The notes under the pieces: model-generated
Told to the model about the DNA's origin: nothing
Seen by the model: only the letters and a program-made list of their open reading frames with translations
Databases searched by the model: none
Assembly (NCBI GenBank): GCA_019634165.1
Contig: JAHQVT010000007.1
Span: 124,001-188,000, forward strand
DNA length: 64,000 nucleotides
Direction: 5' to 3'
From: Rhodospirillales bacterium
Lineage (GTDB): Bacteria; Pseudomonadota; Alphaproteobacteria; Rhodospirillales; Thalassospiraceae
Part shown: positions 1-64,000 of the stretch, one piece after another
Layout of the letters: each line of letters opens with the position of its first letter
Numbering within the stretch: the first letter of the stretch is position 1
Program-made: the position numbers and the translations under genes

Positions 1-202
1 CTTCCGGCGGAGTTGGCATGGCAAAGGCGGAAACCGATCCGATTTCGCTACCGGTGACAACACCGCCACCGCCCGAACCGCCATTGGTGATCAGGCTCTC
101 AATCGCTTGCAGCAACTGGGTTTTGTCATCACAATCAGGCCAGATACCGGCCCCCTGAATGACATTCAGAACTTCACATTCCACTGGGGTAGATCCCTGC
201 AT
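1..202 (-). CDS. Phage tail-collar/fibre protein, N-terminal part only
   Basis: The first 67 codons of a minus-strand gene that runs off the left edge of the window. The start ATG at 202-200 is preceded by AAGGAG at good spacing. The protein begins MQGSTPVECEVLN, followed by a segment rich in DDKTQLLQAIESL and then a glycine run (GGSGGGG). It then enters a block (VSAFAMPTPPE) that parallels the start of the collar domain in the gene just upstream (IASIHAFATQTVPDG). I infer a second collar-domain tail fibre of the same prophage. The collar domain itself is outside the window, so the assignment rests on the N-terminal pattern and position. Confidence 0.6.
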   Translation of the reverse strand, partial: MQGSTPVECEVLNVIQGAGIWPDCDDKTQLLQAIESLITNGGSGGGGVVTGSEIGSVSAFAMPTPPE

Positions 203-225
203 AAGCAGTCTCCTTGGTTGGATAA

Positions 226-256
226 AGAAAACCCCGGCAACGGATGCTGCCGAGGC
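226..256 (-). terminator. Intrinsic terminator between the two tail-collar genes
   Basis: On the minus strand CCTCGGCA pairs with TGCCGGGG around a short loop and is followed by TTTTCTTT. It lies just after the stop of the 301-861 gene and before the next collar gene. Confidence 0.6.
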
Positions 257-300
257 AAGAGCGAAGAAAAGGATATGAAAACCTGAAGTGTCTTTAATGA

Positions 301-861
301 TCAGGCAGAGGTTGGGTTCGCTGCCTTGATTGCATAAGTGATGGCAACATTGCGCGGGCGAGTTTCGTTAGCCGTATTTACAACGCGTGACGCGTCGAAA
401 TCGATACCGTAGGGCTCATAGATTGAGGCCCCCGGAGACTGAGACAACAAGCCCTCAATATTATCACCGAAGACACCCTCAAAAACATCATTCCCGCCAC
501 GGAGCGCACTTCCGCCAAAGCGCCCCGTAATGTTTTCAATTGCGAACTCTTGCTGAGTGCCAAACACACGCCCATCATCCACGCCACGACCAGCATCAAA
601 CCCACGCATAAACTCACCGCGCAGATCGGGGATATTGAAGGTTGAGGTGCCATCGCCCGCCCCCCAAACAGTACCAAGGGCACCGAACAGTTCCGTATAT
701 TCCGTGCGCGAGATGGCCGACCCATCACAGATCAGATAACCGTCCGGCACGGTCTGAGTGGCAAAGGCGTGGATCGAGGCAATCGGCACCTGAAGCCCCG
801 CAATCTGGGCGGCATCGAATTCGGTGCAAATCGTAATCTTGTTACAGCTACACATGCTCAT
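301..861 (-). CDS. Phage tail-collar domain protein
   Basis: A 186-residue protein with a phage tail-collar domain: the segment from about residue 25 to 95 reads IHAFATQTVPDGYLICDG, then SRTEYTELF, GTVWGAGDG, FNIPDLRGEFMRG and FDAGRGVD. This is the usual order of the collar fold found at the end of short and long tail fibres. The C-terminus ends in RPRNVAITYAIKA, also typical of the family. Two ATGs lie six bases apart (861 and 855) behind AAAGGA, and the second has the better spacing. It lies in the minus-strand structural run of the prophage and probably forms a tail fibre or tip protein that contacts the host surface. Confidence 0.85.
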   Translation of the reverse strand: MSMCSCNKITICTEFDAAQIAGLQVPIASIHAFATQTVPDGYLICDGSAISRTEYTELFGALGTVWGAGDGTSTFNIPDLRGEFMRGFDAGRGVDDGRVFGTQQEFAIENITGRFGGSALRGGNDVFEGVFGDNIEGLLSQSPGASIYEPYGIDFDASRVVNTANETRPRNVAITYAIKAANPTSA

Positions 862-873
862 TCCTTTGGTTGG

Positions 874-905
874 TAAAAAGAAACCCCGACAGAAAACTGC
901 CGGGG
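874..905 (-). terminator. Intrinsic terminator upstream of the collar gene
   Basis: On the minus strand CCCCGGCAG and CTGTCGGGG form a stem with a TTTT loop, followed by TTTCTTTTT. It ends the transcript of the 99-residue structural gene at 938. Confidence 0.7.
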
Positions 906-937
906 CGAGGTTGAGGGGGATGAAATTGGAATTCGCG

Positions 938-1213
938 TTAGTCGGTGTTGCTTGAACCCACCGCCGTCATGTCGCGAACATCAACACCGCCCGCACCCGA
1001 ACTTGCGACGACGAACATGCCGCCCGACATCGTGGCGTCACGGTTGGTGTTGGCGATGATGAAATCGCCGATGCGCAGCATGTCCCGTGCATCGGCAAAG
1101 TAATCGGTGGTATCGACATCAGAGGCGAGATCCGGGGTGATATAGTGCCAAAGCGTAAAGCCATTGGCATAGGCCAGAACGCTGAGGTTCCGGGCTTTAA
1201 AACCTTCTGCCAT
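938..1213 (-). CDS. Small phage protein, probably structural
   Basis: A protein of about 91 residues, starting MAEGFKARN, with AAGGAG eight bases upstream of its ATG; an in-frame ATG 24 bases earlier has no such site. I see no signal peptide or membrane segment. The sequence (LSVLAYANGFTLWHY, then MLRIGDFIIANTN, GGMFVVASSGAGGVDV) is mostly predicted beta strand and looks like the short head-decoration or fibre-adaptor proteins that follow capsid genes in podovirus-type prophages. It sits directly downstream of the capsid gene. The exact function is not recognised. Confidence 0.65.
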   Translation of the reverse strand: MAEGFKARNLSVLAYANGFTLWHYITPDLASDVDTTDYFADARDMLRIGDFIIANTNRDATMSGGMFVVASSGAGGVDVRDMTAVGSSNTD

Positions 1214-1258
1214 TTCGGTCTCCTTCGGGTGGATCATTGTTGGGGTGTATTTGCTGTG

Positions 1259-1286
1259 CGCGATCCCCGCGCAGGCGGGGATCGCG
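1259..1286. repeat. Strong hairpin between capsid and downstream gene
   Basis: A 12-bp perfect inverted repeat (CGCGATCCCCGC / GCGGGGATCGCG) with a 4-base loop. No U tract follows on the minus strand, so it is more likely an mRNA stabiliser or processing site than a terminator. Confidence 0.55.
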
Positions 1287-1314
1287 CGAGGCTAGTGGAT
1301 TGAACGAGGTGTAG

Positions 1315-2130
1315 TTATTCCTGCGCGTGCAAACAGGTCACCCCATCGCCATCAATCAGGGCAGCACCCTGACTCATGGAGTTATTGACGAAATGGGCAG
1401 CGTGATCGCCATGCCAGGTGATGTCGGACTGAACATCTGATCCAATTGCATGGCCAATTGCGGTGCGGTGATACCAGAAACACGATCGAATGCCGCTTGC
1501 GACCGGAAGGCCGGAATGGGGCATCCACAGCGTACCGAGCCAGCGTTTGGCTTGAGTTCCCTTCCACGGAAGATCGTCATCACCGATATAATCAGATCGG
1601 GAAAATTCATCGATCTGAAGCAGTTCCGACCATTGTTTCCAGCCAACAATTGCATACCGCTGCCCATCATCGGGAACATCACGTTCGCCAAGGCCTTCGA
1701 ATGCCATCATGACTTTTTCAAGCGTCATGCCTTCGGCATTGTCCGGAATGATGTCATTGGTCGCGGTCAGGGCGGTAATGATCAACTCGTCGGTTTTGCG
1801 GCCCAGTGCATAGGCACCGGCATTGGCCAGAACCATCTTTTCATCATGGTTGATTTTAAGCTCATCCAAGGCATCCACCCAGTCCCCGGCATAGTAATCA
1901 CGAAGATCACAGCGCACTGCTTCGTGATCGACATTCATCACCGGCACCTTGCCATGCCGTGCCTTGGTGGTTGCCGTGCCCTTGCCGACTTTTTGAAATA
2001 CGGTGGTCGCCCCCTTGATGCTGTTTTTCACCCGCACCGTATTGCGCAGTTTTGATCCCATCCGTTGATAGGCCTGATGCACATCGGCCTGAAAATGATC
2101 GACAAAACTTTGATCAATCGTATCGCTCAT
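1315..2130 (-). CDS. Phage major capsid protein
   Basis: A 271-residue protein from ATG 2130, preceded by AAAGGGG; an upstream in-frame ATG at 2169 lacks a site. It looks like the capsid protein of T7-like or similar podovirus-type prophages: an N-terminal helical arm (IDQSFVDHFQADVHQAYQR), then the arm and strand region with VPVMNVDH and the motif RCDLRDYYAGDWVDALDE, then IVGWKQWSELL and a C-terminal strand region (CFWYHRTAIGHAIG). It follows the scaffold gene, the standard order portal-scaffold-capsid. HK97-type fold is inferred, not seen. Confidence 0.8.
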   Translation of the reverse strand: MSDTIDQSFVDHFQADVHQAYQRMGSKLRNTVRVKNSIKGATTVFQKVGKGTATTKARHGKVPVMNVDHEAVRCDLRDYYAGDWVDALDELKINHDEKMVLANAGAYALGRKTDELIITALTATNDIIPDNAEGMTLEKVMMAFEGLGERDVPDDGQRYAIVGWKQWSELLQIDEFSRSDYIGDDDLPWKGTQAKRWLGTLWMPHSGLPVASGIRSCFWYHRTAIGHAIGSDVQSDITWHGDHAAHFVNNSMSQGAALIDGDGVTCLHAQE

Positions 2131-2252
2131 GGTGTGTTTTCCCCTTTGTGAAGACTGAAATTCAAACAATCAAGACACGCCAAACCCATCACCGCAGGCC
2201 AAAATCCCGCAATGTGTCCGCATGTTATTTTCATGAAATCAAAGGCCTAAGA

Positions 2253-2957
2253 TCAGGCTTCGCGAAGCTTTGCAAAGCCCGCCTGAACATCGGCGATAAG
2301 GCCCGGATCACGGTCGCGCCAATAACGTGGATCATTCATTTTGCGGCGAATTTCTGCCCGAATATCGCCACTGGCATTGCGGCCATCCGACCGGCCTAGC
2401 GTGGCTTCTTGGCCAAGCCCCATCAAACGATGTAGCGCCTTAACCCCGTCTTTGGTCTGGCATAGGGCATCAAAAGCAGTTTCAGGCAGATTGGCCCGAC
2501 CCCAGCTTTCAATTTTTGGGGCCAGTTTCTGCCAATTTTCTGCACCACCAAATTCGGAAATCAGTGCTGCGCGATCACTGGCGCGTTGGGCAACCTGATC
2601 AATCTCGGCCATCATCGGGCTAAGAACCTCGCCCGCCAGATCATAAACAAGCTGGGCCTGGGCGTTATTAAACCCTGCGTCATGCATGCGTTGGTTTAAC
2701 TGCGGATCAACGGCCCCCAACCCCGCATCAAGTGACAGCACATAGTCATCCGGTGTTGCCGGAACGATGTTTGAATCAATCGAAGCTTCACGGGCTGGAT
2801 CAGCAACGCTTGAATCATGAGCCGGATCATTAATCGGATCATCCGTGCTGGTTAACCCGAAATCGGTAAGCGGGGCTGATGCGTGGTCTGGTTGATCGGG
2901 GTTTGCTGGCGTTAGCGCATCATCTGATGGCGGTTCCTGATCTGGAATTGTTGTCAT
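2253..2957 (-). CDS. Phage capsid assembly scaffold protein
   Basis: A 234-residue protein starting MTTIPDQEP, with GGGAG ahead of the ATG. The first 90 residues are acidic and low complexity (many D, P and S), and the rest is helical with a basic C-terminal segment (AEIRRKMNDPRYWRDRDPGL). Acidic disordered start plus helical, charged end is the layout of podovirus scaffolding proteins, and the NDPRYW-type motif recurs in T7-like scaffold proteins. It would guide capsid shell assembly and be lost on packaging. Normally portal or small genes would lie immediately upstream; here a LysR-RidA pair on the other strand intervenes. Confidence 0.75.
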   Translation of the reverse strand: MTTIPDQEPPSDDALTPANPDQPDHASAPLTDFGLTSTDDPINDPAHDSSVADPAREASIDSNIVPATPDDYVLSLDAGLGAVDPQLNQRMHDAGFNNAQAQLVYDLAGEVLSPMMAEIDQVAQRASDRAALISEFGGAENWQKLAPKIESWGRANLPETAFDALCQTKDGVKALHRLMGLGQEATLGRSDGRNASGDIRAEIRRKMNDPRYWRDRDPGLIADVQAGFAKLREA

Positions 2958-3080
2958 GCCTGTTCTCCCTAAACCGGTGTGACGGGTGCGATTATTTGAT
3001 GTCTGTTGCGTGACGGGCAAAGAACGCTAAGCTAACCTTCATTCTGGGATCGTTACCCGGTGGGTCTTTGGTGGGCGTTC

Positions 3081-3971
3081 ATGATCGGCAAACTTGAAAT
3101 CACGCATCTTCGAACGCTTGAGGCGCTGTTTAAATTCGCCAATCTGTCGAATGCGGCCGAGCATCTTGATGTTTCGCAACAAGCCGTCAGTGCCCAACTT
3201 AAAAAGCTGCGTGATATTCTTGGCGATCCTTTATTTGTCCGCACCGGCCATGGGGTTGCCCCGACCCCCTATGCCAAGCAAATTGAACCGCATGTCAGCG
3301 CAATGCTAAAACAATTAGCCGCCTTTCCCTTGCCCGATGGAATGGCGCACGATGCAATTGACAGAACCCTTGTCATATCCGCCACCGACTATGCCCAGAC
3401 CGTCCTTTTGGCCGAAATGATCAAGCCATTGCGCGATGCAGCCCCCAACATTCGCCTGATCACGGTCAATATCGAAGCCGCCCAACTGACCAAACGCATG
3501 CAAATCGGCGAGATTGATCTGGCCCTGACCACATCGGGCTACGTCCCCGACGGGTTAAGCACCGAAGCCCTTTTTACCGAACGATATCTTTGTGTGACCG
3601 GCAACCCGGAACTGGTTCCTGCCGACACAATGTCCTTGGTTGAGCTGACCCAACATGACTTTGTTGTTGTCTCGCCCGGAACGCCAAGTTTTAAGGGCTC
3701 CGCCGATGGATGGTTTGAAAAACAGGGTCTTTCACGCAATGTGGTTGCCTCTGTCCCGTCCTTCTTTGTCGCACAGCAATATCTTTGCAAATCCGATCTG
3801 ATCGGGTTTATCCCGTCGCGGTTATTGCCCCATGACGGGCTTTATGCAATCGCGCTTGAAAAATACCCGCCGGGCTATGAAATGGTTGCAGCGTTTCATC
3901 CAGGCCACCAAACCGATCCCATGATCCGCTGGCTGATTGATACGATCAAAGCCCGCTTTGTCGCGCCATAA
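3081..3971 (+). CDS. LysR-family transcriptional regulator inside the prophage block
   Basis: A 296-residue LysR protein. The N-terminal winged helix (THLRTLEALFKFANLSNAAEHL, then SQQAVSAQLKKL) is followed by GDPLFVRTGHGVAPT and a substrate-binding domain from about residue 90 (DRTLVISATDYAQTVLLAEM). ATG 3081 gives the usual LysR N-terminus; a GTG at 3060 in the same frame would add seven residues. It reads against all the surrounding phage genes and lies 110 bases upstream of a RidA-family gene on its own strand. I infer that it controls that gene in answer to a small amine or amino acid. Its place between the small Bbp19-like gene and the scaffold gene marks it as cargo or an insertion. Confidence 0.9.
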   Translation: MIGKLEITHLRTLEALFKFANLSNAAEHLDVSQQAVSAQLKKLRDILGDPLFVRTGHGVAPTPYAKQIEPHVSAMLKQLAAFPLPDGMAHDAIDRTLVISATDYAQTVLLAEMIKPLRDAAPNIRLITVNIEAAQLTKRMQIGEIDLALTTSGYVPDGLSTEALFTERYLCVTGNPELVPADTMSLVELTQHDFVVVSPGTPSFKGSADGWFEKQGLSRNVVASVPSFFVAQQYLCKSDLIGFIPSRLLPHDGLYAIALEKYPPGYEMVAAFHPGHQTDPMIRWLIDTIKARFVAP

Positions 3972-3991
3972 ACCGCCTTCCACCGCCCATA

Positions 3992-4073
3992 CTTGTAGCC
4001 GATACAAGCCCGCCTTGATGGTGCAATCGCGCATAAATGCCTAATCTGAAACAGAAATCATATTTCGTTTCAG
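3992..4073. promoter_or_regulatory. Two inverted repeats upstream of the RidA gene
   Basis: The first, at 3992-4008, is CTTGTA-N5-TACAAG, of the T-N11-A shape bound by LysR proteins. The second, at 4046-4073, is a near-perfect inverted repeat with arms CTGAAACAGAAAT and ATTTCGTTTCAG, ending 8 bases before the RidA start codon. The first could be the LysR site; the second could be an operator or a leader hairpin. Confidence 0.5.
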
Positions 4074-4081
4074 AGGATGCC

Positions 4082-4483
4082 ATGACAACAACACTGATCA
4101 ATCCCGCCACCCTTTATGATGGCGCACCAATTGGCATGTCACAGGCCAAAATCGACACCGATAGTGGCCTTGTTTTTATCTCGGGCCAGGTTGCCTGGGA
4201 TGCCAATCACGCAACAAAAAGCCCCGATATTGTGGACCAAACCCGGTGCGCGATTGAGAACCTTAAGATCGTTCTGGAAGCATCCAACGCCAGCGTCGAA
4301 AGCATCCTGCATTTGCGTATTTATGTCCGGGGTGAAGTCGCCGATCACATGGAAAAGATCGCCCCCCTGATGGCAGAATATTTCGGAACCTCGCGCCCGG
4401 CCGTGACCGGGATCGGTGTGGCGTCGCTGGCATCGCCTGATCTTTTGATCGAGATAGAGGCAACGGCAAAGGTCACCACCTAA
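4082..4483 (+). CDS. RidA/YjgF/YER057c/UK114-family enamine deaminase
   Basis: A 133-residue protein of the RidA family, which hydrolyses reactive enamine/imine intermediates or related substrates in the cytosol as trimers. Family features seen are FISGQVAWD near residue 36, the helix QTRCAIENLKIVLEASNAS, then LRIYVRG, and the conserved arginine in TSRPAVTGIGV, followed by the closing strand IEIEATAKV. Start ATG 4082 has AGAGGA upstream. It follows the LysR gene on the same strand and its stop codon overlaps the stop of the opposing phage gene within the four bases CTAA (4480-4483). Confidence 0.9.
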   Translation: MTTTLINPATLYDGAPIGMSQAKIDTDSGLVFISGQVAWDANHATKSPDIVDQTRCAIENLKIVLEASNASVESILHLRIYVRGEVADHMEKIAPLMAEYFGTSRPAVTGIGVASLASPDLLIEIEATAKVTT

Positions 4484-4767
4484 TCTTCGCGGTCAGCTTG
4501 ACCGTTGCCATTTCCATCACCACCGCCGCGGCTGGCAACGTTTTCTGTTGCCAGCCGCCTGATCTGCAACACCAAGGCACGTTGCCCTTCACGCATCCAG
4601 ATGGCTTGACTGTTCGCATCCGGGCCAAGGGCGGTGTGAAGGATTTGGCGTTCAAGATCGGTAAGAACCCGCTGCCCGGCAGCATCGGCAAAGCAGGCCT
4701 GCCAATGGTCTATTGTCCCGTCATCCGCAATGTCGGGTGTTGGGTCGAACCAGTCCCAGCCGCTCAT
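4480..4767 (-). CDS. Small phage protein of Bbp19-like type
   Basis: A 95-residue protein with the pattern WQACFADAAGQRVLTDLER, ILHTALGPDA, then REGQRALVLQIRRL, which matches the short phage proteins typified by Bordetella phage BPP-1 Bbp19, found beside podovirus portal genes. Its ATG overlaps the portal stop by four bases (4764-4767), so the two are translationally coupled. The C-terminus is a glycine/asparagine-rich charged tail. The role is not known; it is probably a virion or head-assembly factor. Recognition of the family is from memory of the motif pattern. Confidence 0.7.
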   Translation of the reverse strand: MSGWDWFDPTPDIADDGTIDHWQACFADAAGQRVLTDLERQILHTALGPDANSQAIWMREGQRALVLQIRRLATENVASRGGGDGNGNGQADRED

Positions 4768-6347
4768 GACGTGACCTCCAACATTTCGGGTGGCAAAGCT
4801 GGACGCAGCACATGGTCGGGCACGCCAAACTGATCGGCAAGCCAGCGAACCATCACGGGCAAATCAACCTCGCCAAGGGCTTCCGGGCCAAGGGTTGCAA
4901 TGCGTGATAACCAATCAAGCGCCTGCCCCGCCTTCACCCGTTTGGGCAATTGTGCAAGCGGGGCCGAATGGCGCAAAACCACAACATCGCCATCAATCGG
5001 AATGTCGGGAAGCTCGCCGGTTTTGGTCAGGATATAAAGTGCTCTGCGGATTAACGGATAGAGCAATTCTGCCTGCAACCGGCCATAGGTTGCGCCGAGA
5101 AGACGCGCATTTTCCGATGCCCGTTCAAGAACCTCGGTCGCGGTCATGCCCGGTTGATCGACCTGCCCCAACCGATCGGCCAACAAACAGCGCCGAATGC
5201 GATCGCGAAGGTCCGATAGAACCAAATCTGACACATCAAACCGCCCCGGCGCATCAAGTGGCTTTAACCCTGCTGACCCAACTGCCTTTGGAATGATGCT
5301 GCCGGGGATAAGCCGGATGGTGGCCGGGTTCAGCACCCCGTCATCATCGGCCTGCCATATGCCGGTGACCGCAATGGATGCGTTTTTCAAAACAAGTTCG
5401 ACGACCTTATTGGCGGTTTTAATATCGGGCAGTGCCTTCATTACCGGGGACCGGCCATAGGTTTCACCGGGTGCCTTCATCCAGCGAAATGCGATATAGG
5501 GCGACACATCAAAATGATCGCGATAAATCACATCATCATTGGCAATGGATGACGCCGCGCTCGAACCTTTGCTGCTGTTGGACGCTGTTGCGTCTTCAAG
5601 AAACACGCAAATGTCATACCCCGTCCCACCATCGGTTTTGGGGATAACCGCCTCAATCACGGCAAAGCGTTTGTGATCGGATTGGCCTGTGTCATTTCCA
5701 TCAGCGCGCGGCAGGTTTTTCGCATCCGGCCAGTTTTGCTGAATTTCATCGAAGGTCAGCGATAGCTTGCGAAACACCGCATCCATCTTGCCGTCACTGC
5801 GTTCTTCAAACGCCAGATCGCGCAATGGAACCGCGGCAAAACGAAAAGCAGACGGGCTGTGTAAATCTGCCTTTTCAAGACGCAAACACGCGGTTCCCGC
5901 AGTGACCAGATCAAGAAACGCCTGATGCATTTCAACCGCAAAGTTTGACCGGTCAAAATGCCCCTGCAAAATGCGGACAGCACGGCCCAATTGTTCGGTC
6001 AAAACCTGCCGGTCATCGCTTGAAACATTCCCACCCGGTTCAAGGTCAAACCATCCCCCGCCCGGCGGGGTAATTTCAGCCATCAAACTGGCGGCAAGCT
6101 GTTCGACCGCATCAGGGGCGGTTGCATCAAACACCCGATCAAGGCGTTTGCCACCATCGGTTTGCTGAGTGGAACCATTGCGCTGTGGCAAGGCAAATTC
6201 ATAACATTCTTGCCAATGGGCTTGCCAATTGCGCCGTTTACCGACTGCCTTTTGATAACCTGCGCGCAAGGGTGCGATGCTTGGCACTGGTGTTCGATTT
6301 TGGTCGTGCTTTGTCGCCGTTTCGTTGATGGCTGTTCCCTTAATCAC
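4764..6347 (-). CDS. Phage portal (head-tail connector) protein, T7-like
   Basis: About 527 residues. Recognisable podovirus connector features are WQECYEFALPQR near the N-terminus, then RVFDATAPDAVEQLAASL, MAEITPPGGGWFDLEPG, FHLDR-like segment HFDRSNFAVEMHQAFLDL, TAGTACLRLEKAD, and a C-terminal block with TATEVLERASENARLLGATYGRLQ, as in the Head-tail_con family. The frame is open to 6401, but GTG 6347, four bases after the stop of the upstream small gene, fits coupled translation better. As a dodecamer it forms the packaging portal. No terminase gene is adjacent, which is unusual for an intact phage. Confidence 0.88.
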   Translation of the reverse strand: MIKGTAINETATKHDQNRTPVPSIAPLRAGYQKAVGKRRNWQAHWQECYEFALPQRNGSTQQTDGGKRLDRVFDATAPDAVEQLAASLMAEITPPGGGWFDLEPGGNVSSDDRQVLTEQLGRAVRILQGHFDRSNFAVEMHQAFLDLVTAGTACLRLEKADLHSPSAFRFAAVPLRDLAFEERSDGKMDAVFRKLSLTFDEIQQNWPDAKNLPRADGNDTGQSDHKRFAVIEAVIPKTDGGTGYDICVFLEDATASNSSKGSSAASSIANDDVIYRDHFDVSPYIAFRWMKAPGETYGRSPVMKALPDIKTANKVVELVLKNASIAVTGIWQADDDGVLNPATIRLIPGSIIPKAVGSAGLKPLDAPGRFDVSDLVLSDLRDRIRRCLLADRLGQVDQPGMTATEVLERASENARLLGATYGRLQAELLYPLIRRALYILTKTGELPDIPIDGDVVVLRHSAPLAQLPKRVKAGQALDWLSRIATLGPEALGEVDLPVMVRWLADQFGVPDHVLRPALPPEMLEVTS

Positions 6348-6351
6348 CGCT

Positions 6352-6588
6352 TTAATCCCCCAACAAATTCTTGCCACCCGCGGCCTGATTGATCCGGTCA
6401 CTTAAAAGCCCGCGATAGCTGGTTGCAACCAGACTGGACCGCCCATAGCGCTGCCGTTCAAGGGCTTCTTTGCGCGCATTGCTTGCGGCTTGTTCGGCAC
6501 TGGTTTCGGTTTCTGAATTGCTTGTGTTTGTCGTTGCGACCGGGGTGCTTGTGGCCACCGGTTTTGGTGTTGAAAACAGGCTTCCCAT
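6352..6588 (-). CDS. Small phage protein upstream of portal
   Basis: A 78-residue protein starting MGSLFSTPKP. AAGGAG lies at good spacing before ATG 6588; a GTG six bases earlier overlaps that site. The middle is low complexity (S, T, N, E), followed by a conserved-looking C-terminus RQRYGRSSLVATSYRGLL and GGKNLLGD. Small proteins with an N-terminal MGSLF and a C-terminal KTLLG/KNLLG end commonly precede T7-like portal genes and may be virion components; function is not established. Confidence 0.7.
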   Translation of the reverse strand: MGSLFSTPKPVATSTPVATTNTSNSETETSAEQAASNARKEALERQRYGRSSLVATSYRGLLSDRINQAAGGKNLLGD

Positions 6589-6645
6589 TGGCACTCCTTT
6601 TTAAAACAGCTTCGTCAAAGGCGCTGATCTGGATCGGCCCCAAAA

Positions 6646-6679
6646 CGAAAAAGCCCGCAAGGGCAAAAGCCTTGCGGGC
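6646..6679 (-). terminator. Intrinsic terminator splitting the phage operon
   Basis: On the minus strand GCCCGCAAGG pairs with CCTTGCGGGC around a six-base loop and is followed by TTTTTCGTTTT. It separates the 6729-7259 gene from the portal block. Confidence 0.8.
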
Positions 6680-6728
6680 GCAATTATCGCGTTGATGTGT
6701 CTCTATATAGCAGCGCCAAAAGAACAAA

Positions 6729-7259
6729 TCAAGAACATTTTTCAGAAAAAGACACATTTTCTGTTTGTGTGCTCAAAGCCCCCTGTTTTTGTAACTGGCG
6801 ATAAAGCTGCCACGGGGTAACGATCCAGAAACCGGAAATGCCGAGCAACCGTTTGACCATCTCGACACAACTCATGGGACCAATGCGCATTTTCTGCGCC
6901 ACAGATTGCGGATAAGACGCCCAGATACAGTGATACCCAATCGCACGGTAATAGGAACAAGGATCAAAGATCGGCGAATAGCACCAGTTTTCACATCGCA
7001 CCCGATGGCTTTGCGGATCAAGGCATATCCATTCCCCTGCCCGCACCCCAGACACCAATACAAAGCAATGGCGAAACCCCGGTTTCAGGAATTTTAAAAA
7101 CCGCTTTTCCGGGGCATCGGCAAACACCACCAGCACCGAAACTTCGCGCCCGGATGCAGATTGTTCTACCCAACGGTCGCTCATTTCCTGAACGCTGCTG
7201 GCCAGAACCGGTTCGGTCAGATTGCTTGAAACCCCAGTCTTTGCAATCATATCCCGCAT
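6729..7259 (-). CDS. Phage-associated protein, possible papain-like fold
   Basis: A 176-residue protein with no signal peptide. Two segments stand out: a strand with KPGFRHCFVLV followed by WICLDPQ, and a helix with SCVEMVKRLLGI followed by ITPWQLYRQLQK. A His-Cys pair ahead of a Cys-containing helix resembles a circularly permuted NlpC/P60 or papain-like layout, where H and C would be catalytic, but I cannot confirm this. It overlaps the upstream gene by 13 bases and ends in a strong terminator. Its place upstream of portal is where head-maturation or lysis-type genes sit in related prophages. Confidence 0.55.
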   Translation of the reverse strand: MRDMIAKTGVSSNLTEPVLASSVQEMSDRWVEQSASGREVSVLVVFADAPEKRFLKFLKPGFRHCFVLVSGVRAGEWICLDPQSHRVRCENWCYSPIFDPCSYYRAIGYHCIWASYPQSVAQKMRIGPMSCVEMVKRLLGISGFWIVTPWQLYRQLQKQGALSTQTENVSFSEKCS

Positions 7260-7687
7260 GGTGACAAATCCCCGCTGAGCTCGACCAGAACGTCTTCTTC
7301 GTGGAAATTCTCATCCTTGCGCAGCTCAACAATGCCGCGTTTGATCAGAACAGTTTCAAGCGCATCAAGTGCCTGTTGCCACAGATCATATTTCGCCCCT
7401 TCACGTCGGTCGCGCGGATCGGGTTCACGTTCGACAAGCCCATAATATTCAAGTACTTGCAAATGCCGATCCTGAAGCGTCCCATCGTGTTTCAAGCGCA
7501 TCACTGCATTATAAACATCGTCCGGATCACAGGGGCGAACCACCTCGCCCGCATCGGCAATCACGCGTGCGCCTTCGATCCGGGCTGTTTGACAGCGCAC
7601 GAACCAAAACCACGCATGACGGGCACTGGAAAATGGCGTTATTGCACGCTCTGACAGGGGTTTTGGGAATAGTCTTTGTTCGGTCAC
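7247..7687 (-). CDS. Unknown phage-associated protein with HAWFWFVR motif
   Basis: A 146-residue protein starting at GTG 7687, chosen because a perfect AGGAGG lies six bases upstream; the frame is open to 7753 with no site there. The core has RHAWFWFVRCQTARIEGAR, then PCDPDDVYNAVMRL, then HLQVLEYYGLVEREPDPRD and a final helix ALDALETVLIKRGIV. I recall similar small proteins in alphaproteobacterial phage regions, always of unknown function. It is the first gene of the visible minus-strand phage run, a place where a terminase gene would be expected next but is absent. Confidence 0.65.
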   Translation of the reverse strand: MTEQRLFPKPLSERAITPFSSARHAWFWFVRCQTARIEGARVIADAGEVVRPCDPDDVYNAVMRLKHDGTLQDRHLQVLEYYGLVEREPDPRDRREGAKYDLWQQALDALETVLIKRGIVELRKDENFHEEDVLVELSGDLSPCGI

Positions 7688-8095
7688 GTCGCCCTCCTGC
7701 TGGTTATATCCTGCGTTCAACGCCGTGCATGCATGCCACGGGAAACCGCGCAAACCAGCCGGTCATGATCCGGCAAAAGGCAATATTTGACCGTCACGGG
7801 CACAAGACTGTGCGCGCGTTGTCAAGATTGCGGTTTGTGATTTCCCCGATGGTGGGTTTACCCACCCCTATTGCCGCTGCACATCACATCAGCGCCAAGT
7901 CTTTGCCGAAATCCAAGTCGATCAGGACTTACTTCTGGATGCAGTTCCGGTGTTGATATGCAAGCTATAATCCCTTTTTGTTCTCATTGTAAAGGATTAA
8001 CTTCCTATCTTCGCAACGCCCTGAAATTACTCGACTTGGGGCCGTTTGAATGAATAACAGGCCCTTGATCAACACAAGATAAGGCAAAGACTCCC
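7688..8095. other. Gene-poor stretch at the edge of the prophage
   Basis: No supported gene. Short frames exist on both strands, but none has a ribosome site and recognisable protein pattern. It must hold the promoter for the minus-strand phage genes and, at its right end, that for the 8096 gene. No integrase or attachment repeat was seen. Confidence 0.5.
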
Positions 8096-8383
8096 ATGGG
8101 CTGGTTCAGCATCAAAATGACAGAACAAGAAGCACTGGGCATCTCAAACAGCTTTATCGAAAGTTTTGAAAAACTGTTCCAAGCGGCCAACGCACCGGAA
8201 AATACGGGGCTTTTCTGCTCGCTTCAGCTTGGCACAGATGATGCGTATTTTCTCTCGCCAGATGCCAAAAAACTTGCCGAACCGGCCCTTGCCATGCGCC
8301 CGGCCGCAGCCTGCCCACTACCGTCGAAAAAGGATGTGATCTTGCTGGTTGGCAATGAGAATGCGCTTAAGCTTTTGGGGTGA
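8096..8383 (+). CDS. Hypothetical 95-residue protein
   Basis: A short protein starting MGWFSIKMTEQEA. The first half is helical (ISNSFIESFEKLFQAANA) and the second contains LFCSLQLGTDDAYFLSPDAKKLA and a final strand-helix VILLVGNENALKLLG. No membrane segment, signal peptide or known motif. The ribosome site is weak (AAGGC about 15 bases upstream), and an internal ATG at codon 8 is possible. The last about 60 bases and the following DNA are repeated in diverged form at 8864-8955, which suggests an old duplication. Composition is like the host genes. Confidence 0.55.
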   Translation: MGWFSIKMTEQEALGISNSFIESFEKLFQAANAPENTGLFCSLQLGTDDAYFLSPDAKKLAEPALAMRPAAACPLPSKKDVILLVGNENALKLLG

Positions 8384-8405
8384 TCGTTTTTCCAGAAGCG
8401 TTGAC
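8321..8405 (+). repeat. Diverged direct repeat, copy A
   Basis: Covers the 3' end of the 95-residue gene and its downstream flank. It aligns with 8864-8955 through shared blocks such as TGTGATCTTG, AGCTT/AAGCTTAAAC and ATCGTTTTT, ending in GTTGAC or GTCGAC. I judge about three quarters identity by eye with one six-base gap. Confidence 0.6.
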
Positions 8406-8666
8406 TCTGGGTTTAAATAAAACCAAAATTATAAAGCAGCCAGAAGCTGGCCCCTGAGTTGAGGCTTAGGCTACCCAGCATCTGAACACCTGCATCCCAT
8501 TATTGGAGAATCGCTTAAACCCGATCGCTCTAACCTCAAATGGGGTCACTCAAAATAGCACGTGATATGGCGAGTGAGCCGGTAATCGCTAGAACAGCGG
8601 CTTATCTGTTCAAGTGGCGCTCTACGCAACCCGTAAGGGCCGCGCGCGTGACCCGGAGGGCTGGCT

Positions 8667-8759
8667 ATGAAGCCAACTATCCGAGTTAAAGTCACAGTCA
8701 ATATTGATTTTGCCAAAATCCTGTTCGGGATAGCGGCGATACTCTCAATACTAATGTGA
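8667..8759 (+). CDS. 30-residue membrane peptide, toxin-like
   Basis: An ORF too short for usual gene callers: ATG 8667 to TGA 8759, with GGAGG ten bases upstream. The peptide has a basic start (KPTIRVKVTVNI) and a hydrophobic end (AKILFGIAAILSILM), that is one short membrane helix after a positively charged strand. A GC-rich intrinsic terminator begins five bases after the stop, so the gene is a self-contained transcript. The roughly 280-base GC-balanced, structured-looking leader upstream contains no other gene. Small size, basic-then-hydrophobic composition and structured leader fit type I toxins of toxin-antitoxin pairs; a small regulatory membrane peptide is the alternative. No homologue is recognised. 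Confidence 0.55.
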   Translation: MKPTIRVKVTVNIDFAKILFGIAAILSILM

Positions 8760-8764
8760 TGTCG

Positions 8765-8796
8765 ACGGGGTGGCTTAGCGGCTACCCCGTTTTCCT
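8765..8796 (+). terminator. Intrinsic terminator of the small peptide gene
   Basis: ACGGGGTGGC pairs with GCTACCCCGT (one G-T pair) around TTAGCG, followed by TTTTCCTTT. Confidence 0.85.
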
Positions 8797-8863
8797 TTCT
8801 GCATTCGGCTTATGATTTATCGTCGTTCAACTTTGCGGCATGCTCTCTATTCGCCAGAATACT

Positions 8864-8955
8864 CCGTCGTCCCCCGAAAAAGAGTGTGATCTTGTTGGTT
8901 TGAAACGAGAGCAAGCTTAAACTTCTGGACTAATCGTTTTTCAGAATCCGTCGAC
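8864..8955 (+). repeat. Diverged direct repeat, copy B (gene-end remnant)
   Basis: Second copy of the sequence at 8321-8405. Here the reading frame matching the 95-residue protein is broken by small insertions and stops, so it is a remnant. It lies just before the 3' end of the LacI gene. Confidence 0.55.
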
Positions 8956-8969
8956 ATGCACCGCCAGTC

Positions 8970-10004
8970 TTAGGGCAGGTTTTCCTTCACCACGACTTCC
9001 ATGGTGAGTTTGGCAACATCCGCATTGGCATCAAGCCCGTTGCGGAGATTTTCAAAAATCCGCAGCGTATTTTGCACAATCACGCCGGGGCTTTGGGTGA
9101 TGACCACATCCATGATGTCTTCGAGCAAGAACCGTCGTGTATCAGGCGTCAGGCCGTGGCCGATAAAGATGATGTCACGCCCCCGACCGCTTTCGCGCAA
9201 GGCCCGCGCCACCCCGTCTGATGATCCACCAACGTTATAAATCCCGATCAAATCGGGATATTCCGCCAGAAGCGACTTGGTGTGCAGATAGTTTTCGCTG
9301 CGATCATCATGGCCTTCGCGGGCCGCGACCACCCGGATGTCAGGAAAGGCTTCCTCCATCAGACTAAGGAAACCCATTTCGCGTTCTTCATGGGCGCGGT
9401 ACGTCCGGCTGGCGGCAATCATCGCAACCCGACCTTGCGTCGGTTTCATAAACCGGCCCAGCAAATAGCCTGCTGTGCGGCCCACCGCCCGGTTATCCAA
9501 CCCGACATAGGCCGCATGCGGCACGCCGGAAATATCGGAAACCACCGTGATCATGTGTTTACCCGCATCCTGAAGATCCGACACGGTTTCGCGCACCAGC
9601 GGATGATCAATCGCCATAAAGGCAATGCCATCGGCCTTTTCGCCATGTTGGCGCAGGGCTTCGGATAAAAGCTGCGGGTTAAAACTGTCGATGAAAAAGC
9701 ACCGCGCGCGGATGTTATAGCCCGTAATCGCCTCTGCCGCAGTTTTGATCCGATCACCCAGCAATTGCAAATAGGGATTGGTGCCTGATGGCAGCAAAAA
9801 CACCACCCGCATCGGCTTGGGCCGAAAGACTTCCTGCATATCGGTTTCAGGCAGATAGCCAAGTTCGGATGCGGCCTGCAAAACGCGCTTTGCCGTGCGT
9901 TCGCGCACACCGGGGCGTTTGTTCAAAACACGGTCGACCGTTGCCGGTGAAACACCGGAAATGTCGGCGATATCCTTGATAATCGGTCCGGTCGTCTTTG
10001 GCAT
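8970..10004 (-). CDS. LacI-family transcriptional regulator
   Basis: A 344-residue repressor. The N-terminal HTH reads IKDIADISGVSPATVDRVLNKRPGVRERT (residues about 9-37), with the hinge helix AAKRVLQAASELGY pattern, then a periplasmic-binding-like sugar domain (RVVFLLPSGTNPYLQLLGDRI; GLDNRAVGRTAGYLLGRFM; GIYNVGGSSDGVARAL). ATG 10004 is preceded by GAGGG; the frame is open to 10112 without a better site. It is divergent from the TRAP-RuBisCO-like operon with a 184-base gap holding inverted repeats, so it most likely represses that operon and is released by the imported sugar acid or an intermediate. Confidence 0.92.
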   Translation of the reverse strand: MPKTTGPIIKDIADISGVSPATVDRVLNKRPGVRERTAKRVLQAASELGYLPETDMQEVFRPKPMRVVFLLPSGTNPYLQLLGDRIKTAAEAITGYNIRARCFFIDSFNPQLLSEALRQHGEKADGIAFMAIDHPLVRETVSDLQDAGKHMITVVSDISGVPHAAYVGLDNRAVGRTAGYLLGRFMKPTQGRVAMIAASRTYRAHEEREMGFLSLMEEAFPDIRVVAAREGHDDRSENYLHTKSLLAEYPDLIGIYNVGGSSDGVARALRESGRGRDIIFIGHGLTPDTRRFLLEDIMDVVITQSPGVIVQNTLRIFENLRNGLDANADVAKLTMEVVVKENLP

Positions 10005-10028
10005 TGCACCCTCAAAAACATCAAAACA

Positions 10029-10064
10029 CATCAATTTATGATGTTTGATGAGGCGAAATGTTTC
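10029..10064. promoter_or_regulatory. Candidate LacI operators between regulator and TRAP operon
   Basis: CATCA-ATTTA-TGATG at 10029-10043 is a perfect dyad with further CATCA and TTGATG arms beside it. GAAA-TG-TTTC at 10055-10064 is a second dyad of LacI-operator size. Both lie 25-60 bases upstream of the lacI-type start codon and in the shared promoter region. Confidence 0.5.
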
Positions 10065-10188
10065 ACGTACTCTGAGAACATTCAAGGGAAAAGAAAAACA
10101 AAATCCCCGCAAAATAGACTAGGGTCAGGGCCTGTTAGTTGACGGTTTCTGCCCCTAAAAAACGCATAGACCATCACGGGAGGAAACC

Positions 10189-11199
10189 ATGGTCATTCAG
10201 AACAAATTTCGTCATATCGCGACGACCCTCGCTGCTGCTGCATCCCTGACTGTCATGGCGCATAGCGCACAGGCGCAGGAATATGAACTGAATTACGGCC
10301 ACATGAATTCCCCAACCAGCGTGGTTGGTCTACAGGCCGACTGGCTGGCAGAAGAAGTTGCAAAAAACACCGATGGTGCGGTCAAGATTGACGTTTATCC
10401 GTCATCCCAGCTTGGCAAGATTCAGGAACTGGCCGAAGGCGTATCGATGGGCGCCATTGCGTTGTCGCATAACACCGCTGGTGCGCTGAGCTCGCTTTAT
10501 GAAGATTTCGGCGTGCTTGATACCCCGTATCTGTACCGCGACTATGATCACCTGATGAAGGTTGTCGATATCAATTCCCCTGTCATGTCCGAACTTAATC
10601 AGGGCCTGATCGACAATACCGGCATGCGCGTTCTCTATGCGTTTTATTTCGGCACCCGTCAGTTGACCGCAAATATGGCCGTTAAAACCCCGGCGGATCT
10701 GGCTGGTGTTAAAATCCGCGCCATTCCATCCCCGGTTTATCTGACCGCTGTCGAAGGTCTTGGTGCGGCACCTGTGCCGGTTGACTGGTCCGAAGTTCCG
10801 ACCGCCCTTGCCACCGGCATCGTTCAGGGCCAGGAAAACCCGGTCAATGTGGCCGTGGACCATAAACTTTATGATGTTCAGACACACATGATGCTGACTG
10901 GGCATATTTCAGCCGCCGAGATCGTCGTGATCAACGAAGACCTGTGGCAGAGCTTCCCGCAAGACATCAAGGACGCCATCACCAAAGCGGCCGAAACCGT
11001 GCGGATGAAAGCATCGCAGATGATCCTTGATAAAGAAACAGGCGATCTTGCCAAACTTAAAGAAGCCGGCATGACGATCATTAGCCCGGCTGACGGGCTT
11101 GACGTTGCCGCCTTCCGCGCAGGTGTCGAAAAACTTGTTCACGAACGTTTCGACGACAAATTCGGCAAATACTATGAAGCAATTGCTGCCGTAGAATAA
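10189..11199 (+). CDS. dctP: TRAP transporter substrate-binding protein (DctP family)
   Basis: A 336-residue periplasmic solute-binding protein. A signal peptide with AHSAQA cleavage site ends near residue 29. The mature protein has the TRAP pattern LNYGHMNSPTS, AEEVAKNTDGAVKIDVYPSSQLG, and the signature GVKIRAIPSP with the carboxylate-binding arginine at about R177, then EVPTALATGIVQGQENP. GGGAGG lies before the ATG. It captures an organic acid (TRAP ligands usually carry a carboxylate) and hands it to the membrane subunits encoded next. First gene of the operon leading to the RuBisCO-like protein, so the ligand is probably the pathway substrate. Confidence 0.95.
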   Translation: MVIQNKFRHIATTLAAAASLTVMAHSAQAQEYELNYGHMNSPTSVVGLQADWLAEEVAKNTDGAVKIDVYPSSQLGKIQELAEGVSMGAIALSHNTAGALSSLYEDFGVLDTPYLYRDYDHLMKVVDINSPVMSELNQGLIDNTGMRVLYAFYFGTRQLTANMAVKTPADLAGVKIRAIPSPVYLTAVEGLGAAPVPVDWSEVPTALATGIVQGQENPVNVAVDHKLYDVQTHMMLTGHISAAEIVVINEDLWQSFPQDIKDAITKAAETVRMKASQMILDKETGDLAKLKEAGMTIISPADGLDVAAFRAGVEKLVHERFDDKFGKYYEAIAAVE

Positions 11200-11206
11200 T
11201 CGCGCT

Positions 11207-11256
11207 TCGGGGCGGCTTTGTGGAACATTTTATTCACGAAAGCCGTCCCGATTTTT
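11207..11256 (+). terminator. Attenuator-type hairpin between dctP and dctQ
   Basis: TCGGGGCGGCTTTGTG pairs with CACGAAAGCCGTCCCGA around a 12-base loop, followed by TTTTT. It lies eight bases after the dctP stop. Partial termination or 3' protection here would give more binding protein than membrane subunits. Confidence 0.75.
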
Positions 11257-11285
11257 CTGTGCCCAATTGATTTTCAGGTATCGTC

Positions 11286-11876
11286 ATGCCCTACAGGAAC
11301 TCCTCGATTTATAGGGGACTGGACCGTGTTTGCCGGGTTCTGACCGCATTTTCGATGGTGATGCTGGCACTGATGACGGTGCTGGTCGTTGGTCAGGTGA
11401 TCTTGCGTAATTTGTTTGATCTTGGCCTGCCATGGGCTGATGAACTGTCGCGCATTTCAAATGTCGCATTGGTGTTTTTCGCGGTTCCCACCCTGATGCT
11501 GCATAACCGTCATATCGCAATTGATCTGCTTTATAGCGCCTTGCGTCCGCGCGGCAAAGCCATCCTGCGCTTTGCCAATTACACGCTGATTTCCGTGTTT
11601 TCCGCCATTTTCCTGTTTGGTCTTTATAAATTTTTGATGCGGGCGGGCAAGTTCACAACGCCGTCGCTTAATCTTTCAAATTATGCGGTTTATGCCCCGG
11701 CGGTGATTGCCATTTCCATGTTATTGGCTGTTGCCCTTTATCGGTTGATCACGCGCACTGAAACCGCCCCTGACTATGAATCTGATGATGGCAGCAACGC
11801 AATTGCCGATGCGATTGCGCAAGAAATGTCGTCCGAACTCTCGCCTGATCCATCCCGTGGGGATTCCGACAAATGA
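11286..11876 (+). CDS. dctQ: TRAP transporter small membrane subunit (DctQ family)
   Basis: A 196-residue membrane protein with four predicted helices (MVMLALMTVLVVGQVIL; VALVFFAVPTLML; YTLISVFSAIFLFGLY; VYAPAVIAISMLLAVALY). The family motif region reads GLPWADELSRISNVALVFFAVP. The C-terminal 35 residues are a charged, cytoplasmic tail. It partners DctM in the inner membrane. The stop overlaps the dctM start by four bases, so the subunits are translationally coupled. Confidence 0.93.
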   Translation: MPYRNSSIYRGLDRVCRVLTAFSMVMLALMTVLVVGQVILRNLFDLGLPWADELSRISNVALVFFAVPTLMLHNRHIAIDLLYSALRPRGKAILRFANYTLISVFSAIFLFGLYKFLMRAGKFTTPSLNLSNYAVYAPAVIAISMLLAVALYRLITRTETAPDYESDDGSNAIADAIAQEMSSELSPDPSRGDSDK

Positions 11877-13150
11877 TGAGTGCAACCCTTCTTATCCTGT
11901 TTCTGGCACTCATGATCATTCGCTTGCCGATTGCCATTTGCCTTGGCCTGTCATCGGCAATCATCATGATCCTGTTTAACCTGCCGATGACGGTTCTGGC
12001 ACAGCGCACGGTCAATGCCCTTGATTCAACCCCGCTTCTCGCCGTCCCGCTGTTTATCCTTGCCGCCAATCTTCTCAGCCTGTCGGGTGTCACCAACCAT
12101 TTGTTCGAACTTGTACGAATGATGGTCGGCTGGATCCGGGGTGGCACGGCCCAGGTCAGCGTTCTGGTCAGCTTGATCTTTTCAGGTGTCTCTGGCGCGG
12201 CCCTAGCCGATATCGGGGCACTGGGTGCGGTTCAAATCAAAATGATGCGCAAACAGGGCTATTCGCCCGAATTTGCATCGGGCATCACCATGGCAGCGGC
12301 CACCATTGGTCCGATTTTCCCGCCAAGCATTCCGATTATTATCTTTGCATCGGTCGCCAATGTATCTGCGGTCAAATTGCTGATCGCTGGGATCGTTCCC
12401 GCCATTCTGATCACTCTTCTTTTGATGGCGCAGGTCGCGGTAATGGCAAAGGTTTATAAGCTGCCGCGCGATGATGTTAAATTCAACATTGCCGCCTTTG
12501 CCCGAAAGTTTGTCATTTCCTTGCCCGCCCTTGCCGCCCCGGTTCTTTTGATTGGTGGTTTGATTTCAGGCTATTTCGGCCCGACCGAAGTTGCCGGTGT
12601 GACGGTTGCCTATGCGCTTTTGATTGGCAAATTCGTCTATCGCCAGCTTGATCTTAAACGGGTTGTGCTTGCCGCGCGTGACAGTGTCGATGCAACGGGC
12701 AACGTCCTGTTCATCGTATCAACCGCGGCCCTGTTTGCCTGGGTTCTGACCATGGACCGCCTGCCGGTCACGGCCAGCGAGTTCTTGCTGGGTCTGTCAA
12801 GCGATCCGCTGGTGTTGCTGCTGATTGTTAATGTGCTTTTGCTTGTTGTCGGCATGTTCTTGGAATCAATTGCCGCCATCCTGATCATTGCACCGATCAT
12901 TACCCCGGCCATGACGGCCGCTGGCGTTGATCCCCTGCAGCTTGGTGTTGTCTTTGTCCTCAACCTTATGATCGGGCTTCTGACCCCGCCTGTCGGCATG
13001 AGCCTTTATATGGTCAGCATCATCGCCAAGATGCCACTGCACCGGGTGATCCGTGGGGCGCTTCCCTTCCTGTTACCCCTGTTTTTGTCACTTCTTGTAG
13101 TGACCTGCATACCGGCAATCTCTACCTGGTTGCCCAACCTTCTGGATTAA
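11873..13150 (+). CDS. dctM: TRAP transporter large permease subunit (DctM family)
   Basis: A 425-residue polytopic protein with about 12 helices, the sodium-coupled transport subunit. Family landmarks are LLAVPLFILAANLLS, the segment FSGVSGAALADIGALG, ITMAAATIGPIFPPSIPIIIFA and, near the C-terminus, VVFVLNLMIGLLTPPVGMSLYMVS. Length and motif order are normal. It starts within the dctQ stop and ends 10 bases before the VOC gene, so transport and metabolism lie in one operon. Confidence 0.95.
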   Translation: MMSATLLILFLALMIIRLPIAICLGLSSAIIMILFNLPMTVLAQRTVNALDSTPLLAVPLFILAANLLSLSGVTNHLFELVRMMVGWIRGGTAQVSVLVSLIFSGVSGAALADIGALGAVQIKMMRKQGYSPEFASGITMAAATIGPIFPPSIPIIIFASVANVSAVKLLIAGIVPAILITLLLMAQVAVMAKVYKLPRDDVKFNIAAFARKFVISLPALAAPVLLIGGLISGYFGPTEVAGVTVAYALLIGKFVYRQLDLKRVVLAARDSVDATGNVLFIVSTAALFAWVLTMDRLPVTASEFLLGLSSDPLVLLLIVNVLLLVVGMFLESIAAILIIAPIITPAMTAAGVDPLQLGVVFVLNLMIGLLTPPVGMSLYMVSIIAKMPLHRVIRGALPFLLPLFLSLLVVTCIPAISTWLPNLLD

Positions 13151-13160
13151 GTGAGGAAAC

Positions 13161-13700
13161 ATGAGCAGATTTCTTGGTGAAATTCGCCAGCTCGGTTACG
13201 TCGTGCCCGACATTGAAGCGGCCATGGACTATTGGGCCGAAACAATGGGCGTTGGCCCGTGGTATTATAATCCGCACGTTCCGATCGAAGATTACCGCTA
13301 TGACGGACAATCTTATGACGTTCACAACTCGGTCGCGCTTGCCAATTCGGGATATGTTCAGGTCGAACTGATCCAGACCCGCAATGATGCACCATCGATG
13401 TATCGCGACTTCCAAAGGGCTGGAAATACCGGTCTTCAGCATGTTGCCTATTGGACCGAAAACTTTGATAGCGATCTTGCCCTGATGGAAAGCAAAGGCT
13501 TCACAGTGAAGATGAGCGGCAAGGTCGGCGAAGCCGGTCGTTTCGTTTATTTCGACAAGGAAATGCATCCCGGCACCGTGATCGAACTTTCCGAAGTTGT
13601 CGGCCCGAAAGGTCGCCTGTTCAAATCGATCTATGAAGCATCCCTTGACTGGGATGGCACTGATCCGATCCGTCCTTTCCCATCGCTTTCGGAAATCTGA
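13161..13700 (+). CDS. VOC/glyoxalase-fold metal enzyme of the RuBisCO-like operon
   Basis: A 179-residue protein with two beta-alpha-beta-beta-beta modules of the vicinal oxygen chelate superfamily. Metal-ligand positions can be matched to Q10 (IRQLGYVVPD), E69 (VQVELIQ), H94 (LQHVAYW) and E142 (TVIELSE), like the methylmalonyl-CoA-epimerase/Glyoxalase_4 branch with Gln at the first site. GAGGA precedes the ATG. It lies between transporter and RuBisCO-like gene with 10- and 3-base gaps, so it acts on the same compound, most likely as an isomerase, epimerase or lyase that makes the 2-keto or enediol form needed by its partners. The exact reaction is unknown. Confidence 0.85.
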   Translation: MSRFLGEIRQLGYVVPDIEAAMDYWAETMGVGPWYYNPHVPIEDYRYDGQSYDVHNSVALANSGYVQVELIQTRNDAPSMYRDFQRAGNTGLQHVAYWTENFDSDLALMESKGFTVKMSGKVGEAGRFVYFDKEMHPGTVIELSEVVGPKGRLFKSIYEASLDWDGTDPIRPFPSLSEI

Positions 13701-13703
13701 CCC

Positions 13704-14975
13704 ATGGACTTGATTGAAGCCCGGTATCTTATTGAAACACCGATGGACCCTGAAAAGATCGCCGCCATCATGGCCGGCGAGCAAAGCAGTGGCACATTTG
13801 TGAGTGTGGCTGGTGAAACCGACGAGTTGCGCGAACGCTGTTCGGCACGTGTGTTGTCCATTCGTGAACTCACCCCTGCCAATCAGCCCAGCCTGCAAAG
13901 TGCGTATTTGACCGTACGCGGGGTCACGGGACCATACCGCCGGGCTGAAATCCGCATTGGTTTTCCGACCGGCAACATCGGGCGTAATCTGGCAACCTTG
14001 GCATCAACAGTTTCGGGTAATCTTTATGATCTGGGCGAGATCACTGGGCTTAAACTGGTTGATGTCAAACTACCCAAACCCTATCGTGATCTTTACGATT
14101 ATCCAGTGGCTGGCACCAAAGGCACCCGTACCCGCATGAATGTGCTGGGTCGTCCATTCTTTGGCACGATCATTAAACCAAATGTTGGGATGCGTACCCC
14201 TGATATTGCCAATCTGGTTGAACAGCTTTGTGAAGCCGGGGTTGACTTCATCAAGGATGATGAAGTCTGCGCCAATCCGGAATCGTCCCCTCTTGCCGAA
14301 CGCATTCCCGCCGTGATGGACCGAGTGCGCCGCTATCGCGATCGCACCGGGCGCGATGTCATGATTGCGTTTAACATCACCGATGAAACCGATGCCATGC
14401 GCACCCATGCCGACCTGATTGAAAAAGAAGGCGGTTCGTGTGCGATGGTCAGCATGAACTGGGCGGGGCTTTCAGCCCTTCAGACCCTTCGTAAATCAAC
14501 CGGCCTTGTTTTACATGGGCATCGCAACGGCTTTGGGGCCTTGTCGCGTCATCCATTAATTGGCATGGCGTTTCCGGCCTATCAAACCCTGTATCGTTTG
14601 ACCGGCATGGATCACATGCATGTCCATGGCATGGGCGGAAAATTTTGCGACGAAGACAGCGAAGTTCAGGCATCTGCCCAAATCTGTGCCGAACCACTCG
14701 CGCCGGGAAATGGCGATGAAGACCACGTTCTTCCGGTCTTCTCATCTGGTCAGTGGGCCGGGACGGTTCCGGCAACCCATGACGCGGTTGGTTCGGCAGA
14801 TTTCATGTTCCTTGCTGGGGGTGGCATTCTGGCCCATCCATCGGGCCCCGCAGCCGGGATTACCAGCCTGCGCCAAGCATGGGAAGCCTGCGAAGCGGGT
14901 ATCAGTCTCGAACAACATGCCATCAATAATACGGTCCTGTCTGAAGCCCTGTCCTTTTATGGGGCAAAAGGCTGA
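13704..14975 (+). CDS. RuBisCO-like protein (form IV-type large-subunit homologue)
   Basis: A 423-residue RuBisCO large-subunit superfamily member, N-terminal ferredoxin-like domain to about residue 135 followed by the barrel. Active-site landmarks are kept: K158 in GTIIKPNVG, the carbamylated-lysine and metal motif K184-D185-D186-E187 (DFIKDDE), H271 in LHGHRNGFGA, H306/H308 (MHVHGMGG) and the loop-6 lysine K313 (GGKF). The end pattern FLAGGGILAHPSGPAAG matches the phosphate loop. Substitutions around them exclude true RuBisCO. Homologues paired with DUF1537 kinases include 3-oxo-isoapionate-4-phosphate decarboxylase/transcarboxylase-hydrolase of apionate breakdown, so it probably cleaves a phosphorylated branched or 3-keto sugar acid. 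Confidence 0.92.
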   Translation: MDLIEARYLIETPMDPEKIAAIMAGEQSSGTFVSVAGETDELRERCSARVLSIRELTPANQPSLQSAYLTVRGVTGPYRRAEIRIGFPTGNIGRNLATLASTVSGNLYDLGEITGLKLVDVKLPKPYRDLYDYPVAGTKGTRTRMNVLGRPFFGTIIKPNVGMRTPDIANLVEQLCEAGVDFIKDDEVCANPESSPLAERIPAVMDRVRRYRDRTGRDVMIAFNITDETDAMRTHADLIEKEGGSCAMVSMNWAGLSALQTLRKSTGLVLHGHRNGFGALSRHPLIGMAFPAYQTLYRLTGMDHMHVHGMGGKFCDEDSEVQASAQICAEPLAPGNGDEDHVLPVFSSGQWAGTVPATHDAVGSADFMFLAGGGILAHPSGPAAGITSLRQAWEACEAGISLEQHAINNTVLSEALSFYGAKG

Positions 14976-14977
14976 TC

Positions 14978-16276
14978 ATGACCAAAATCGTTTTTTGTGC
15001 CGATGATTTTACCGGGGCGTCCGATACACTTGCGACGCTGGCGCGTGCGGGTCTGAATGCACGTTTGTATCTGACCGCCCCGGAACCTTCGGATGACAGA
15101 AACGATCCCAACAAAGGTCCTGATAGCCTTGATGCCTTTGGTGTTGCAACGTCGCTTCGTGCTATGGGGGTCGAAGACGGCGTTGCCACCATTGGTGCGA
15201 TTGCCCACAAACTCGTAGGGGCATGCAATGGCCTATATCATTTCAAGATCTGCTCTACCTTTGATAGCAGCCCCGACACCGGAAACATCGCCGCCATTGC
15301 GGACCGCTATGCCAGTTCTGTTGGTGCAAAATGGAAAGCCGTAATTGGCGGACAACCGTCGCTTCGGCGATTTTGCCTGCTAGGCAACCTTTTTGCCGGG
15401 GCGGGCGATGGTGAACTCTATCGCATTGATCGCCATCCGGTCATGTCGGTGCATCCCGTTACGCCAATGAATGATGCCGATCTTTGCCGTCACCTCGGCG
15501 CACAGGGCTGGCCCAAGATCGGGTTAATTGATTTCACCATCATACGCCAAGGCCGAGCGGCACTTATTGCGGAAATCCGCCGCCGCCTTGCTGCGGGGGA
15601 AACCGAAACCCTGTTTGATGTAAGTGAAGAAACCGATCTTTTGACCATTGGTGAGGCCATCCGCGAGATTGCCAAAACCACTGCGATACTTTGCGTGGGC
15701 GCAAGCAGTGTCGCAGAGGCGCTTTTTCCGCACCTGAGCCCCAATACAGATCACCCAACCAAGCTCCATCGTCGCCCCGGCCCGGTATTTGCCTTTGCCG
15801 GAAGCCGGTCCTCCCTGACCGCCGATCAGGTTACAAGGGCGTGCAGCTACGTCAAACGCAGCATCGCACCATCCGATCTGTGCGATCCAACGGCACTTGA
15901 AGCCCTGCGCGCTGAATGCCTGTCCATTCTTGGCGATGGCAAACATCTTTTGGTCTCGCTGTCTGATAATCGCGACCACACAATTGCCAGTCACGATCTG
16001 GCGCGGGCAAGTGCCGCCTTCATTGCCGGCATCAGTCACACCGTCAAACTTGGCTTTTTGCTGATTGCCGGGGGCGATACATCAAGTCTTGCGTTACAGG
16101 AACTTGGGATTGATAGCCTGTCATTCGCGGCTGACTTTGATGCCGGTGCGCCGATTATTCGCGCGCATGCGTCCTTGGCGACACTTGATGAACTGCCTAT
16201 GTTGCTTAAAGGCGGGCAAATGGGCAAACCTGACTTGTTTGATAACATCACCACGTTATCGGTTTCGACGGTTTAG
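14978..16276 (+). CDS. Four-carbon acid sugar kinase family protein (DUF1537/OtnK type)
   Basis: A 432-residue protein with the two domains of this kinase family: an N-terminal domain with ADDFTGASDTLATLARAG, then FKICSTFDSSP and IGGQPSLRR, and a C-terminal nucleotide-binding domain with FAFAGSRS and LLIAGGDTSSLAL, ending in a GAP-like FDAGAPIIRA. Characterised members phosphorylate erythronate, threonate or 3-oxo-isoapionate. It starts two bases after the stop of the RuBisCO-like gene, so the pair likely act in order: kinase makes the phosphate ester and the RuBisCO-like enzyme cleaves it. Last gene of the operon. Confidence 0.92.
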   Translation: MTKIVFCADDFTGASDTLATLARAGLNARLYLTAPEPSDDRNDPNKGPDSLDAFGVATSLRAMGVEDGVATIGAIAHKLVGACNGLYHFKICSTFDSSPDTGNIAAIADRYASSVGAKWKAVIGGQPSLRRFCLLGNLFAGAGDGELYRIDRHPVMSVHPVTPMNDADLCRHLGAQGWPKIGLIDFTIIRQGRAALIAEIRRRLAAGETETLFDVSEETDLLTIGEAIREIAKTTAILCVGASSVAEALFPHLSPNTDHPTKLHRRPGPVFAFAGSRSSLTADQVTRACSYVKRSIAPSDLCDPTALEALRAECLSILGDGKHLLVSLSDNRDHTIASHDLARASAAFIAGISHTVKLGFLLIAGGDTSSLALQELGIDSLSFAADFDAGAPIIRAHASLATLDELPMLLKGGQMGKPDLFDNITTLSVSTV

Positions 16277-16309
16277 CTCCTGACACGCGGCAAAAATTCG
16301 GCCCAAAAC

Positions 16310-16323
16310 AGGAATTAATTCCT
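16310..16323. promoter_or_regulatory. Perfect 14-bp palindrome, probable operator of the S24 regulator
   Basis: AGGAATTAATTCCT lies 35 bases upstream of the start codon of the S24-type repressor. Flanking A and T runs extend the symmetry. It is well placed for autoregulation. Confidence 0.55.
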
Positions 16324-16357
16324 TTTGCTGGGGCTTTTGCTCCTGCTAGGATGGGGC

Positions 16358-16978
16358 ATGATCAGACATCAACAAATCTGGGCCGCCCTTGACCAAATTG
16401 CCAAAGACCACGGCTTAACCCCGTCTGGTTTGGCCCGATTGGCGCAACTTGACCCGACCACCTTTAACCGGTCCAAACGCACCACCAATCAGGGCAAGGC
16501 CCGCTGGCCGTCAACCGAAAGCATTTCCAAGGTGCTCTCGGTTACCGATGTCAGTTTTCGTGAATTTTCCGAACTGGTGGATGGCAATGGTGCCGGGCGC
16601 ATTCCGGTCATTGGCTTTGCCCAGGCAGGCAATCGTGGATTTTTTGATGATGCGGGCTATCCGGTCGGTGGATCATGGGAAGACATTACGTTTCCGGCCC
16701 TGCATGATCCAACCGCCTATGGATTACGCATTTCCGGCGACTCAATGGCACCGGTTTTTCGCGATGGTGATCTGATCATTGTAAGCCCCGCCTCAAACAT
16801 TCGTCCACAGGACCGCGTGGTTGTCAAAACCATTGAGGGCGAAGTCATGGCCAAGGAACTGATCCGACGCGGCGCACTTGGCGTAGAACTTAAATCGTTC
16901 AATCCCGAGTATGACGATCGTTTTGTGCCCGCAGACGAAATAGATTGGGTTGCCCGTGTTTTATGGTGCAGTCAGTAA
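16358..16978 (+). CDS. LexA/CI-like repressor with S24 peptidase domain
   Basis: A 206-residue protein with an N-terminal XRE-type helix-turn-helix (WAALDQIAKDHGLTPSGLARLAQLDPTTFNRS) and a C-terminal S24 domain. The catalytic serine is S129 in SGDSMAP and the lysine K166 in VMAKEL; a possible self-cleavage site is the Ala-Gly in FAQAGNRG near residue 92. ATG 16358 follows AGGATGGGG; upstream frame to 16325 is unlikely. Homologues are chromosomal in many alphaproteobacteria. A role in a DNA-damage or stress regulon is inferred from the domain pair. It could also be a prophage repressor, though it is 8 kb from the phage genes. Confidence 0.88.
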   Translation: MIRHQQIWAALDQIAKDHGLTPSGLARLAQLDPTTFNRSKRTTNQGKARWPSTESISKVLSVTDVSFREFSELVDGNGAGRIPVIGFAQAGNRGFFDDAGYPVGGSWEDITFPALHDPTAYGLRISGDSMAPVFRDGDLIIVSPASNIRPQDRVVVKTIEGEVMAKELIRRGALGVELKSFNPEYDDRFVPADEIDWVARVLWCSQ

Positions 16979-17095
16979 AGCAGTACAATTTCTGCCTTTG
17001 AAACCCCCTTCTTTTCACAACCTAGAGCACTGATTTAATCGGGATAACTGGTAAATATCGGCCCGTTAGGACAATGGCGTATTCAAATTTAGTGC

Positions 17096-20000
17096 ATGCC
17101 ACCTTACATTAAGTCCGACTGTGAAAGGCGACCCACGTCGCGCAGGAAAAGGGACATTTGCTTGAAGCTGCAGCGCCATTACATTGTTCGCTCTTTGGTA
17201 ATTGCACTTAGCTATTTCCTTACCGGATATTTGGGTTTGCAGCTTTCCTTCTTTGGCAGCAGCGTTACCCTTGTCTGGCCCCCTTCCGGAATTGCCTTAG
17301 CCGCAATGATATTCTGGGGATGGCGCTATTTCCCCGCCGTCCTTGTCGGTGCGCTTATGGTTAATCTGGTGACATCACCTTCCATAGCGGCCTCAATCAT
17401 GATTGCGGGCGGCAATACCCTTGCGGCTGTTTTGCCGGCTTTGCTGATCAGGCGACTGGCCGGAAACTATCCGATGACGCAAATCCGCAATGTCGCTGCT
17501 TTCATCGTCTTGGGCACTATCTGCGGCCCCGCACTTGCAGCTTTGCTTGGCACAACGTCACTAAGCTTAACCGTCATTGGCAACTTCGAGAAGTTCGAGA
17601 CAATCTGGCAAGGCTGGTTCCTTGGCGATCTGGTTGGCGCCATCGTTATTGGTCCGCTTGCGTTGCGCTTGATGAAGTGGCGAACAACAAACCGACCGCC
17701 ACGACATTATATTGAACTTGCCGTGATCAGCATCGCAACCGTTGTTATGGCCTCAACGGTTCAAACAACGCCGCTGATCTCCAAGCCAGAGTATCTGTTT
17801 ATCTTTGTTTCTCTGCCTTTCGTCATTTGGGGGGCCTTGCGTTTCGGGCTTTTGGGCGCAGCACTGATAAATGCAATCATTGTTGCCGACATAATCATAT
17901 TTGCCGTACTTGGTAACACCACATTTGTTATCGGTGATATGAACACTGGCCTGCGCAATCTTTATGGTTATGTCATTGCGATATCCATCTGCACCCTGTT
18001 TCTGGCAGCAGGGATGGAACGCATTTCAACCATTACCATCCGGGCACGTGATGGGCGCCTGTCCAATGACGTCCATCGGATGCGCCGAACTCTTTCAATC
18101 ATCATCGGCGTTATCGGGTTTGGCGTATCAGGCCTTGCTGCTTGGTACACATATACCCAGCTTGTCGAAGCTGATCGGGTATCGACCCAGCAATACCGGT
18201 TGGCTTTTGAAGCATCGCTCAGAGAGGAACTAGGCGGCGCAACGGACGCCTTGATTGCGGTGCGCACATTGTTTGACGTACATGGCAGTGTGTCGGCGAA
18301 TACATTTGATGCCATGATCGCCCCTTGGGTCAATCGACGCCCCGGCGTTGCCGCACTGGAATGGGCACCCTTTGTTGAACAGCGCGCCCGTGCTCTAATT
18401 GAAGACAATGCGACTTTACGAGGAGTAGAAAACTTCGCCATCCGTGAGTTGAATGACGGCGAACTAAAAGAAGCAAGCCCGCGCGATCAATATTACCCAA
18501 TCTTCTTTGTTTTCCCGCGCTCGGGCAATGAAAGGGCCGTCGGGTTTGATCTCGCCAGCGAGGCAACCCGCCGTCGCGCACTTGAAACTGCGCTTCAAAC
18601 CGGTAACGTGACCTTGACCGAACCGATCAATCTGATGCAATCGTCATCTGCTATCGTCACGTCTCTTGCTTTTCTGGCTGTTAACAACCGCCGTAATCCG
18701 GGTGGCCCGCCGCTTGGCGTTGCTGTCGGTATTTTACGCCTGACGGACATGATCACGCGTGCCACCCGTGTGGCGCGCATTCCCCTGGATTTTGAAATCC
18801 ATCTTGCCGACATCAAATCCGATAGCGACAAAAAGCTGATCTATTCCAATCGTAAAGCAGACTACGCGATCGACCATATCCGGTCCGAACTTGAAACACC
18901 TTTTAACCCGAATGTATCGAATTTCACTTTTGGCTATCGCGATTGGACAATTGTTCTTCATCCCTCAAAAACAGGCGTCACCGGCCTGATCTATTGGCAG
19001 CCTTGGGCGATCTTTGTTATTGGCAGCTTGATTAGCATCCTGTTGCTGATTTACCTGCGGTCCTTAAACCGCACGGAAAAGCGTATCGTGGATCTTGTTG
19101 CTATTCGAACCAAGGAACTTGAAGATGCGCGGAAATCTGCCGAACAGGCAATGAAGCAAGCCCAACAGGCTGATAAGGCAAAATCGGAATTCATCGCCCA
19201 TATGAGCCACGAATTCCGCTCCCCGATGACATCTATTCTTGGCTACACCCAGCTTGCCGAAGAAAGCCTGGACAAGAACCTGTCGGTCGAGAAGCTGAAA
19301 AGTTATCTTTCGACCATCCGCGGTGCGGGTCGCCATGTATTGTCCTTGATTGGCGATATCCTTGATATCTCCAAGATCGAAGCCGGGAAACTGATCCTTG
19401 AAGAAGTCCCGTTTGACATTCATCGTATCTGCGAAGAAGTCACATCAATGATGTTGGTTCCTGCACGCGATCAGCAAAACAAGCTGCATTTGGAAATTGA
19501 TCCAGAAATGCCGCGCTGGGTAATAGGCGACCCCGTTCGACTGAAACAGATTTTGACCAACTTTGTCTCCAATGCGATCAAATTCACCAAACATGGCAAT
19601 ATCTATGTCAAAGCATCGCCCCTGACGGTCTCTGACACCGAAATGACGTTCCGCATTTCGGTTCAGGATGAAGGCATCGGCATACCGCAAAACAAACTGA
19701 CATCCATTTTCGAGGCCTTCGCACAGGTTGATACCTCAACCGCGCGGCGCTATGGCGGAACCGGGCTTGGCCTTGCGATCTGTCAGCGCATGGTACAAAC
19801 CATGGGCGGTACGATTGAGGTGGAAAGCACCGAAGGCAAAGGCAGCACATTCTGGTTTGAAATCACCCTACCACTCAGCACCCAGGCCGCCGCAAATGCG
19901 CTGGATAAAGAAGATAATCCGGAAATCAGCCTACACGAAGAACCAAGGATTATTGGCTGGAATCTCTTGCTGGTCGAAGACATTCAAATCAACCGCATCC

Positions 20001-20368
20001 TTGCCAAAACGCTTCTGGAACAGCAAGGCCACACCATAACCCCGGCAGAGGACGGGCAAGTTGCACTCGATATCCTTGCCGAGCAGGATTTCGATGCTGT
20101 TCTGATGGATGTTCACATGCCTGTTCTTGACGGGATCGAAGCCACCCGTCAAATCCGCGCGTCAGAAGACCCGGTCAAAGCAACCATTCCCGTTCTGGCC
20201 CTGACGGCAGATATTTCCAACGAAAATATGACCGTATTCCGCGCAGCAGGGTTTGACGCCTATTGCACCAAGCCGCTTGATATCAAGGCAATCAATTCTG
20301 AACTCTCACGCCTTGAATCCCGCATGTTTGAACAACGCCGCAAGACCGTCAATGAGGTCGATGAATAA
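17096..20368 (+). CDS. Hybrid sensor histidine kinase: MASE1-CHASE-HisKA-HATPase-REC
   Basis: A 1090-residue membrane sensor. About residues 23-315 form a MASE1 multi-helix domain, about 345-590 an extracellular CHASE domain between helices (AGWYTYTQLVEADRVSTQQY start; GVAALEWAPFV; YPIFFVFP). The HisKA H-box is SHEFRSP with H705, followed by the N, G1 (DEGIGIP) and G2 (GGTGLGLAI) boxes. The C-terminal receiver has its phosphate site at D1005 (LMDVHMP). The start at 17096 lacks a ribosome site; TTG 17162 behind AAGGGA is an alternative. It stands alone with no adjacent response regulator. The CHASE ligand is unknown. Confidence 0.9.
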   Translation: MPPYIKSDCERRPTSRRKRDICLKLQRHYIVRSLVIALSYFLTGYLGLQLSFFGSSVTLVWPPSGIALAAMIFWGWRYFPAVLVGALMVNLVTSPSIAASIMIAGGNTLAAVLPALLIRRLAGNYPMTQIRNVAAFIVLGTICGPALAALLGTTSLSLTVIGNFEKFETIWQGWFLGDLVGAIVIGPLALRLMKWRTTNRPPRHYIELAVISIATVVMASTVQTTPLISKPEYLFIFVSLPFVIWGALRFGLLGAALINAIIVADIIIFAVLGNTTFVIGDMNTGLRNLYGYVIAISICTLFLAAGMERISTITIRARDGRLSNDVHRMRRTLSIIIGVIGFGVSGLAAWYTYTQLVEADRVSTQQYRLAFEASLREELGGATDALIAVRTLFDVHGSVSANTFDAMIAPWVNRRPGVAALEWAPFVEQRARALIEDNATLRGVENFAIRELNDGELKEASPRDQYYPIFFVFPRSGNERAVGFDLASEATRRRALETALQTGNVTLTEPINLMQSSSAIVTSLAFLAVNNRRNPGGPPLGVAVGILRLTDMITRATRVARIPLDFEIHLADIKSDSDKKLIYSNRKADYAIDHIRSELETPFNPNVSNFTFGYRDWTIVLHPSKTGVTGLIYWQPWAIFVIGSLISILLLIYLRSLNRTEKRIVDLVAIRTKELEDARKSAEQAMKQAQQADKAKSEFIAHMSHEFRSPMTSILGYTQLAEESLDKNLSVEKLKSYLSTIRGAGRHVLSLIGDILDISKIEAGKLILEEVPFDIHRICEEVTSMMLVPARDQQNKLHLEIDPEMPRWVIGDPVRLKQILTNFVSNAIKFTKHGNIYVKASPLTVSDTEMTFRISVQDEGIGIPQNKLTSIFEAFAQVDTSTARRYGGTGLGLAICQRMVQTMGGTIEVESTEGKGSTFWFEITLPLSTQAAANALDKEDNPEISLHEEPRIIGWNLLLVEDIQINRILAKTLLEQQGHTITPAEDGQVALDILAEQDFDAVLMDVHMPVLDGIEATRQIRASEDPVKATIPVLALTADISNENMTVFRAAGFDAYCTKPLDIKAINSELSRLESRMFEQRRKTVNEVDE

Positions 20369-20503
20369 CCGTTGCCTCTGTGCGATGTTTTCTTTGACCC
20401 GCCTTGGGCAAAAATCCTATTCTGAGCACCATAAGCATACCGCCCCACTGGCATAACCAAGGCTTTCCTTGGATGTCTTTGCGCATATCATCAGGAGCAC
20501 AGA

Positions 20504-21382
20504 ATGGGTCACCACGCCGCCACGGACAGTACCGTCACCACTTGGACTTGGTATAAGGGCGAATGGCATCAAGGTAATCCCAACATTATGGGGCCGCAAA
20601 CCCACGGTGTCTGGATGGCCTCTACCGTTTTTGATGGCGCACGCCGCATGAATGGCAAAATGCCAGACCTTCATCCCCATTGCGCACGTGTTTTGCGATC
20701 AGCCGAATTGATGGGCCTTAAACCGGCGATCACAGCGGACGAAATCGTCGCACTGGTTAAAGAAGGTGTGACGAAATTTGATTCAGAACTCGCACTTTAT
20801 ATCAAACCGATTGTCTATGGTGGCGAAGGCTTCCTTGCCCCCGTTCCCGAAAGTGCGCAGTTTGTTTTATGTATTTCGGTAACCGACATGCCCGAAGCCA
20901 TCCAAACCGGTTTCAGTGCGCGAAAATCAAGTTTCCGCCGCCCATCCCCGGAAAGTGCCCCGACAGAGGCAAAGGCAGCATGCCTTTACCCCAATGTTGG
21001 CCGTGCCGTGACCGAGGCAACCAGTTCTGGCTTTGACACCGGTGTGATGCTTGATCCGATTGGCAATGTTGCCGAATTTTCCTATGCCAATCTGTTCTTT
21101 GCCAAGGGCGGCACTGTCTATACCCCGGCAATCAATGGCACCTTCCTAAACGGCCTGACCCGGCAGCGTGTGATCACGCTTCTGCGCGAAGACGGCGTAG
21201 ATGTCGTGGAGAAAACCTGCACTTATGCCGAACTTGAAAGCGCCGATGAAATCTTTGGTACTGGCAATTATTACAAGGTCGCACCATGCGTAAAGCTTGA
21301 TGATCGCAACCTGCAACCCGGCCCGATCACGCGGCGCGCACAAGAATTGTACCTGACTTTCACGGCCGCCAGCCCGGATTAA
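20504..21382 (+). CDS. Class IV aminotransferase (branched-chain type)
   Basis: A 292-residue PLP enzyme of fold type IV, typical length for branched-chain amino acid aminotransferases. The PLP lysine is K157 in TEAKAACLYPN; other motifs are THGVWMASTVFDGARRMNG near the N-terminus, MLDPIGNVAEFSYANLFF (E for the PLP pyridine nitrogen) and GTFLNGLTRQRVI for phosphate binding. AGGAGC precedes the ATG. It swaps the amino group between an amino acid and 2-oxoglutarate in the cytosol; which amino acid is not decided by sequence. It ends in a strong terminator. Confidence 0.92.
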   Translation: MGHHAATDSTVTTWTWYKGEWHQGNPNIMGPQTHGVWMASTVFDGARRMNGKMPDLHPHCARVLRSAELMGLKPAITADEIVALVKEGVTKFDSELALYIKPIVYGGEGFLAPVPESAQFVLCISVTDMPEAIQTGFSARKSSFRRPSPESAPTEAKAACLYPNVGRAVTEATSSGFDTGVMLDPIGNVAEFSYANLFFAKGGTVYTPAINGTFLNGLTRQRVITLLREDGVDVVEKTCTYAELESADEIFGTGNYYKVAPCVKLDDRNLQPGPITRRAQELYLTFTAASPD

Positions 21383-21403
21383 TCTAAGCAATATTCAAAA
21401 TGC

Positions 21404-21436
21404 AAAACGGGCCGGAATTTCCGGCCCGTTTTTTAT
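21404..21436. terminator. Bidirectional terminator between aminotransferase and lipoprotein genes
   Basis: AAAACGGGCCGGAA pairs with TTCCGGCCCGTTTT, followed by a T tract; A tract on the other side serves the minus-strand gene. Confidence 0.85.
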
Positions 21437-21457
21437 TTTCTGCATCAACACTAAAGA

Positions 21458-22045
21458 TTACTGCGCCAATGGAACCGGCGCGCTACTCCCCGCGACATAG
21501 GGATATTTGGCAAAAATTGAAGCCACCGCATTGCGCACAGCTTCATTCGGGGCTTCGCGCACCGAACTGGTAACCCGCCCCACAGCAGTCCCTTCCCAGA
21601 TCATCTGGTTGGACTGACGGTCGACGAAATCAACGCTCAATGTCCCCTCGGTATAGGTACTGGTGTGTCCCGGTTCGACATAACCCGGCCAGCCAACGTA
21701 CATCCCGCCGCGATATCCGTAATAACCACCCATGTAAACCGGCGGCGAGGTCTGCGTTTTTTCTTCGGTTTTCAGATGAAAATTCACCAGAAAATCAGGA
21801 TTGTAGATATCAATCCGATAGCCACGCGATTCCAGTGCTGTGCTGATCGCATCTTCAATACGCTGCCCTGAAAGGGTTGTGTATTTTTCCTCGGCCTCCT
21901 TGCCTGCGGCTTCGAAGAAAGCAAAGGTTTGATAACGACCGAAATCAGTTGCCGGATCCGCGTCTGTATAAACGCGTGGACCACTGGCACAGGCCGCCAG
22001 CATCCCGACCAGAATGCCTGCGATGGCGATCTTTAGTATCTGCAT
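21458..22045 (-). CDS. DUF4136 lipoprotein
   Basis: A 195-residue protein with a lipoprotein signal (hydrophobic stretch then LAACASGP; lipid-attached Cys near residue 19). The mature part has the DUF4136 layout: VYTDADPATDFGRYQTFAFF, RIEDAISTALESRGYRI, FLVNFHLKTEEKT, a Gly/Tyr-rich middle, and TLSVDFVDRQSNQMIWEGTAVGRV. AAAGGG precedes ATG 22045; the longer frame to 22132 is unlikely. It probably sits on the periplasmic face of the outer membrane. Function of the family is not known. Single gene, convergent with the aminotransferase. Confidence 0.88.
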   Translation of the reverse strand: MQILKIAIAGILVGMLAACASGPRVYTDADPATDFGRYQTFAFFEAAGKEAEEKYTTLSGQRIEDAISTALESRGYRIDIYNPDFLVNFHLKTEEKTQTSPPVYMGGYYGYRGGMYVGWPGYVEPGHTSTYTEGTLSVDFVDRQSNQMIWEGTAVGRVTSSVREAPNEAVRNAVASIFAKYPYVAGSSAPVPLAQ

Positions 22046-22181
22046 GGTTTCAATCCCTTTGCGACACGCAAAACTGTCTTTGTTTATATGACGTTTGGCA
22101 ACCACAATACCATCAACAGAAATTGACTTCATGATGGCAATTTATTGGTGCTCACCCGCCGACAAACAAACGCCAAGAATC

Positions 22182-22772
22182 CTAAGCACCTTCAATCAGA
22201 CGTTTCGCCACACGGCGAAGATCATTTATCTCGTCATCAAGAATGGACCGATCATTCATTGCATGGGCCAGAACAATCGCCCCCTGCCAGCGCACGATCA
22301 TTCGTCGCCCTTGCGTTGTCGCAGTTGAATAGTCCAACCCACCATTTGAAAACTGTTCGGCCAACCAGTTCACAAGCAAATCAAACACCCCCTGACCGAT
22401 TGCGCGCACAGGAACAAACGCGTCCTCATCAGGAAGATCAAGCATCAACCTTGCCAACGGACAGCCATGACGAACCCGACGTGGCGTCATCGCATCCAGA
22501 TAATCAAAGAAAATCGCAATACGGTCACCTGCCGACCCATTTGGCGCAATGCTTGCCAAAAGCGGGGCGAACTCGCCTTCCATCGTTTCCAATGCCGCCT
22601 GTGCCAGGTCATGTTTCTTGGGGAACCGGTAAAACACGCCCCCGGCAGGCAACCCTGCCTCTTTGGCAACCGATTGAATGGTTGCCCCATGATATCCATC
22701 GCGCCAAATCACATTCATTGCCGCACGGGCAAGCTTTTGACGCTTTTCCTCGGAACTCATTTTCACGGCCAT
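22182..22772 (-). CDS. TetR-family transcriptional regulator
   Basis: A 196-residue repressor with the TetR HTH at about residues 8-55 (EKRQKLARAAMNVIWRDGYHGATIQSVAKEAGLPAGGVFYRFPKKHDL). The C-terminal ligand domain contains RHGCPLARLMLDLP, the CP-containing pattern seen in the TetR_C group of quinone/efflux regulators. An 18-bp near-palindrome lies 20 bases upstream of its start. The divergent membrane protein at 22828 is the natural target besides itself. Confidence 0.92.
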   Translation of the reverse strand: MAVKMSSEEKRQKLARAAMNVIWRDGYHGATIQSVAKEAGLPAGGVFYRFPKKHDLAQAALETMEGEFAPLLASIAPNGSAGDRIAIFFDYLDAMTPRRVRHGCPLARLMLDLPDEDAFVPVRAIGQGVFDLLVNWLAEQFSNGGLDYSTATTQGRRMIVRWQGAIVLAHAMNDRSILDDEINDLRRVAKRLIEGA

Positions 22773-22792
22773 AATTGGATTGCCTTATCATA

Positions 22793-22810
22793 AAGTCAGT
22801 TAACTAACTT
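22793..22810. promoter_or_regulatory. Probable TetR operator
   Basis: AAGTCAGTTAACTAACTT, an 18-bp inverted repeat with one mismatch per arm centred on GTTAAC, lies between the tetR-type gene and the divergent membrane protein gene. Confidence 0.65.
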
Positions 22811-22827
22811 ATTATCTTTGCGCTATC

Positions 22828-24027
22828 GTGCTGTCAATAGATCAAGCTGCCATAAGCCGAACATGTTTTGGTGGTCTTGGCTATAAATTGAAACCGATCT
22901 CAATGGCGTGTATCAAAGAAGACAGTGCAACAAGCTCCACTTCCCCCACCTCAAAAGAATGCGGAACAACAGTGAAGAACAGTCAATTCACGCTTACCGA
23001 CATCAAGAATGCCGTCACAGCCGGTGTGCTAAGCGAAGAATCCTTTGAACGGCTTGAAAACTTTCTGGCCGAGCAATCTGGCGATGCTGCGGAAACTGAA
23101 AAATTCACCCTGTTTCGGGGCATGAATGACATTTTCATTGCCCTTGGTGTCATTGCACTCAGCATTGGCTGGTTCATTCTGTGGGGAATGCTCACCAACA
23201 GCCCCGCTTTCTGGATCGTGCCATTGGTCGCAATCAGCACCTATGTTGCAATGGCCGAATATATCGCGGGCAAACTTAAGGCGTCTCTTCCCTCTATCGC
23301 GATCATGGGTGCCCTTGGCGTCACCATCATGCTTTATGCGATCGCACTTTACATGTCCTTTGCCGGCCCTGCGGACGGGGTATCGGACCTTGACGATATC
23401 GTAAGCTTCGGCAAACGGTCGATGAATGTTCTGGTGATTGTCTCGCTGATTGGCTTTGCCTTTCAGGTAGCGTTTTTCCTGCGTTATCGCCTGCCGGTAT
23501 CCTTTGCCCTGATCGCTGCGGCTATTGTCGGCGTGGTATGGTCGGCTACAACCGCACTCATCGGCCCGGCACTTACGCCCTATATGCCGATATTGATCAC
23601 GGCGACCGGGCTTTTGCTGCTCATCCTTGCGGTGTTTCTTGACTGCCGCGACCCCAACCGCGTCAACGGCTGGGCGGAATGTGCGTTCTGGCTTTACGTC
23701 ATGGGCGCACCGATGACGATCCACTCGGTTGCCGCCGCCTTTAATGCCACCGCTTGGGTCATGGTCCCCGTGATCGTTATTGCGATGTTGTTTTCCCTAA
23801 TCGTCGATCGCCGATCACCGATCATTAGCGCGCTGGCCTATGTCGGTTATTTGCTAAGTGCCGGTCTTGAAAACGCTGCCATTGATCGATCCGTCACGAT
23901 TGTTCTGGTCTGCTTTATCATTGGGGGGCTGGTTATGGCATTCGGGGTTGGCTGGCAAAAAGCCCGCCAAATCCTTCTGGCCCCGTTTGAAGCCCACCCT
24001 TGGCGGCGCTATCTTCCGCCAAGCTAA
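22828..24027 (+). CDS. Polytopic membrane protein of unknown function
   Basis: Up to 399 residues. After a soluble N-terminal segment with a short helix pair (TLTDIKNAVTAGVLSEESFERLENFLAEQ) come about ten hydrophobic helices (DIFIALGVIALSIGWFILWG; WIVPLVAISTYVAMAEYIAG; and so on), ending in a basic C-terminus (QKARQILLAPFEAHPWRRYL). The layout, with a helical head before many helices, resembles DUF2157-type proteins but I do not assign it. Start is uncertain: ATG 22828, ATG 22903 and GTG 22972 are possible, and none has a strong site. It is divergent from the TetR gene and probably controlled by it. Confidence 0.75.
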   Translation: MLSIDQAAISRTCFGGLGYKLKPISMACIKEDSATSSTSPTSKECGTTVKNSQFTLTDIKNAVTAGVLSEESFERLENFLAEQSGDAAETEKFTLFRGMNDIFIALGVIALSIGWFILWGMLTNSPAFWIVPLVAISTYVAMAEYIAGKLKASLPSIAIMGALGVTIMLYAIALYMSFAGPADGVSDLDDIVSFGKRSMNVLVIVSLIGFAFQVAFFLRYRLPVSFALIAAAIVGVVWSATTALIGPALTPYMPILITATGLLLLILAVFLDCRDPNRVNGWAECAFWLYVMGAPMTIHSVAAAFNATAWVMVPVIVIAMLFSLIVDRRSPIISALAYVGYLLSAGLENAAIDRSVTIVLVCFIIGGLVMAFGVGWQKARQILLAPFEAHPWRRYLPPS

Positions 24028-24052
24028 AATCAGCTTCCGCCTGCAGAAAAGC

Positions 24053-24088
24053 AAAAATGCCCGCATCACGACGATGCGGGCATTTTTC
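24053..24088. terminator. Bidirectional terminator, first of two near-identical copies
   Basis: AAAAATGCCCGCATC pairs with GATGCGGGCATTTTT around ACGAC. It separates convergent genes. The copy at 25953 differs at only a few bases. Confidence 0.85.
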
Positions 24089-24181
24089 ATGTTCAGAACA
24101 TCACAAAGCAAGCGCTAAAACAAAAGAAAGCTTCCTTAACATCATCACGCGCAGTCATTCATTTTTTCTGCTTGTCCTGTT

Positions 24182-24907
24182 TTACTTGATCGCAAGGATA
24201 TCAAAATTGCGGGCATTGGCGACAACGCCTTCATCCCAGCCGCCAGCGACGAGTTGAGATGACTTTTCATTCAACAATCCGGCCACTTGGCCCGCGAAAT
24301 GGGCTTCTCGGCCAGCCTCACCGGCAAAAATATCGAAGATTGCAAACTTGTTTGCATCAATCTGCAACGCCACCCAAAACAATGTTTCGGGTTCTGTTTT
24401 CGCAACAATTGGGCCTGCTGCGCGCAGAAGCTCTGCCAGTTGTTCGCCCTGCCCCGGTGCTGCTTCAAGCATGATAAATGTAGCGGTCGTCGCGCTATAA
24501 AGATCGACGGCTTCTTTTGCAGACAGCACGTTGGCATTATTGATGTTGGCAACAACGCCACCATCCCAGCCGCCTTCAACCAGATGATCGGCATTTTCTT
24601 TCAAGGCACCTGCGACAACGCCCGAAAAATGCGCGTCGCGGGCTTGCGCGTCGACAAAAACATCAAAGATTGCAAGCGTGTTTTGCGCTTTCAGTGCGAA
24701 CCAAAGCTTTGTCCCCGGCTCGGTGTTCTTCACCAAAGGTGCCGCAGCGATCAGAAAGTCGGCAAAGGCATCTGTTTGGTCAGATGCAGCAGGCATTGCG
24801 ATAAAGCTGGCGGTGTAATTATCCATGACATTTTCCTGTGCGTTTCCAACTGTTGCCGTCGTGATCAACGCCAATACTGAGAACATCTGAAGGAATTTCG
24901 TTTTCAT
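24182..24907 (-). CDS. Secreted protein with two ABM-like domains
   Basis: A 241-residue protein with a signal peptide (MKTKFLQMFSVLALITTATVGNAQ, cleavage after NA near residue 23). The mature part is a tandem duplication: about residues 32-120 and 140-236 both carry a segment ASFIAMPAA or ATFIMLEAA, a helix (FADFLIAAAPLV / LAELLRAAGPIV), KTEPxTxLWFAL or ETLFWVALQ, then FDVF/IFDIFAG, AxDAHFSG/REAHFAG and GGWDGGVVAN/GGWDEGVVAN. This is the antibiotic-biosynthesis-monooxygenase (ABM) dimeric ferredoxin fold, here fused as a pseudo-dimer and exported. It is divergent from a LysR gene that likely controls it. The substrate is unknown. Confidence 0.85.
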   Translation of the reverse strand: MKTKFLQMFSVLALITTATVGNAQENVMDNYTASFIAMPAASDQTDAFADFLIAAAPLVKNTEPGTKLWFALKAQNTLAIFDVFVDAQARDAHFSGVVAGALKENADHLVEGGWDGGVVANINNANVLSAKEAVDLYSATTATFIMLEAAPGQGEQLAELLRAAGPIVAKTEPETLFWVALQIDANKFAIFDIFAGEAGREAHFAGQVAGLLNEKSSQLVAGGWDEGVVANARNFDILAIK

Positions 24908-25005
24908 AATCGTCTCCTGATTTGGGTTTCAGCGCTTCACGTTTCGATCTGCCTTTGTCCCATGACCAACCGGACGAACGCCAATTCCGATACCCTATTT
25001 TACAA

Positions 25006-25024
25006 TAGCCATTGACTATGGATA
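25006..25024. promoter_or_regulatory. LysR-type binding site
   Basis: ATAGCCAT-TGACT-ATGGAT, a T-N11-A-like dyad in the gap between the secreted ABM gene and the divergent LysR gene, about 46 bases upstream of the LysR start. Confidence 0.55.
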
Positions 25025-25069
25025 CCCAACCCTAGAACCTGTTGGAATACGCAACATCGGGAGGCCGTC

Positions 25070-25936
25070 ATGGAGATGAACCAAGTTCGTTATTTTCTCG
25101 CAGTTTGCGAACACCGCAATTTCACACATGCTGCAAGTGCCTCCAACGTCTCCCAACCTTCCTTGACAACAGCGATCAAAAAGCTTGAAGAAGAATTAGG
25201 CGGTGCGTTGTTCATCCGCGATCGTGCGGGCTGCCGCCTAACCCCACTTGGAAAACTGATAAAACCACGCCTTCAAAAGGTTCAGACAGAAACCCAGGAA
25301 GCCAAGATTGAAGCCATTCGGCACGCAAGACTGGAAAGAGTTCCAATAAGCATTGGGATGGGCGAGACGATCGGCCACAACACCATTTCAAAGGCGGTAG
25401 AACGGTTTAGAACACGTTTGCCACAGGCCGAGATCGAACTGATCGTTGAACCATCTGATATCTTATTTGCAGGACTTCGGAATGGAGATTTCGATATCGT
25501 CGTTACGGCGCAAACAGTCAGTCCAGAACTGTATCGCATAGACAATATCTATCGAGAGAAATACAAAGTTGTCGTAGCAAATGAACATCCTTTGACAAAG
25601 CTGGACGCCATCTCACTCGCAGATCTTGCCAATACCAACATGCTCGATCGGCCCAATTGCGAGATGCGCGATACACTTCACGGGACATGTGCCGACCAAG
25701 GACATGTCCTTTATGCGGCTTATCGCTCCAACCGTGTCGATTGGTTAATTGAACTCGCACGGCAGGGTTCGGGCGCAGTCATCTTACCCGAAACGGCAAT
25801 TCCTGCGGGCAACGGCCTTGTGTCGCTGCCGATTGATGACGTGGAAATCGTGCGCGATGTCGTAGCCCTACGGTATCGCCACCAATCATCAAGACCAGAA
25901 ACGAACGAACTGGTTAAAGAGATGTCACGCGGGTAG
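25070..25936 (+). CDS. LysR-family transcriptional regulator
   Basis: A 288-residue LysR protein: N-terminal winged helix (QVRYFLAVCEHRNFTHAASASNVSQPSLTTAIKKLEEELGG), then LFIRDRAGCRLTPLG, and a substrate-binding domain starting VPISIGMGETIG with a Cys-containing RPNCEMRD. The N-terminus resembles the OxyR/CynR-type branch. GGGAGG precedes the ATG. It is divergent from the secreted ABM protein, with a LysR-like dyad between them, and ends before a strong terminator. Confidence 0.92.
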   Translation: MEMNQVRYFLAVCEHRNFTHAASASNVSQPSLTTAIKKLEEELGGALFIRDRAGCRLTPLGKLIKPRLQKVQTETQEAKIEAIRHARLERVPISIGMGETIGHNTISKAVERFRTRLPQAEIELIVEPSDILFAGLRNGDFDIVVTAQTVSPELYRIDNIYREKYKVVVANEHPLTKLDAISLADLANTNMLDRPNCEMRDTLHGTCADQGHVLYAAYRSNRVDWLIELARQGSGAVILPETAIPAGNGLVSLPIDDVEIVRDVVALRYRHQSSRPETNELVKEMSRG

Positions 25937-25952
25937 CCCTGTTTACACCATA

Positions 25953-25988
25953 AAAAATGCCCGCATCACGATGATGCGGGCCTTTTTC
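25953..25988. terminator. Bidirectional terminator, second near-identical copy
   Basis: AAAAATGCCCGCATC pairs with GATGCGGGCCTTTTT around ACGAT. It separates the LysR gene from the convergent lysyl-tRNA synthetase gene. Confidence 0.85.
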
Positions 25989-26012
25989 ATTCCAAAACTG
26001 GAATGCGATTAA

Positions 26013-27605
26013 TCAGGCACTCAGGTCTTCACCGGCCAATGCACGGTCAATCAAGGCAACGCTTTCATCAAGACCATACAGGGCGATGAACGATCCCATG
26101 CGCGGGCCCTGTTCCTGCCCCAACAGGATTTCATAAAGCGTTTTGAACCAGTCACGCAGGTTTTCGTAATTGTGGTTTTTACCCACGGTGAAAACTTCGG
26201 TCTGGATGTCGGACGGCTCCGTACCCGGCGCGATTTTTGACAGCGCATCACGCAGGTCTTTCAGGGCTGCTTGCTCGGCCTCGGTCGCAGCACGATACTT
26301 TTTCGACGGTTTTACAAAGTCGCTGTAATAATTGATCGCATAGCCAACAAGCTTATCCAAATACGGCGAGGTTTCCGGGGTTGCGCCGGTGGCATAGCGC
26401 GAAATGAACTTCCACAGAAGATCGCGGTCATCGGTATTGCAAACCGACACCAGGTTCAAAAGAATGCCGAAGGACAGCGGAATTTCGCGGTCCGGTGCGG
26501 TTCCGGCATGAATATGCCAGGCCGGGTTCTGCAAAATCTTGGTCGGGTCGGTTTCGGTTTTAAGCTTTTCGGCAAAGGTCAGATATTCATCCACTGTTTT
26601 CGGGATGACATCGAAATACAGACGTTTGGCGGTTTTCGGCTTCTGGAACATAAACAGCGACAGGCTGTCTTCTGGCGCATATTTCAGCCAGTCTTCCATC
26701 GAAATGCCATTGCCCTTGGATTTCGAGATTTTCTGCGCGTTTTCATCCAAAAACAGCTCATAGTTAAAGCCTTCAGGCGGGGTGCCGCCCAATGCCTTAA
26801 CGATCTTGTTGCCAAGCTCAACTGACGGAATAAGGTCTTTGCCCGCCATTTCGTAATCAACGCCCAGCGCATACCAACGCATCGCCCAGTCGGGTTTCCA
26901 CTGCAGTTTGCAATTACCACCGGTGACCGGGGTTTCAACCAGTTTCCCGGTTTCAGGATGTTCATAGACAATGGTGCCAGCTTCCACATTAAGCTCGGTC
27001 ACCTTGGCCATCAGGACTTTATTGGTTCCCGGTTCGACCGGCATGAACGGGCTATAGGTCGCACGACGTTCTTCACCAAGGGTCGGCAGCATGATTTTCT
27101 GGATCGCGTCATAGCGTTCCAAAAGACGCAACAAAGCCGCATCAAACATGCCCGAACGATAACAGTCGGTCGATGATTTAAACTCATACTCAAACCCGAA
27201 CCCATCCAAAAAGTCACGCAAGCGCGCATTGTTGTGATGGGCAAAGCTTTCATGCGTGCCAAACGGATCGGGAACAGAGGTCAGCGCCTTGCCAAGATGT
27301 TCGCCGACCATTTCCTTATTGGGAATGTTGTCAGGAACTTTACGAAGCCCATCCATGTCATCGGAAAAGCAGAAAAGCTTGGTCGGGATATCGCACATGG
27401 TTTCGAACGCACGACGGACATAGGTCGTGCGTGCGACTTCGCCAAAGGTACCGATATGGGGCAGACCCGACGGACCATAACCGGTTTCAAAAAGGACATA
27501 GCCCTTTTCAGGCGCCTTCTGTTTATACCGCTTGACCAGCTTGCTGGCTTCCTGAAAAGCCCAGACGTTGCTGTTAAGTGCGGCATCTCGAAGATCGGCT
27601 GTCAT
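26013..27605 (-). CDS. lysK: Lysyl-tRNA synthetase, class I
   Basis: A 530-residue class I LysRS, the archaeal-type enzyme used in place of the class II form by many alphaproteobacteria. The HIGH-type motif is H50-I-G-T ([13 protein letters not shown]) and the KMSKS-type motif is K292-I-S-K-S ([13 protein letters not shown]). Other blocks, such as [14 protein letters not shown] and the C-terminal helical anticodon-binding region, are as expected. It charges tRNA-Lys in the cytosol. It stands alone, ends before the shared terminator, and has a long upstream region shared with a divergent chemoreceptor gene. Confidence 0.96.
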
Positions 27606-28051
27606 TTTTGAAACCTTGTTTATCAGTTGGGTTTGTCAGTTAAATCTTGGATTTCGGTTGAAATCATTGCGCATAGGGGTCACATGGCCCCCACGCGTGC
27701 GCGAAGCTATACCTCACCACACAACAAGATCAAGTATCTGTTGCGCATAGCAGCCAAATCACCCGAATAAAATAGGGCTGGTTTGTCGATACGAGCTCTC
27801 ATGGCACGATCTGCTGTTTCTTGGATCACCGCTCTTATCTTAGACCGGCCTGAAACACCTTCCCCCGCTCCTTAATGGACTTTTCATAATGAGATTTCGC
27901 GCTTTATGGCCGCTTGAATTCATATACTTAAGTATATTTATGCCGACCCTCCCCATATTAGGATACTACACCATTAATAGTTGACGCTATCCTTAAGGAT
28001 AGATACAAACAATAAAACGTCTAATAAAACCGACAATGTGGAGATATAACA
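27606..28051. other. Shared 446-base upstream region of lysK and chemoreceptor
   Basis: No gene supported. The right third is AT-rich and carries the chemoreceptor promoter described separately. The left part must hold the lysK promoter; no leader structure such as a T-box was recognised. Confidence 0.5.
27981..28009 (+). promoter_or_regulatory. Chemoreceptor promoter with palindrome in its spacer
   Basis: TTGACG (27981-27986) and TACAAA (28004-28009) are spaced 17 bases. The spacer begins with the perfect 16-bp palindrome CTATCCTTAAGGATAG (27987-28002). A regulator bound there would directly control polymerase. Confidence 0.5.
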
Positions 28052-30103
28052 ATGACTAACTGGTGGACAGGACTACGAATATCTCACCGGCTGTTCGGGT
28101 TGGCCGGATTCCTAATTTTCGCAACGGTCATACTGGGGGGCATCGGGGTCTATAAAATGACCGTGATTGGCCATGAACTAGACGAAGTCACCAATCGTGA
28201 TCTTCCGCTGACCGCAGCGCTTGAACAAATCACTCAACATCAGCTTGAGCAGGCAATCCTGATGGAGAAAGCCCTGCGCATTGCCAAAATCACAGCCCAT
28301 AGCGAAGAAGAAACTTTCGAAAATGTTCGCAAGCATTTCGAAGAAATCGCGACACTATCAGACCATGAAATCGAAGCTGCTGGCCAGATGGTAACATCCT
28401 TCCTTGAAGGCGAGCTTTCCGACGCTGCACGTAAAGAGTTTATTCACGTCGCCGAAGCTTTAAACCAAGTCAAGGACGAGCACCTCAGTTACGAAGAACA
28501 CGTCAAAGAGATTTTTGACAGTATTGAAGCTGGAAACAGCGATAGCTCAGAAATGCTGACGGCTGTTTTAAAAACCGAGGCCGAGCAGGAAAAACTAAAT
28601 CATGAGGTTGAAGCACTGCTTCATGAGGTTTCCCTGTTTACGCGGAAATCCATGGGCACAGCACTGGTTGACGAGGAAAATGGCAAAGTCCTGATTGCAA
28701 CACTTGCAGTCGTAATCACAACGCTTAGTATTATTCTATCATGGCTTTTGGGCCGCAGTATTTCCAAGCCATTGGGGTCCCTTACCACAGCGCTTAGTAA
28801 TTTGGCACATGGCAATCTTGACACCAAAGTCCCCCAAAGCCGTTTCAAGGATGAAATCTTTGAAATTTCATCTGCGATGGATGTTTTTCAACAAAACATG
28901 CTTCGGGCACGTGAACTAGAAGCAGCCCAAAAAGAAATCGAAGAAAAGCAAAAACAACGTCAATCCGAACGCAATCATCTGGTCAGCGTGTTCGGCTCGA
29001 GCATCGGTGCCGTCTTCGGCAAGATTTTGGCAAGCTCTGAGGAAATGGTCCAACGTGCCGATACGGTAAGTGAGAACTCAGGTGAAACCAATGGTTTGGC
29101 ATCATCTGCGGCAAGTGAAGCAGAAGAATCTTCGGGCAATGCACAAAGCCTTGGGGCTGCCACAGAACAAATGGTTGCCGCAATCAGCGAGATTTCAACC
29201 CAAATCACGCAATTCTCGGATGTATCGAAAAATGCCGTCGAATATTCGGCAACGTCACAAGCTGAAATGCGCACACTGCAGGAAGTTGCTCAAGAAATCG
29301 GTGAAGTTGTTCAACTGATTACATCCATCGCAGAACAAACCAACCTGCTGGCCTTGAACGCTACAATCGAAGCAGCCCGTGCTGGTGATGCTGGCAAAGG
29401 GTTTGCCGTGGTTGCCGGCGAAGTTAAATCGCTTGCCAACCAAACAGCCAAAGCAACCGATGAAATAGCGGAGCGCGTGACGCGCATTCGTCATGTGGCA
29501 GAAAGCTCTGGCGAAGCGATTAGCAATGTTGCAAGTACGATCGATAGCATTGACGAATACGTTACAGCCATTGTAGGCGCGATCGAAGAGCAGAATGCAA
29601 CCACACAGGAAATATCTCGCAGTGTTGTTTTCGTATCGGAAAGCTCGCGGCGCGTATCGGACAATATGGCTGCCATTCAAGGCAGCATTCAGAATGTTCA
29701 AGGCACCGCATCCGAGGTCCACAATGCGGCTTCTGAAACCGTGACAGAAGTTTCGAGCCTCAACAGTGAGCTTGAGACGTTTCTTGGTGCAATGCAAAAC
29801 ACCGACATTGATGATGACACTTATGAATGTCACACGATTGATGCTGCGACGCGCGTTTCAAAGCAAGAGGTCGGCGAGATCTGGCAAGGTCAGGCCAGCG
29901 AGATTTCGTGTGGGCATATTGTCGTACATCCGGCGATTTCAGCCAACCCCGGTGACGTGATTGAAATCAATATGGAAAAAGTAAGAGAGACCATCACAGG
30001 CCGTATTGCAAGCCAAAGCGAAAACACCAGCGTGATACAGTTGCCACTTGATGCCGTTCATCTCGACAAGATGCGCCAACGTATCGCCCGACTAAGAGCT
30101 TAA
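28052..30103 (+). CDS. Methyl-accepting chemotaxis protein with PilZ-like C-terminus
   Basis: A 683-residue chemoreceptor. Helices lie near residues 15-35 and 210-235, enclosing a helical periplasmic sensor (four-helix-bundle type with many charged residues). A HAMP segment ([24 protein letters not shown]) follows, then the signalling domain with the hairpin tip [21 protein letters not shown] at about 428-448. The last about 95 residues (from [11 protein letters not shown]) resemble a degenerate PilZ domain, with [12 protein letters not shown] and EISCGHIVV in the places of the c-di-GMP motifs. GGAG precedes the ATG. The ligand is unknown. Confidence 0.9.
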
Positions 30104-30142
30104 CAGAACGAACCAACCGACCGGACTACTCCACATTACCTA

Positions 30143-30181
30143 AGCGCGATCTCCAAACTACGGAGCATCGCGCTTTTTTTT
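30143..30181 (+). terminator. Terminator of the chemoreceptor gene
   Basis: AGCGCGAT and ATCGCGCT pair, with an inner CTCC/GGAG stem, followed by eight T residues. Confidence 0.85.
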
Positions 30182-30359
30182 GCCATGCCCCTCGGCTGCA
30201 CCGGAACATTCATACCGATCAAGACGACCAAATAGCGGACTATTCGGTGCTACATCGGCGACATTCATCTTCATTTTGTTGCCGCTCAACCAGTTTGGTG
30301 ATTGAATTGATATAACTTGGTTTCCACCAGCACATTTTAACAGATAAGGCATTGCTATC

Positions 30360-30767
30360 ATGTTGCCTCTTCCCGTGACGATCTGCATCACCGCTGTATT
30401 TGCCCTATTGCTAACAGCGCTTAGCCTTTTGGTGTCACTTCGCCGCCGTGATCTGAACTTGGCAATCGGCGATGGCGATGATCACATCTTGCGTCGGCGT
30501 ATTCGTGCACATGGTAATTTTACCGAAAACGCCCCGTTTTGTGTGTTGCTTGTCCTGTCACTCGAAGCCATCCTTGCGACATCGAACACCATCTGGATCG
30601 TTGCCATCATCCTGATCGTCGCACGCATTTTACACGCGATTGGAACGCTTAACCGATCAAATAGGCGATTTATCGCACCTGCCATGGTCATGCAGCATTT
30701 AACGTTTCTGATTTGTGGCTTTTGGCTTTTGGTGCAAACTTTTGGCAATCTTACGGCAAGCATATAA
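30360..30767 (+). CDS. MAPEG-family membrane protein
   Basis: A 135-residue protein with four predicted helices, of the membrane-associated eicosanoid/glutathione metabolism family. The motif is RRRIRAHGNFTENAPFCVLLVLSLE, where R-A-H-x-N-x-x-E-N is the glutathione-site signature. Family members act as membrane glutathione transferases or peroxidases; the substrate here is not known. It precedes the DUF1801 gene by two bases, so both are in one operon, next to a peroxide-response module. Confidence 0.85.
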   Translation: MLPLPVTICITAVFALLLTALSLLVSLRRRDLNLAIGDGDDHILRRRIRAHGNFTENAPFCVLLVLSLEAILATSNTIWIVAIILIVARILHAIGTLNRSNRRFIAPAMVMQHLTFLICGFWLLVQTFGNLTASI

Positions 30768-30769
30768 CC

Positions 30770-31189
30770 ATGCCTTCCATACCGTTTTCCAATCCAGATA
30801 TGGCTGCAAAATTTGCAACCTACCCCGAAGATGCCCGGCAGATCCTTCTAACCATCCGGTCTTGGGTTTTTGAACTTGCCAACGACAAAGTCAAAGTTGG
30901 CAAGATTGATGAAAGCTTGAAATGGGGGGAACCTGCTTGGCGGCCAAAATCCGGATCAGGCACCACCATCCGTGCCGATTGGAAAGCCAAATCACCTGAT
31001 CAGGTGATGATTTTCTTTGATTGTAAAACCGATCTGATTGACCGCACGCGCAGTCTTTTGTCAGCCGATCTGACATGCGAAGGAAACCGGGCGATCATTT
31101 TGCCAATCAGCCCCCCTATCCCTGAAGATGCGATCAAAACGGCCCTTGGCTGGGCCTTAAGTTACCATCTTGATCGCAAGTCATCCTAA
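30770..31189 (+). CDS. DUF1801-family protein
   Basis: A 139-residue soluble protein. The family pattern is the helix AKFATYPEDARQILLTIRSWVFELA, then ESLKWGEPAW and a strand DQVMIFFDCKTDL, similar to the YdhG/DUF1801 fold. ATG 30770 starts two bases after the MAPEG stop; an overlapping upstream frame to 30713 is rejected. Function is unknown; members are small iron-chaperone-like or binding proteins by fold only. Convergent with ohrR, with six bases between them. Confidence 0.8.
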   Translation: MPSIPFSNPDMAAKFATYPEDARQILLTIRSWVFELANDKVKVGKIDESLKWGEPAWRPKSGSGTTIRADWKAKSPDQVMIFFDCKTDLIDRTRSLLSADLTCEGNRAIILPISPPIPEDAIKTALGWALSYHLDRKSS

Positions 31190-31195
31190 ACACCT

Positions 31196-31657
31196 TCAGG
31201 TCAGTTTCTTGGCACCGGCTTCAAGTTGATCACGCATGGTGCGCAGATCGCTATTCAACCGCTTTGCCGTTTCAATATCTAACCCTGTGGCATCCAGAAT
31301 ACAGGTCGGGATGGCCTCGGCCTTTTGCCGTAACGCTTTGCCATCGGCCGTCAGACTGACGCGTACTGAACGTTCATCCTTTGGGTCGCGCTTGCGCGTT
31401 ACAAAGCCATGCGCCTCAAGCCGCTTAAGCAACGGGGTTAAGGTACTTGATTCCAGATACATCTTTTCGCCAATGCTGCTCACCGACTGATCATCTTCCT
31501 GCCACAAGGCCACCATCACCAAATACTGCGGATATGTCAGACCCAACTTATCAAGCAGCGGCTTATAGAGACGGTTAAAAGCATGGCTTACCGAATAGAC
31601 CGAAAAACACAGAAACCTTTCCAACTGTAAAAAGTCATCGTTCAAAGCGTCATCCAT
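31196..31657 (-). CDS. ohrR: OhrR, MarR-family organic peroxide sensor
   Basis: A 153-residue MarR protein. The N-terminus LERFLCFSVYSVSHAFNRLYKPLLDKLGLTYPQYLVMVALW is the OhrR signature, with the reactive cysteine at C17. The winged helix follows (SSIGEKMYLESSTLTPLLKRLEAHGFVTRKR). Organic hydroperoxides oxidise the Cys and release the protein from DNA. The frame is open 61 codons further upstream through a 12-bp tandem repeat, but family length and alignment favour ATG 31657. Two dyads lie in the divergent promoter region. Confidence 0.93.
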   Translation of the reverse strand: MDDALNDDFLQLERFLCFSVYSVSHAFNRLYKPLLDKLGLTYPQYLVMVALWQEDDQSVSSIGEKMYLESSTLTPLLKRLEAHGFVTRKRDPKDERSVRVSLTADGKALRQKAEAIPTCILDATGLDIETAKRLNSDLRTMRDQLEAGAKKLT

Positions 31658-31751
31658 CAATCTTATCCCGTTTCTATACCTTGGTTGCGTAGTCGCCGAA
31701 CCTAGCAAATCTATGGCCCTGTGCGCGGCTCCACCAAACAACGATGCCCTT

Positions 31752-31811
31752 TTAAAGACCCGCTTAAAGACCCGCTTAAAGACCCGCTTAAAGACCCGCT
31801 TAAAGACCCGC
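31752..31811. repeat. Five tandem copies of a 12-bp unit
   Basis: TTAAAGACCCGC repeated exactly five times without mismatch, about 95 bases upstream of the ohrR start and about 40 bases from the nearest OhrR-box-like dyad. It lies in the leader or promoter of ohrR. Such perfect short repeats are prone to copy-number change. Confidence 0.95.
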
Positions 31812-31849
31812 TGTCGTTTGCGGCTAAAAATCAAAGCCAATCAATTTAT

Positions 31850-31934
31850 ATCGCGCGCGATTAAATCACAAGCGATTTTATTGCATGACTGCTATTCGTA
31901 TTTTTATATCGTACACGATTTAATTGTGTGCGAT
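31850..31934. promoter_or_regulatory. Two 27-bp OhrR-box-like operators
   Basis: 31850-31876 and 31908-31934 share the plan ATCG....CGATTWAAT.....GCGAT. The second is a good dyad (ATCG-ACAC-ATTTAAT-GTGT-CGAT), matching known OhrR boxes in size and AT-rich centre. They lie in the gap between ohrR and the divergent esterase-ohr genes. Confidence 0.75.
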
Positions 31935-31993
31935 TAATAATCCAGCAAAACAACACGCCGCCCGATTGGACGGCCTTCTCAAAGGAACAGATC

Positions 31994-33028
31994 ATGACCC
32001 CGTTTAAAACCAAAGTTGCTTCTGCGGCCGTGGCATTGACCACGGTCCTGTCTGCCACCACCGCGTTGGCTGAACCAGTACTTGAGCCAGCCACCCAGAA
32101 ATTTATCGATGCCCTGTCCGCATCGGGTGGCCCGGCGATCTATACCCTGACCCCGGCTGCGGCCCGCGACGTCCTGTCGGGCGCGCAATCGGGTGACATC
32201 GCCAAACCGTCCGTTGATATCACCGATACGGTCTTTGGCGTTGGCCCGACTGGCCAAACAAAAGTGCGCATCATTCGCCCACAAGGCAATCAGGATCGCC
32301 TGCCGGTGATTGTTTATTTTCACGGTGCGGGCTGGGTGATGGGCGATACCGGAACACATGACCGCTTGGTGCGTGAACTTTCGGTGCGTGCCAATGCTGC
32401 CTTGGTCTTTGTCGATTATGACCGCTCGCCCGAGGCGCGCTATCCAATCGCCATCGAACAAGATTACGCGGTGACCAAATATGTTGTCGAACATGGTGAA
32501 CAGCTTAATATCGACCCGACCCGCCTGGCGATTGCCGGTGATAGTGTTGGTGGCAACATGACGGCTGTTGTTTCGCTTTTAGCACAGGAACGCGGTGGAC
32601 CGGAAATCACCACACAGGTTCTGTTTTATCCGGTAACCGACGCTAATTTCGACAACGGTTCATATACCGAATTTGCCAATGGCCCATGGCTGACCCGTCC
32701 GGCAATGGACTGGTTCTGGAACCAATACCTGCCCGACGGCGTTGACCGTGAAGACCCGAAAATTACCCCGATCCATGCCAACGCCGATCAGCTTTCCGGT
32801 CAGGCACCGGCCCTTGTCATCACCGCTGAAAACGACGTATTGCGCGACGAAGGCGAAGCCTATGCCCGGAAACTCTCACAGGCTGGCGTCGATGTCACCG
32901 TTACCCGCTATAACGGAACGATCCATGATTTCCTGATGCTTGATGCGCTTGCTACGACACCAGCAGCCAAAGGGGCGATTGCCCAAGCTGGTCAGTACCT
33001 GCACACCGCCCTTCACGGCAAAGAATAA
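31994..33028 (+). CDS. Secreted alpha/beta-hydrolase (hormone-sensitive lipase-type esterase)
   Basis: A 344-residue protein with a signal peptide ending TTALA near residue 26. The HGAGW oxyanion motif (H110, in place of HGGG), nucleophile S184 in GDSVGG, acid D281 (AENDVLRDEG) and H311 (IHDFLML) make a complete triad of the hormone-sensitive lipase family. AAAGGAA precedes ATG 31994. It lies between the OhrR boxes and ohr, on the ohr strand, so it is probably induced with Ohr and may hydrolyse oxidised lipid esters in the periplasm. The physiological substrate is unknown. Confidence 0.9.
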   Translation: MTPFKTKVASAAVALTTVLSATTALAEPVLEPATQKFIDALSASGGPAIYTLTPAAARDVLSGAQSGDIAKPSVDITDTVFGVGPTGQTKVRIIRPQGNQDRLPVIVYFHGAGWVMGDTGTHDRLVRELSVRANAALVFVDYDRSPEARYPIAIEQDYAVTKYVVEHGEQLNIDPTRLAIAGDSVGGNMTAVVSLLAQERGGPEITTQVLFYPVTDANFDNGSYTEFANGPWLTRPAMDWFWNQYLPDGVDREDPKITPIHANADQLSGQAPALVITAENDVLRDEGEAYARKLSQAGVDVTVTRYNGTIHDFLMLDALATTPAAKGAIAQAGQYLHTALHGKE

Positions 33029-33147
33029 CAAAACTGCAACACTCTTTCGGGTAGGTGCGCTTGCATCTACCCACCCCCGGCGACATATGCAAATGACAGC
33101 CGGGTCATCACCAAGTCCGAACCAGTGTTCAAACAAAGGATGAAACC

Positions 33148-33573
33148 ATGACTGTAGATGTAAAATATACCGCCCATGCTTCTGCCACCGGCGGCCGTGA
33201 TGGCCGTGCGAAAACCGACGATGGCTCGCTTGATGTCAAACTGACTACGCCAAAGGAACTTGGCGGTGCGGGCGGCGATGGCAACAACCCTGAACAGCTT
33301 TTCGCCATGGGCTATTCGGCCTGCTTTATCGGCGCGATGAAATTCGTTTCATCCCAAGGCGGCCCCAAAATTCCGGCCGACGTTGCCGTCGCAGCAGAAG
33401 TTGGGATTGGCCCGCGCAGTGCAGGCGGTTTTGGCCTTGCGGTAACGCTCAAAGTTTCGCTTCCAGGACTAGATAAAGCTGAAGCCGAAAAACTGGTCGA
33501 AGAAGCCCACAAAATCTGCCCCTATTCCAATGCGACACGCGGCAATGTCGAAGTGACATCCGTCATCGCATAA
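33148..33573 (+). CDS. ohr: Organic hydroperoxide resistance protein Ohr
   Basis: A 141-residue Ohr/OsmC-family peroxidase. The two redox cysteines are C59 (GYSACFIGAM) and C124 (KICPYSNATRG); other family blocks are TAHASATGGRDGRAKTDDG and KELGG near the N-terminus and NPEQLFAMGYSACF. It reduces organic and fatty-acid hydroperoxides using lipoylated proteins as donor in known members. AAAGGATG precedes the ATG. It lies 119 bases downstream of the esterase, may have its own promoter, and ends before a strong terminator. Confidence 0.95.
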   Translation: MTVDVKYTAHASATGGRDGRAKTDDGSLDVKLTTPKELGGAGGDGNNPEQLFAMGYSACFIGAMKFVSSQGGPKIPADVAVAAEVGIGPRSAGGFGLAVTLKVSLPGLDKAEAEKLVEEAHKICPYSNATRGNVEVTSVIA

Positions 33574-33628
33574 GAACAAGTCCCCCCTGCTGGTCGGCGT
33601 CCCCCCCTATTGACCGACCGGCAAACAC

Positions 33629-33663
33629 AGGCCCGGTGTTACCCCACACCGGGCCTTTTGTTT
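33629..33663 (+). terminator. Terminator after ohr
   Basis: AGGCCCGGTGT pairs with ACACCGGGCCT around TACCCC, followed by TTTTGTTT. Confidence 0.85.
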
Positions 33664-33733
33664 CTCTTGGCAACAGACGGCTGTGAAACTCTAATCACTG
33701 GACCCGTTGACCAATCCGGTCTATCGAAGCGAC

Positions 33734-34189
33734 ATGACCACAACACTCGCACTCCTTACTGGCCTGTTCTTTTCGGCCTTTACATCCGCCACCCTCCTGC
33801 CCGGCACGTCCGAGGCGGCTTTGGCCGCACTGGTTGCATCGGACGATCATGCGGTTTGGCTATTGGTGATTGTTGCGACGGCCGGGAATGTGTTGGGCTC
33901 CTTGGTGAACTGGGCGCTTGGGCTCTATATTGATCACTTTAAAACCCGTCGCTGGTTCCCGATATCACCCGATCAGCTTGACCGGGCATCGCGCTGGTTT
34001 GCGCGCTATGGTCTTTGGTCGCTTTTACTCGCGTGGTTGCCGATTATTGGTGATCCGCTGACCCTGTTTGCCGGGGTGATGCGGGTGCGGTTTATCCCGT
34101 TCTTGATCCTTGTCACCATCGGCAAGGCCGCACGATATGCGATGATTGCCGGTGGTGCGACCTTCCTGATCTCTGCCTTTGGCAGCTAA
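33734..34189 (+). CDS. YqaA-family membrane protein (DedA-like)
   Basis: A 151-residue protein with about four helices. It fits the YqaA branch of the SNARE-associated/DedA superfamily: FFSAFTSATLLPGTSEAALAAL at the N-terminus, GNVLGSLVNWALGLYI, then WFARYGLWSLLLAWLPIIGDPLTLFAGVMRV, the conserved G-D-P segment. ATG 33734 is chosen over TTG 33707. Such proteins may move lipids or ions across the inner membrane; the exact role is unknown. Single gene. Confidence 0.85.
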   Translation: MTTTLALLTGLFFSAFTSATLLPGTSEAALAALVASDDHAVWLLVIVATAGNVLGSLVNWALGLYIDHFKTRRWFPISPDQLDRASRWFARYGLWSLLLAWLPIIGDPLTLFAGVMRVRFIPFLILVTIGKAARYAMIAGGATFLISAFGS

Positions 34190-34380
34190 AAAATGCTTAA
34201 ATATTTCGCCCATATGCCGAAATAAAACCAAATTTTCGTTTGAAATATTAAGATAAAAATCACTTTAAATTTAAATATAATAATACAAATCAATTGTAAT
34301 TCATCACAGTCAATGTTTCCCTTTTACATAACAGACCCGTGGAAAATACTTTCCATAATCTGGTTAAAAGGAATTTTATT

Positions 34381-34749
34381 ATGCCAATGACAATCGCCAC
34401 ATGGGTAAAACCCGGAATTTGGGGCGGCATTGTCGGTGCTGCGCTTATTACGATTATCGGTTTCAGCACCGGATCTGTCGTATCGGGCAGCACGGCCGAA
34501 AAAATGGCCGACACCAGCGGCAAGGAATCCGTTATTGCGGCAATGGCGCCGGTTTGCGTCGCCCAGTTTCAAATGCTGACCCCAAACAATCAGAGCGAAC
34601 AGCTTGCTGCCTTGAAAGAAGAAGCTTCTTACAAGCGCGACGATTTCGTCATTGCCAAGGGTTGGGCCACAATGCCGGGCAGCGAAACACCAAGCAACGA
34701 CATCGCAGAACGATGTGCATCGCTTCTGATGGATCTAACGGCAAGCTAA
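34381..34749 (+). CDS. Small inner-membrane protein of unknown function
   Basis: A 122-residue protein with one membrane helix near the N-terminus (IWGGIVGAALITIIGFSTGSVV), a periplasmic part with ESVIAAMAPVCVAQFQML, and a C-terminal WATMPGSETPSNDIAERCASLL. Similar proteins (helix, then APVCVxxF and WATMPG) are widespread in alphaproteobacteria with no assigned function. AAAAGGA precedes ATG 34381. The preceding about 190 bases are very AT-rich (runs of A and T from 34200 to 34330), unlike the flanks. It ends before a perfect terminator. Confidence 0.8.
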   Translation: MPMTIATWVKPGIWGGIVGAALITIIGFSTGSVVSGSTAEKMADTSGKESVIAAMAPVCVAQFQMLTPNNQSEQLAALKEEASYKRDDFVIAKGWATMPGSETPSNDIAERCASLLMDLTAS

Positions 34750-34793
34750 AAGCGCCGCCCCATCGGCAAGCAATCCTTGCCCACGATATTATC

Positions 34794-34832
34794 ATCGCAA
34801 CCGGATCCCTATTCGGTTGCGATTTTTTTTAC
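34794..34832 (+). terminator. Terminator after the small membrane protein
   Basis: ATCGCAACCG pairs perfectly with CGGTTGCGAT around a 10-base loop, followed by eight T residues. Confidence 0.9.
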
Positions 34833-34926
34833 ACTAATTCCTGCAAAGGGCAATTTTGTTCAATAAACGCGCCCCACATCAGGGCAGACTTTGAACATAT
34901 AAAAACCACCCAAGGAAACGCCCTGA

Positions 34927-35535
34927 ATGCTCAGTTTTAGCGCCACCATGAGCTTGTATCTTTCAATGGCGGCATTCGCCCTTGCTGCTTCGATCACGCC
35001 GGGGCCGGTCAATATCCTTGTTCTGAGTTCCGGTGTGCAATACGGCTTTCGCCCCTCGCTTCGCCTTGTTTTCGGGGCAACGGCGGGGTTCTGCCTGTTG
35101 TTGTTGCTGATCGGGCTTGGCTTACATCAGTTGCTTGAAAGCTTCCCGCACCTGACCACGATCATTCAGTGGGCGGGTGTCGCGTTTTTATTGTTCATGG
35201 CATGGAAACTGTTTTCAAGTTCCGGCGAGCTTGGCAAAGGCGACGCGAATTCCGGCCCATCCGCCCTGACCGGAGCGGTGATGCAATGGGTCAACCCCAA
35301 GGCATGGCTGGCCTCCATCGCCGGGATGGGCGCCTATGCCGCGTCCGGTGCCGATACATTAATCTGGGAATTCACCGCAATTTACTTTGTGGTCTGCTTT
35401 GCCTCGGTCGCGTGCTGGGCCTATGCCGGGGCGTTTTTATCGCGCTTTCTGGGCGACCCATCGCGCATTCGCATCTTTAACCGCGTCATGGCTGCATTGC
35501 TGGCCGCCAGTGCTGCTTATCTAATCTTGGAATGA
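34927..35535 (+). CDS. LysE/RhtB-family exporter
   Basis: A 202-residue inner-membrane protein with about six helices. Family signs are SITPGPVNILVLSSGVQYGFRPSLRLVFGATAGF at the first helix pair, then WAGVAFLLFMAWKLF and MQWVNPKAWLASI. Members export amino acids or other small metabolites. Substrate cannot be told from sequence. It faces an AraC-family gene on the other strand that could regulate it. No signal peptide. Confidence 0.9.
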   Translation: MLSFSATMSLYLSMAAFALAASITPGPVNILVLSSGVQYGFRPSLRLVFGATAGFCLLLLLIGLGLHQLLESFPHLTTIIQWAGVAFLLFMAWKLFSSSGELGKGDANSGPSALTGAVMQWVNPKAWLASIAGMGAYAASGADTLIWEFTAIYFVVCFASVACWAYAGAFLSRFLGDPSRIRIFNRVMAALLAASAAYLILE

Positions 35536-35578
35536 CCAAGGAAACCCACCTGCACCCAATGAAATTGGCTAGAAGCGC

Positions 35579-36415
35579 CTACGCACGGGCATATTGCCGC
35601 GGGGTTGCCGCCATCAGGCGTTTGAAGATGCGCTGAAAATGCGCCTGATCGGCAAAGCCGGTTTCAAGCGCGACATCGACGATTCTTTGTCCACGGCGCA
35701 AAGCATGTCGGGCACGTTGCACCCGGCAATTGATCAGATAGGCATAAGGCGTCATGCCAAAAGTCTTCTTAAACGCGCGGACCAGATAAGACCGGGAATA
35801 GCCCACCAGTCCAGCAAGTTCATCAAGACTGATCGTTTCGGCACAATGGGTGCGGATATAGTCACCCACCATGTTCATTTTCCGATCAGCGATCGCCCCG
35901 ATCCCGGCATCAAGCACGCCCCGCTGGCTCAGCTTTACATGCAGATCGCCAAAGAACGACACCAGTGCGGTTTCCTTGCCAAGGAGATCAATATCGGCAT
36001 CAACCAGTGTATCGGCCAGATCAAGCAATCCGCCATAAATCTGGGGATTGTGGCTGAGCGTATCGGAAAACATCGCAAACTTTCCGGCCGCATCGGCGTC
36101 GCTTTCAATCTGCACATCCAAAAGCCAGTCAGGATCAACAAAAAGCATATCATAACACCAATCTGCCCCCGGCACCGGATTGCAGCCATGCACATCTTCC
36201 GGGTTCAGGATCACAACCGATCCTGCCTGCGTTTCATGAGTTTTGCCGCGGTTCCAATAGGTGCTAAAGCCCGCATTCACCGTGCCGATTGAAAAGGTAT
36301 CGTGGCTGTGGCGCTCATAACAAACCGCATGCCCGTCGGCTACGCGCCGTAACTCGACAAACGGCAAAGCCGCGTCGCGCCAGAAATGCTGATTGCGGGT
36401 GTTGGGTGGTGCCAT
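35579..36415 (-). CDS. AraC-family regulator with N-terminal AraC-binding domain
   Basis: About 278 residues. The N-terminal cupin domain (FVELRRVADGHAVCYERHSHDTFSIGTV, then VVILNPEDVHGCNP) precedes the paired HTH (ISLDELAGLVGYSRSYLVRAFKKTFGMTPYAYLINCRVQRARHAL, then IVDVALETGFADQAHFQRIFKR). The layout is that of AraC regulators next to LysE exporters, which sense an amino acid. ATG 36415 is chosen; the frame is open to 36460. It is convergent with the LysE gene 44 bases away, an arrangement consistent with control of that exporter. Confidence 0.9.
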   Translation of the reverse strand: MAPPNTRNQHFWRDAALPFVELRRVADGHAVCYERHSHDTFSIGTVNAGFSTYWNRGKTHETQAGSVVILNPEDVHGCNPVPGADWCYDMLFVDPDWLLDVQIESDADAAGKFAMFSDTLSHNPQIYGGLLDLADTLVDADIDLLGKETALVSFFGDLHVKLSQRGVLDAGIGAIADRKMNMVGDYIRTHCAETISLDELAGLVGYSRSYLVRAFKKTFGMTPYAYLINCRVQRARHALRRGQRIVDVALETGFADQAHFQRIFKRLMAATPRQYARA

Positions 36416-36516
36416 CAAACGTGATCTTGTTGCGATTGGGGTCAAAGTCGATAAATTCAAAGATAGGTCAATTTCCCCGGTGGCGCCAGTCGCAGCCTGT
36501 GCTTATAGTGCCCCAA

Positions 36517-39279
36517 ATGTTCGATGATCGTTCCGAAGAGTCCCAACCGCGATTTATGCCGCCCAATGCGCCCGTGATGGTCGTTGGATTGCGGCATGCC
36601 GTGTTTTTGTCCCCGGATGGCGAGATCGAAGAACTCCCGCATGGGGCAGCGGCCAAAAAGGCACGATCAACCCGGCCGATCCTGGTGCATACCCCGGCAT
36701 GCGCAAGGCGTTTGAAATCCGATCCGTTTCCGGCCCATGACCTGTTGGAGCTTTTTGCCTTTGTCCGCCCGGCACAGTTTTGTGTACCGACCCCACGCGG
36801 CATTGCGCTGGCCACCGGGCAAAAGCCATCCGATGATTTAATCGGACAGGCCGAAGCCTTGGCCGAGGCGATGAAACGATTGCTTCAGGAACTTGCCACC
36901 CTACATCGCAACAAACGAAGCCCCGCCACATCTATCGCATGGCCGATGGCGCGCGGGCATTGGCCATGGGGCATGTCGGTTCTGGCCGCCCTTGGTGCTG
37001 ATGGCGATGGGCCGCATCGTTATGCGGTGTATGAAGGACTTAAAGTCTGGAAAAAGCTTGGCGAATGGGCCGAACATGCCCCGCCGCCGCCGCCGGCCAA
37101 TTACCCGGTTGATCCAAAAGACGCCCGCAAACGCCTAAAAGACCTTTTGGGTGAAGGGGCCGAAGAACGCCCGCAACAGGCCGACTATGCATCCTCGGTT
37201 TGCTCGGCTTTTGGCCCGCGTCTTCATGATGGTTCCCCCAATATCGTTCTGGCCGAGGCCGGAACAGGGACCGGCAAAACATTGGGCTATGTCGCACCGG
37301 CTTCCCTTTGGGCGCAAAAAAACGATGGTGCTGTTTGGATTTCGACCTATACCCGCAATCTACAGCGCCAGATTGATCAGGAACTTGATCGCCTGTATGA
37401 CGATCCCAAGGATAAGCGCCTTAAGGCCGTTGTCCGCAAAGGTCGGGAAAACTATTTCTGTCTTTTGAATTTCGAAGAAGCCCAAAGGCCGCTGAACCAG
37501 CAACCCCATCAAGCAACCCCACTTGGCCTGATTGCCCGCTGGGCATTGCATACCCGCGATGGCGATATGGTCGGCGGTGATTTCCCCGCCTGGCTGACCG
37601 AACTTTTGGGCAACCGCTTCACCGGTGCCCTTGCCGATCAACGCGGTGAATGCATTTATGCCGCCTGCCCGCATTATTCGCGCTGCTTTATCGAAAAAAC
37701 CGTGCGCCGGGCAAGATCAGCCGAAATCGTGGTGGCCAATCATGCGCTGGTGATGGTCCAAGCCGCCTTGGGCGGGCTTGATGATGCTTCCATGCCGACG
37801 CGTTACGTGTTTGACGAAGGCCATCATTTATTTGATGCCGCAGACAAAGCATTTTCATCGCACCTGACCGGACAGGAAGGCCAGGAACTCCGCCGTTGGT
37901 TGCTAGGGGCGGAGCAAAAAGGATCATCGCGCGCACGCGGTCTTAAACAGCGGCTTGAAACCCTGATCCTTGATCGGGATGAGCTCCGCGATGCGGTCAA
38001 TGCCGTGATTGTTGCTGCCCAATGCCTGCCGGAACAGGGATGGCTATCGCGTATTCATGATGGATCGCAATATGCCAAGGGTCCGGCGGAAATGTTCCTT
38101 GCCCATGTCCGCGCACAGGTGATGGCACGATCTGCGGATGGGGATCGTGGCTATTCGATTGAAACCGATTGCAAGCCCGCCTTGGATGATGTGTTGGCCA
38201 GTGCAGCCGATCTTGATCGCGCGCTAGAGGCCATGGAAAAACCGGCCAAATCGCTGATTAAAATCATCGCCCATATGCTTGATGAAAAGGCCGACGAACT
38301 TGAATCCGCCGAACGCCAGCGCCTTGATGCCGCCATCCGGTCGCTTGAACGCCGTGCGATCATGCAGGTCGCCGCTTGGCGTGAAATGCTGGCATCTTTG
38401 GTTGAGGAAACCCCAAAAACCTTTGTCGACTGGTTTGCGATTGAACGCCAGTTTGGCCGGGATTTTGATGTGGGTATGCACCGCCATTACCTTGACCCGA
38501 CCTTGCCGCTGACCTTGGCACTGGCCCCGACCGCGCATGGCATGGTGGTAACCTCTGCTACCCTTCGCGATGGTACGGGCGATGAAGATTTTGATTGGGC
38601 CGTGGCCGAGGATCGAACGGGTGCCGCGCACATGCCACTTCCCGCCATTCGGGCGGCGATGAAAAGCCCCTATAACTACCGCGAACAAACCCGCGTTTTC
38701 ATCGTTAATGATCTGGGCCGTGATAACCCGGACCATATTGCCGCAGCCTATCGCGAACTGTTTTTGGCATCAGGCGGTGGGGCGTTGGGCCTGTTTACCG
38801 CGATTACGCGGCTGCGCGCCATTTATGAACGCCTGACCGGCCCGATGGATGATGCGGGTTTGCAATTGCTCGCCCAGCATATTGACGGCATGGATGTTTC
38901 AACCCTGATTGACATTTTCCGGGTTGAACGCGATGCCTGCTTGCTGGGTACCGATGCCGTACGTGACGGGGTCGATGTGCCGGGTGATAGCTTACGCCTG
39001 ATCGTCTTTGACCGCGTACCTTGGCCCCGCCCTGATATCCTGCACCGCGCGCGCAAATCCGCCTTCCACGGGGCGCGCTATGACGACATGCTCACACGTT
39101 TGCGGATGAAGCAGGCCTTTGGCCGCCTTGTCCGCCGTGCCGAAGATCGCGGGGTGTTTGTCCTGCTTGATAACCGCATGCCATCGCGCCTTCTAGGCGC
39201 CTTCCCTGATGACGTCGAAGTCCAGCGGGTTGGATTGCGTGAAGCGATTGAGCAGACGCGTGCTTTTTTGGACAATTAG
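36517..39279 (+). CDS. DinG/XPD-like superfamily 2 helicase
   Basis: About 920 residues. The Walker A motif is AGTGTGKT with K254, the DEAH-type box is D433-E-G-H, and four cysteines C315, C379, C384 and C390 (CIYAACPHYSRC) are placed like the iron-sulphur cluster ligands of XPD/DinG helicases. C-terminal motifs V-VI include GTDAVRDGVDVPGDSLRLIVFDRVPWPRPD and MKQAFGRLVRRAEDRG. Start ATG 36517 is preferred to the open frame from 36289. It probably unwinds DNA or R-loops 5' to 3' in repair. The N-terminal 200 residues are an alphaproteobacterial addition with no fold recognised. Confidence 0.9.
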   Translation: MFDDRSEESQPRFMPPNAPVMVVGLRHAVFLSPDGEIEELPHGAAAKKARSTRPILVHTPACARRLKSDPFPAHDLLELFAFVRPAQFCVPTPRGIALATGQKPSDDLIGQAEALAEAMKRLLQELATLHRNKRSPATSIAWPMARGHWPWGMSVLAALGADGDGPHRYAVYEGLKVWKKLGEWAEHAPPPPPANYPVDPKDARKRLKDLLGEGAEERPQQADYASSVCSAFGPRLHDGSPNIVLAEAGTGTGKTLGYVAPASLWAQKNDGAVWISTYTRNLQRQIDQELDRLYDDPKDKRLKAVVRKGRENYFCLLNFEEAQRPLNQQPHQATPLGLIARWALHTRDGDMVGGDFPAWLTELLGNRFTGALADQRGECIYAACPHYSRCFIEKTVRRARSAEIVVANHALVMVQAALGGLDDASMPTRYVFDEGHHLFDAADKAFSSHLTGQEGQELRRWLLGAEQKGSSRARGLKQRLETLILDRDELRDAVNAVIVAAQCLPEQGWLSRIHDGSQYAKGPAEMFLAHVRAQVMARSADGDRGYSIETDCKPALDDVLASAADLDRALEAMEKPAKSLIKIIAHMLDEKADELESAERQRLDAAIRSLERRAIMQVAAWREMLASLVEETPKTFVDWFAIERQFGRDFDVGMHRHYLDPTLPLTLALAPTAHGMVVTSATLRDGTGDEDFDWAVAEDRTGAAHMPLPAIRAAMKSPYNYREQTRVFIVNDLGRDNPDHIAAAYRELFLASGGGALGLFTAITRLRAIYERLTGPMDDAGLQLLAQHIDGMDVSTLIDIFRVERDACLLGTDAVRDGVDVPGDSLRLIVFDRVPWPRPDILHRARKSAFHGARYDDMLTRLRMKQAFGRLVRRAEDRGVFVLLDNRMPSRLLGAFPDDVEVQRVGLREAIEQTRAFLDN

Positions 39280-39357
39280 AAAACAATAAACTTAACCCTG
39301 AATTGAATTTACAGTAATATATCGCCTACCGGTTGTTCGAAACAGGCGAATATAGAC

Positions 39358-40125
39358 ATGCTGGACCGTGAAAATTGGCCTTACTTGCTTGTAGTTAGTC
39401 TGGGGCTGCTATCATGGATAGCAAATGATTTCGTAAGGTCTGCGCGCGAAGTCGCAGTATTGATTTACGAGACTGACCTCAAACATGACGGTCGGAATCC
39501 CCGCGAATACAGCCTTAAGATCAGCAATTTATCGACAACAAAATTTGCCTCAAACTTTGATATTATATTGGATTTTCCAACCAATATTGCACCCATCGAG
39601 GCAAATGGTGCGTGTCTAGATGTCAGCTATTCTTCTGTTTTACGCGCATCGACAGAAGAAGAAATTGATTGCAGTGAGGCAGGGATCATCGAATTACCGG
39701 TCAACCGTCTCACACCTGCTTCAAGCCTTGCGGTGACGCTGCGGACCAATCAGCCACTAAAATCTGACGATATTGGAGTTCGGATACTCAGCAGCAATGC
39801 GTCACCAAATTTCAGCGTTTTGTCCAAATGGCATTTCACATCATTGTTCTTACAATACCAATGGCATGTGCTCATAGCATTGGCGTTGATCGCTATTTGG
39901 CCATTCCTGAGGTTCTTCGCGAAAATGCGGTCGCATGCCAAATCTGATTTTTCTGATGATATTGATGACCTGATGGCAGTCCTTGGAAGAACAAAGATAA
40001 GATTAAGTGACCGTGCGATAGCTTCCCCTATAAACGCCACTTTGGCAGAGCAAGAAATTGAAGCCAGCTTGGCAATTTTGAAAAGATTGAAGGAAAATGC
40101 AACTAAGTTAAGGAGCAAGAAATGA
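39358..40125 (+). CDS. Membrane protein of unknown function, two helices
   Basis: A 255-residue protein with a helix at about 8-25 (PYLLVVSLGLLSWIAND), a roughly 140-residue external beta-rich part (EYSLKISNLSTTKF; ILDFPTNIAPIEANG; two Cys that could pair), a second helix at about 170-188 (HVLIALALIAIWPFLRFF) and a charged cytoplasmic tail with a helix LAILKRLKENATKLRSKK. No known family. Base composition is AT-richer than the flanks and codon choice differs. Overlaps the next gene by four bases, so the two form an operon. Probably recently acquired. Confidence 0.75.
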   Translation: MLDRENWPYLLVVSLGLLSWIANDFVRSAREVAVLIYETDLKHDGRNPREYSLKISNLSTTKFASNFDIILDFPTNIAPIEANGACLDVSYSSVLRASTEEEIDCSEAGIIELPVNRLTPASSLAVTLRTNQPLKSDDIGVRILSSNASPNFSVLSKWHFTSLFLQYQWHVLIALALIAIWPFLRFFAKMRSHAKSDFSDDIDDLMAVLGRTKIRLSDRAIASPINATLAEQEIEASLAILKRLKENATKLRSKK

Positions 40126-40907
40126 AAGATCGGCAAAAATCAAAAGTTCTTATAGCCATCGTTTCTAGCCACTTTTTTTTCGCCGCCCAATCCGCAAATG
40201 CTGATCCCGTAGAAATTCAGCTCGTCATCTCCAATCCCGAGATAATCTGCGGTGATTTTTCAGCTACAGTTTGGCTTAAAAAAGCCAACGCCCCTAACTT
40301 TGACATTGCTTTGATGAATAGCTCCCGCGAAACCATTCGGCTTGAAGAATGCGGACTTGGAACAAAAGTCGGTATCAAACCAAATTCCGTTCGCTACCGA
40401 GACCCGAAAGGGAAATTTTGCACTGCGGGTGAAATGCCCTTCCGACTTCAAGCGCGCGATATATCCTGCAAGACGGCGCTTGCGCTGAATGAGGGGATTA
40501 CCCGCGAAGAAACAAAATCAGTCGCCTTAGCTGTGATTGATGCATTAGATCGCAATAGCCCTGCAGAAGCCGCCTTCGCTAGCAATGAACTTTTGGCGCG
40601 ACTTAAAGGCACGCTCCCAAATGACGCAATAGCAGATTTATCTTCTTTTTCGGTATCGCAAACAAGTCTGGCGATGGCTGAACCTGAAGTCGCTCATGAC
40701 CAAACCACCCCCTCTGAGTGGACGTATTTTGATCAAAATCAGGGAAAGGTGGTATTTAGTCCTGCGGGGGTTGACCGTCTTAAAAACTATCAAATCAATC
40801 AGAACATTCCTGAAACAGGAAAAGCCGATTGGAAAACACTAGAAGCTTTGTCAGGCAAAAACATTAACGATTTGAATAATGGCTACGGTGCGGCCTCTCC
40901 CCTGTAG
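40122..40907 (+). CDS. Exported protein, partner of the 39358 membrane protein
   Basis: A 261-residue protein with a signal peptide (basic start, VLIAIVSSHFFFAAQSANA, cleavage near residue 27). The mature part carries four cysteines (IICGDF, LEECGL, KFCTAG, ISCKTA) that could form two disulphides. The C-terminal 60 residues (VVFSPAGVDRLKNYQINQNIPETGKADWKTLEALSG) faintly resemble a peptidoglycan-binding repeat. AGGAG precedes its ATG inside the upstream gene. AT-rich like its partner. I infer a periplasmic protein acting with the membrane protein; function unknown. Confidence 0.75.
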   Translation: MKDRQKSKVLIAIVSSHFFFAAQSANADPVEIQLVISNPEIICGDFSATVWLKKANAPNFDIALMNSSRETIRLEECGLGTKVGIKPNSVRYRDPKGKFCTAGEMPFRLQARDISCKTALALNEGITREETKSVALAVIDALDRNSPAEAAFASNELLARLKGTLPNDAIADLSSFSVSQTSLAMAEPEVAHDQTTPSEWTYFDQNQGKVVFSPAGVDRLKNYQINQNIPETGKADWKTLEALSGKNINDLNNGYGAASPL

Positions 40908-40967
40908 GCACAGTTTCTGAATTTGCCTGATCGACTTAACGGCACCAACGGTATTCGCCCCCCGTTG

Positions 40968-42884
40968 CTAACTTTCCGCCAGAATATCCGCATCAATATC
41001 ATGACGAAGCGCCAACCTAAGCGCATTGAGGATGGCAATCACGTCAATGCCTTCTTGTAAAAGCGCCCCGGCAACCGGGGTGATATATCCCGCTGCGGCA
41101 AAGCCCATGGCGAGGATGGAAAGCACCATGCCGCCAATAACGCTTTGCAAAAGGATACGGCGCATCGCCATGCTGATATGCAAAAGCTCATCGACAGTGG
41201 CAAGGGATGCTTCCGGGATTACGGCTCCTGCGGCCTCCGCCGTTACTGCACTTTCCTTACCAAAAGCGATACCAACCGTGGCAACCGCCAATGCGGGGGC
41301 ATCATTGATGCCATCGCCCATAAACAGGGTCGGTGCCTTGGCGGTTTCGGCGCGCACAATCGCAACTTTTTGCTCTGGGCTTTGCGATGCAAGGCTTTCG
41401 CCGATACCAAGCAGGCCAGAAAGATAGCTGACCTCGCTTTCGCGGTCGCCAGATACCAGCATGACCTTTTTGAAATGATGGATCGCACCAAGATGGCCAA
41501 CAAAGTTTTCGCCTTCTGCCCGTGGGGTATCGCGAAACCGAAAAGTCGCACCGTATTTGCCATCGACCAGCACCACGCATTCCAATCCAGCCGTGGTTTC
41601 TGGCAGAAGCTTGGCGATATCAGGGGCTGATTTCATAAGCTTGCTGCGGTGAGTAACGGCAACTTCATGGCCATCAACATGTCCGTTTAAACCCTGTCCC
41701 GGCTTTTCAGAAGCCTGAGATACCTCATCAAGAGGAAGTTTGCGATCCTGTGCCGCCGCCAAAACGGCCGATGCCAAGGGATGTTTGGAATAGCGTTCCA
41801 GACTAGCAGCCAACCGTAAAACATCCGGGCCGCTAAATTCTGATCCGGCGACGATATCAACCAGTTCTGGTCGACCATAGGTCAGCGTCCCGGTTTTATC
41901 GAAAATCGCGGTTTCACAGGTCGGCAAACGTTCCAGAACCTTTGGATCGCGGATCACGATGCCGCGCCGTGCGGCGATTGAAATCGCACTCATTACCGTG
42001 ATCGGAATGGCAATCAAAAGCGGGCATGGCGTCGCTACCACAAGCACCGCCAAAAACCGTGATGAATCACCACTGAAATAGCCCACCAAAAGGGCAAACA
42101 ACAAAGCAGCCGGGGCAAACCACGCACCAATCTGGTCGCCAAGGCGGCGAATGCGGGGGCGTTTTTGCTCGGCCTCGGCCATCACATTCATGATCTGGGC
42201 ATAGCGGGAATCGCGCGCGCGCTTTTCCGCCTTAATCACCAGCACCGCTTCGCCATTAATCGCGCCCGATAACACCGCTGTTCCCGGTGCCTTGGCCACG
42301 ACATAGGGCTCTCCGGTCAGATAACTTTCATCCATGGAGCCATGACCATCAACGACAGTGCCATCAACCGGGGCTGTTTCATGGGGGAAAATAGCAATCA
42401 GATCGCCAATCGCGATGTCATCAAGCGAAAGATCGCTGATGTCGCCATTGTCTTCTTTGCGATGCGCCACGGTCGGCATACGGCGGGCCAGCGCATTTAA
42501 CGCCGAAGATGCCTTGCGCATGGCAAAGGCTTCAAGAACCTGCCCGCCCGTCAACATCAGGATGATCAGACTGGCCGCAAGATACTCGCCAAGCCAAACG
42601 CCGGTCACAAAGGCAATAGCGGCCAAGAAATCCGCTCCCATTTCCCGGCGCAAAAATTTCAGGGCAAGCTGGGCAAGGATCGGCACCCCGCCAAACGCAA
42701 ACAAGAAAAACAACGGCAGATCAGCAACAGCAAAACCAGAAAAAGTGCCGCTGCCTCCCCAAAGCAACACGAAATGAACGACCATCGATACCAGCGTTAC
42801 GATCAGGATCGCACGGTTTACCGCCGGTGCAGACAGGACTGCATCAATCCGTTCGAACAGTCCGTCGATATCGCCATCTGCCAT
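40968..42884 (-). CDS. P1B-type metal ATPase with TPC motif
   Basis: A 638-residue heavy-metal ATPase. Motifs are TGE-type (SYLTGEP near 188), the transmembrane metal motif T285-P-C-P, the phosphorylation site D329 in DKTGTLT, the HP motif in SKHPLASAV and GDGINDAPAL near 515. There is no N-terminal metal-binding HMA domain and no C-terminal extension. A TPC motif marks a minor P1B group (sometimes P1B-5) linked to nickel, iron or cobalt rather than the CPC copper or CPC/x zinc groups; the ion is not proven. It is followed upstream by an HdeD-family gene on the same strand, so the two may be an operon. Confidence 0.9.
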   Translation of the reverse strand: MADGDIDGLFERIDAVLSAPAVNRAILIVTLVSMVVHFVLLWGGSGTFSGFAVADLPLFFLFAFGGVPILAQLALKFLRREMGADFLAAIAFVTGVWLGEYLAASLIILMLTGGQVLEAFAMRKASSALNALARRMPTVAHRKEDNGDISDLSLDDIAIGDLIAIFPHETAPVDGTVVDGHGSMDESYLTGEPYVVAKAPGTAVLSGAINGEAVLVIKAEKRARDSRYAQIMNVMAEAEQKRPRIRRLGDQIGAWFAPAALLFALLVGYFSGDSSRFLAVLVVATPCPLLIAIPITVMSAISIAARRGIVIRDPKVLERLPTCETAIFDKTGTLTYGRPELVDIVAGSEFSGPDVLRLAASLERYSKHPLASAVLAAAQDRKLPLDEVSQASEKPGQGLNGHVDGHEVAVTHRSKLMKSAPDIAKLLPETTAGLECVVLVDGKYGATFRFRDTPRAEGENFVGHLGAIHHFKKVMLVSGDRESEVSYLSGLLGIGESLASQSPEQKVAIVRAETAKAPTLFMGDGINDAPALAVATVGIAFGKESAVTAEAAGAVIPEASLATVDELLHISMAMRRILLQSVIGGMVLSILAMGFAAAGYITPVAGALLQEGIDVIAILNALRLALRHDIDADILAES

Positions 42885-42989
42885 TTATCATCCCCAAATG
42901 TGATGATGTAATCATGCCGCAAATTGGCGCAACTAACCATCCTGCAGCGCACCAAAAAGTGCAAACAAACCAACCCGTTGGTTTAGCCC

Positions 42990-43550
42990 CTATCCGCGGA
43001 CCACTTTCCCCATTGCGATGGAAACCATCAGGCAACTGAACCCCGACGACAGCAGGTTAATGCCCAACAACAGACCAATCACCCAAGTCGCCGAACTAGG
43101 CAATTCTGCAAAAATCAGAATACCTGCCAAAATGGCGATCCCGCTTGATGCCAACATCCACTTCCAACCGGGAAACTGGCTTAGGCGGACGGCCATGATG
43201 GCCTCAAGAAACCCTTGCAAGATAAAGGCAATCGCCAACAACGCCGTAAGCGTCACGATACCCGCCAGCGGAAAGAACGCAAGCCACCCACCGACAATGC
43301 CAAACAATGCCCCCTGCACGATATCAATCCATCGCCGGGTTGGCGTATCGGCATTAAATGCACTGTAAAAATGCCCTGCCGCCCCAATCAGGAATAACCA
43401 GCCGATAACGGTTTTAAAGGCAACAGTCGTGGCAAAAGGAAATGCAACAGCAAGAATGCCAAGGATCAGCATCACCACGCCGACATTGCGCAGCCGTATG
43501 CGCCCCTTATCAAGCAACGCCCGCATTTCCGGCGTACCGTCATTTACCAC
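42990..43550 (-). CDS. HdeD-family membrane protein (DUF308)
   Basis: A 186-residue protein with six predicted helices, as in the HdeD/DUF308 family: VGVVMLILGILAVAFPF, GWLFLIGAAGHFYSAF, RWIDIVQGALFGIVGGWLAFFP, LTALLAIAFILQGFLEAI, and the W-M-L-x-S segment KWMLASSGIAILAG. The R-D-type hinge WIDIVQGALF is typical. The Escherichia coli member is linked to acid resistance. It lies 106 bases upstream of the metal ATPase on the same strand. Role here is unknown. Confidence 0.88.
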   Translation of the reverse strand: MVNDGTPEMRALLDKGRIRLRNVGVVMLILGILAVAFPFATTVAFKTVIGWLFLIGAAGHFYSAFNADTPTRRWIDIVQGALFGIVGGWLAFFPLAGIVTLTALLAIAFILQGFLEAIMAVRLSQFPGWKWMLASSGIAILAGILIFAELPSSATWVIGLLLGINLLSSGFSCLMVSIAMGKVVRG

Positions 43551-43912
43551 TTACGTCATGATCGCTTGCTCCTGCCTGATTTTCAAATGAAGCGGGCGAT
43601 AGCGCCCTTGAAATCAAGGATAAATTCTAGCCTATTCAACCCACCACAGATAGGTCAAGTTCCCAACGACAAGGCCAACCACCTAACGATCACGTCTTGC
43701 GACCAGCCACACTGCTGCGCATAAAGTTAAAATTTTTAGGCCCAACACCATCCATTGAACAAAGATGTCGCCCCCTGAAAATGACCGTTCAGCCCGGCAT
43801 ATTCGAACCATTATAAAGAAAAACTGATAACTGGTTCACAATAACGGGCTTTGACACCGGCTTTTCAAAGGTCTATTGAAAATTCATCTCTTTCCAATGT
43901 GGATAGAAACCC
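43551..43912. other. Divergent promoter region, 362 bases
   Basis: No gene supported. Near the right end TTGACA at about 43852 is followed about 17 bases on by TCTATTGAA, a plausible promoter for the 43913 gene. The left part must hold the promoter of the HdeD-ATPase genes. No repeat was seen. Confidence 0.45.
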
Positions 43913-44356
43913 GTGCCCCTAACCCGTAAGCACATATCGCTCGGTCGACGCACACTGTCACTTTTTGTCGGGTGGCTGATGTTGACCAATGCGCTGATGT
44001 TCGGGTTCATGCACGCCCCTGTCGCCCTTGCATCCGTGCCAAGCGGCACAGAAGAATCCCAAGTTTATGTCCCGCTGATCATTTGTACTGCCAACGGGAT
44101 CAAAACCATTTCTGTACCGGCCGACATTGCCGAAGACGGCAGTGTGACCCCGCACAATGCGGACGCCTATGAAGGTTTCCAATGTGCAAGTTGCGGCCTT
44201 GGAAACCATGCTGCTGGCATGCCCGTAGAACCGGAATTACCGCTTCTGCACCGCTTGAAGCTGTCCAATCAGGTAACAGCCCTTCACATCACTGCACGCC
44301 TGCATGACTTCTGTCCGATTGCTGCATCACCGCGTGCTCCGCCCGCCTTCATCTGA
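43913..44356 (+). CDS. DUF2946-like small protein
   Basis: A 147-residue protein starting at GTG 43913. A hydrophobic segment at about 15-35 (LFVGWLMLTNALMFGFMHAP) could be a signal or membrane anchor, followed by VPLIICTANGIKTI and a Cys pair CASCGLGNHAAG, with His residues. This is the layout of DUF2946-type proteins often found beside metal-transport genes in proteobacteria. I infer a periplasmic metal-linked role from neighbours only. The Crp/Fnr gene follows 190 bases later on the same strand. Confidence 0.65.
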   Translation: MPLTRKHISLGRRTLSLFVGWLMLTNALMFGFMHAPVALASVPSGTEESQVYVPLIICTANGIKTISVPADIAEDGSVTPHNADAYEGFQCASCGLGNHAAGMPVEPELPLLHRLKLSNQVTALHITARLHDFCPIAASPRAPPAFI

Positions 44357-44545
44357 TCTTGTTTTGCGCAACGTCGGCGGATCACGCCACAGATGTATCT
44401 AAATGCCCAAAAACCTGATCAGTGCCACGTTTCCGCCCGCCCAAACGGGCCATATCCCGGATGCTATGCCGGGTCCATAGACTGGTGTCGATACGCGACC
44501 CCGCTTTTTGCCGCGTATCTCTATTTTGCCAATGGGGGAAAACCC

Positions 44546-45190
44546 ATGAACAAAGAAGACGCCCTGACCATTCTGGAAAAACTTGCTGAACCATCTGCTT
44601 TGAACCTGCCTGCAGATGCCAGCATCGGTCATCATGCCGACGATCAATCTTATGTCTATTTGCTGGCAACCGGTCTGGCACTTCGGTGTAAATATACCGA
44701 AGACGGTGAAAGACAGGTTTGCCGGGTTTATCGACCGGGTGATCTGATTGGTCTGGAAATGCTTGCCGTAAGTGATCCATCACTGGTGATTGAAACCATT
44801 TCCCCATCAATGATGAAACGCATCCCGATAAGTCGGCTGCGCATCGCCCAGCAAAACGACCCAAAAACACAAACCGCTGTCATGTCGCTTCTGGCAAGCG
44901 AGGTCATGGATGGCCAGCAACTTAAGATCAGTTTTGGCACTGGGTCTGCCATGCGCCGAATTTGCCGGTTCCTGTTATGGGCATCGCATAAAGATCAGGT
45001 ATCCATTCCCAACCGGGAAAAGCTTGGCAATATCATTGCAACAACAACGGAAACTGCCAGCCGTATGATTGCCAATCTACGGCGTGAAGGGGCAATTTCC
45101 AAAAACCCGGTCATGCCCGCCATCATGCAAATCAACCGGGCAAAACTGTGCAAAGGGGCTGGCGACCCCCAACAGCAATCAGCAGCCTAG
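44546..45190 (+). CDS. Crp/Fnr-family transcriptional regulator
   Basis: A 214-residue protein with an N-terminal cyclic-nucleotide-binding-like domain (SYVYLLATGLALRCKYTEDGERQVCRVYRPGDLIGLE) and a C-terminal winged helix (SIPNREKLGNIIATTTETASRMIANLRREGAI). There is no N-terminal cysteine cluster of Fnr type; Cys residues occur at ALRCKY and RQVCRVY. ATG 44546 follows GGGGGAAAA; the longer frame to 44393 is not supported. The effector is unknown. The close metal ATPase, HdeD and DUF2946 genes are candidate targets. Confidence 0.88.
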   Translation: MNKEDALTILEKLAEPSALNLPADASIGHHADDQSYVYLLATGLALRCKYTEDGERQVCRVYRPGDLIGLEMLAVSDPSLVIETISPSMMKRIPISRLRIAQQNDPKTQTAVMSLLASEVMDGQQLKISFGTGSAMRRICRFLLWASHKDQVSIPNREKLGNIIATTTETASRMIANLRREGAISKNPVMPAIMQINRAKLCKGAGDPQQQSAA

Positions 45191-45212
45191 ATATTTCCAA
45201 TGGCTGAAAATC

Positions 45213-45249
45213 AAAAGGCGTACCGGACATCATCCGGTGCGCCTTTTCT
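45213..45249. terminator. Bidirectional terminator between Crp and GGDEF-EAL genes
   Basis: AAAAGGCGTACCGGA pairs with TCCGGTGCGCCTTTT around CATCA (one mismatch), between convergent genes. Confidence 0.85.
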
Positions 45250-45279
45250 ATTTTAATCCGAGTGGCAAAACAGCCCGCA

Positions 45280-48200
45280 TTAATGAGGGCCAAGCCCCTG
45301 ATCAAGCGGGAACTGTGTTGGTGTCGCCTTGTTTGCCTTCAACAGGCTTTCCATATCGCCTGCTGAAATCGGCTTACTGAAATAGAACCCCTGAACTTCA
45401 TCCACCCCTTCGGATGCGATGTGTTCAAGCTGAATTTCCGTCTCGATTCCTTCGACATTGACCGCCATACCAAACGATCGGGCAAGGAAGACAACCGCAC
45501 GCACAATCGCCGCATTGCCGTCTGAGCTATCAATATCAATGATAAAGGATCGGTCGATCTTGATCTTATCAACCGGGAAACGTTTCAGATAAGCCAGCGA
45601 CGAATACCCGGTTCCAAAATCATCAATCGCAATACGGATACCCTGATTTCGCAGGATACCAAGCGTAATCGCCGCTTCGCGCGGGTTATCCATCACCGCA
45701 CCTTCGGTCACTTCAAACTGCAACTGACGCGGATTAAGCCCCGAACGCGACAGAACTTCGCCGACACTTTCAATCAGGTCTTCATGACGCGCCAGTTCAA
45801 GCGGCGACAGATTGACCGAAATGGTCAGATCACCATATCCATCGTCAAACCACGCACGGGTTTGATCACACGCACGGTTCAAAACCCATTTGCCAATATC
45901 GGCAATGATGCCCATCCGTTCAGCAACCGGGATGAAGTCAACTGGGCTGACCAAGCCGCGAGACGGACTAAACCAGCGCACAAGTGCTTCCATGCCAATG
46001 ATGCGGTGCCCGCCAATATCGATAATGGGCTGGTAGAACAGTTCAAGTTCATCATTTTCAATCGCGTGGCTCAGGTCGCGTTCCATCGCTTTACGTTCTT
46101 GGACCTCGACCTGAAGTCTCGGCTCAAAGAAATGATAGCGATTGCGCCCTTCAGCCTTAGAGCAATAAAGCGCAAGGTCAGCATTCCGCAGAAGGTCTTT
46201 TTCGTCACGCCCATCTTGCGGATACATGCAAATACCCACCGATGTCGAAGCTTGTACTTCATTGCCATCAAGCATGAAGCGTTCTGATACCCGCTCGATC
46301 AAACGCTGGGCAACAAAGGTGACTTCTTCGATGGATCCGGGTTCATGAATAAGAACGGCGAACTCGTCTCCGCCCAAACGCGCAACAATATCTTCATTGC
46401 GCAGGCACACGCGCATACGCTCGCCCACCCCCTGTAAGAGTAGGTCACCTATTGGATGTCCAAGCGTGTCATTGATATCTTTAAAGTTATCCAGATCAAA
46501 CATCATCAGCACAAAATTGCGCCGTTCGCGTTTGGATTGCTCAACTGCTGCGGCCAAGCGTTCTTGGAACAGGGTCCGGTTAGGAAGCCCGGTCAAACCG
46601 TCATGATGGGCAAGGAACTGAATGCGTGCTTCGCTGCGCTTGCGATCGGTAATATCCGTGATCGATCCTTCAATCAGGGTCGGCCGACCTTTGTCATCAC
46701 GCAGCAGACGGGCGTTTTCTTCAACCCAGATGATTTTACCATCTGTTCGACGAAGTTCGGTTTCAAAGCCCTGAATCACCCCGTCACGCAGCAAACGACC
46801 GGTCAGGCGCAAACGGCTTACCGGGTTTAAATAATGATGCTGAAGTTCGTTCTTTTGGGCCATCAGTTCATCGACTGATTCATATCCCAAAATTTCAACA
46901 AATGCTGGGTTCGCTGATAAGACTGATCCAAGCGGAACACTTTGATAAAGCCCCTCGGCAGAGTTTTCAAAAATACCGCGGAACTTTTCTTCGGCGTAAC
47001 GAAGGGCACGTTCAACTGAAAGTTTTTCCGTCACATCCTGACCGATGCAGATCACACCGGCAATGTCGCCATCTTCGCCAAAATGCGCACGCGCATTCCA
47101 CTGCAAAAGGCGCTCCTCGCCATCGCGGCGTTTGAACGAAAACACTTCATCCTTAATGATTTCGCCCGACATAAGCCGACGTACCGCCATGCGCACCCGC
47201 GCGCGATCCTCGCCGACCAACAGGAAATCAAAGAAGTTCTGACCAGCCGCTTCCATCCAGGAATAGCCAAACGTCCATTCACATTCCCGGTTATATTCAA
47301 GAATGCGGCCTTCGGCATCAAGGAACATAATGACGCTGCCAGCGGTCTGCACCAAGGCGCGATAGCGTTCCTGACGGCGGCGCAAATCATATTCCGCCTG
47401 CCGACTTTTGGTGATGTCGGTAATAGTCACACTATAGCCAAGCAGCCCGCCACCTTCACCGCGGATTTCAGTTGCGTTAAAACGTACCCAAACTTGGCTG
47501 CCATCGGACCGGCGCATTTCGATATCACGGGCATGGACCCCTTGCCCGGATGCCAAATCACGGCGAAGCTGCAGCCGATCACTGTCTTGCGCATAAAAAG
47601 TTTCCGGGCGGCGTAAATAGGCCTGAATGACTTCACGCACGGAATCATAATTGAATAATGTCGCGGTCTCTTCATTAACGCTGGTAATCGTGCCTTCGGC
47701 GTTCAGATCAATGATGCCATGAACTGCATGTTCCAATGCGCGGCGATAACTTTCCTCGCGCGTGCGCTCCTGACCGAAAAGAACGATAAAATCGGTTCCA
47801 AAAAGCGGCATATACTGCCACTGAAAGAACCGCTGGCCATAATGCACTGTTCGCAAATTTTGCGCATCGAACTGCGGACCGTCTTTATTGATAAGATCAC
47901 GTTGATCACTGGGATGGGCCAAGGCTAGTGGCGTTGATAAACCCATTTCCAGAACGACCTGTTCAGCCGCATTGTTCGCGCACCGCAAATCGCCATCGCG
48001 TTCAAAAATCAAAACAGGCTGCGGGGAAATCAGACTGCCAATCCCCGATGACACATCGTTATCCATCACGACCAGTCGGACATAATCCTGACTGCCAATC
48101 GTCAGCTTCCAGCCAAGCAGCACCTGCTCGACACCATTATATTCTCTGGTGCGGCTGTGATAACCACCGGCCTCAAGGATTTCGCCTGAAAGTTCAGGAA

Positions 48201-48414
48201 GGATTTCCGAAATACAACCCAGACCGTCGATTTCGTACCAATGTGCTTCTTCAAGTACCGGTTCGAACCATGGGATCCATACCGAATTGACAAGCAGACG
48301 CTTTCCAACAGGATCATATACTCCTGAGGGCATCCGCAGATGGCTGATCAACGCTGCCAGCGTGCCGGCAGAATTGATTGCGTTGATGTCTCCCATAACC
48401 GCTTTGATCGTCAT
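45280..48414 (-). CDS. PAS-GGDEF-EAL cyclic-di-GMP enzyme
   Basis: About 1044 residues, start uncertain (ATG 48414 or 48396; the frame is open to 48486). No membrane helix seen. An N-terminal sensor of unclear type is followed by several PAS/PAC modules (for example AVHGIIDLNAEGTITSVNEETATLF; GSVIMFLDAEGRILEYNRECEW; IFENSAEGLYQSVPLGSVLS). The GGDEF motif, intact, is at about 681-685 with an RNED inhibitory I-site just before it. The EAL domain motif E-A-L-V-R-W, intact, is at about 809. Both activities, synthesis and breakdown of c-di-GMP, look possible. It probably controls motility or surface attachment. Signal unknown. Confidence 0.93.
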   Translation of the reverse strand: MTIKAVMGDINAINSAGTLAALISHLRMPSGVYDPVGKRLLVNSVWIPWFEPVLEEAHWYEIDGLGCISEILPELSGEILEAGGYHSRTREYNGVEQVLLGWKLTIGSQDYVRLVVMDNDVSSGIGSLISPQPVLIFERDGDLRCANNAAEQVVLEMGLSTPLALAHPSDQRDLINKDGPQFDAQNLRTVHYGQRFFQWQYMPLFGTDFIVLFGQERTREESYRRALEHAVHGIIDLNAEGTITSVNEETATLFNYDSVREVIQAYLRRPETFYAQDSDRLQLRRDLASGQGVHARDIEMRRSDGSQVWVRFNATEIRGEGGGLLGYSVTITDITKSRQAEYDLRRRQERYRALVQTAGSVIMFLDAEGRILEYNRECEWTFGYSWMEAAGQNFFDFLLVGEDRARVRMAVRRLMSGEIIKDEVFSFKRRDGEERLLQWNARAHFGEDGDIAGVICIGQDVTEKLSVERALRYAEEKFRGIFENSAEGLYQSVPLGSVLSANPAFVEILGYESVDELMAQKNELQHHYLNPVSRLRLTGRLLRDGVIQGFETELRRTDGKIIWVEENARLLRDDKGRPTLIEGSITDITDRKRSEARIQFLAHHDGLTGLPNRTLFQERLAAAVEQSKRERRNFVLMMFDLDNFKDINDTLGHPIGDLLLQGVGERMRVCLRNEDIVARLGGDEFAVLIHEPGSIEEVTFVAQRLIERVSERFMLDGNEVQASTSVGICMYPQDGRDEKDLLRNADLALYCSKAEGRNRYHFFEPRLQVEVQERKAMERDLSHAIENDELELFYQPIIDIGGHRIIGMEALVRWFSPSRGLVSPVDFIPVAERMGIIADIGKWVLNRACDQTRAWFDDGYGDLTISVNLSPLELARHEDLIESVGEVLSRSGLNPRQLQFEVTEGAVMDNPREAAITLGILRNQGIRIAIDDFGTGYSSLAYLKRFPVDKIKIDRSFIIDIDSSDGNAAIVRAVVFLARSFGMAVNVEGIETEIQLEHIASEGVDEVQGFYFSKPISAGDMESLLKANKATPTQFPLDQGLGPH

Positions 48415-48779
48415 TTCCGTTGTCGCTGCGCGACCATAACTGCTACCCCATGCAGTGCAAAGGCAATTTTCCCCCGGCAAGAGCAACCGGCCACTTTATT
48501 TTCGCTATTTTTTTGTAACGGCTTCATTTTTCTGCCCGACCAAATCCATGCGCATCCATAGATGCGTATTTCACCCCATCCTATCGGCGAGAACAGAATG
48601 AACGTGATTTCACTACGTAATCATTAAAATCCCGAAAATTTAATCGGTTAACTGTTGCCCGATGATTGTTATCGGCATACCATTTATCCGTCCAATGGTT
48701 GTCACAGCATGTCGTTGGAAACGTCAAAGGTCTGGACAGACTACGTTTCTGGCAACCCTTTTGGAAAGGAGCAACCAAC

Positions 48780-49193
48780 GTGATTTCGCATCAGGATGCC
48801 TTGATCTACACAATGGTTATGGTTTCAGCCGCCGATAATGACATTACCGATGCTGAACTTTCTGCAATGGGGCGTCGGGTCCGCTACCTTCCTATCTTTG
48901 CCGGATTTGACAATGATGGCGTAACAAGTGTCGCCCGTGATTGCGCCAGTTTGCTTGGCGAAGAGGACGGTATGGATCGTGCCTTGGGCCTGATCCGCGA
49001 TGCTCTGCCGCGCAAATTGCGCGAAACGGCTTATGTATTTGCCTGCGAGATCGTTTTGTCAGACAGCGAGATCAGCCAGGAAGAACTCCGTATTCTTGAA
49101 CTTCTGCGGCATCGGCTTGATATCGACCGCCTTGTTGGCTCTGCGATCGAACGCGCCATGGCCGCACGCTATGTTCGCCCCGGTGATTTCTGA
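48780..49193 (+). CDS. TerB-family (tellurite-resistance-like) protein
   Basis: A 137-residue helical protein starting at GTG 48780 behind AAAGGAGC; the frame open to 48666 has no ribosome site. The family pattern is ALIYTMVMVSAADNDITDAELSAMGRRVRYLPIF, with the D-x-D/E metal-like residues, then RETAYVFACEIVLSDSEISQEELRILELLRHRL, a second EF-like acidic repeat. TerB domains occur in many contexts and need not confer tellurite resistance. Single gene, function unknown. Confidence 0.85.
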   Translation: MISHQDALIYTMVMVSAADNDITDAELSAMGRRVRYLPIFAGFDNDGVTSVARDCASLLGEEDGMDRALGLIRDALPRKLRETAYVFACEIVLSDSEISQEELRILELLRHRLDIDRLVGSAIERAMAARYVRPGDF

Positions 49194-49525
49194 TTCTGAC
49201 CATACATGCCCCGTCCCGTTGCGGCGCGCGGCAGATTAATCTGTATGATTTGCCCAAAGCGATTTGGCAGATGATGTTTGGCCAAATCATCAAAAGACAG
49301 CCGATTTGTTCCAAAATTCAGGGAAAAGCAAAGGCCATCTGATTAACGTGACGTCCAAAGAAGCGCATTTCGGAGTTCCACTCCTTGAAATCGCAGCTTT
49401 CCTTGACGCCACAATGTGATATGGCCTAGCCCACATTTCTTTCCGCACCTGTTGCTCATCCGGGCAGAGGGCGGTTTTGTTTCGACGAACCTGATGTTGC
49501 CCACCGCCAAAAAGGGACTGCTGTC
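49194..49525. other. Intergenic region with inverted repeats, 332 bases
   Basis: No gene seen. CAGATTAATCTG (about 49231-49242) and the near-perfect dyad TGATGTTTGGCCAAATCATCA centred on TTTGGCCAAA (49277-49286) stand out and could bind a regulator of the dehydrogenase downstream. Confidence 0.4.
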
Positions 49526-50410
49526 ATGACTGCTCTTGCCGGGGAAAAAATTGCCTTTATCGGACTTGGATTGATGGGGCGGCCAATGGCGCTGAACCTT
49601 GAAAAAGCCGGCGCAGTCTTAACGGTGAATACCCGCAATCCCGAAACGCTAAACGCATTCGAAGACCTTGGAATCGCAACGGCGGGCACCCCTGCTGATG
49701 CTGCGGCTGATTCCGATATTGTCATCATTTGTGTCGCCAATACCGTCGCCCTTGAAAATGTACTTTTGGGCGAAGATGGCATCATTGATGGCATGGAAGA
49801 AGGCACCATCGTCATTGACATGGGCACCACTGCCGTTGATGCCACACGCCGTTTTGCCGATGCCGTCGAAGAAGCCGGTGGCGCATGGATTGACGCGCCC
49901 GTATCGGGTGGAACCCATGGGGCCGAAAACGGCACACTTTCGATCATGGTCGGGGCCGACGAACAGGATTTCAAGCGCGTTCACCGCATATTTGAAGTTC
50001 TCGGATCACGCGTCACCCACGTTGGCGACGTAAGTTCAGGTCAGATCGCCAAGGCCGCCAACCAAATGATCGTTGGCATTACAATCGGTGCGGTTGCCGA
50101 AGCCTTTTCCATGGCCGACGAAGCTGGTGTTGATCTTTCGAAACTGCGATCAGCCCTAACTGGTGGATTTGCTGATTCCGCAATTTTGCAAAAGCACGGC
50201 GAACGCATGATCGAACGCAACTTTGAGCCGGGCGGCAAAGTCGTGACCCAGCGCAAGGATCTTTTCCAAGCACTTGAGTTTTCCGAAGGCGAATTGGGTG
50301 TTGAACTACCGTTCTCGCGTCTTGCGATGGAGCTTTATGACGAAGTCATTGGCATGGGTGATGGCGATCTTGACCATTCAGCTTTGATCAAAGTCTATGA
50401 AGAAGATTGA
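49526..50410 (+). CDS. NAD(P)-dependent beta-hydroxyacid dehydrogenase (3-hydroxyisobutyrate dehydrogenase family)
   Basis: A 294-residue protein. The Rossmann motif GLGLMGRPMALNLEKAG is near the N-terminus, the family signature DAPVSGGTHGAENGTL near residue 130 and the catalytic lysine K176 in QIAKAANQM. The C-terminal all-helical domain follows. Substrates in the family include 3-hydroxyisobutyrate, tartronate semialdehyde and succinate semialdehyde; not resolved here. Its end overlaps the next gene by 14 bases, so they share an mRNA. Confidence 0.93.
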   Translation: MTALAGEKIAFIGLGLMGRPMALNLEKAGAVLTVNTRNPETLNAFEDLGIATAGTPADAAADSDIVIICVANTVALENVLLGEDGIIDGMEEGTIVIDMGTTAVDATRRFADAVEEAGGAWIDAPVSGGTHGAENGTLSIMVGADEQDFKRVHRIFEVLGSRVTHVGDVSSGQIAKAANQMIVGITIGAVAEAFSMADEAGVDLSKLRSALTGGFADSAILQKHGERMIERNFEPGGKVVTQRKDLFQALEFSEGELGVELPFSRLAMELYDEVIGMGDGDLDHSALIKVYEED

Positions 50411-50636
50411 TCCACAAAAGATTGAACTTGTTTCTGTCCTGACCTGCCCGGAATGCGGCCATCAGGAAAGTGAAACCATGCCAACAGATTCCTGCCAATA
50501 TTTCTATGACTGCAAGGGATGCGCTGCTGTACTACGTCCGCTTGCGGGCGACTGTTGTGTCTTTTGCTCATACGGTACAGTGCCCTGCCCACCCGTGCAG
50601 ATCGATGGCAAGAATGCCGGGTGTTGTGGTACCTAA
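50397..50636 (+). CDS. Small cysteine-rich protein with GDCCVFCSYG motif
   Basis: A 79-residue protein with a zinc-ribbon-like CPECG start, then CQYFYDCKGCAAVL, and the motif GDCCVFCSYGTVPCPPVQ. In all, twelve cysteines suit zinc or other metal binding. The GDCCVFCSYG group is a widespread small family often near metal-resistance genes but with no proven function. Start ATG 50397 lies inside the dehydrogenase gene; its stop overlaps by four bases the stop of the opposing methyltransferase gene. Confidence 0.8.
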   Translation: MKKIDPQKIELVSVLTCPECGHQESETMPTDSCQYFYDCKGCAAVLRPLAGDCCVFCSYGTVPCPPVQIDGKNAGCCGT

Positions 50637-51169
50637 CCCGGCTTGTGACTGCCGAACCGATATAGATAAAGCCGGTCCGATCCCGATGTCATCGGCACTT
50701 CGCCAAATGCCTGCCAGCCGGGAATGGCAAAAGCCCGCGATATTACAATCGACCCTTTTCCCATCCGTTGTGACAGCACATCACCAACATCCACCATCAC
50801 CCGTGGATCAAGAAAACACACCACGACATCACCCGGATCACGATCCATTTTGCGGAAATCCCCCCGGATAAATTCAAGGTTGGGAAGCGCTGCCAAAACC
50901 GCCCGCATCCGGCTAACCGCAAAGGGAATAGGTGATAATTCAATCCCTGTAACCTGCAGATCGGGCCGTGCCCGTGCGATCGCAAGGGCAAGGTCGCCCC
51001 ACCCTGATCCAAAATCGGTCACGGTCTTTGTTTCGGCCGGGATATAGGCAATGATTTCATCAGATGCAGCGCGCATTGTTGGCATCGGAACGGATCGTAG
51101 CCTGATGGCGTAAACCGCAATCAGAGCTAGAATAATCATCACGAAAACAAGTACGGATAAATCAGTCAT
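50633..51169 (-). CDS. Class I SAM-dependent methyltransferase with N-terminal membrane anchor
   Basis: A 178-residue protein. A helix at about 5-24 (SVLVFVMIILALIAVYAI) anchors it; the catalytic part has motif I TDFGSGWGDLALAIARARP with the acidic E of TGIELSP, then a Rossmann-type order ending in SDRLYLYRF. The small size and N-anchor resemble class I methyltransferases of unknown substrate. No neighbour points to the substrate. Convergent with the cysteine-rich gene. Confidence 0.8.
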   Translation of the reverse strand: MTDLSVLVFVMIILALIAVYAIRLRSVPMPTMRAASDEIIAYIPAETKTVTDFGSGWGDLALAIARARPDLQVTGIELSPIPFAVSRMRAVLAALPNLEFIRGDFRKMDRDPGDVVVCFLDPRVMVDVGDVLSQRMGKGSIVISRAFAIPGWQAFGEVPMTSGSDRLYLYRFGSHKPG

Positions 51170-51281
51170 CGGCCTGCAAACTGTGTTAGGATCTGCACCC
51201 TAAGTTCCACCAAAGACAGTCGTGCCACAGCGTGGTATATGCTGCAAGATACATTGATCCCCACTTCCAGAAGATACCAAT

Positions 51282-51500
51282 ATGAGCCAGCAAGATACGG
51301 AAGACCGCGTTACCGAACTTGAAACCAAGATCGCACACATGGAAACCGTGGTGCACGACCTATCCGATATGATCAAATCCCAATGGGATCGCATTGATGT
51401 CCTTGAACGCCGCAACAAATTAATGTCAGAAGACGTTAAACGAATGGGCGATTTCATGCGTACTTCCCCAGAAGATGACGCACCGCCACCGCACTATTAA
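51282..51500 (+). CDS. slyX: SlyX-family coiled-coil protein
   Basis: A 72-residue protein, almost wholly coiled coil: DRVTELETKIAHMETVVHDLSDMIKSQWDRIDVLERR, ending in a proline/histidine tail (PPPHY), which matches SlyX. Function in bacteria is unclear. A single gene; no clear ribosome site (CAATATG). Identification is by pattern and length. Confidence 0.8.
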   Translation: MSQQDTEDRVTELETKIAHMETVVHDLSDMIKSQWDRIDVLERRNKLMSEDVKRMGDFMRTSPEDDAPPPHY

Positions 51501-51557
51501 TCCTTTGTCGGCACTCGGCGAACCACGCGGCATCTGCCATTCATAAACGAGCAAGCC

Positions 51558-52730
51558 GTGACCAACCCATATCTAGACATTCCCACATTCGACGATTTCG
51601 CCAAGGTTCTTGATCGATCTGTTTATCATTCGATCCCTGATGGTTGGTGGGTTGGGACATCCGACATTGTCGGGTCGACCAAGGCGGTTGCGGCGGGTCG
51701 TTTCAAAGATGTGAATATGGTTGGCGCATCAGTCATTTGCGCGGTCAGCAACGCACTTGGCCATTCAGATTATCCGTTTATGTTTGGCGGTGATGGTGCA
51801 AGTTTTGCCTGCCCGCCAGATAAGATTGATGCCGTGCGCAAAGCCCTTGCTGCAACCGTGACTTGGGCGCAAGAAACGCTTGATCTCGATCTCCGTGCGG
51901 GCTTAACCCAAATAGCCGACATTCGCGCCACAGGTCGCGATGTTCGCGTTGCGCGCTATGCGGTGTCTTCCCCAGTATCCTATGCCATGTTTAATGGCCG
52001 CGGCCTTAAATGGGCCGAAGACCGCATGAAACTTGGCGAAAACATAGTTGCACCAGCACCATCAGGGACCCACCCGGACCTTACCGGGCTGTCTTGCCGC
52101 TGGTCACCGATCAAGACCACAGGTTCGGACATCATCCTATCGCTCATTGTTCAACCCGATGAAGATCAGGAAAAATTTGAAGCGGTCATTTCAGGCCTGT
52201 TTAAAATCCTTGATGACAGCCCGCGCAAAAGCAGCCCCATCCCGGCCAAAGGCCCGGACTTCGCCTTTTTCCCACCGGGGTTAAAGCTTGAAGCCCACGC
52301 CACCGCGCAAAAAGAAGGCGGCTATATCAAAGCATGGCTGAAGGCATTTTACATTGCCTTTATCGCGCTGATCCTGATGAAAACCGGCTGGAAACTTGGG
52401 GATTTCGATCCAAAACGCTACCGTGAATATACTGGTTACAACAGCGATTTTCGCAAATTTGGCGATGGTTTATGGATGACGGTGAAATGCACAAACGCAC
52501 TCGGGTCCAAGATTGATGCGTTTCTGCAAACCGCAGAAGACCGTGGCGACATTCATTTTGGCACACACCGTCAACGTAGCGCGATCATGACCTGTATCGT
52601 GCCATCCATCACCAATGATGCCCACTTCCATTTCCTTGATGGCGGCGAAGGCGGCTATACCGCCGCCGCATCAATCTATAAGGCAAAAATGAAAATTCGC
52701 GCGCAGGTACTTAACCCTTCAAATGCGTAA
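51558..52730 (+). CDS. DUF3095 protein, nucleotide-cyclase-like
   Basis: A 390-residue protein starting at GTG 51558. The first half has a class III cyclase-like layout with GTSDIVGSTKAV (metal/phosphate-like strand) and FMFGGDGASFACP in the place of the second metal motif, both marks of the DUF3095 family. The second half contains a hydrophobic stretch at about 265-285 (KAFYIAFIALILMKTGWKLG). No partner domain is fused. A cyclase or related nucleotide role is only inferred from these motifs. Single gene. Confidence 0.8.
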   Translation: MTNPYLDIPTFDDFAKVLDRSVYHSIPDGWWVGTSDIVGSTKAVAAGRFKDVNMVGASVICAVSNALGHSDYPFMFGGDGASFACPPDKIDAVRKALAATVTWAQETLDLDLRAGLTQIADIRATGRDVRVARYAVSSPVSYAMFNGRGLKWAEDRMKLGENIVAPAPSGTHPDLTGLSCRWSPIKTTGSDIILSLIVQPDEDQEKFEAVISGLFKILDDSPRKSSPIPAKGPDFAFFPPGLKLEAHATAQKEGGYIKAWLKAFYIAFIALILMKTGWKLGDFDPKRYREYTGYNSDFRKFGDGLWMTVKCTNALGSKIDAFLQTAEDRGDIHFGTHRQRSAIMTCIVPSITNDAHFHFLDGGEGGYTAAASIYKAKMKIRAQVLNPSNA

Positions 52731-52825
52731 AATTCATCACAATAGAACCATTGATAGATTGCTTGCATGACACGCGCATATGCCTGACACTGCCCTGATC
52801 CTTGATTGATCAGGACAGTCTTTCT

Positions 52826-53773
52826 ATGGACACCCGCGAACTCGAAGCGTTGATTGCCGTTTCCGATGCACAGTCTTTTCATGGTGCGGCCACTCGACTT
52901 GGCCTAACCCAACCGGCTGTCACCCGCCGGATACAAAGGCTTGAAGAACGCATTGGCGCATCGCTTTTTGATCGGTCGACCAAACCGCTGCAACCCACCC
53001 CGGCAGGCCACCGCGCCTTGACCGAGGCCCGCGATCTTTTGCGCCGCCTTGACGGGTTTAGTGACGTTATTTCGGGCAACACCCCGCACCATGGTCCTTT
53101 CCGCCTTGGCCTTAGTCACGGGGCAGCACCCTTAATGGCGGCATCCGAATTACGCGCACTTCATCAAGCCTTCCCTGATATGTCACTTACGATCAAAAGC
53201 GGCTGGTCCAATGAACTGCTTCCGCTTTTGCGGCGCGGTGAAATTGATGCCATGCTGTCGCTTGATGGTCCGCACGGTATTATTGGCGGTGTGCAAAGCC
53301 GCGATTTACCCGCAAGCCTTTTGCCTGAAACGCTGCTTGATGATCATATCGTTGCCATTGGTCCGAAATCTGCGCGACATCACCCGACCACGATTGCCGA
53401 ACTGGCCAAAAACCCAATGATCCTGATGCCTGAAGGTTGCACCTTCCGTGCGCTTGGCAATGCGTGGGCACGTAAAAATGGTGTGGAGTTTAATTCCGTC
53501 CTCGAAGTATCCGCGCTTGAATTACAGATCGAAATGGTCGCCGCCGGGACCGGCTATGGCATCATGGCGCGGCGGTTTTGCATGCACAGCCCGGCACGTG
53601 ATCGCATTCGTATTCTTGATATTCCCGGTATGAATTGGGGAATGGCCATCACGCTGATCCGCCGGGTTTCAAGTGGCGATCTTAATGACATCATCGACAA
53701 AGTCGCACAAATCGTCATTCAGGCCGGGGCGATATCCAACCTTGATGATGCACAAATATTATCAGCCTCATAA
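52826..53773 (+). CDS. LysR-family transcriptional regulator
   Basis: A 315-residue LysR protein with the HTH TRELEALIAVSDAQSFHGAATRLGLTQPAVTRRIQRLEERIGASLFDRS and a substrate-binding domain (GPFRLGLSHGAAPLMAASELRALH; then EGCTFRALGNAW). ATG 52826 is chosen; the frame is open to 52802. The MFS transporter gene follows 79 bases later on the same strand and is a likely target. Confidence 0.9.
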   Translation: MDTRELEALIAVSDAQSFHGAATRLGLTQPAVTRRIQRLEERIGASLFDRSTKPLQPTPAGHRALTEARDLLRRLDGFSDVISGNTPHHGPFRLGLSHGAAPLMAASELRALHQAFPDMSLTIKSGWSNELLPLLRRGEIDAMLSLDGPHGIIGGVQSRDLPASLLPETLLDDHIVAIGPKSARHHPTTIAELAKNPMILMPEGCTFRALGNAWARKNGVEFNSVLEVSALELQIEMVAAGTGYGIMARRFCMHSPARDRIRILDIPGMNWGMAITLIRRVSSGDLNDIIDKVAQIVIQAGAISNLDDAQILSAS

Positions 53774-53852
53774 TTCGAATGAATTGGACGCATAAAGCCA
53801 CAGCGTTCAAGATCGCCACCAAACACAAATTCGCCTTCACGGAGACACTTCT

Positions 53853-55142
53853 ATGCGCCCCACTGAAAATGCTGGTAGCTCTACCGGAACATCCGGCACT
53901 GCCAGCCCAACACAACAGACGCTATTGCGGGCAACCAAATGGTTTCCTTGGCTGGTTTTACTGTGCGGCTGTCTGGTTTTATCGCTTAATCTTGGTGTAC
54001 GTCAGTCGCTTGGCCTGTTCATTCCTGACATGCTCAATGACACGGGTTGGACCGCAACGACTTTTGGTCTGGCCTTTGCCATTCAAAACCTGATGTGGGG
54101 GGTTTCGGCCCCGATCGCAGGCGCACTTGCCGACAGGTTCGGCACAACCCGCACCCTGATTGGCGGGGCCGTTCTTTATGCCGCTGGGCTTTATTTGATG
54201 GGAACATCGACCTCGCCCGGTGAATTGCACTTAACGGCTGGTTTTCTGATCGGGACCGGCGTTGGTGCAACAAGCTTTCCGGTGGTTCTTGCTGCCATCA
54301 GCCGCGTCTTTTCCCCCGCTCGGCGAAGCTTCGCCCTTGGTTTGGCATCCGCTGGTGGATCGGTTGGTCAGTTTGTTATGGCCCCGACGTCACAGGCGCT
54401 TAACAGCTCACTGGGATATGTCGCAACCCTTGCCATCCTTGCAATGATTTCAATGCTGATTATCCCGGCTGCCTTTGCACTGACAGGCAAGGCCGAAGCA
54501 AATAGCCCGAACGCCACACCTGATATGGGACCACAAGGATTGCTTGCCGCCTTTCACGAAGCGCGCAAACATCGCGGCTTTATCCTGTTAAATGCCGGGT
54601 TCTTTGTTTGTGGTTTCCACATTGCCGTCATTGCCACCCATCTTCCAACCTTTACCGAGTTATGCGGCCTGCCGCGTTCGGTCGCGGCCGAAGGGTTGGC
54701 ATTAATTGGCCTGTTTAACATCGTTGGCACGCTGACCGCTGGTTGGGCGGGCGGCAAGTGGCGCAAGAAATTCGGCCTGTCCTTTATTTACGGCACACGT
54801 GCACTGGTCATTGTTCTGTTTATCTTTGCACCTAAAACGTCTGAAACCATCTTGCTGTTTTCTGCATCAATGGGGGCATTGTGGTTGTCCACCGTGCCGC
54901 TAACCAGTGGTCTGATCGCACAGGTTTTCGGCCCGCGTTACATGGCAACCCTGTTTGGCATTGTAATGCTATCCCATCAAATCGGTGCGTTCTTTGGCGC
55001 ATGGATGGGGGGTCTTGTCTATGACCTGACCGGCAATTTCGATGCGGTCTGGTGGGCATCCGTCGCCCTTGGCGTCTTTGCCGCCTTGGTTCATTTGCCC
55101 ATTGATGATCGGGAACTGCGTGGGGCGGCAAAGCCCGCCTGA
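53853..55142 (+). CDS. MFS transporter
   Basis: A 429-residue transporter with 12 predicted helices in two halves. The first-loop motif is GALADRFGTTRTLIGG and the second half repeats it as GWAGGKWRKKFG; a basic cytoplasmic loop (FHEARKHRGF) lies between the halves. The layout LNLGVRQSLGLFIPDMLNDTGW at helix 1 is that of the oxalate-formate/monocarboxylate-like branch, so a carboxylate is a possible substrate. Preceded by a LysR gene, and ends before a strong terminator. Confidence 0.92.
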   Translation: MRPTENAGSSTGTSGTASPTQQTLLRATKWFPWLVLLCGCLVLSLNLGVRQSLGLFIPDMLNDTGWTATTFGLAFAIQNLMWGVSAPIAGALADRFGTTRTLIGGAVLYAAGLYLMGTSTSPGELHLTAGFLIGTGVGATSFPVVLAAISRVFSPARRSFALGLASAGGSVGQFVMAPTSQALNSSLGYVATLAILAMISMLIIPAAFALTGKAEANSPNATPDMGPQGLLAAFHEARKHRGFILLNAGFFVCGFHIAVIATHLPTFTELCGLPRSVAAEGLALIGLFNIVGTLTAGWAGGKWRKKFGLSFIYGTRALVIVLFIFAPKTSETILLFSASMGALWLSTVPLTSGLIAQVFGPRYMATLFGIVMLSHQIGAFFGAWMGGLVYDLTGNFDAVWWASVALGVFAALVHLPIDDRELRGAAKPA

Positions 55143-55169
55143 TTAAACACACACTAAACAAACCAAATC

Positions 55170-55206
55170 AAAGCAGCGGCAAGATCACCTTGCCGCTGCT
55201 TTTTCG
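55170..55206 (+). terminator. Terminator after the MFS gene
   Basis: AAGCAGCGGCAAG pairs with CTTGCCGCTGCTT around ATCAC, followed by TTTTT. Confidence 0.9.
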
Positions 55207-55311
55207 TGTTGGGCGAAGACAGCGAGACGCTCATAGACCCTAAGAAAATCATCGACATTTTGCCCCGATTACGTCTATGCGAAGCCCGCAAGTTAAGCTA
55301 AAACGCAGGCC

Positions 55312-55791
55312 ATGGACAAACCGATTTACATCACCCCCGAAGGCCTTGATGCCCTTCGATCCGAACTCGACCACCTTTGGAAAAAGGAACGCCCCGAAGT
55401 CGTGGCGGTTGTCCATTGGGCGGCGGGCAATGGCGACCGTTCGGAAAATGGTGATTACATCTATGGTAAAAAACGCCTGCGTGAAATTGACCGGCGCGTT
55501 CGATACCTCCGCAAACGGATCGAAGACGCCGTTGTTGTCCGCCCCGAAGAACAGCCTGATCACGCCCACATTTTCTTTGGCGCAACGGTTACCTATATCA
55601 ATGCCCGTGACGAAGAAAAAACCATCCGCATTGTTGGCGAAGACGAAGCCGACAGCCTGAATAGCAAGATCAGTTGGATTTCCCCCGTTGCGCGCGCCTT
55701 GATGAAGGCAGGTGTTGGCGATGTCGTCACCTTCCGCACTCCGGCGGGCGAGGATGAGTTGGAAGTTCTTGAAATCAGCTATCCGGGTTGA
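55312..55791 (+). CDS. greB: Transcript cleavage factor GreB
   Basis: A 159-residue Gre factor. The N-terminal coiled coil carries the acidic tip GDRSENGDYIYGKKRLREIDRRVRYL with conserved D and E near residues 41-44, and the C-terminal FKBP-like domain contains IRIVGEDEAD, WISPVARALMKAGVGDVVTFRTPAGE. The basic-rich GreB type (YGKKRLRE) is favoured over GreA. It lets backtracked RNA polymerase cut its RNA. Single gene, facing HrpB. Confidence 0.94.
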   Translation: MDKPIYITPEGLDALRSELDHLWKKERPEVVAVVHWAAGNGDRSENGDYIYGKKRLREIDRRVRYLRKRIEDAVVVRPEEQPDHAHIFFGATVTYINARDEEKTIRIVGEDEADSLNSKISWISPVARALMKAGVGDVVTFRTPAGEDELEVLEISYPG

Positions 55792-55813
55792 TTGGAAACA
55801 CCAACCAAATCGA

Positions 55814-58327
55814 CTACATCCGGCTTTTAACCCGACGTGTCGGTTCGGCCTGCAAGGGATCATCGGGCCAGTAATGTTTGGGATAGCGCCCCTTCATTTC
55901 CGATTTCACCTGTGCGTATGATCCGTTCCAGAACCCGATCAGATCGCTGGTGATCTGGATCGGGCGTTGGCCGGGCGATAACAGATGAAGGGTCACGGCG
56001 ACTTTTCCCCCCGCAATTTTCGGCGTCTCGGTCGCGCCAAACATTTCCTGCATCCGCACCGGCAAAGCTGGATTTTCACCACTGTAATCAATGCGGATAT
56101 TTGATCCGGTGGGCACCTGCAAATGGGTGGGGGCCAGTCGATCCAGTTCCTGTCGCTGGTTCCAGTCAATCCCGGACAAAAGTGCCTCGGACAGGTTAAT
56201 TTGTTTAAGCTGTGTGCGCTTGGTCATCCCGGTCAAATACGGGGCCAACCAGCTTTCAAGCGATGCCAAAAGCCCGGTATCAGAAACATCGGGCCATGGA
56301 TCGCCAATCACACGATGCAAGAAACCAAGCCGTTCGCGAAGCCCATCAGATGCCTTATCCCAACCCAGGCAATGAAGCCCCGATTTGCGAATGCCTTCAA
56401 TCATTGCGGTGGCAATGGCATCGGGATCGGCTTCGTCATGGGTGGCTTTTTCATCCAACACCAACGCGCCAATTTTGCGCTGCCAGCGTGCCTGCACCGC
56501 GTTTGATTGGCTGTCCCAGAAAACTTCGGTGCCTTCGGTAATCTGGGCGGCAAAATGGGTTTCAAGCGTTGCACGGGCCAAGGGGGCGGCAAGGTAAATC
56601 TTGGCTTCACGCGCCTGCCCGTCCAGTTCGGCCACCGCGATATAGGGCTCGGACGCCAAACCATCATGATTGGGCAAAACACCGCCACGCCCACCCGATA
56701 GGCGATAACGTGCGTCTTGTCCTTTGCGTCGCTCGCCAATCCGGTCGGGATAGGCAAAAGCCAGAAGCAACCCTACTTGATCGGCACGATCAACTTTGCC
56801 ATCAACGCCCGCCGATGATCCAAGCTGGCTTTGTTTCATTACCAGCCCCAAACGCCGGGCAAGCTGTTTGGCGGCCTCAACGAACATTTTCGGCGCTTGG
56901 CCCTTCCCGATTGCCTCTATCCGCAAGCGTAAATCAGCCCCCCGCCCGCGCATAAAATCGCGATCCGACAGTAAGGCCGCCAAGGCACACGCCACCGGGT
57001 CCAGGCCAAGTTGCGCCCCACGCACCATCATATGCGCCAAGCGCGGATGGACCGGTAATCCCGCCATCGCGGTTCCCATGGCGGTGATGCGGTTTTCAGT
57101 ATCAATCGCCTCAAGCCCGCGTAAAACATCACGTGCCTGATCAATCTTGGCGGCATCGGGGACATCAAGCCACGGAAGCGACTTCGGATCGCTGCCCCCC
57201 CACCGGGCAAGTTCAAGGGTCAGCGGGGCCAAATCAGCCTCGCTTATTTCCGGTGCGGTAAAGGCCGGTCGGGCACGATGTTCGTTTTCCGCCCACAGGC
57301 GATAACACACGCCCGGTTCCAATCGTCCGGCACGGCCACGGCGCTGTTCGGCACTGGCTTGGGATGACTTCACGGTTATCAACCGGGTCATGCCCGATGC
57401 CGGATCGAACCTTGGCAAACGTTGCAAACCGCAATCAACCACCACCCGAATACCATCAATGGTTAATGAGGTTTCGGCAATGGCGGTTGCCAAAACCACC
57501 TTGCGTTTGCCATCCGGTGCCGGTTGGATCGCTACATCCTGTGCGCGGGCATCCATCGCGCCATAAAGCGGGGCGATAATCACATCCCGCGCGACCGATT
57601 GTTTTAATGCCCCTTCGACACGGGTGATTTCGCCCTGCCCCGGCAGGAACGCCAGGATCGATCCGCTTTGATCATGAAGGGCGGTTTTGATCGCGGCTGT
57701 CATTTCGGCATCGATGCGGATATTGCCCCAGTTATCGGGTTTCGGGACGATATATGTCGTCTCAACCGGATAAGCCCGCCCGTCACTTGTGATCACCGGG
57801 CAATCACCCATCAGGGCCGCAATCGGATCGCCATCAAGGGTGGCGGACATAACCAGAATGCGCAAATCATCGCGAAGCGCACCTTGGGTTTCAAGGGCAA
57901 GGGCCAAACCAAGATCAGCATCAAGCGATCGTTCGTGAAATTCATCAAAGATCACCGCGCCAATGCCGGCAAGCTCCGGGTCATCCTGGATCATGCGGAC
58001 CAAAATGCCCTCGGTCACGACCTCGATCCGGGTTTTGGCCGACACCTTGGCATCAAACCGTACGCGATAACCAACCCGATCCCCCACCGCCTCGCCCAAA
58101 ATCTGGGCCATGCGCCGTGCCGCGGCGCGTGCGGCCAATCGACGCGGTTCGAGCATAATGATCTTCTGATCGCCCCGCCATGCGCCGTCCAACAAGGCCA
58201 AGGGCACCTTGGTCGTCTTCCCCGCGCCCGGAGGGGCTTGCAAAACCGCATTGGTGCCTGCTTCCAGCGCAGAACAAAGATCTGGCAGGACGGCATCAAT
58301 GGGCAAAGCAGGAAAGGCGTTGGACAT
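55814..58327 (-). CDS. hrpB: ATP-dependent helicase HrpB
   Basis: An 837-residue DExH helicase. Walker A is QAPPGAGKTTKVPLALLDG at about 30-48, then LEPRRLAARAAARRMA (motif Ia), FDEFHERSLDADL (DEFH), VMSATLDGD (motif III) and SSQASAEQRRGRAGRLEPGVCYRLW (motif VI). The C-terminal HrpB domain has GGRGGVL and WPDV-type blocks. Full length. HrpB proteins act on RNA; cellular role is not settled. Convergent with greB and 23 bases away. Confidence 0.95.
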   Translation of the reverse strand: MSNAFPALPIDAVLPDLCSALEAGTNAVLQAPPGAGKTTKVPLALLDGAWRGDQKIIMLEPRRLAARAAARRMAQILGEAVGDRVGYRVRFDAKVSAKTRIEVVTEGILVRMIQDDPELAGIGAVIFDEFHERSLDADLGLALALETQGALRDDLRILVMSATLDGDPIAALMGDCPVITSDGRAYPVETTYIVPKPDNWGNIRIDAEMTAAIKTALHDQSGSILAFLPGQGEITRVEGALKQSVARDVIIAPLYGAMDARAQDVAIQPAPDGKRKVVLATAIAETSLTIDGIRVVVDCGLQRLPRFDPASGMTRLITVKSSQASAEQRRGRAGRLEPGVCYRLWAENEHRARPAFTAPEISEADLAPLTLELARWGGSDPKSLPWLDVPDAAKIDQARDVLRGLEAIDTENRITAMGTAMAGLPVHPRLAHMMVRGAQLGLDPVACALAALLSDRDFMRGRGADLRLRIEAIGKGQAPKMFVEAAKQLARRLGLVMKQSQLGSSAGVDGKVDRADQVGLLLAFAYPDRIGERRKGQDARYRLSGGRGGVLPNHDGLASEPYIAVAELDGQAREAKIYLAAPLARATLETHFAAQITEGTEVFWDSQSNAVQARWQRKIGALVLDEKATHDEADPDAIATAMIEGIRKSGLHCLGWDKASDGLRERLGFLHRVIGDPWPDVSDTGLLASLESWLAPYLTGMTKRTQLKQINLSEALLSGIDWNQRQELDRLAPTHLQVPTGSNIRIDYSGENPALPVRMQEMFGATETPKIAGGKVAVTLHLLSPGQRPIQITSDLIGFWNGSYAQVKSEMKGRYPKHYWPDDPLQAEPTRRVKSRM

Positions 58328-58414
58328 GCGCGACTTTCGATTGGATCAAGGTGTTGAGTGTTTATCTGCTGCGGTTATTTATCAAATCGCCCGACAGGGC
58401 AAGTACCGCCGGGA

Positions 58415-59740
58415 TCAGGATGCCAAAAACGCACCGCGTGCGCCTAAAACAATTCCGCGTTCCCCGCTAATCCGCTGAATGGTTTTCATCCCGCGGGTCA
58501 GGCCATAAAGGGCTTCCATATCGCCGGTTGCCCGCATCATTGATGCCTGCTTGCGCGTGATAGCATAGAGGTTGCGCAAGGCATCTTCGGACAATCCGCG
58601 CAGGGCATCTTCCTTTGTCGCCCGATCGGGGTCCGGGTGGCAAAATGAAAGCGGTTTTTCCGGATCAAATGCTTCATTCATCGCCGTCTTTTCTATCACG
58701 ATTGAAAGCGCCCACACCATCCAGCTTTGCGTCCAGCGCATATAGTTCTGTTGATCTACGCCAAACCGCCCGATCCCGGCGTAAAACACATCGCGCTTGG
58801 CATCAAACAGATGTGCTGCTGCCCAATTGGCAACCTTGATGGCTCTTGCCACATCGCCAAACCGGCACAGGCTTGCCATGGATTGCGCCACCGCATGGGC
58901 GTCAAGATAGCCATCCTTACCCGCGAAATTGCGCGGGATGCCTTCATCATCAAAACAGTTGCTGCGGTAAAACACCCAGCCCCGCTTGATTGCACTTTCA
59001 AGCCCGCCCATACCCGAAATTCGCAACCGATCCAGAAGATCAAGAATGTAGCCGGTATGAAATCCATCGACAAAGCGATGGTGACTGCGCGTGCCATAGG
59101 CCCAACTGCCGTCAATCTGCTGCGCATCCAATACGCGATGCACCGCCTTGGCTGTTTTGTCGTTTCCCGCTCGAACACGGTAAAGGGCAAAGGCGCCCCA
59201 AAGACTGGCATTGTGAATTTCGGCGTCATCATGGCCCAGATAGGCGAAATAGCCATCCCGCCAAAGATGGTCTTCGATGAAATCCGCAGCACCGGTCAAA
59301 ACATCCTGCTCAACCGGCATCCCACCCCGGATCAGCCCATCAACGACAAAGCTCGTCACAATGGCGTTGCTTTGGCCACGTTTCGCATGAAATGCCCGTG
59401 CCTGCCATTCAAACGGATATCCCCAGCCGCCATCGGAATTTTGCATCGCGGATAATGTGGCAGTAAAATCACCAAGAACCACACCTTCGCCAGCCCCCTG
59501 TAACAAGGCCAGCGTTTTCGGGTTTACCGACGGTGGGATCATCGCAATGGATCGCAAGGCACGCGGACCGCGCTTAATCATTTGCAACCAGATCAACCGG
59601 GCAAGCCGAAACCTCCCCAACCCCGATGCCTGAAACAGGCGGCTTTCCAGCCCGTCAAACGGATCTGCCCCGACATATTCATCCTGTTTCATACGGGCCA
59701 AAACCCGACCCCGGATATTGATCAACTGATCTTTATCCAT
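58415..59740 (-). CDS. Alpha/alpha-toroid protein of the polysaccharide cluster
   Basis: A 441-residue protein of repeated helix pairs with QW-like repeats typical of terpene-cyclase/prenyltransferase toroids: SAMQNSDGGWGYPFEWQ near residue 110 and DAQQIDGSWAYGTR near 230, followed by HHRFVDGFHTGYILDLLDRL and DEGIPRNFAGKDGYLDAHAVAQSMASL. No DxDD or DDXXD cyclase motif is evident, so it is more likely a sugar-polymer enzyme or binding factor; similar toroid proteins recur in capsule and O-antigen clusters. ATG 59740 overlaps the stop of the upstream polymerase-like gene by eight bases. Cytosolic by lack of signal peptide. Function is not known. Confidence 0.75.
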   Translation of the reverse strand: MDKDQLINIRGRVLARMKQDEYVGADPFDGLESRLFQASGLGRFRLARLIWLQMIKRGPRALRSIAMIPPSVNPKTLALLQGAGEGVVLGDFTATLSAMQNSDGGWGYPFEWQARAFHAKRGQSNAIVTSFVVDGLIRGGMPVEQDVLTGAADFIEDHLWRDGYFAYLGHDDAEIHNASLWGAFALYRVRAGNDKTAKAVHRVLDAQQIDGSWAYGTRSHHRFVDGFHTGYILDLLDRLRISGMGGLESAIKRGWVFYRSNCFDDEGIPRNFAGKDGYLDAHAVAQSMASLCRFGDVARAIKVANWAAAHLFDAKRDVFYAGIGRFGVDQQNYMRWTQSWMVWALSIVIEKTAMNEAFDPEKPLSFCHPDPDRATKEDALRGLSEDALRNLYAITRKQASMMRATGDMEALYGLTRGMKTIQRISGERGIVLGARGAFLAS

Positions 59741-60824
59741 GCGGCGCATCCCTTTGCGCGGCAATCCCGGCGGCAATGCCACAACACATCAAATAATGCC
59801 CATAATTCAAACTATTATCTGTGACCATGGTTACCATCACGGAAAGCAATATACACGTAGACAACCGCGATGGGCGCACCACCGCGATCATAACCAACCA
59901 GCCCGCGCCCCAAAGCACTGCCCCAATGATCCCGGTTTCAAACAGCATCCTGAAATGATCGTTATGCAACGCGCCAAAGGATGTGAAGGATGCATATCCT
60001 GATAAAATATCCTCCACCGATCCGGCACCAAAACCCAACCATTTATGGGTAGTTGGTGCAGCGATCCACATATCGGCAAAGTCACGCCAAAACTGCAACC
60101 TGCCGCTGCCATGAGTCATCAACAACCGTGGCAAATGATCGGCAACCATCCACGCCGTCGCCGCGATTGCGCAGAAACCAACCATCCATGTCCATATGCT
60201 TGAAAACCGAACACGCCCGGCAAGGTTGATCATCATTGCCAGAACCGCAATCCGGGTTTGACTAAGCAACACGGCAAGTGCGGCAATACCTGCCACGACC
60301 TTGCCGCCGCGCCACACCGTCACAGAACACAGCGCAAAAAGCCCAAGAAATAAGAACGGATGATTAAGCCGCATGCCCTCATGGGTGAGGTAAAATGAGC
60401 TTGATAAAGGCAGATACACAACCAGTGCCGGCATCATGACACGTAAGCAATCCCGCCCGATCAACATGCCCGCCGCAAGCCCCAACGGCAGCATCATTAA
60501 ATTGCCAATCAGTCGAATTTTTTCATGTCCAACCCCATTGCCGGTGGTCAGCAGTGCCATCAATCCGCCAAGCAACAAAATCCCAACAACCGCCCCACCA
60601 GAAAACCGTAGCCGCCCGCCAAAACCGACAATCATCAAAAGCCAGAACACCAACAAGATCAGTTTGCCCACCATCCCCCCGGCCCCCAGCAACCAAAGCG
60701 AACAAACCATCACAACATTGCCGAGCAGCACCAACCAAACCGGCAGAGGATTGGCACCATAAGTCGCCGTTTGATCCGGAGTAGAAACGTTGGTTTGGGT
60801 ACTGGCAACAACCTGATCCATCAT
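59733..60824 (-). CDS. O-antigen ligase/polymerase-like membrane protein (copy 1)
   Basis: A 363-residue protein with about ten helices. The Wzy_C-type region is a large loop: SGRLQFWRDFADMWIAAPTTHKWLGFGAGSVED, then FGALHNDHFRMLFETGIIGAVLWGAGW, which carries the conserved H-N-D-x-x-x-x-x-x-E-T-G pattern. Such proteins join lipid-linked glycan units or polymerise them at the periplasmic face. It is coupled to the toroid gene and diverges from a second, dissimilar copy. Confidence 0.85.
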   Translation of the reverse strand: MMDQVVASTQTNVSTPDQTATYGANPLPVWLVLLGNVVMVCSLWLLGAGGMVGKLILLVFWLLMIVGFGGRLRFSGGAVVGILLLGGLMALLTTGNGVGHEKIRLIGNLMMLPLGLAAGMLIGRDCLRVMMPALVVYLPLSSSFYLTHEGMRLNHPFLFLGLFALCSVTVWRGGKVVAGIAALAVLLSQTRIAVLAMMINLAGRVRFSSIWTWMVGFCAIAATAWMVADHLPRLLMTHGSGRLQFWRDFADMWIAAPTTHKWLGFGAGSVEDILSGYASFTSFGALHNDHFRMLFETGIIGAVLWGAGWLVMIAVVRPSRLSTCILLSVMVTMVTDNSLNYGHYLMCCGIAAGIAAQRDAPHG

Positions 60825-60928
60825 ACCCCACCTCGCGCATCAAACCTGTACGCAGAACAAAGCCATAAGACAGACCGTGCTTTTTCCGTTAGGCTGAAGA
60901 CATTGTTTTCAAAGCAGATTGGCGTGGT

Positions 60929-62254
60929 TTGATGCATCGGCTGGCGCGATATTGCCTGATGACCCAGATTGTTCTGACCCCGGTTCTTTTGGGTGGGGCA
61001 CGGCCATGGGCGGCAGCACTCCTGTCGCTTTTGACAGGCATTGGCATTCTTGCCATCTGCCTGACTGCAAACCCCGTCAAACCGCGCCGCTATCTTGGTC
61101 GCATTTGGTTGGTCGTCGCGGCATTGGCAGGTTGGAGCTTGCTGCAATCTCTTCCGATTTGGCCGATGCAAGCCGCCCCGTTTAATGCCCCGCGCATTGC
61201 GCTTTATCCCAATGCTTGGATAGCCATGAGCGGCAACTTGATCTGGCTTGCGGGCAGTATCACCTTGGCATCCATGGTCGCACAGTCCCGGCCATATCGG
61301 TTTACCCGCGATATTGCCAAGGTCATTATCGCATCCTGCGCGCTGCAGGTTTTCTTGGCAGTTCTGGCCGTGATCTTGGGGTTGGAAACCACCTTTTGGT
61401 TTGCCAAGAACGCCCATTTTAGCGATTGGACCGGAAGTTTTGCCAATCGCAATGCCTTTGCCGGTTTTATGGGAATTGGCATTGTGGCATCGCTGTATCT
61501 GTTCACCCAAAACACAGCCCAAACCCAAGGCAAACGTCTTGATCAATCGGGTGGTATGTTGGCATTGGCACTCATATTCGCCGCAAGCCTGATCCAAAGC
61601 CATTCGCGCAGTGGCATCATACTTTGCACCATAAGTGTCTTGCTTTTCGTCACTTTCAATACGCCTGCCACCAACCGGGTAAAACTGCTGCTTTGGAGCG
61701 GATTGCTCGGAAGCATTGGAATGCTTGTGATTGGCGTTACTGATCTTGATCTTACAAACCGCTTTATCGAACTGGCGCGCTTTGATTTGATCCAGCGCGA
61801 TGATGCTTGGCAGACCGCCGTTCATGCCATTGCAGATCGTCCAATAACTGGATTTGGCCCCGGGAGCATTGCCCTTGTCATCGGTCATTTTGCAACACCT
61901 GGGCTTAATGCCAACGCCCATTGGTTTAGCAGCCATAATTTGTGGCTAGACGGTGCGATGATGTTTGGTCTTCCGGTCATCATCGCCTTATTCATCGCTG
62001 GCTTGTGGGCGGTGAAATCCATCTTGGTCCGCAGCACCAACCGCTCAGACCGCGCCTTGGCTGCGGCCTTAATCGGCTTTGTTCTGCTTGGCGGGTTGAT
62101 TGGCTGGGTCATGTCTTTACCCGCCCTTATTCTGCCAATTGCGGTGTTATGGGTTGGCGTGTTTGAAGTCGGGCTTGCACAGCAAAACGAAGGCTTTGAA
62201 CACGTTGATCATAAGGCGCAATCGCCATCGCCTGATCGAGCAAGCTTGCACTGA
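60929..62254 (+). CDS. O-antigen ligase/polymerase-like membrane protein (copy 2)
   Basis: A 441-residue protein with about ten to twelve helices and the Wzy_C loop: DAWQTAVHAIADRPITGFGPGS followed by NAHWFSSHNLWLDGAMMFGLPVIIA, where H-N-x-W-L is the usual conserved segment. It belongs to the same superfamily as the divergent copy but with little direct likeness. Start ATG 60929 is used; the frame contains no closer Shine-Dalgarno site (GTTTG). Its last 128 bases overlap a minus-strand gene. Confidence 0.85.
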   Translation: MMHRLARYCLMTQIVLTPVLLGGARPWAAALLSLLTGIGILAICLTANPVKPRRYLGRIWLVVAALAGWSLLQSLPIWPMQAAPFNAPRIALYPNAWIAMSGNLIWLAGSITLASMVAQSRPYRFTRDIAKVIIASCALQVFLAVLAVILGLETTFWFAKNAHFSDWTGSFANRNAFAGFMGIGIVASLYLFTQNTAQTQGKRLDQSGGMLALALIFAASLIQSHSRSGIILCTISVLLFVTFNTPATNRVKLLLWSGLLGSIGMLVIGVTDLDLTNRFIELARFDLIQRDDAWQTAVHAIADRPITGFGPGSIALVIGHFATPGLNANAHWFSSHNLWLDGAMMFGLPVIIALFIAGLWAVKSILVRSTNRSDRALAAALIGFVLLGGLIGWVMSLPALILPIAVLWVGVFEVGLAQQNEGFEHVDHKAQSPSPDRASLH

Positions 62255-62549
62255 TTTGCACATCACTTCCCGCGTCTTCCATGCCTGCCCCCGCAATCAA
62301 GGACAGTAAAACCGGATCAAATGGTGCGTGTTGCAAATGGTCATTGGCAACACGCAAGATCAAGTCAGCATTCCTTGTTTCAATCGATTGCGCCAATTGG
62401 TGTTGGCGTGCCGTGTCCGCAAATCCATCGCCATTGGCAAACCCCGCCTGTGTATCGGGTAAGGCCATAAAGGCAACCATTTCACCACCAAGGCGCACAC
62501 CACCCAGCCCCGTCAAAACAACCGCCAAGAAAACCAATGCAATCCTCAT
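62127..62549 (-). CDS. Small exported or anchored protein beside the Wzc-like gene
   Basis: A 140-residue protein with an N-terminal hydrophobic segment (RIALVFLAVVLTGLGGVRLGG), uncleaved or signal-like, and a helical remainder (ADLILRVANDHLQHAPFDPVLLSLIAGAGMEDAG; ASLLDQAMAIAPYDQRVQSLRFAVQARL), which resembles a short TPR-like helical repeat. The start overlaps the stop of the Wzc-like gene by four bases, evidence of coupling. Its last 128 bases lie opposite the 3' end of the polymerase-like gene. Unknown function, likely accessory to polysaccharide assembly. Confidence 0.7.
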   Translation of the reverse strand: MRIALVFLAVVLTGLGGVRLGGEMVAFMALPDTQAGFANGDGFADTARQHQLAQSIETRNADLILRVANDHLQHAPFDPVLLSLIAGAGMEDAGSDVQISASLLDQAMAIAPYDQRVQSLRFAVQARLQTRQPITPQLAE

Positions 62550-64000
62550 GACATTTGCTCGGCTTGTTGCCGTTTAGAAGGCGCTCTGCCATATGCCGAA
62601 CGCGGACGTGCGCTGTTTAAAATGATGCCATCGGGGGTAATTCCGGCTGTGCGCAATTGATCCAATGCATGACTGATGTCATCGCGTTTGCTATGCCCGC
62701 AGCGCACAGCCATCAGTTTGACGTCAGCGCTCCGCAAGGCGACCACGCCATCGGCAATCGACAGGATCGGCGGCGTATCAATGATGGTGTGCGAAAACCG
62801 GCCACGCAAAGCCGCAATCACACCACCCAGTTTCGTTTCAATCAGGCTGGTGGCAATCGTGCCGGGCACCGCCATGCGTGCGCCGATATAATGAACCCCG
62901 GTGCTTTGAGGCCAAAGGGCATCTTCAATCTTGCCATCGCCCGATAAAACAGCAGTCAGATCGACAATACCTTGCTGATTTTCAAACACCGAAACCGGAC
63001 CCGGATCATGCAAATCCGCATCAAGCAGCACCACCGATCCCCCCATTGCCGATAGCTTGTCTGCCAGTGCCCGCGCAAGATAACTTTTGCCATCCCCCGG
63101 TGCAGCAGACCCGATTGCAATCACTTGTGATTTAGTGTCAGAACCACCTGCTTCGTTCGACCGTTTGAGGGCGTTTTGATTCAAAATCCGCATCAAAACC
63201 GCCAAATGTCCAATTGCTTCATCGCCCGCCATTCCATTGCCGCTCGCTTCGGGAATGCGGGCGTAAAGCGGAATACCTAACGAGCTTTCCGGTTCAAAAT
63301 CATTGCCAATGGTCTGATCGAAATAGTGGCGGAGCAACCCCGCCCCAACGGCTGCAAAAATTGCAGCCATCACGGCCATCAAAATCAAATCACGCTTACC
63401 GGGAAATTCGGATTGCGTTGGGGCCGTTGGGCTCCGCAATATTTCCACATCGCCTCGAAATGATGCCAATTCACGGCGCATGGTTTGAACATGCAGGCCC
63501 AATTCCTGAACATTCTGACGCGTCATCGCAACAGATCGCAACAATGCCGCCTGTCCTTGCAATCGGGCATGGCGGTCCGCCATCCGGCTTTGCCAGTCAT
63601 CGCGTTGCTGTGTCACCAAGCGCAATTGTTCTTCCGAACCGGCCAGATCAAGATTGAGCTGATCTGCAACATCGTCGGCCAGTTTGGTTAAAGCCCCGCG
63701 CAATTCATCCAATTCGCGGCTTTTGCCCTGCATGACCGGGTGCTTGGGTCCATAACGTTGATCAAGGGTAGCAAATTCCTGCTTTTTCGCATCAAACTGC
63801 GTGACCAATTGCGCAATAACCGGATGGTTTGCGACGTCCGGTATGGTCAAAAGGTCTTGCAGGCCTGACGCTTGATTACGGCTTCGCGCGGCCATTCGAA
63901 TGCTTGTCAGTTCCTGACTGAGTTTTTCCGCCTGTTCATCAAGTGCATAGATGCGATCCAGCATCATTTTGCTTTCATCGGCATCCAACACGCCAGCTTG
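62546..64000 (-). CDS. Wzc-like polysaccharide co-polymerase/tyrosine kinase, N-terminus outside window
   Basis: At least 484 residues, open to the right edge. The visible part starts in a periplasmic coiled coil (RIYALDEQAEKLSQELTSIRM; AEEL-type heptads; QGAALLRS region), then a helix near DLILMAVMAAIFAAVGAGLL and the cytoplasmic kinase-like domain: Walker A SAAPGDGKSYLARALA, Walker A' VVLLDADLHDPG and Walker B HTIIDTPPIL. The C-terminus (SAYGRAPSKRQQAEQMS) carries only one Tyr, fewer than the usual tyrosine cluster. It controls chain length and export of the polysaccharide. Wzz domain is outside the window. Confidence 0.9.
   Translation of the reverse strand, partial: QAGVLDADESKMMLDRIYALDEQAEKLSQELTSIRMAARSRNQASGLQDLLTIPDVANHPVIAQLVTQFDAKKQEFATLDQRYGPKHPVMQGKSRELDELRGALTKLADDVADQLNLDLAGSEEQLRLVTQQRDDWQSRMADRHARLQGQAALLRSVAMTRQNVQELGLHVQTMRRELASFRGDVEILRSPTAPTQSEFPGKRDLILMAVMAAIFAAVGAGLLRHYFDQTIGNDFEPESSLGIPLYARIPEASGNGMAGDEAIGHLAVLMRILNQNALKRSNEAGGSDTKSQVIAIGSAAPGDGKSYLARALADKLSAMGGSVVLLDADLHDPGPVSVFENQQGIVDLTAVLSGDGKIEDALWPQSTGVHYIGARMAVPGTIATSLIETKLGGVIAALRGRFSHTIIDTPPILSIADGVVALRSADVKLMAVRCGHSKRDDISHALDQLRTAGITPDGIILNSARPRSAYGRAPSKRQQAEQMS

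Follow-up and report, generated by a model that had tools for sequence, protein, structure and literature searches.

What acid is consumed by a marine bacterium that places a RuBisCO-like protein (RLP) and a DUF1537 kinase directly behind a TRAP importer and a VOC-superfamily enzyme, and is this simply the known apiose route? The question is raised by a compact operon, DctP-DctQ-DctM-VOC-RLP-DUF1537 kinase with a divergent LacI repressor, delimited by open reading frames and Pfam at positions 8970 to 16276 of the window, a 64,000-nucleotide stretch of a Thalassospira genome. Every gene named for this region in the initial annotation was found there and confirmed by Pfam:

8970..10004, minus strand: LacI-family repressor (Pfam LacI and Peripla_BP_4); the start at 10004 is a chosen ATG, the longest ORF beginning at 10112.
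10019..10050, no strand: imperfect palindrome CATCAAAACACATCAATTTATGATGTTTGATG, likely a LacI-family operator.
10189..11199, plus strand: DctP, TRAP solute-binding protein (PF03480; TIGR00787 above cut-off).
11286..11876, plus strand: DctQ, TRAP small permease (PF04290).
11873..13150, plus strand: DctM, TRAP large permease (PF06808; TIGR00786 above cut-off).
13161..13700, plus strand: VOC-superfamily enzyme, likely a metal-dependent isomerase or epimerase (Pfam Glyoxalase_4).
13704..14975, plus strand: RLP of the PDB 3nwr clade (RuBisCO_large, PF00016, 227 bits, and RuBisCO_large_N).
14978..16276, plus strand: kinase of the DUF1537 (four-carbon acid sugar kinase) family (PF07005 and PF17042, SBD_N and NBD_C).

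The gaps from DctM onwards are very short (10 bases between DctM and VOC, 3 between VOC and RLP, and 2 between RLP and kinase), and neither ApnO, a lactonase (ApnL), apiose dehydrogenase, OtnC nor PdxA was detected within the operon in the ORF list or by Pfam and NCBIfam. The motif C[AC]TCAAAA is present in 68 of 77 LacI-operon intergenic regions, that of the window included, compared with an expectation of 0.6 for stretches taken at random from these loci, a figure to be read with the motif having been chosen after viewing these same regions and the control being mainly GC-rich coding DNA.

The operon recurs well beyond this genome. We have scanned with the window RLP, kept the best 80 of 588 loci and counted their genes by tblastn. 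Among these 80, the VOC gene lies directly 5′ of the RLP gene in every locus and the kinase gene directly 3′ in 79, the remaining one ending with its contig, so the arrangement is not due to chance. LacI was found in 76, the other four having less than 2.4 kb of upstream sequence. The proteins extracted from these loci comprised 80 VOC, 79 RLP, 79 kinase, 75 LacI, 75 DctM, 73 DctP and 35 DctQ sequences. A reverse scan with the VOC enzyme across 299 genomes of the P. graminis family gave 24 matches, all 24 adjoining the operon RLP, and in one genome (locus L070) the RLP and the kinase are fused into a single protein of 861 residues. The importer varies around this constant trio, with two TRAP types and, in three loci, an ABC type; further neighbours recur at a fixed position only among close kin, in at most nine of the best 80 loci. 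Operons of this kind are spread over many alpha- and betaproteobacteria, and within Thalassospira the window RLP was found in 13 of 29 genomes. Two loci depart from the common layout. In Azospirillum thermophilum the genes next to the LacI-TRAP-VOC set are not those of the RLP and its kinase but encode a PdxA-type dehydrogenase, an OiaK-like kinase and an aldolase, meaning that either the RLP step is replaceable or the neighbour genes are unrelated. The Neorhizobium locus carries an extra SDR dehydrogenase, which suggests that an oxidation may be required and may be encoded elsewhere in other hosts.

Pfam and the alignment make the RLP a Form IV RuBisCO-like protein whose catalytic residues are preserved. 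In what we take to be the RuBisCO numbering, it keeps the equivalents of K175 (K158), K201/D203/E204 (K184/D186/E187), H294 (H273), R295 (R274), H327 (H306) and K334 (K313), and the early observation that the catalytic KDDE and the loop lysines are preserved thus holds at all RuBisCO-equivalent positions checked. It is neither RuBisCO proper (best NCBIfam score 217, cut-off 497) nor the methionine-salvage enzyme MtnW (139, cut-off 409). Its relative PDB 3nwr, titled 'A rubisco-like protein', is close (3nwr_A, E 5e-171, 572 bits) and presumably comes from Paraburkholderia fungorum, whose locus L045 carries the full operon. We found no function for 3nwr, and no paper pairing 3NWR with RuBisCO in the literature searched.

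The known D-apionate pathway (Carter et al. 2018; described in PMC6302742) runs via OiaK and the RLPs OiaX or OiaT. The window RLP scores 404.7 bits against the OiaX model NF042437 (cut-off 700), compared with 775.7 for a control OiaX from locus L124. In a 44-row tree with 26 operon rows sampled, it forms a clade with 25 other VOC-linked RLPs (support 100/100), while the OiaX sequences, either named so by NCBI or above the model cut-off, form a separate clade (100/100), and the apionate-linked RLPs also stand apart. Scores and clades together rule out OiaX, and the close identity to a characterised OiaX that would have spoken against a new pathway was not seen. For OiaT (Xanthobacter) there was no NCBIfam match of that name, and the ApnO/ApnL-linked non-OiaX RLPs used as its stand-in fall outside the VOC-linked clade.

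The kinase belongs to the DUF1537 family, with both domains above cut-off (SBD_N 148.3 bits, NBD_C 65.2 bits), and it scores below the curated cut-offs for OiaK (208.5 of 700 bits), 3-oxo-tetronate kinase (170.6 of 350) and D-threonate kinase (60.1 of 450). It clusters with the kinases of other such operons (95/91; 21 operon rows sampled), apart from the OiaX- and apionate-linked sets.

Is the substrate nevertheless apionate? D-apionate loci share with the operon adjacent RLP and DUF1537 kinase genes, the full RuBisCO catalytic set and an importer in the operon. In contrast to them, the window operon has no ApnO, ApnL or apiose dehydrogenase and always includes the VOC gene; it uses a TRAP importer, whereas most apionate loci read use a sugar ABC importer; and its RLP and kinase form clades of their own and stay under the OiaX/OiaK cut-offs. 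With ApnO and ApnL in one locus as the defining feature, the operon is not a D-apionate locus. The claim that oxidoisomerase and lactonase are missing stands for the locus but not for the genome, since another contig of the host holds a separate apionate locus with ApnL above cut-off, an ApnO-like enzyme and its own RLP and kinase. This second pair misses both 700-bit cut-offs as well, with 408.3 bits for OiaX and 403.8 for OiaK, and 3-oxo-isoapionate chemistry therefore cannot be dismissed on a low score alone. Across 79 operon-bearing genomes (the L035 genome left out), an ApnO relative was detected at E 1e-30 in only 15 (15 of 70 without the nine titled MAG), which suggests that the operon can do without it. 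In Thalassospira ApnO occurs in only 3 of 29 genomes, all among the 13 with the window RLP. The distant OiaX/OiaK scores, the separate clades and the 64 of 79 genomes without an ApnO match make an acid other than apionate likely, as the initial annotation had suspected.

A more intimate link to apionate would be a second entry into its pathway. The cell would take up 3-oxo-isoapionate or 2-oxo-apionate, both branched C5 acids of the apionate family, the VOC enzyme would supply the isomerisation half of ApnO, and the kinase and RLP downstream would act as OiaK and OiaT/OiaX. We consider this entry unlikely. The five operon kinases scanned do match OiaK (208–318 bits), and better than 3-oxo-tetronate kinase in all four with both scores listed; however, apionate-linked, SDR-linked and A. 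thermophilum kinases score higher (404–473 bits). Chelativorans (L025/L184) has a complete apionate locus, including a separate RLP, right beside the VOC-RLP-kinase operon; this is consistent with such an entry and also fits a route distinct from that of apionate. The undetected ApnO in most operon genomes and the distinct RLP and kinase clades argue against the second entry, and 3-oxo-isoapionate is not known to occur free in the environment. The importer provides a further hint: among the transporters of this operon type, one shares 56% identity with PDB 4oan, whose modelled ligand is presumably 2-acetolactate, which corresponds to 3-oxo-isoapionate in deoxy form. A review (PMC5812351) counts 2-acetolactate and pantoate/D-erythronate as TRAP ligands. 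On two plasmids, other 4oan-like DctP genes lie among SDR and acyl-CoA genes and not among genes for sugar acids, so the hint from the transporter loses weight.

The window DctP itself is nearest, among solved chains, to 4p9k/4pak (Veis_3954), presumably the D-erythronate and pantoate complexes, and this leads to the tetronate pathways (OtnK/OtnC, DtnK/PdxA2), with which the operon shares the DUF1537 kinase family. Here the VOC enzyme would make or epimerise 3-oxo-tetronate, the kinase would give the 4-phosphate, and the RLP would replace OtnC to yield dihydroxyacetone phosphate and CO2. The 171 bits of the window kinase to 3-oxo-tetronate kinase and the PdxA-type enzyme at the place of the RLP in A. 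thermophilum fit this scheme, as does the use of four-carbon acids as substrates by DUF1537 kinases (PMC10971088). It is still quite unlikely, since the DctP similarity is distant (145 bits) and OiaK outscores 3-oxo-tetronate kinase in the operon kinases compared above; and in contrast to those pathways, the window kinase reaches the cut-off of neither 3-oxo-tetronate kinase nor D-threonate kinase, the RLP gene precedes that of the kinase, and OtnC and PdxA are absent.

RLP and DUF1537 kinase genes are also paired in RLP-kinase-SDR loci of Bradyrhizobium, Cupriavidus, Caballeronia, Chimaeribacter and A. oryzae, with TRAP in all but Chimaeribacter; three of these loci also have a pyruvate kinase or enolase gene close by. 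These differ from the operon in their SDR dehydrogenase, in their RLP clades and in the absence of a VOC relative from all five stretches. The RLP-DUF1537 pairing is of a known kind, and the operon with VOC is a new variation on it. The VOC-RLP-kinase route seems undescribed and separate from the known apiose pathway; no paper on such an operon was found in the literature searched, where most subscription journals are missing.

What, then, does the VOC enzyme do? It has the VOC fold with four metal-ligand positions and is the most conserved enzyme of the operon, with 65–79% identity to the window outside Thalassospira, compared with 35–43% for the kinase. Methylmalonyl-CoA epimerase and glyoxalase I share this fold and these positions, but the ligand letters of the operon VOC read Q/E/H/E as aligned, not H/Q/H/E. 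The position of the catalytic Glu of methylmalonyl-CoA epimerase is not conserved in the VOC alignment, and a score of 29.1 bits to TIGR03081 (cut-off 115) excludes that enzyme. Relatives with 43–65% identity were found in 26 further genomes sampled from the class, in no case together with a close RLP; the contexts of 20 of them are mixed, with RLP and kinase absent among the matches listed and no hint of a substrate. The putative Q/E/H/E set resembles that of human glyoxalase I, and the VOC enzyme might accordingly only clear away a 2-oxoaldehyde or another reactive side product of a pathway made up of kinase and RLP alone. We regard this as very improbable, given its strong conservation, its presence in all of the best 80 of 588 loci and its position as first of the three. 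The initial annotation saw it in the place of ApnO and lactonase, but as the constant third enzyme it could carry out its step ahead of the kinase and the RLP, following them or alongside them. A highly speculative idea, to which we give little weight, is that the VOC enzyme performs a counterpart of the ApnO step without redox chemistry, by a metal-dependent ketol-acid (acyloin-type) rearrangement, and so would pass an imported branched oxo acid straight to the kinase and to RuBisCO-type cleavage; we know of no such reaction type in the VOC superfamily. If true, it would give RLP-kinase pairs a further physiological role.

Taken together, the operon probably encodes a complete, self-contained and LacI-controlled catabolic route for a short (about C4–C6) oxo or hydroxy acid of the sugar type other than apionate. 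Points against this reading are the A. thermophilum and Neorhizobium loci, the VOC relatives that lack a close RLP and the low OiaX/OiaK scores of the apionate-linked pair. For the substrate, the order of steps, the VOC reaction and the products, we infer the following scheme. The TRAP transporter would import the short acid, and the VOC enzyme, as a metal-dependent isomerase or epimerase, would turn it into a 3-oxo acid, whose terminal hydroxyl the DUF1537 kinase would phosphorylate. The RLP would then cleave or decarboxylate the resulting 3-oxo-acid 4-phosphate by RuBisCO-type chemistry. The products would enter central metabolism, either as 3-phosphoglycerate and a C2 acid or as a ketose phosphate and CO2. 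RLPs have few assigned reactions, and the clade in this operon comes with a solved relative (3nwr) and a fixed set of three enzymes. If borne out, the route would add one new reaction each to the RLPs and the VOC enzymes, and also a carbon source on which marine and soil bacteria draw.

The window spans 124001-188000 of contig C7 in a 4.28 Mb genome that has Thalassospira species as its closest named kin (77–89% identity in the RuBisCO-like protein, RLP), and gene calls and family domains place in it a compact operon for a TRAP importer, a VOC-superfamily enzyme, the RLP and a DUF1537 kinase, faced by a LacI-family gene. The features of this region are as follows.

4764-6401, minus strand, phage head-tail adaptor gene (phrog_332), upstream of the operon
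8970-10004, minus strand, LacI-family gene, in the opposite orientation to the operon
10019-10050, palindrome with CATCAAA arms
10189-16276, plus strand, DctP, DctQ, DctM, VOC, RLP and DUF1537 kinase genes
16325-16978, plus strand, S24/CI-like repressor gene, downstream of the operon

The genes are tightly packed, with a 4-base overlap between DctQ and DctM and gaps of 10 (DctM-VOC), 3 (VOC-RLP) and 2 bases (RLP-kinase). The pattern C[AC]TCAAAA is present in 68 of 77 intergenic regions between LacI and the operon, where random stretches of the same loci would yield 0.6. This contrast is inflated, because the pattern was chosen post hoc from the regions themselves and GC-rich coding DNA makes up most of the control. 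The operon may lie next to a prophage remnant, since similar genes recur at matching positions in other Thalassospira loci (head-tail adaptor in 5, S24/CI-like repressor in 6).

The operon read in the initial annotation is real and conserved. Scanning the GTDB representatives with the RLP returned at least 588 relatives, and among the best 80 of these loci, in which genes were located by tblastn, the VOC gene stands immediately 5′ of the RLP in all 80 and the kinase immediately 3′ in 79, the exception (L049) being a sequence that stops 7 bases past the RLP. LacI is found in 76 of these 80, the other four having less than 2.4 kb of upstream sequence, DctM in 75 and DctP in 73. An ABC importer replaces TRAP in L057, L065 and L070, and the remaining loci lacking DctM or DctP end short upstream. 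Judged from its sequence, this importer, located between LacI and VOC, resembles the polar amino-acid type; a family scan at a strict limit gave it no named family. The TRAP systems themselves are of two types, with DctP identities of 24–30% between them. Other neighbour families at fixed positions are restricted to close kin, in at most 9 of the best 80 loci upstream of LacI and in 6 Thalassospira loci downstream.

In a search with the VOC, 24 of 299 genomes of the P. graminis family match at E 1e-60 or better, and the RLP adjoins it in all 24. On plasmids, 19 records contain a VOC over its full length with at least 65% identity, 18 of them with an RLP at adjoining coordinates; a twentieth VOC, from Roseinatronobacter, is partial and lies in what resembles a broken TRAP-VOC copy (L158:3390-6246). 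The one full-length VOC lacking an adjoining RLP is that of Azospirillum thermophilum, whose LacI, DctP, DctM and VOC are 75–90% identical to their A. brasilense counterparts. No RLP follows its VOC or occurs elsewhere in the stretch (L183:9038-18104), and the plasmid search for the RLP, which listed all 8 Azospirillum records, returned none from this species. The far side of its LacI carries a PdxA-type gene (TIGR00557, 313 bits, cut-off 290), a DeoR regulator, an aldolase with DhnA-type families as top match, under cut-off, and an OiaK-like kinase that scores 473 of 700 bits and does not fall in the VOC-linked kinase clade.

The window genome has a second RLP-kinase pair on another contig, C6 (G000:C6:228176 to about 239900; L006, L007), which is an apiose/apionate locus: it has an ApnO-like oxidoisomerase gene (PGDH_C, 226 bits), the lactonase ApnL (822 bits, passing the cut-off of 750), a Gfo/Idh dehydrogenase, an ABC importer and a NanR-type regulator. 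The C6, Labrenzia and P. graminis stretches gave no match to triose-phosphate isomerase, RpiB or dihydroxyacetone kinase, whereas the OiaX locus of Rhizobium acidisoli, unlike C6, has all three; since these companions are missing, the C6 locus is probably OiaT-like. The two RLPs of the genome share 43% identity. The window RLP scores 404.7 bits and its kinase 208.5 against OiaX and OiaK cut-offs of 700 each, but low scores alone are compatible with 3-oxo-isoapionate chemistry, because the apionate-linked C6 pair (408.3 and 403.8 bits) also falls under them. In an RLP tree of 44 rows, 26 of them VOC-linked, every sampled VOC-linked RLP falls in a single clade (100/100) and OiaX in a different one (100/100), with the ApnO/ApnL-linked RLPs of Thalassospira C6, Labrenzia, Shinella and P. 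graminis outside both. The 21 VOC-linked kinases sampled in a 36-row tree also cluster (95/91). The initial proposal of a route distinct from the described apionate pathway is well supported, though unproven.

Gene co-occurrence was examined as well. Among 29 Thalassospira genomes, 13 have the window RLP and 3 have ApnO, all within those 13. An ApnO relative (E 1e-30 or better) is present in 15 of 79 operon-bearing genomes (11/49 and 4/30; L035 of the 80 loci was left out), or in 15 of 70 without nine MAG-titled, possibly incomplete genomes. P. graminis and Acidimangrovimonas have additional RLPs, that of Acidimangrovimonas being a true OiaX (747 bits); in the ten genomes searched, including these two, the OiaX cut-off was passed in one. 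Chelativorans xinjiangense has a complete apionate locus, equipped with a separate RLP and kinase, immediately upstream of the VOC-RLP-kinase operon, an adjacency that argues against redundancy of the two pairs and may hint at related carbon sources.

Several loci carry the pair in other company. Five (L107, L110, L112, L113, L123) combine it with an SDR dehydrogenase and have no VOC relative; pyruvate kinase lies nearby in L110 and L112, and enolase with PEP carboxylase in L107 (beside otnK/otnC), which in these three of five loci suggests 3-phosphoglycerate as the product in this group. A haloarchaeal plasmid (L108:6989-10490) brings together an RLP, a DUF1537 kinase, an ApnO-like gene and a GntP permease, and an uncultured Roseibium (L186:5868-17299) has a single apionate locus with two ApnO-like genes and an adjoining RLP 68% identical to OiaX.

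In Paenalcaligenes niemegkensis (L070:9986-12571), RLP and kinase form a single open frame of 861 residues, the OiaX model matching residues 8-417 and the OiaK model 431-857. This fusion, a single instance in which a sequencing error is possible, fits a direct hand-over between both enzymes. Beyond gene content, conservation and residue retention, we infer a pathway in which TRAP would import the substrate, VOC might isomerise it to a 3-oxo acid, the DUF1537 kinase would phosphorylate this, and the RLP would cleave or decarboxylate the product. The pairing of an RLP with a DUF1537 kinase is already known; the VOC-linked clade is a new form of it, and the literature searched gave no assigned function for this clade. 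Since no further enzymes are widely conserved, products passing straight into central metabolism are favoured.
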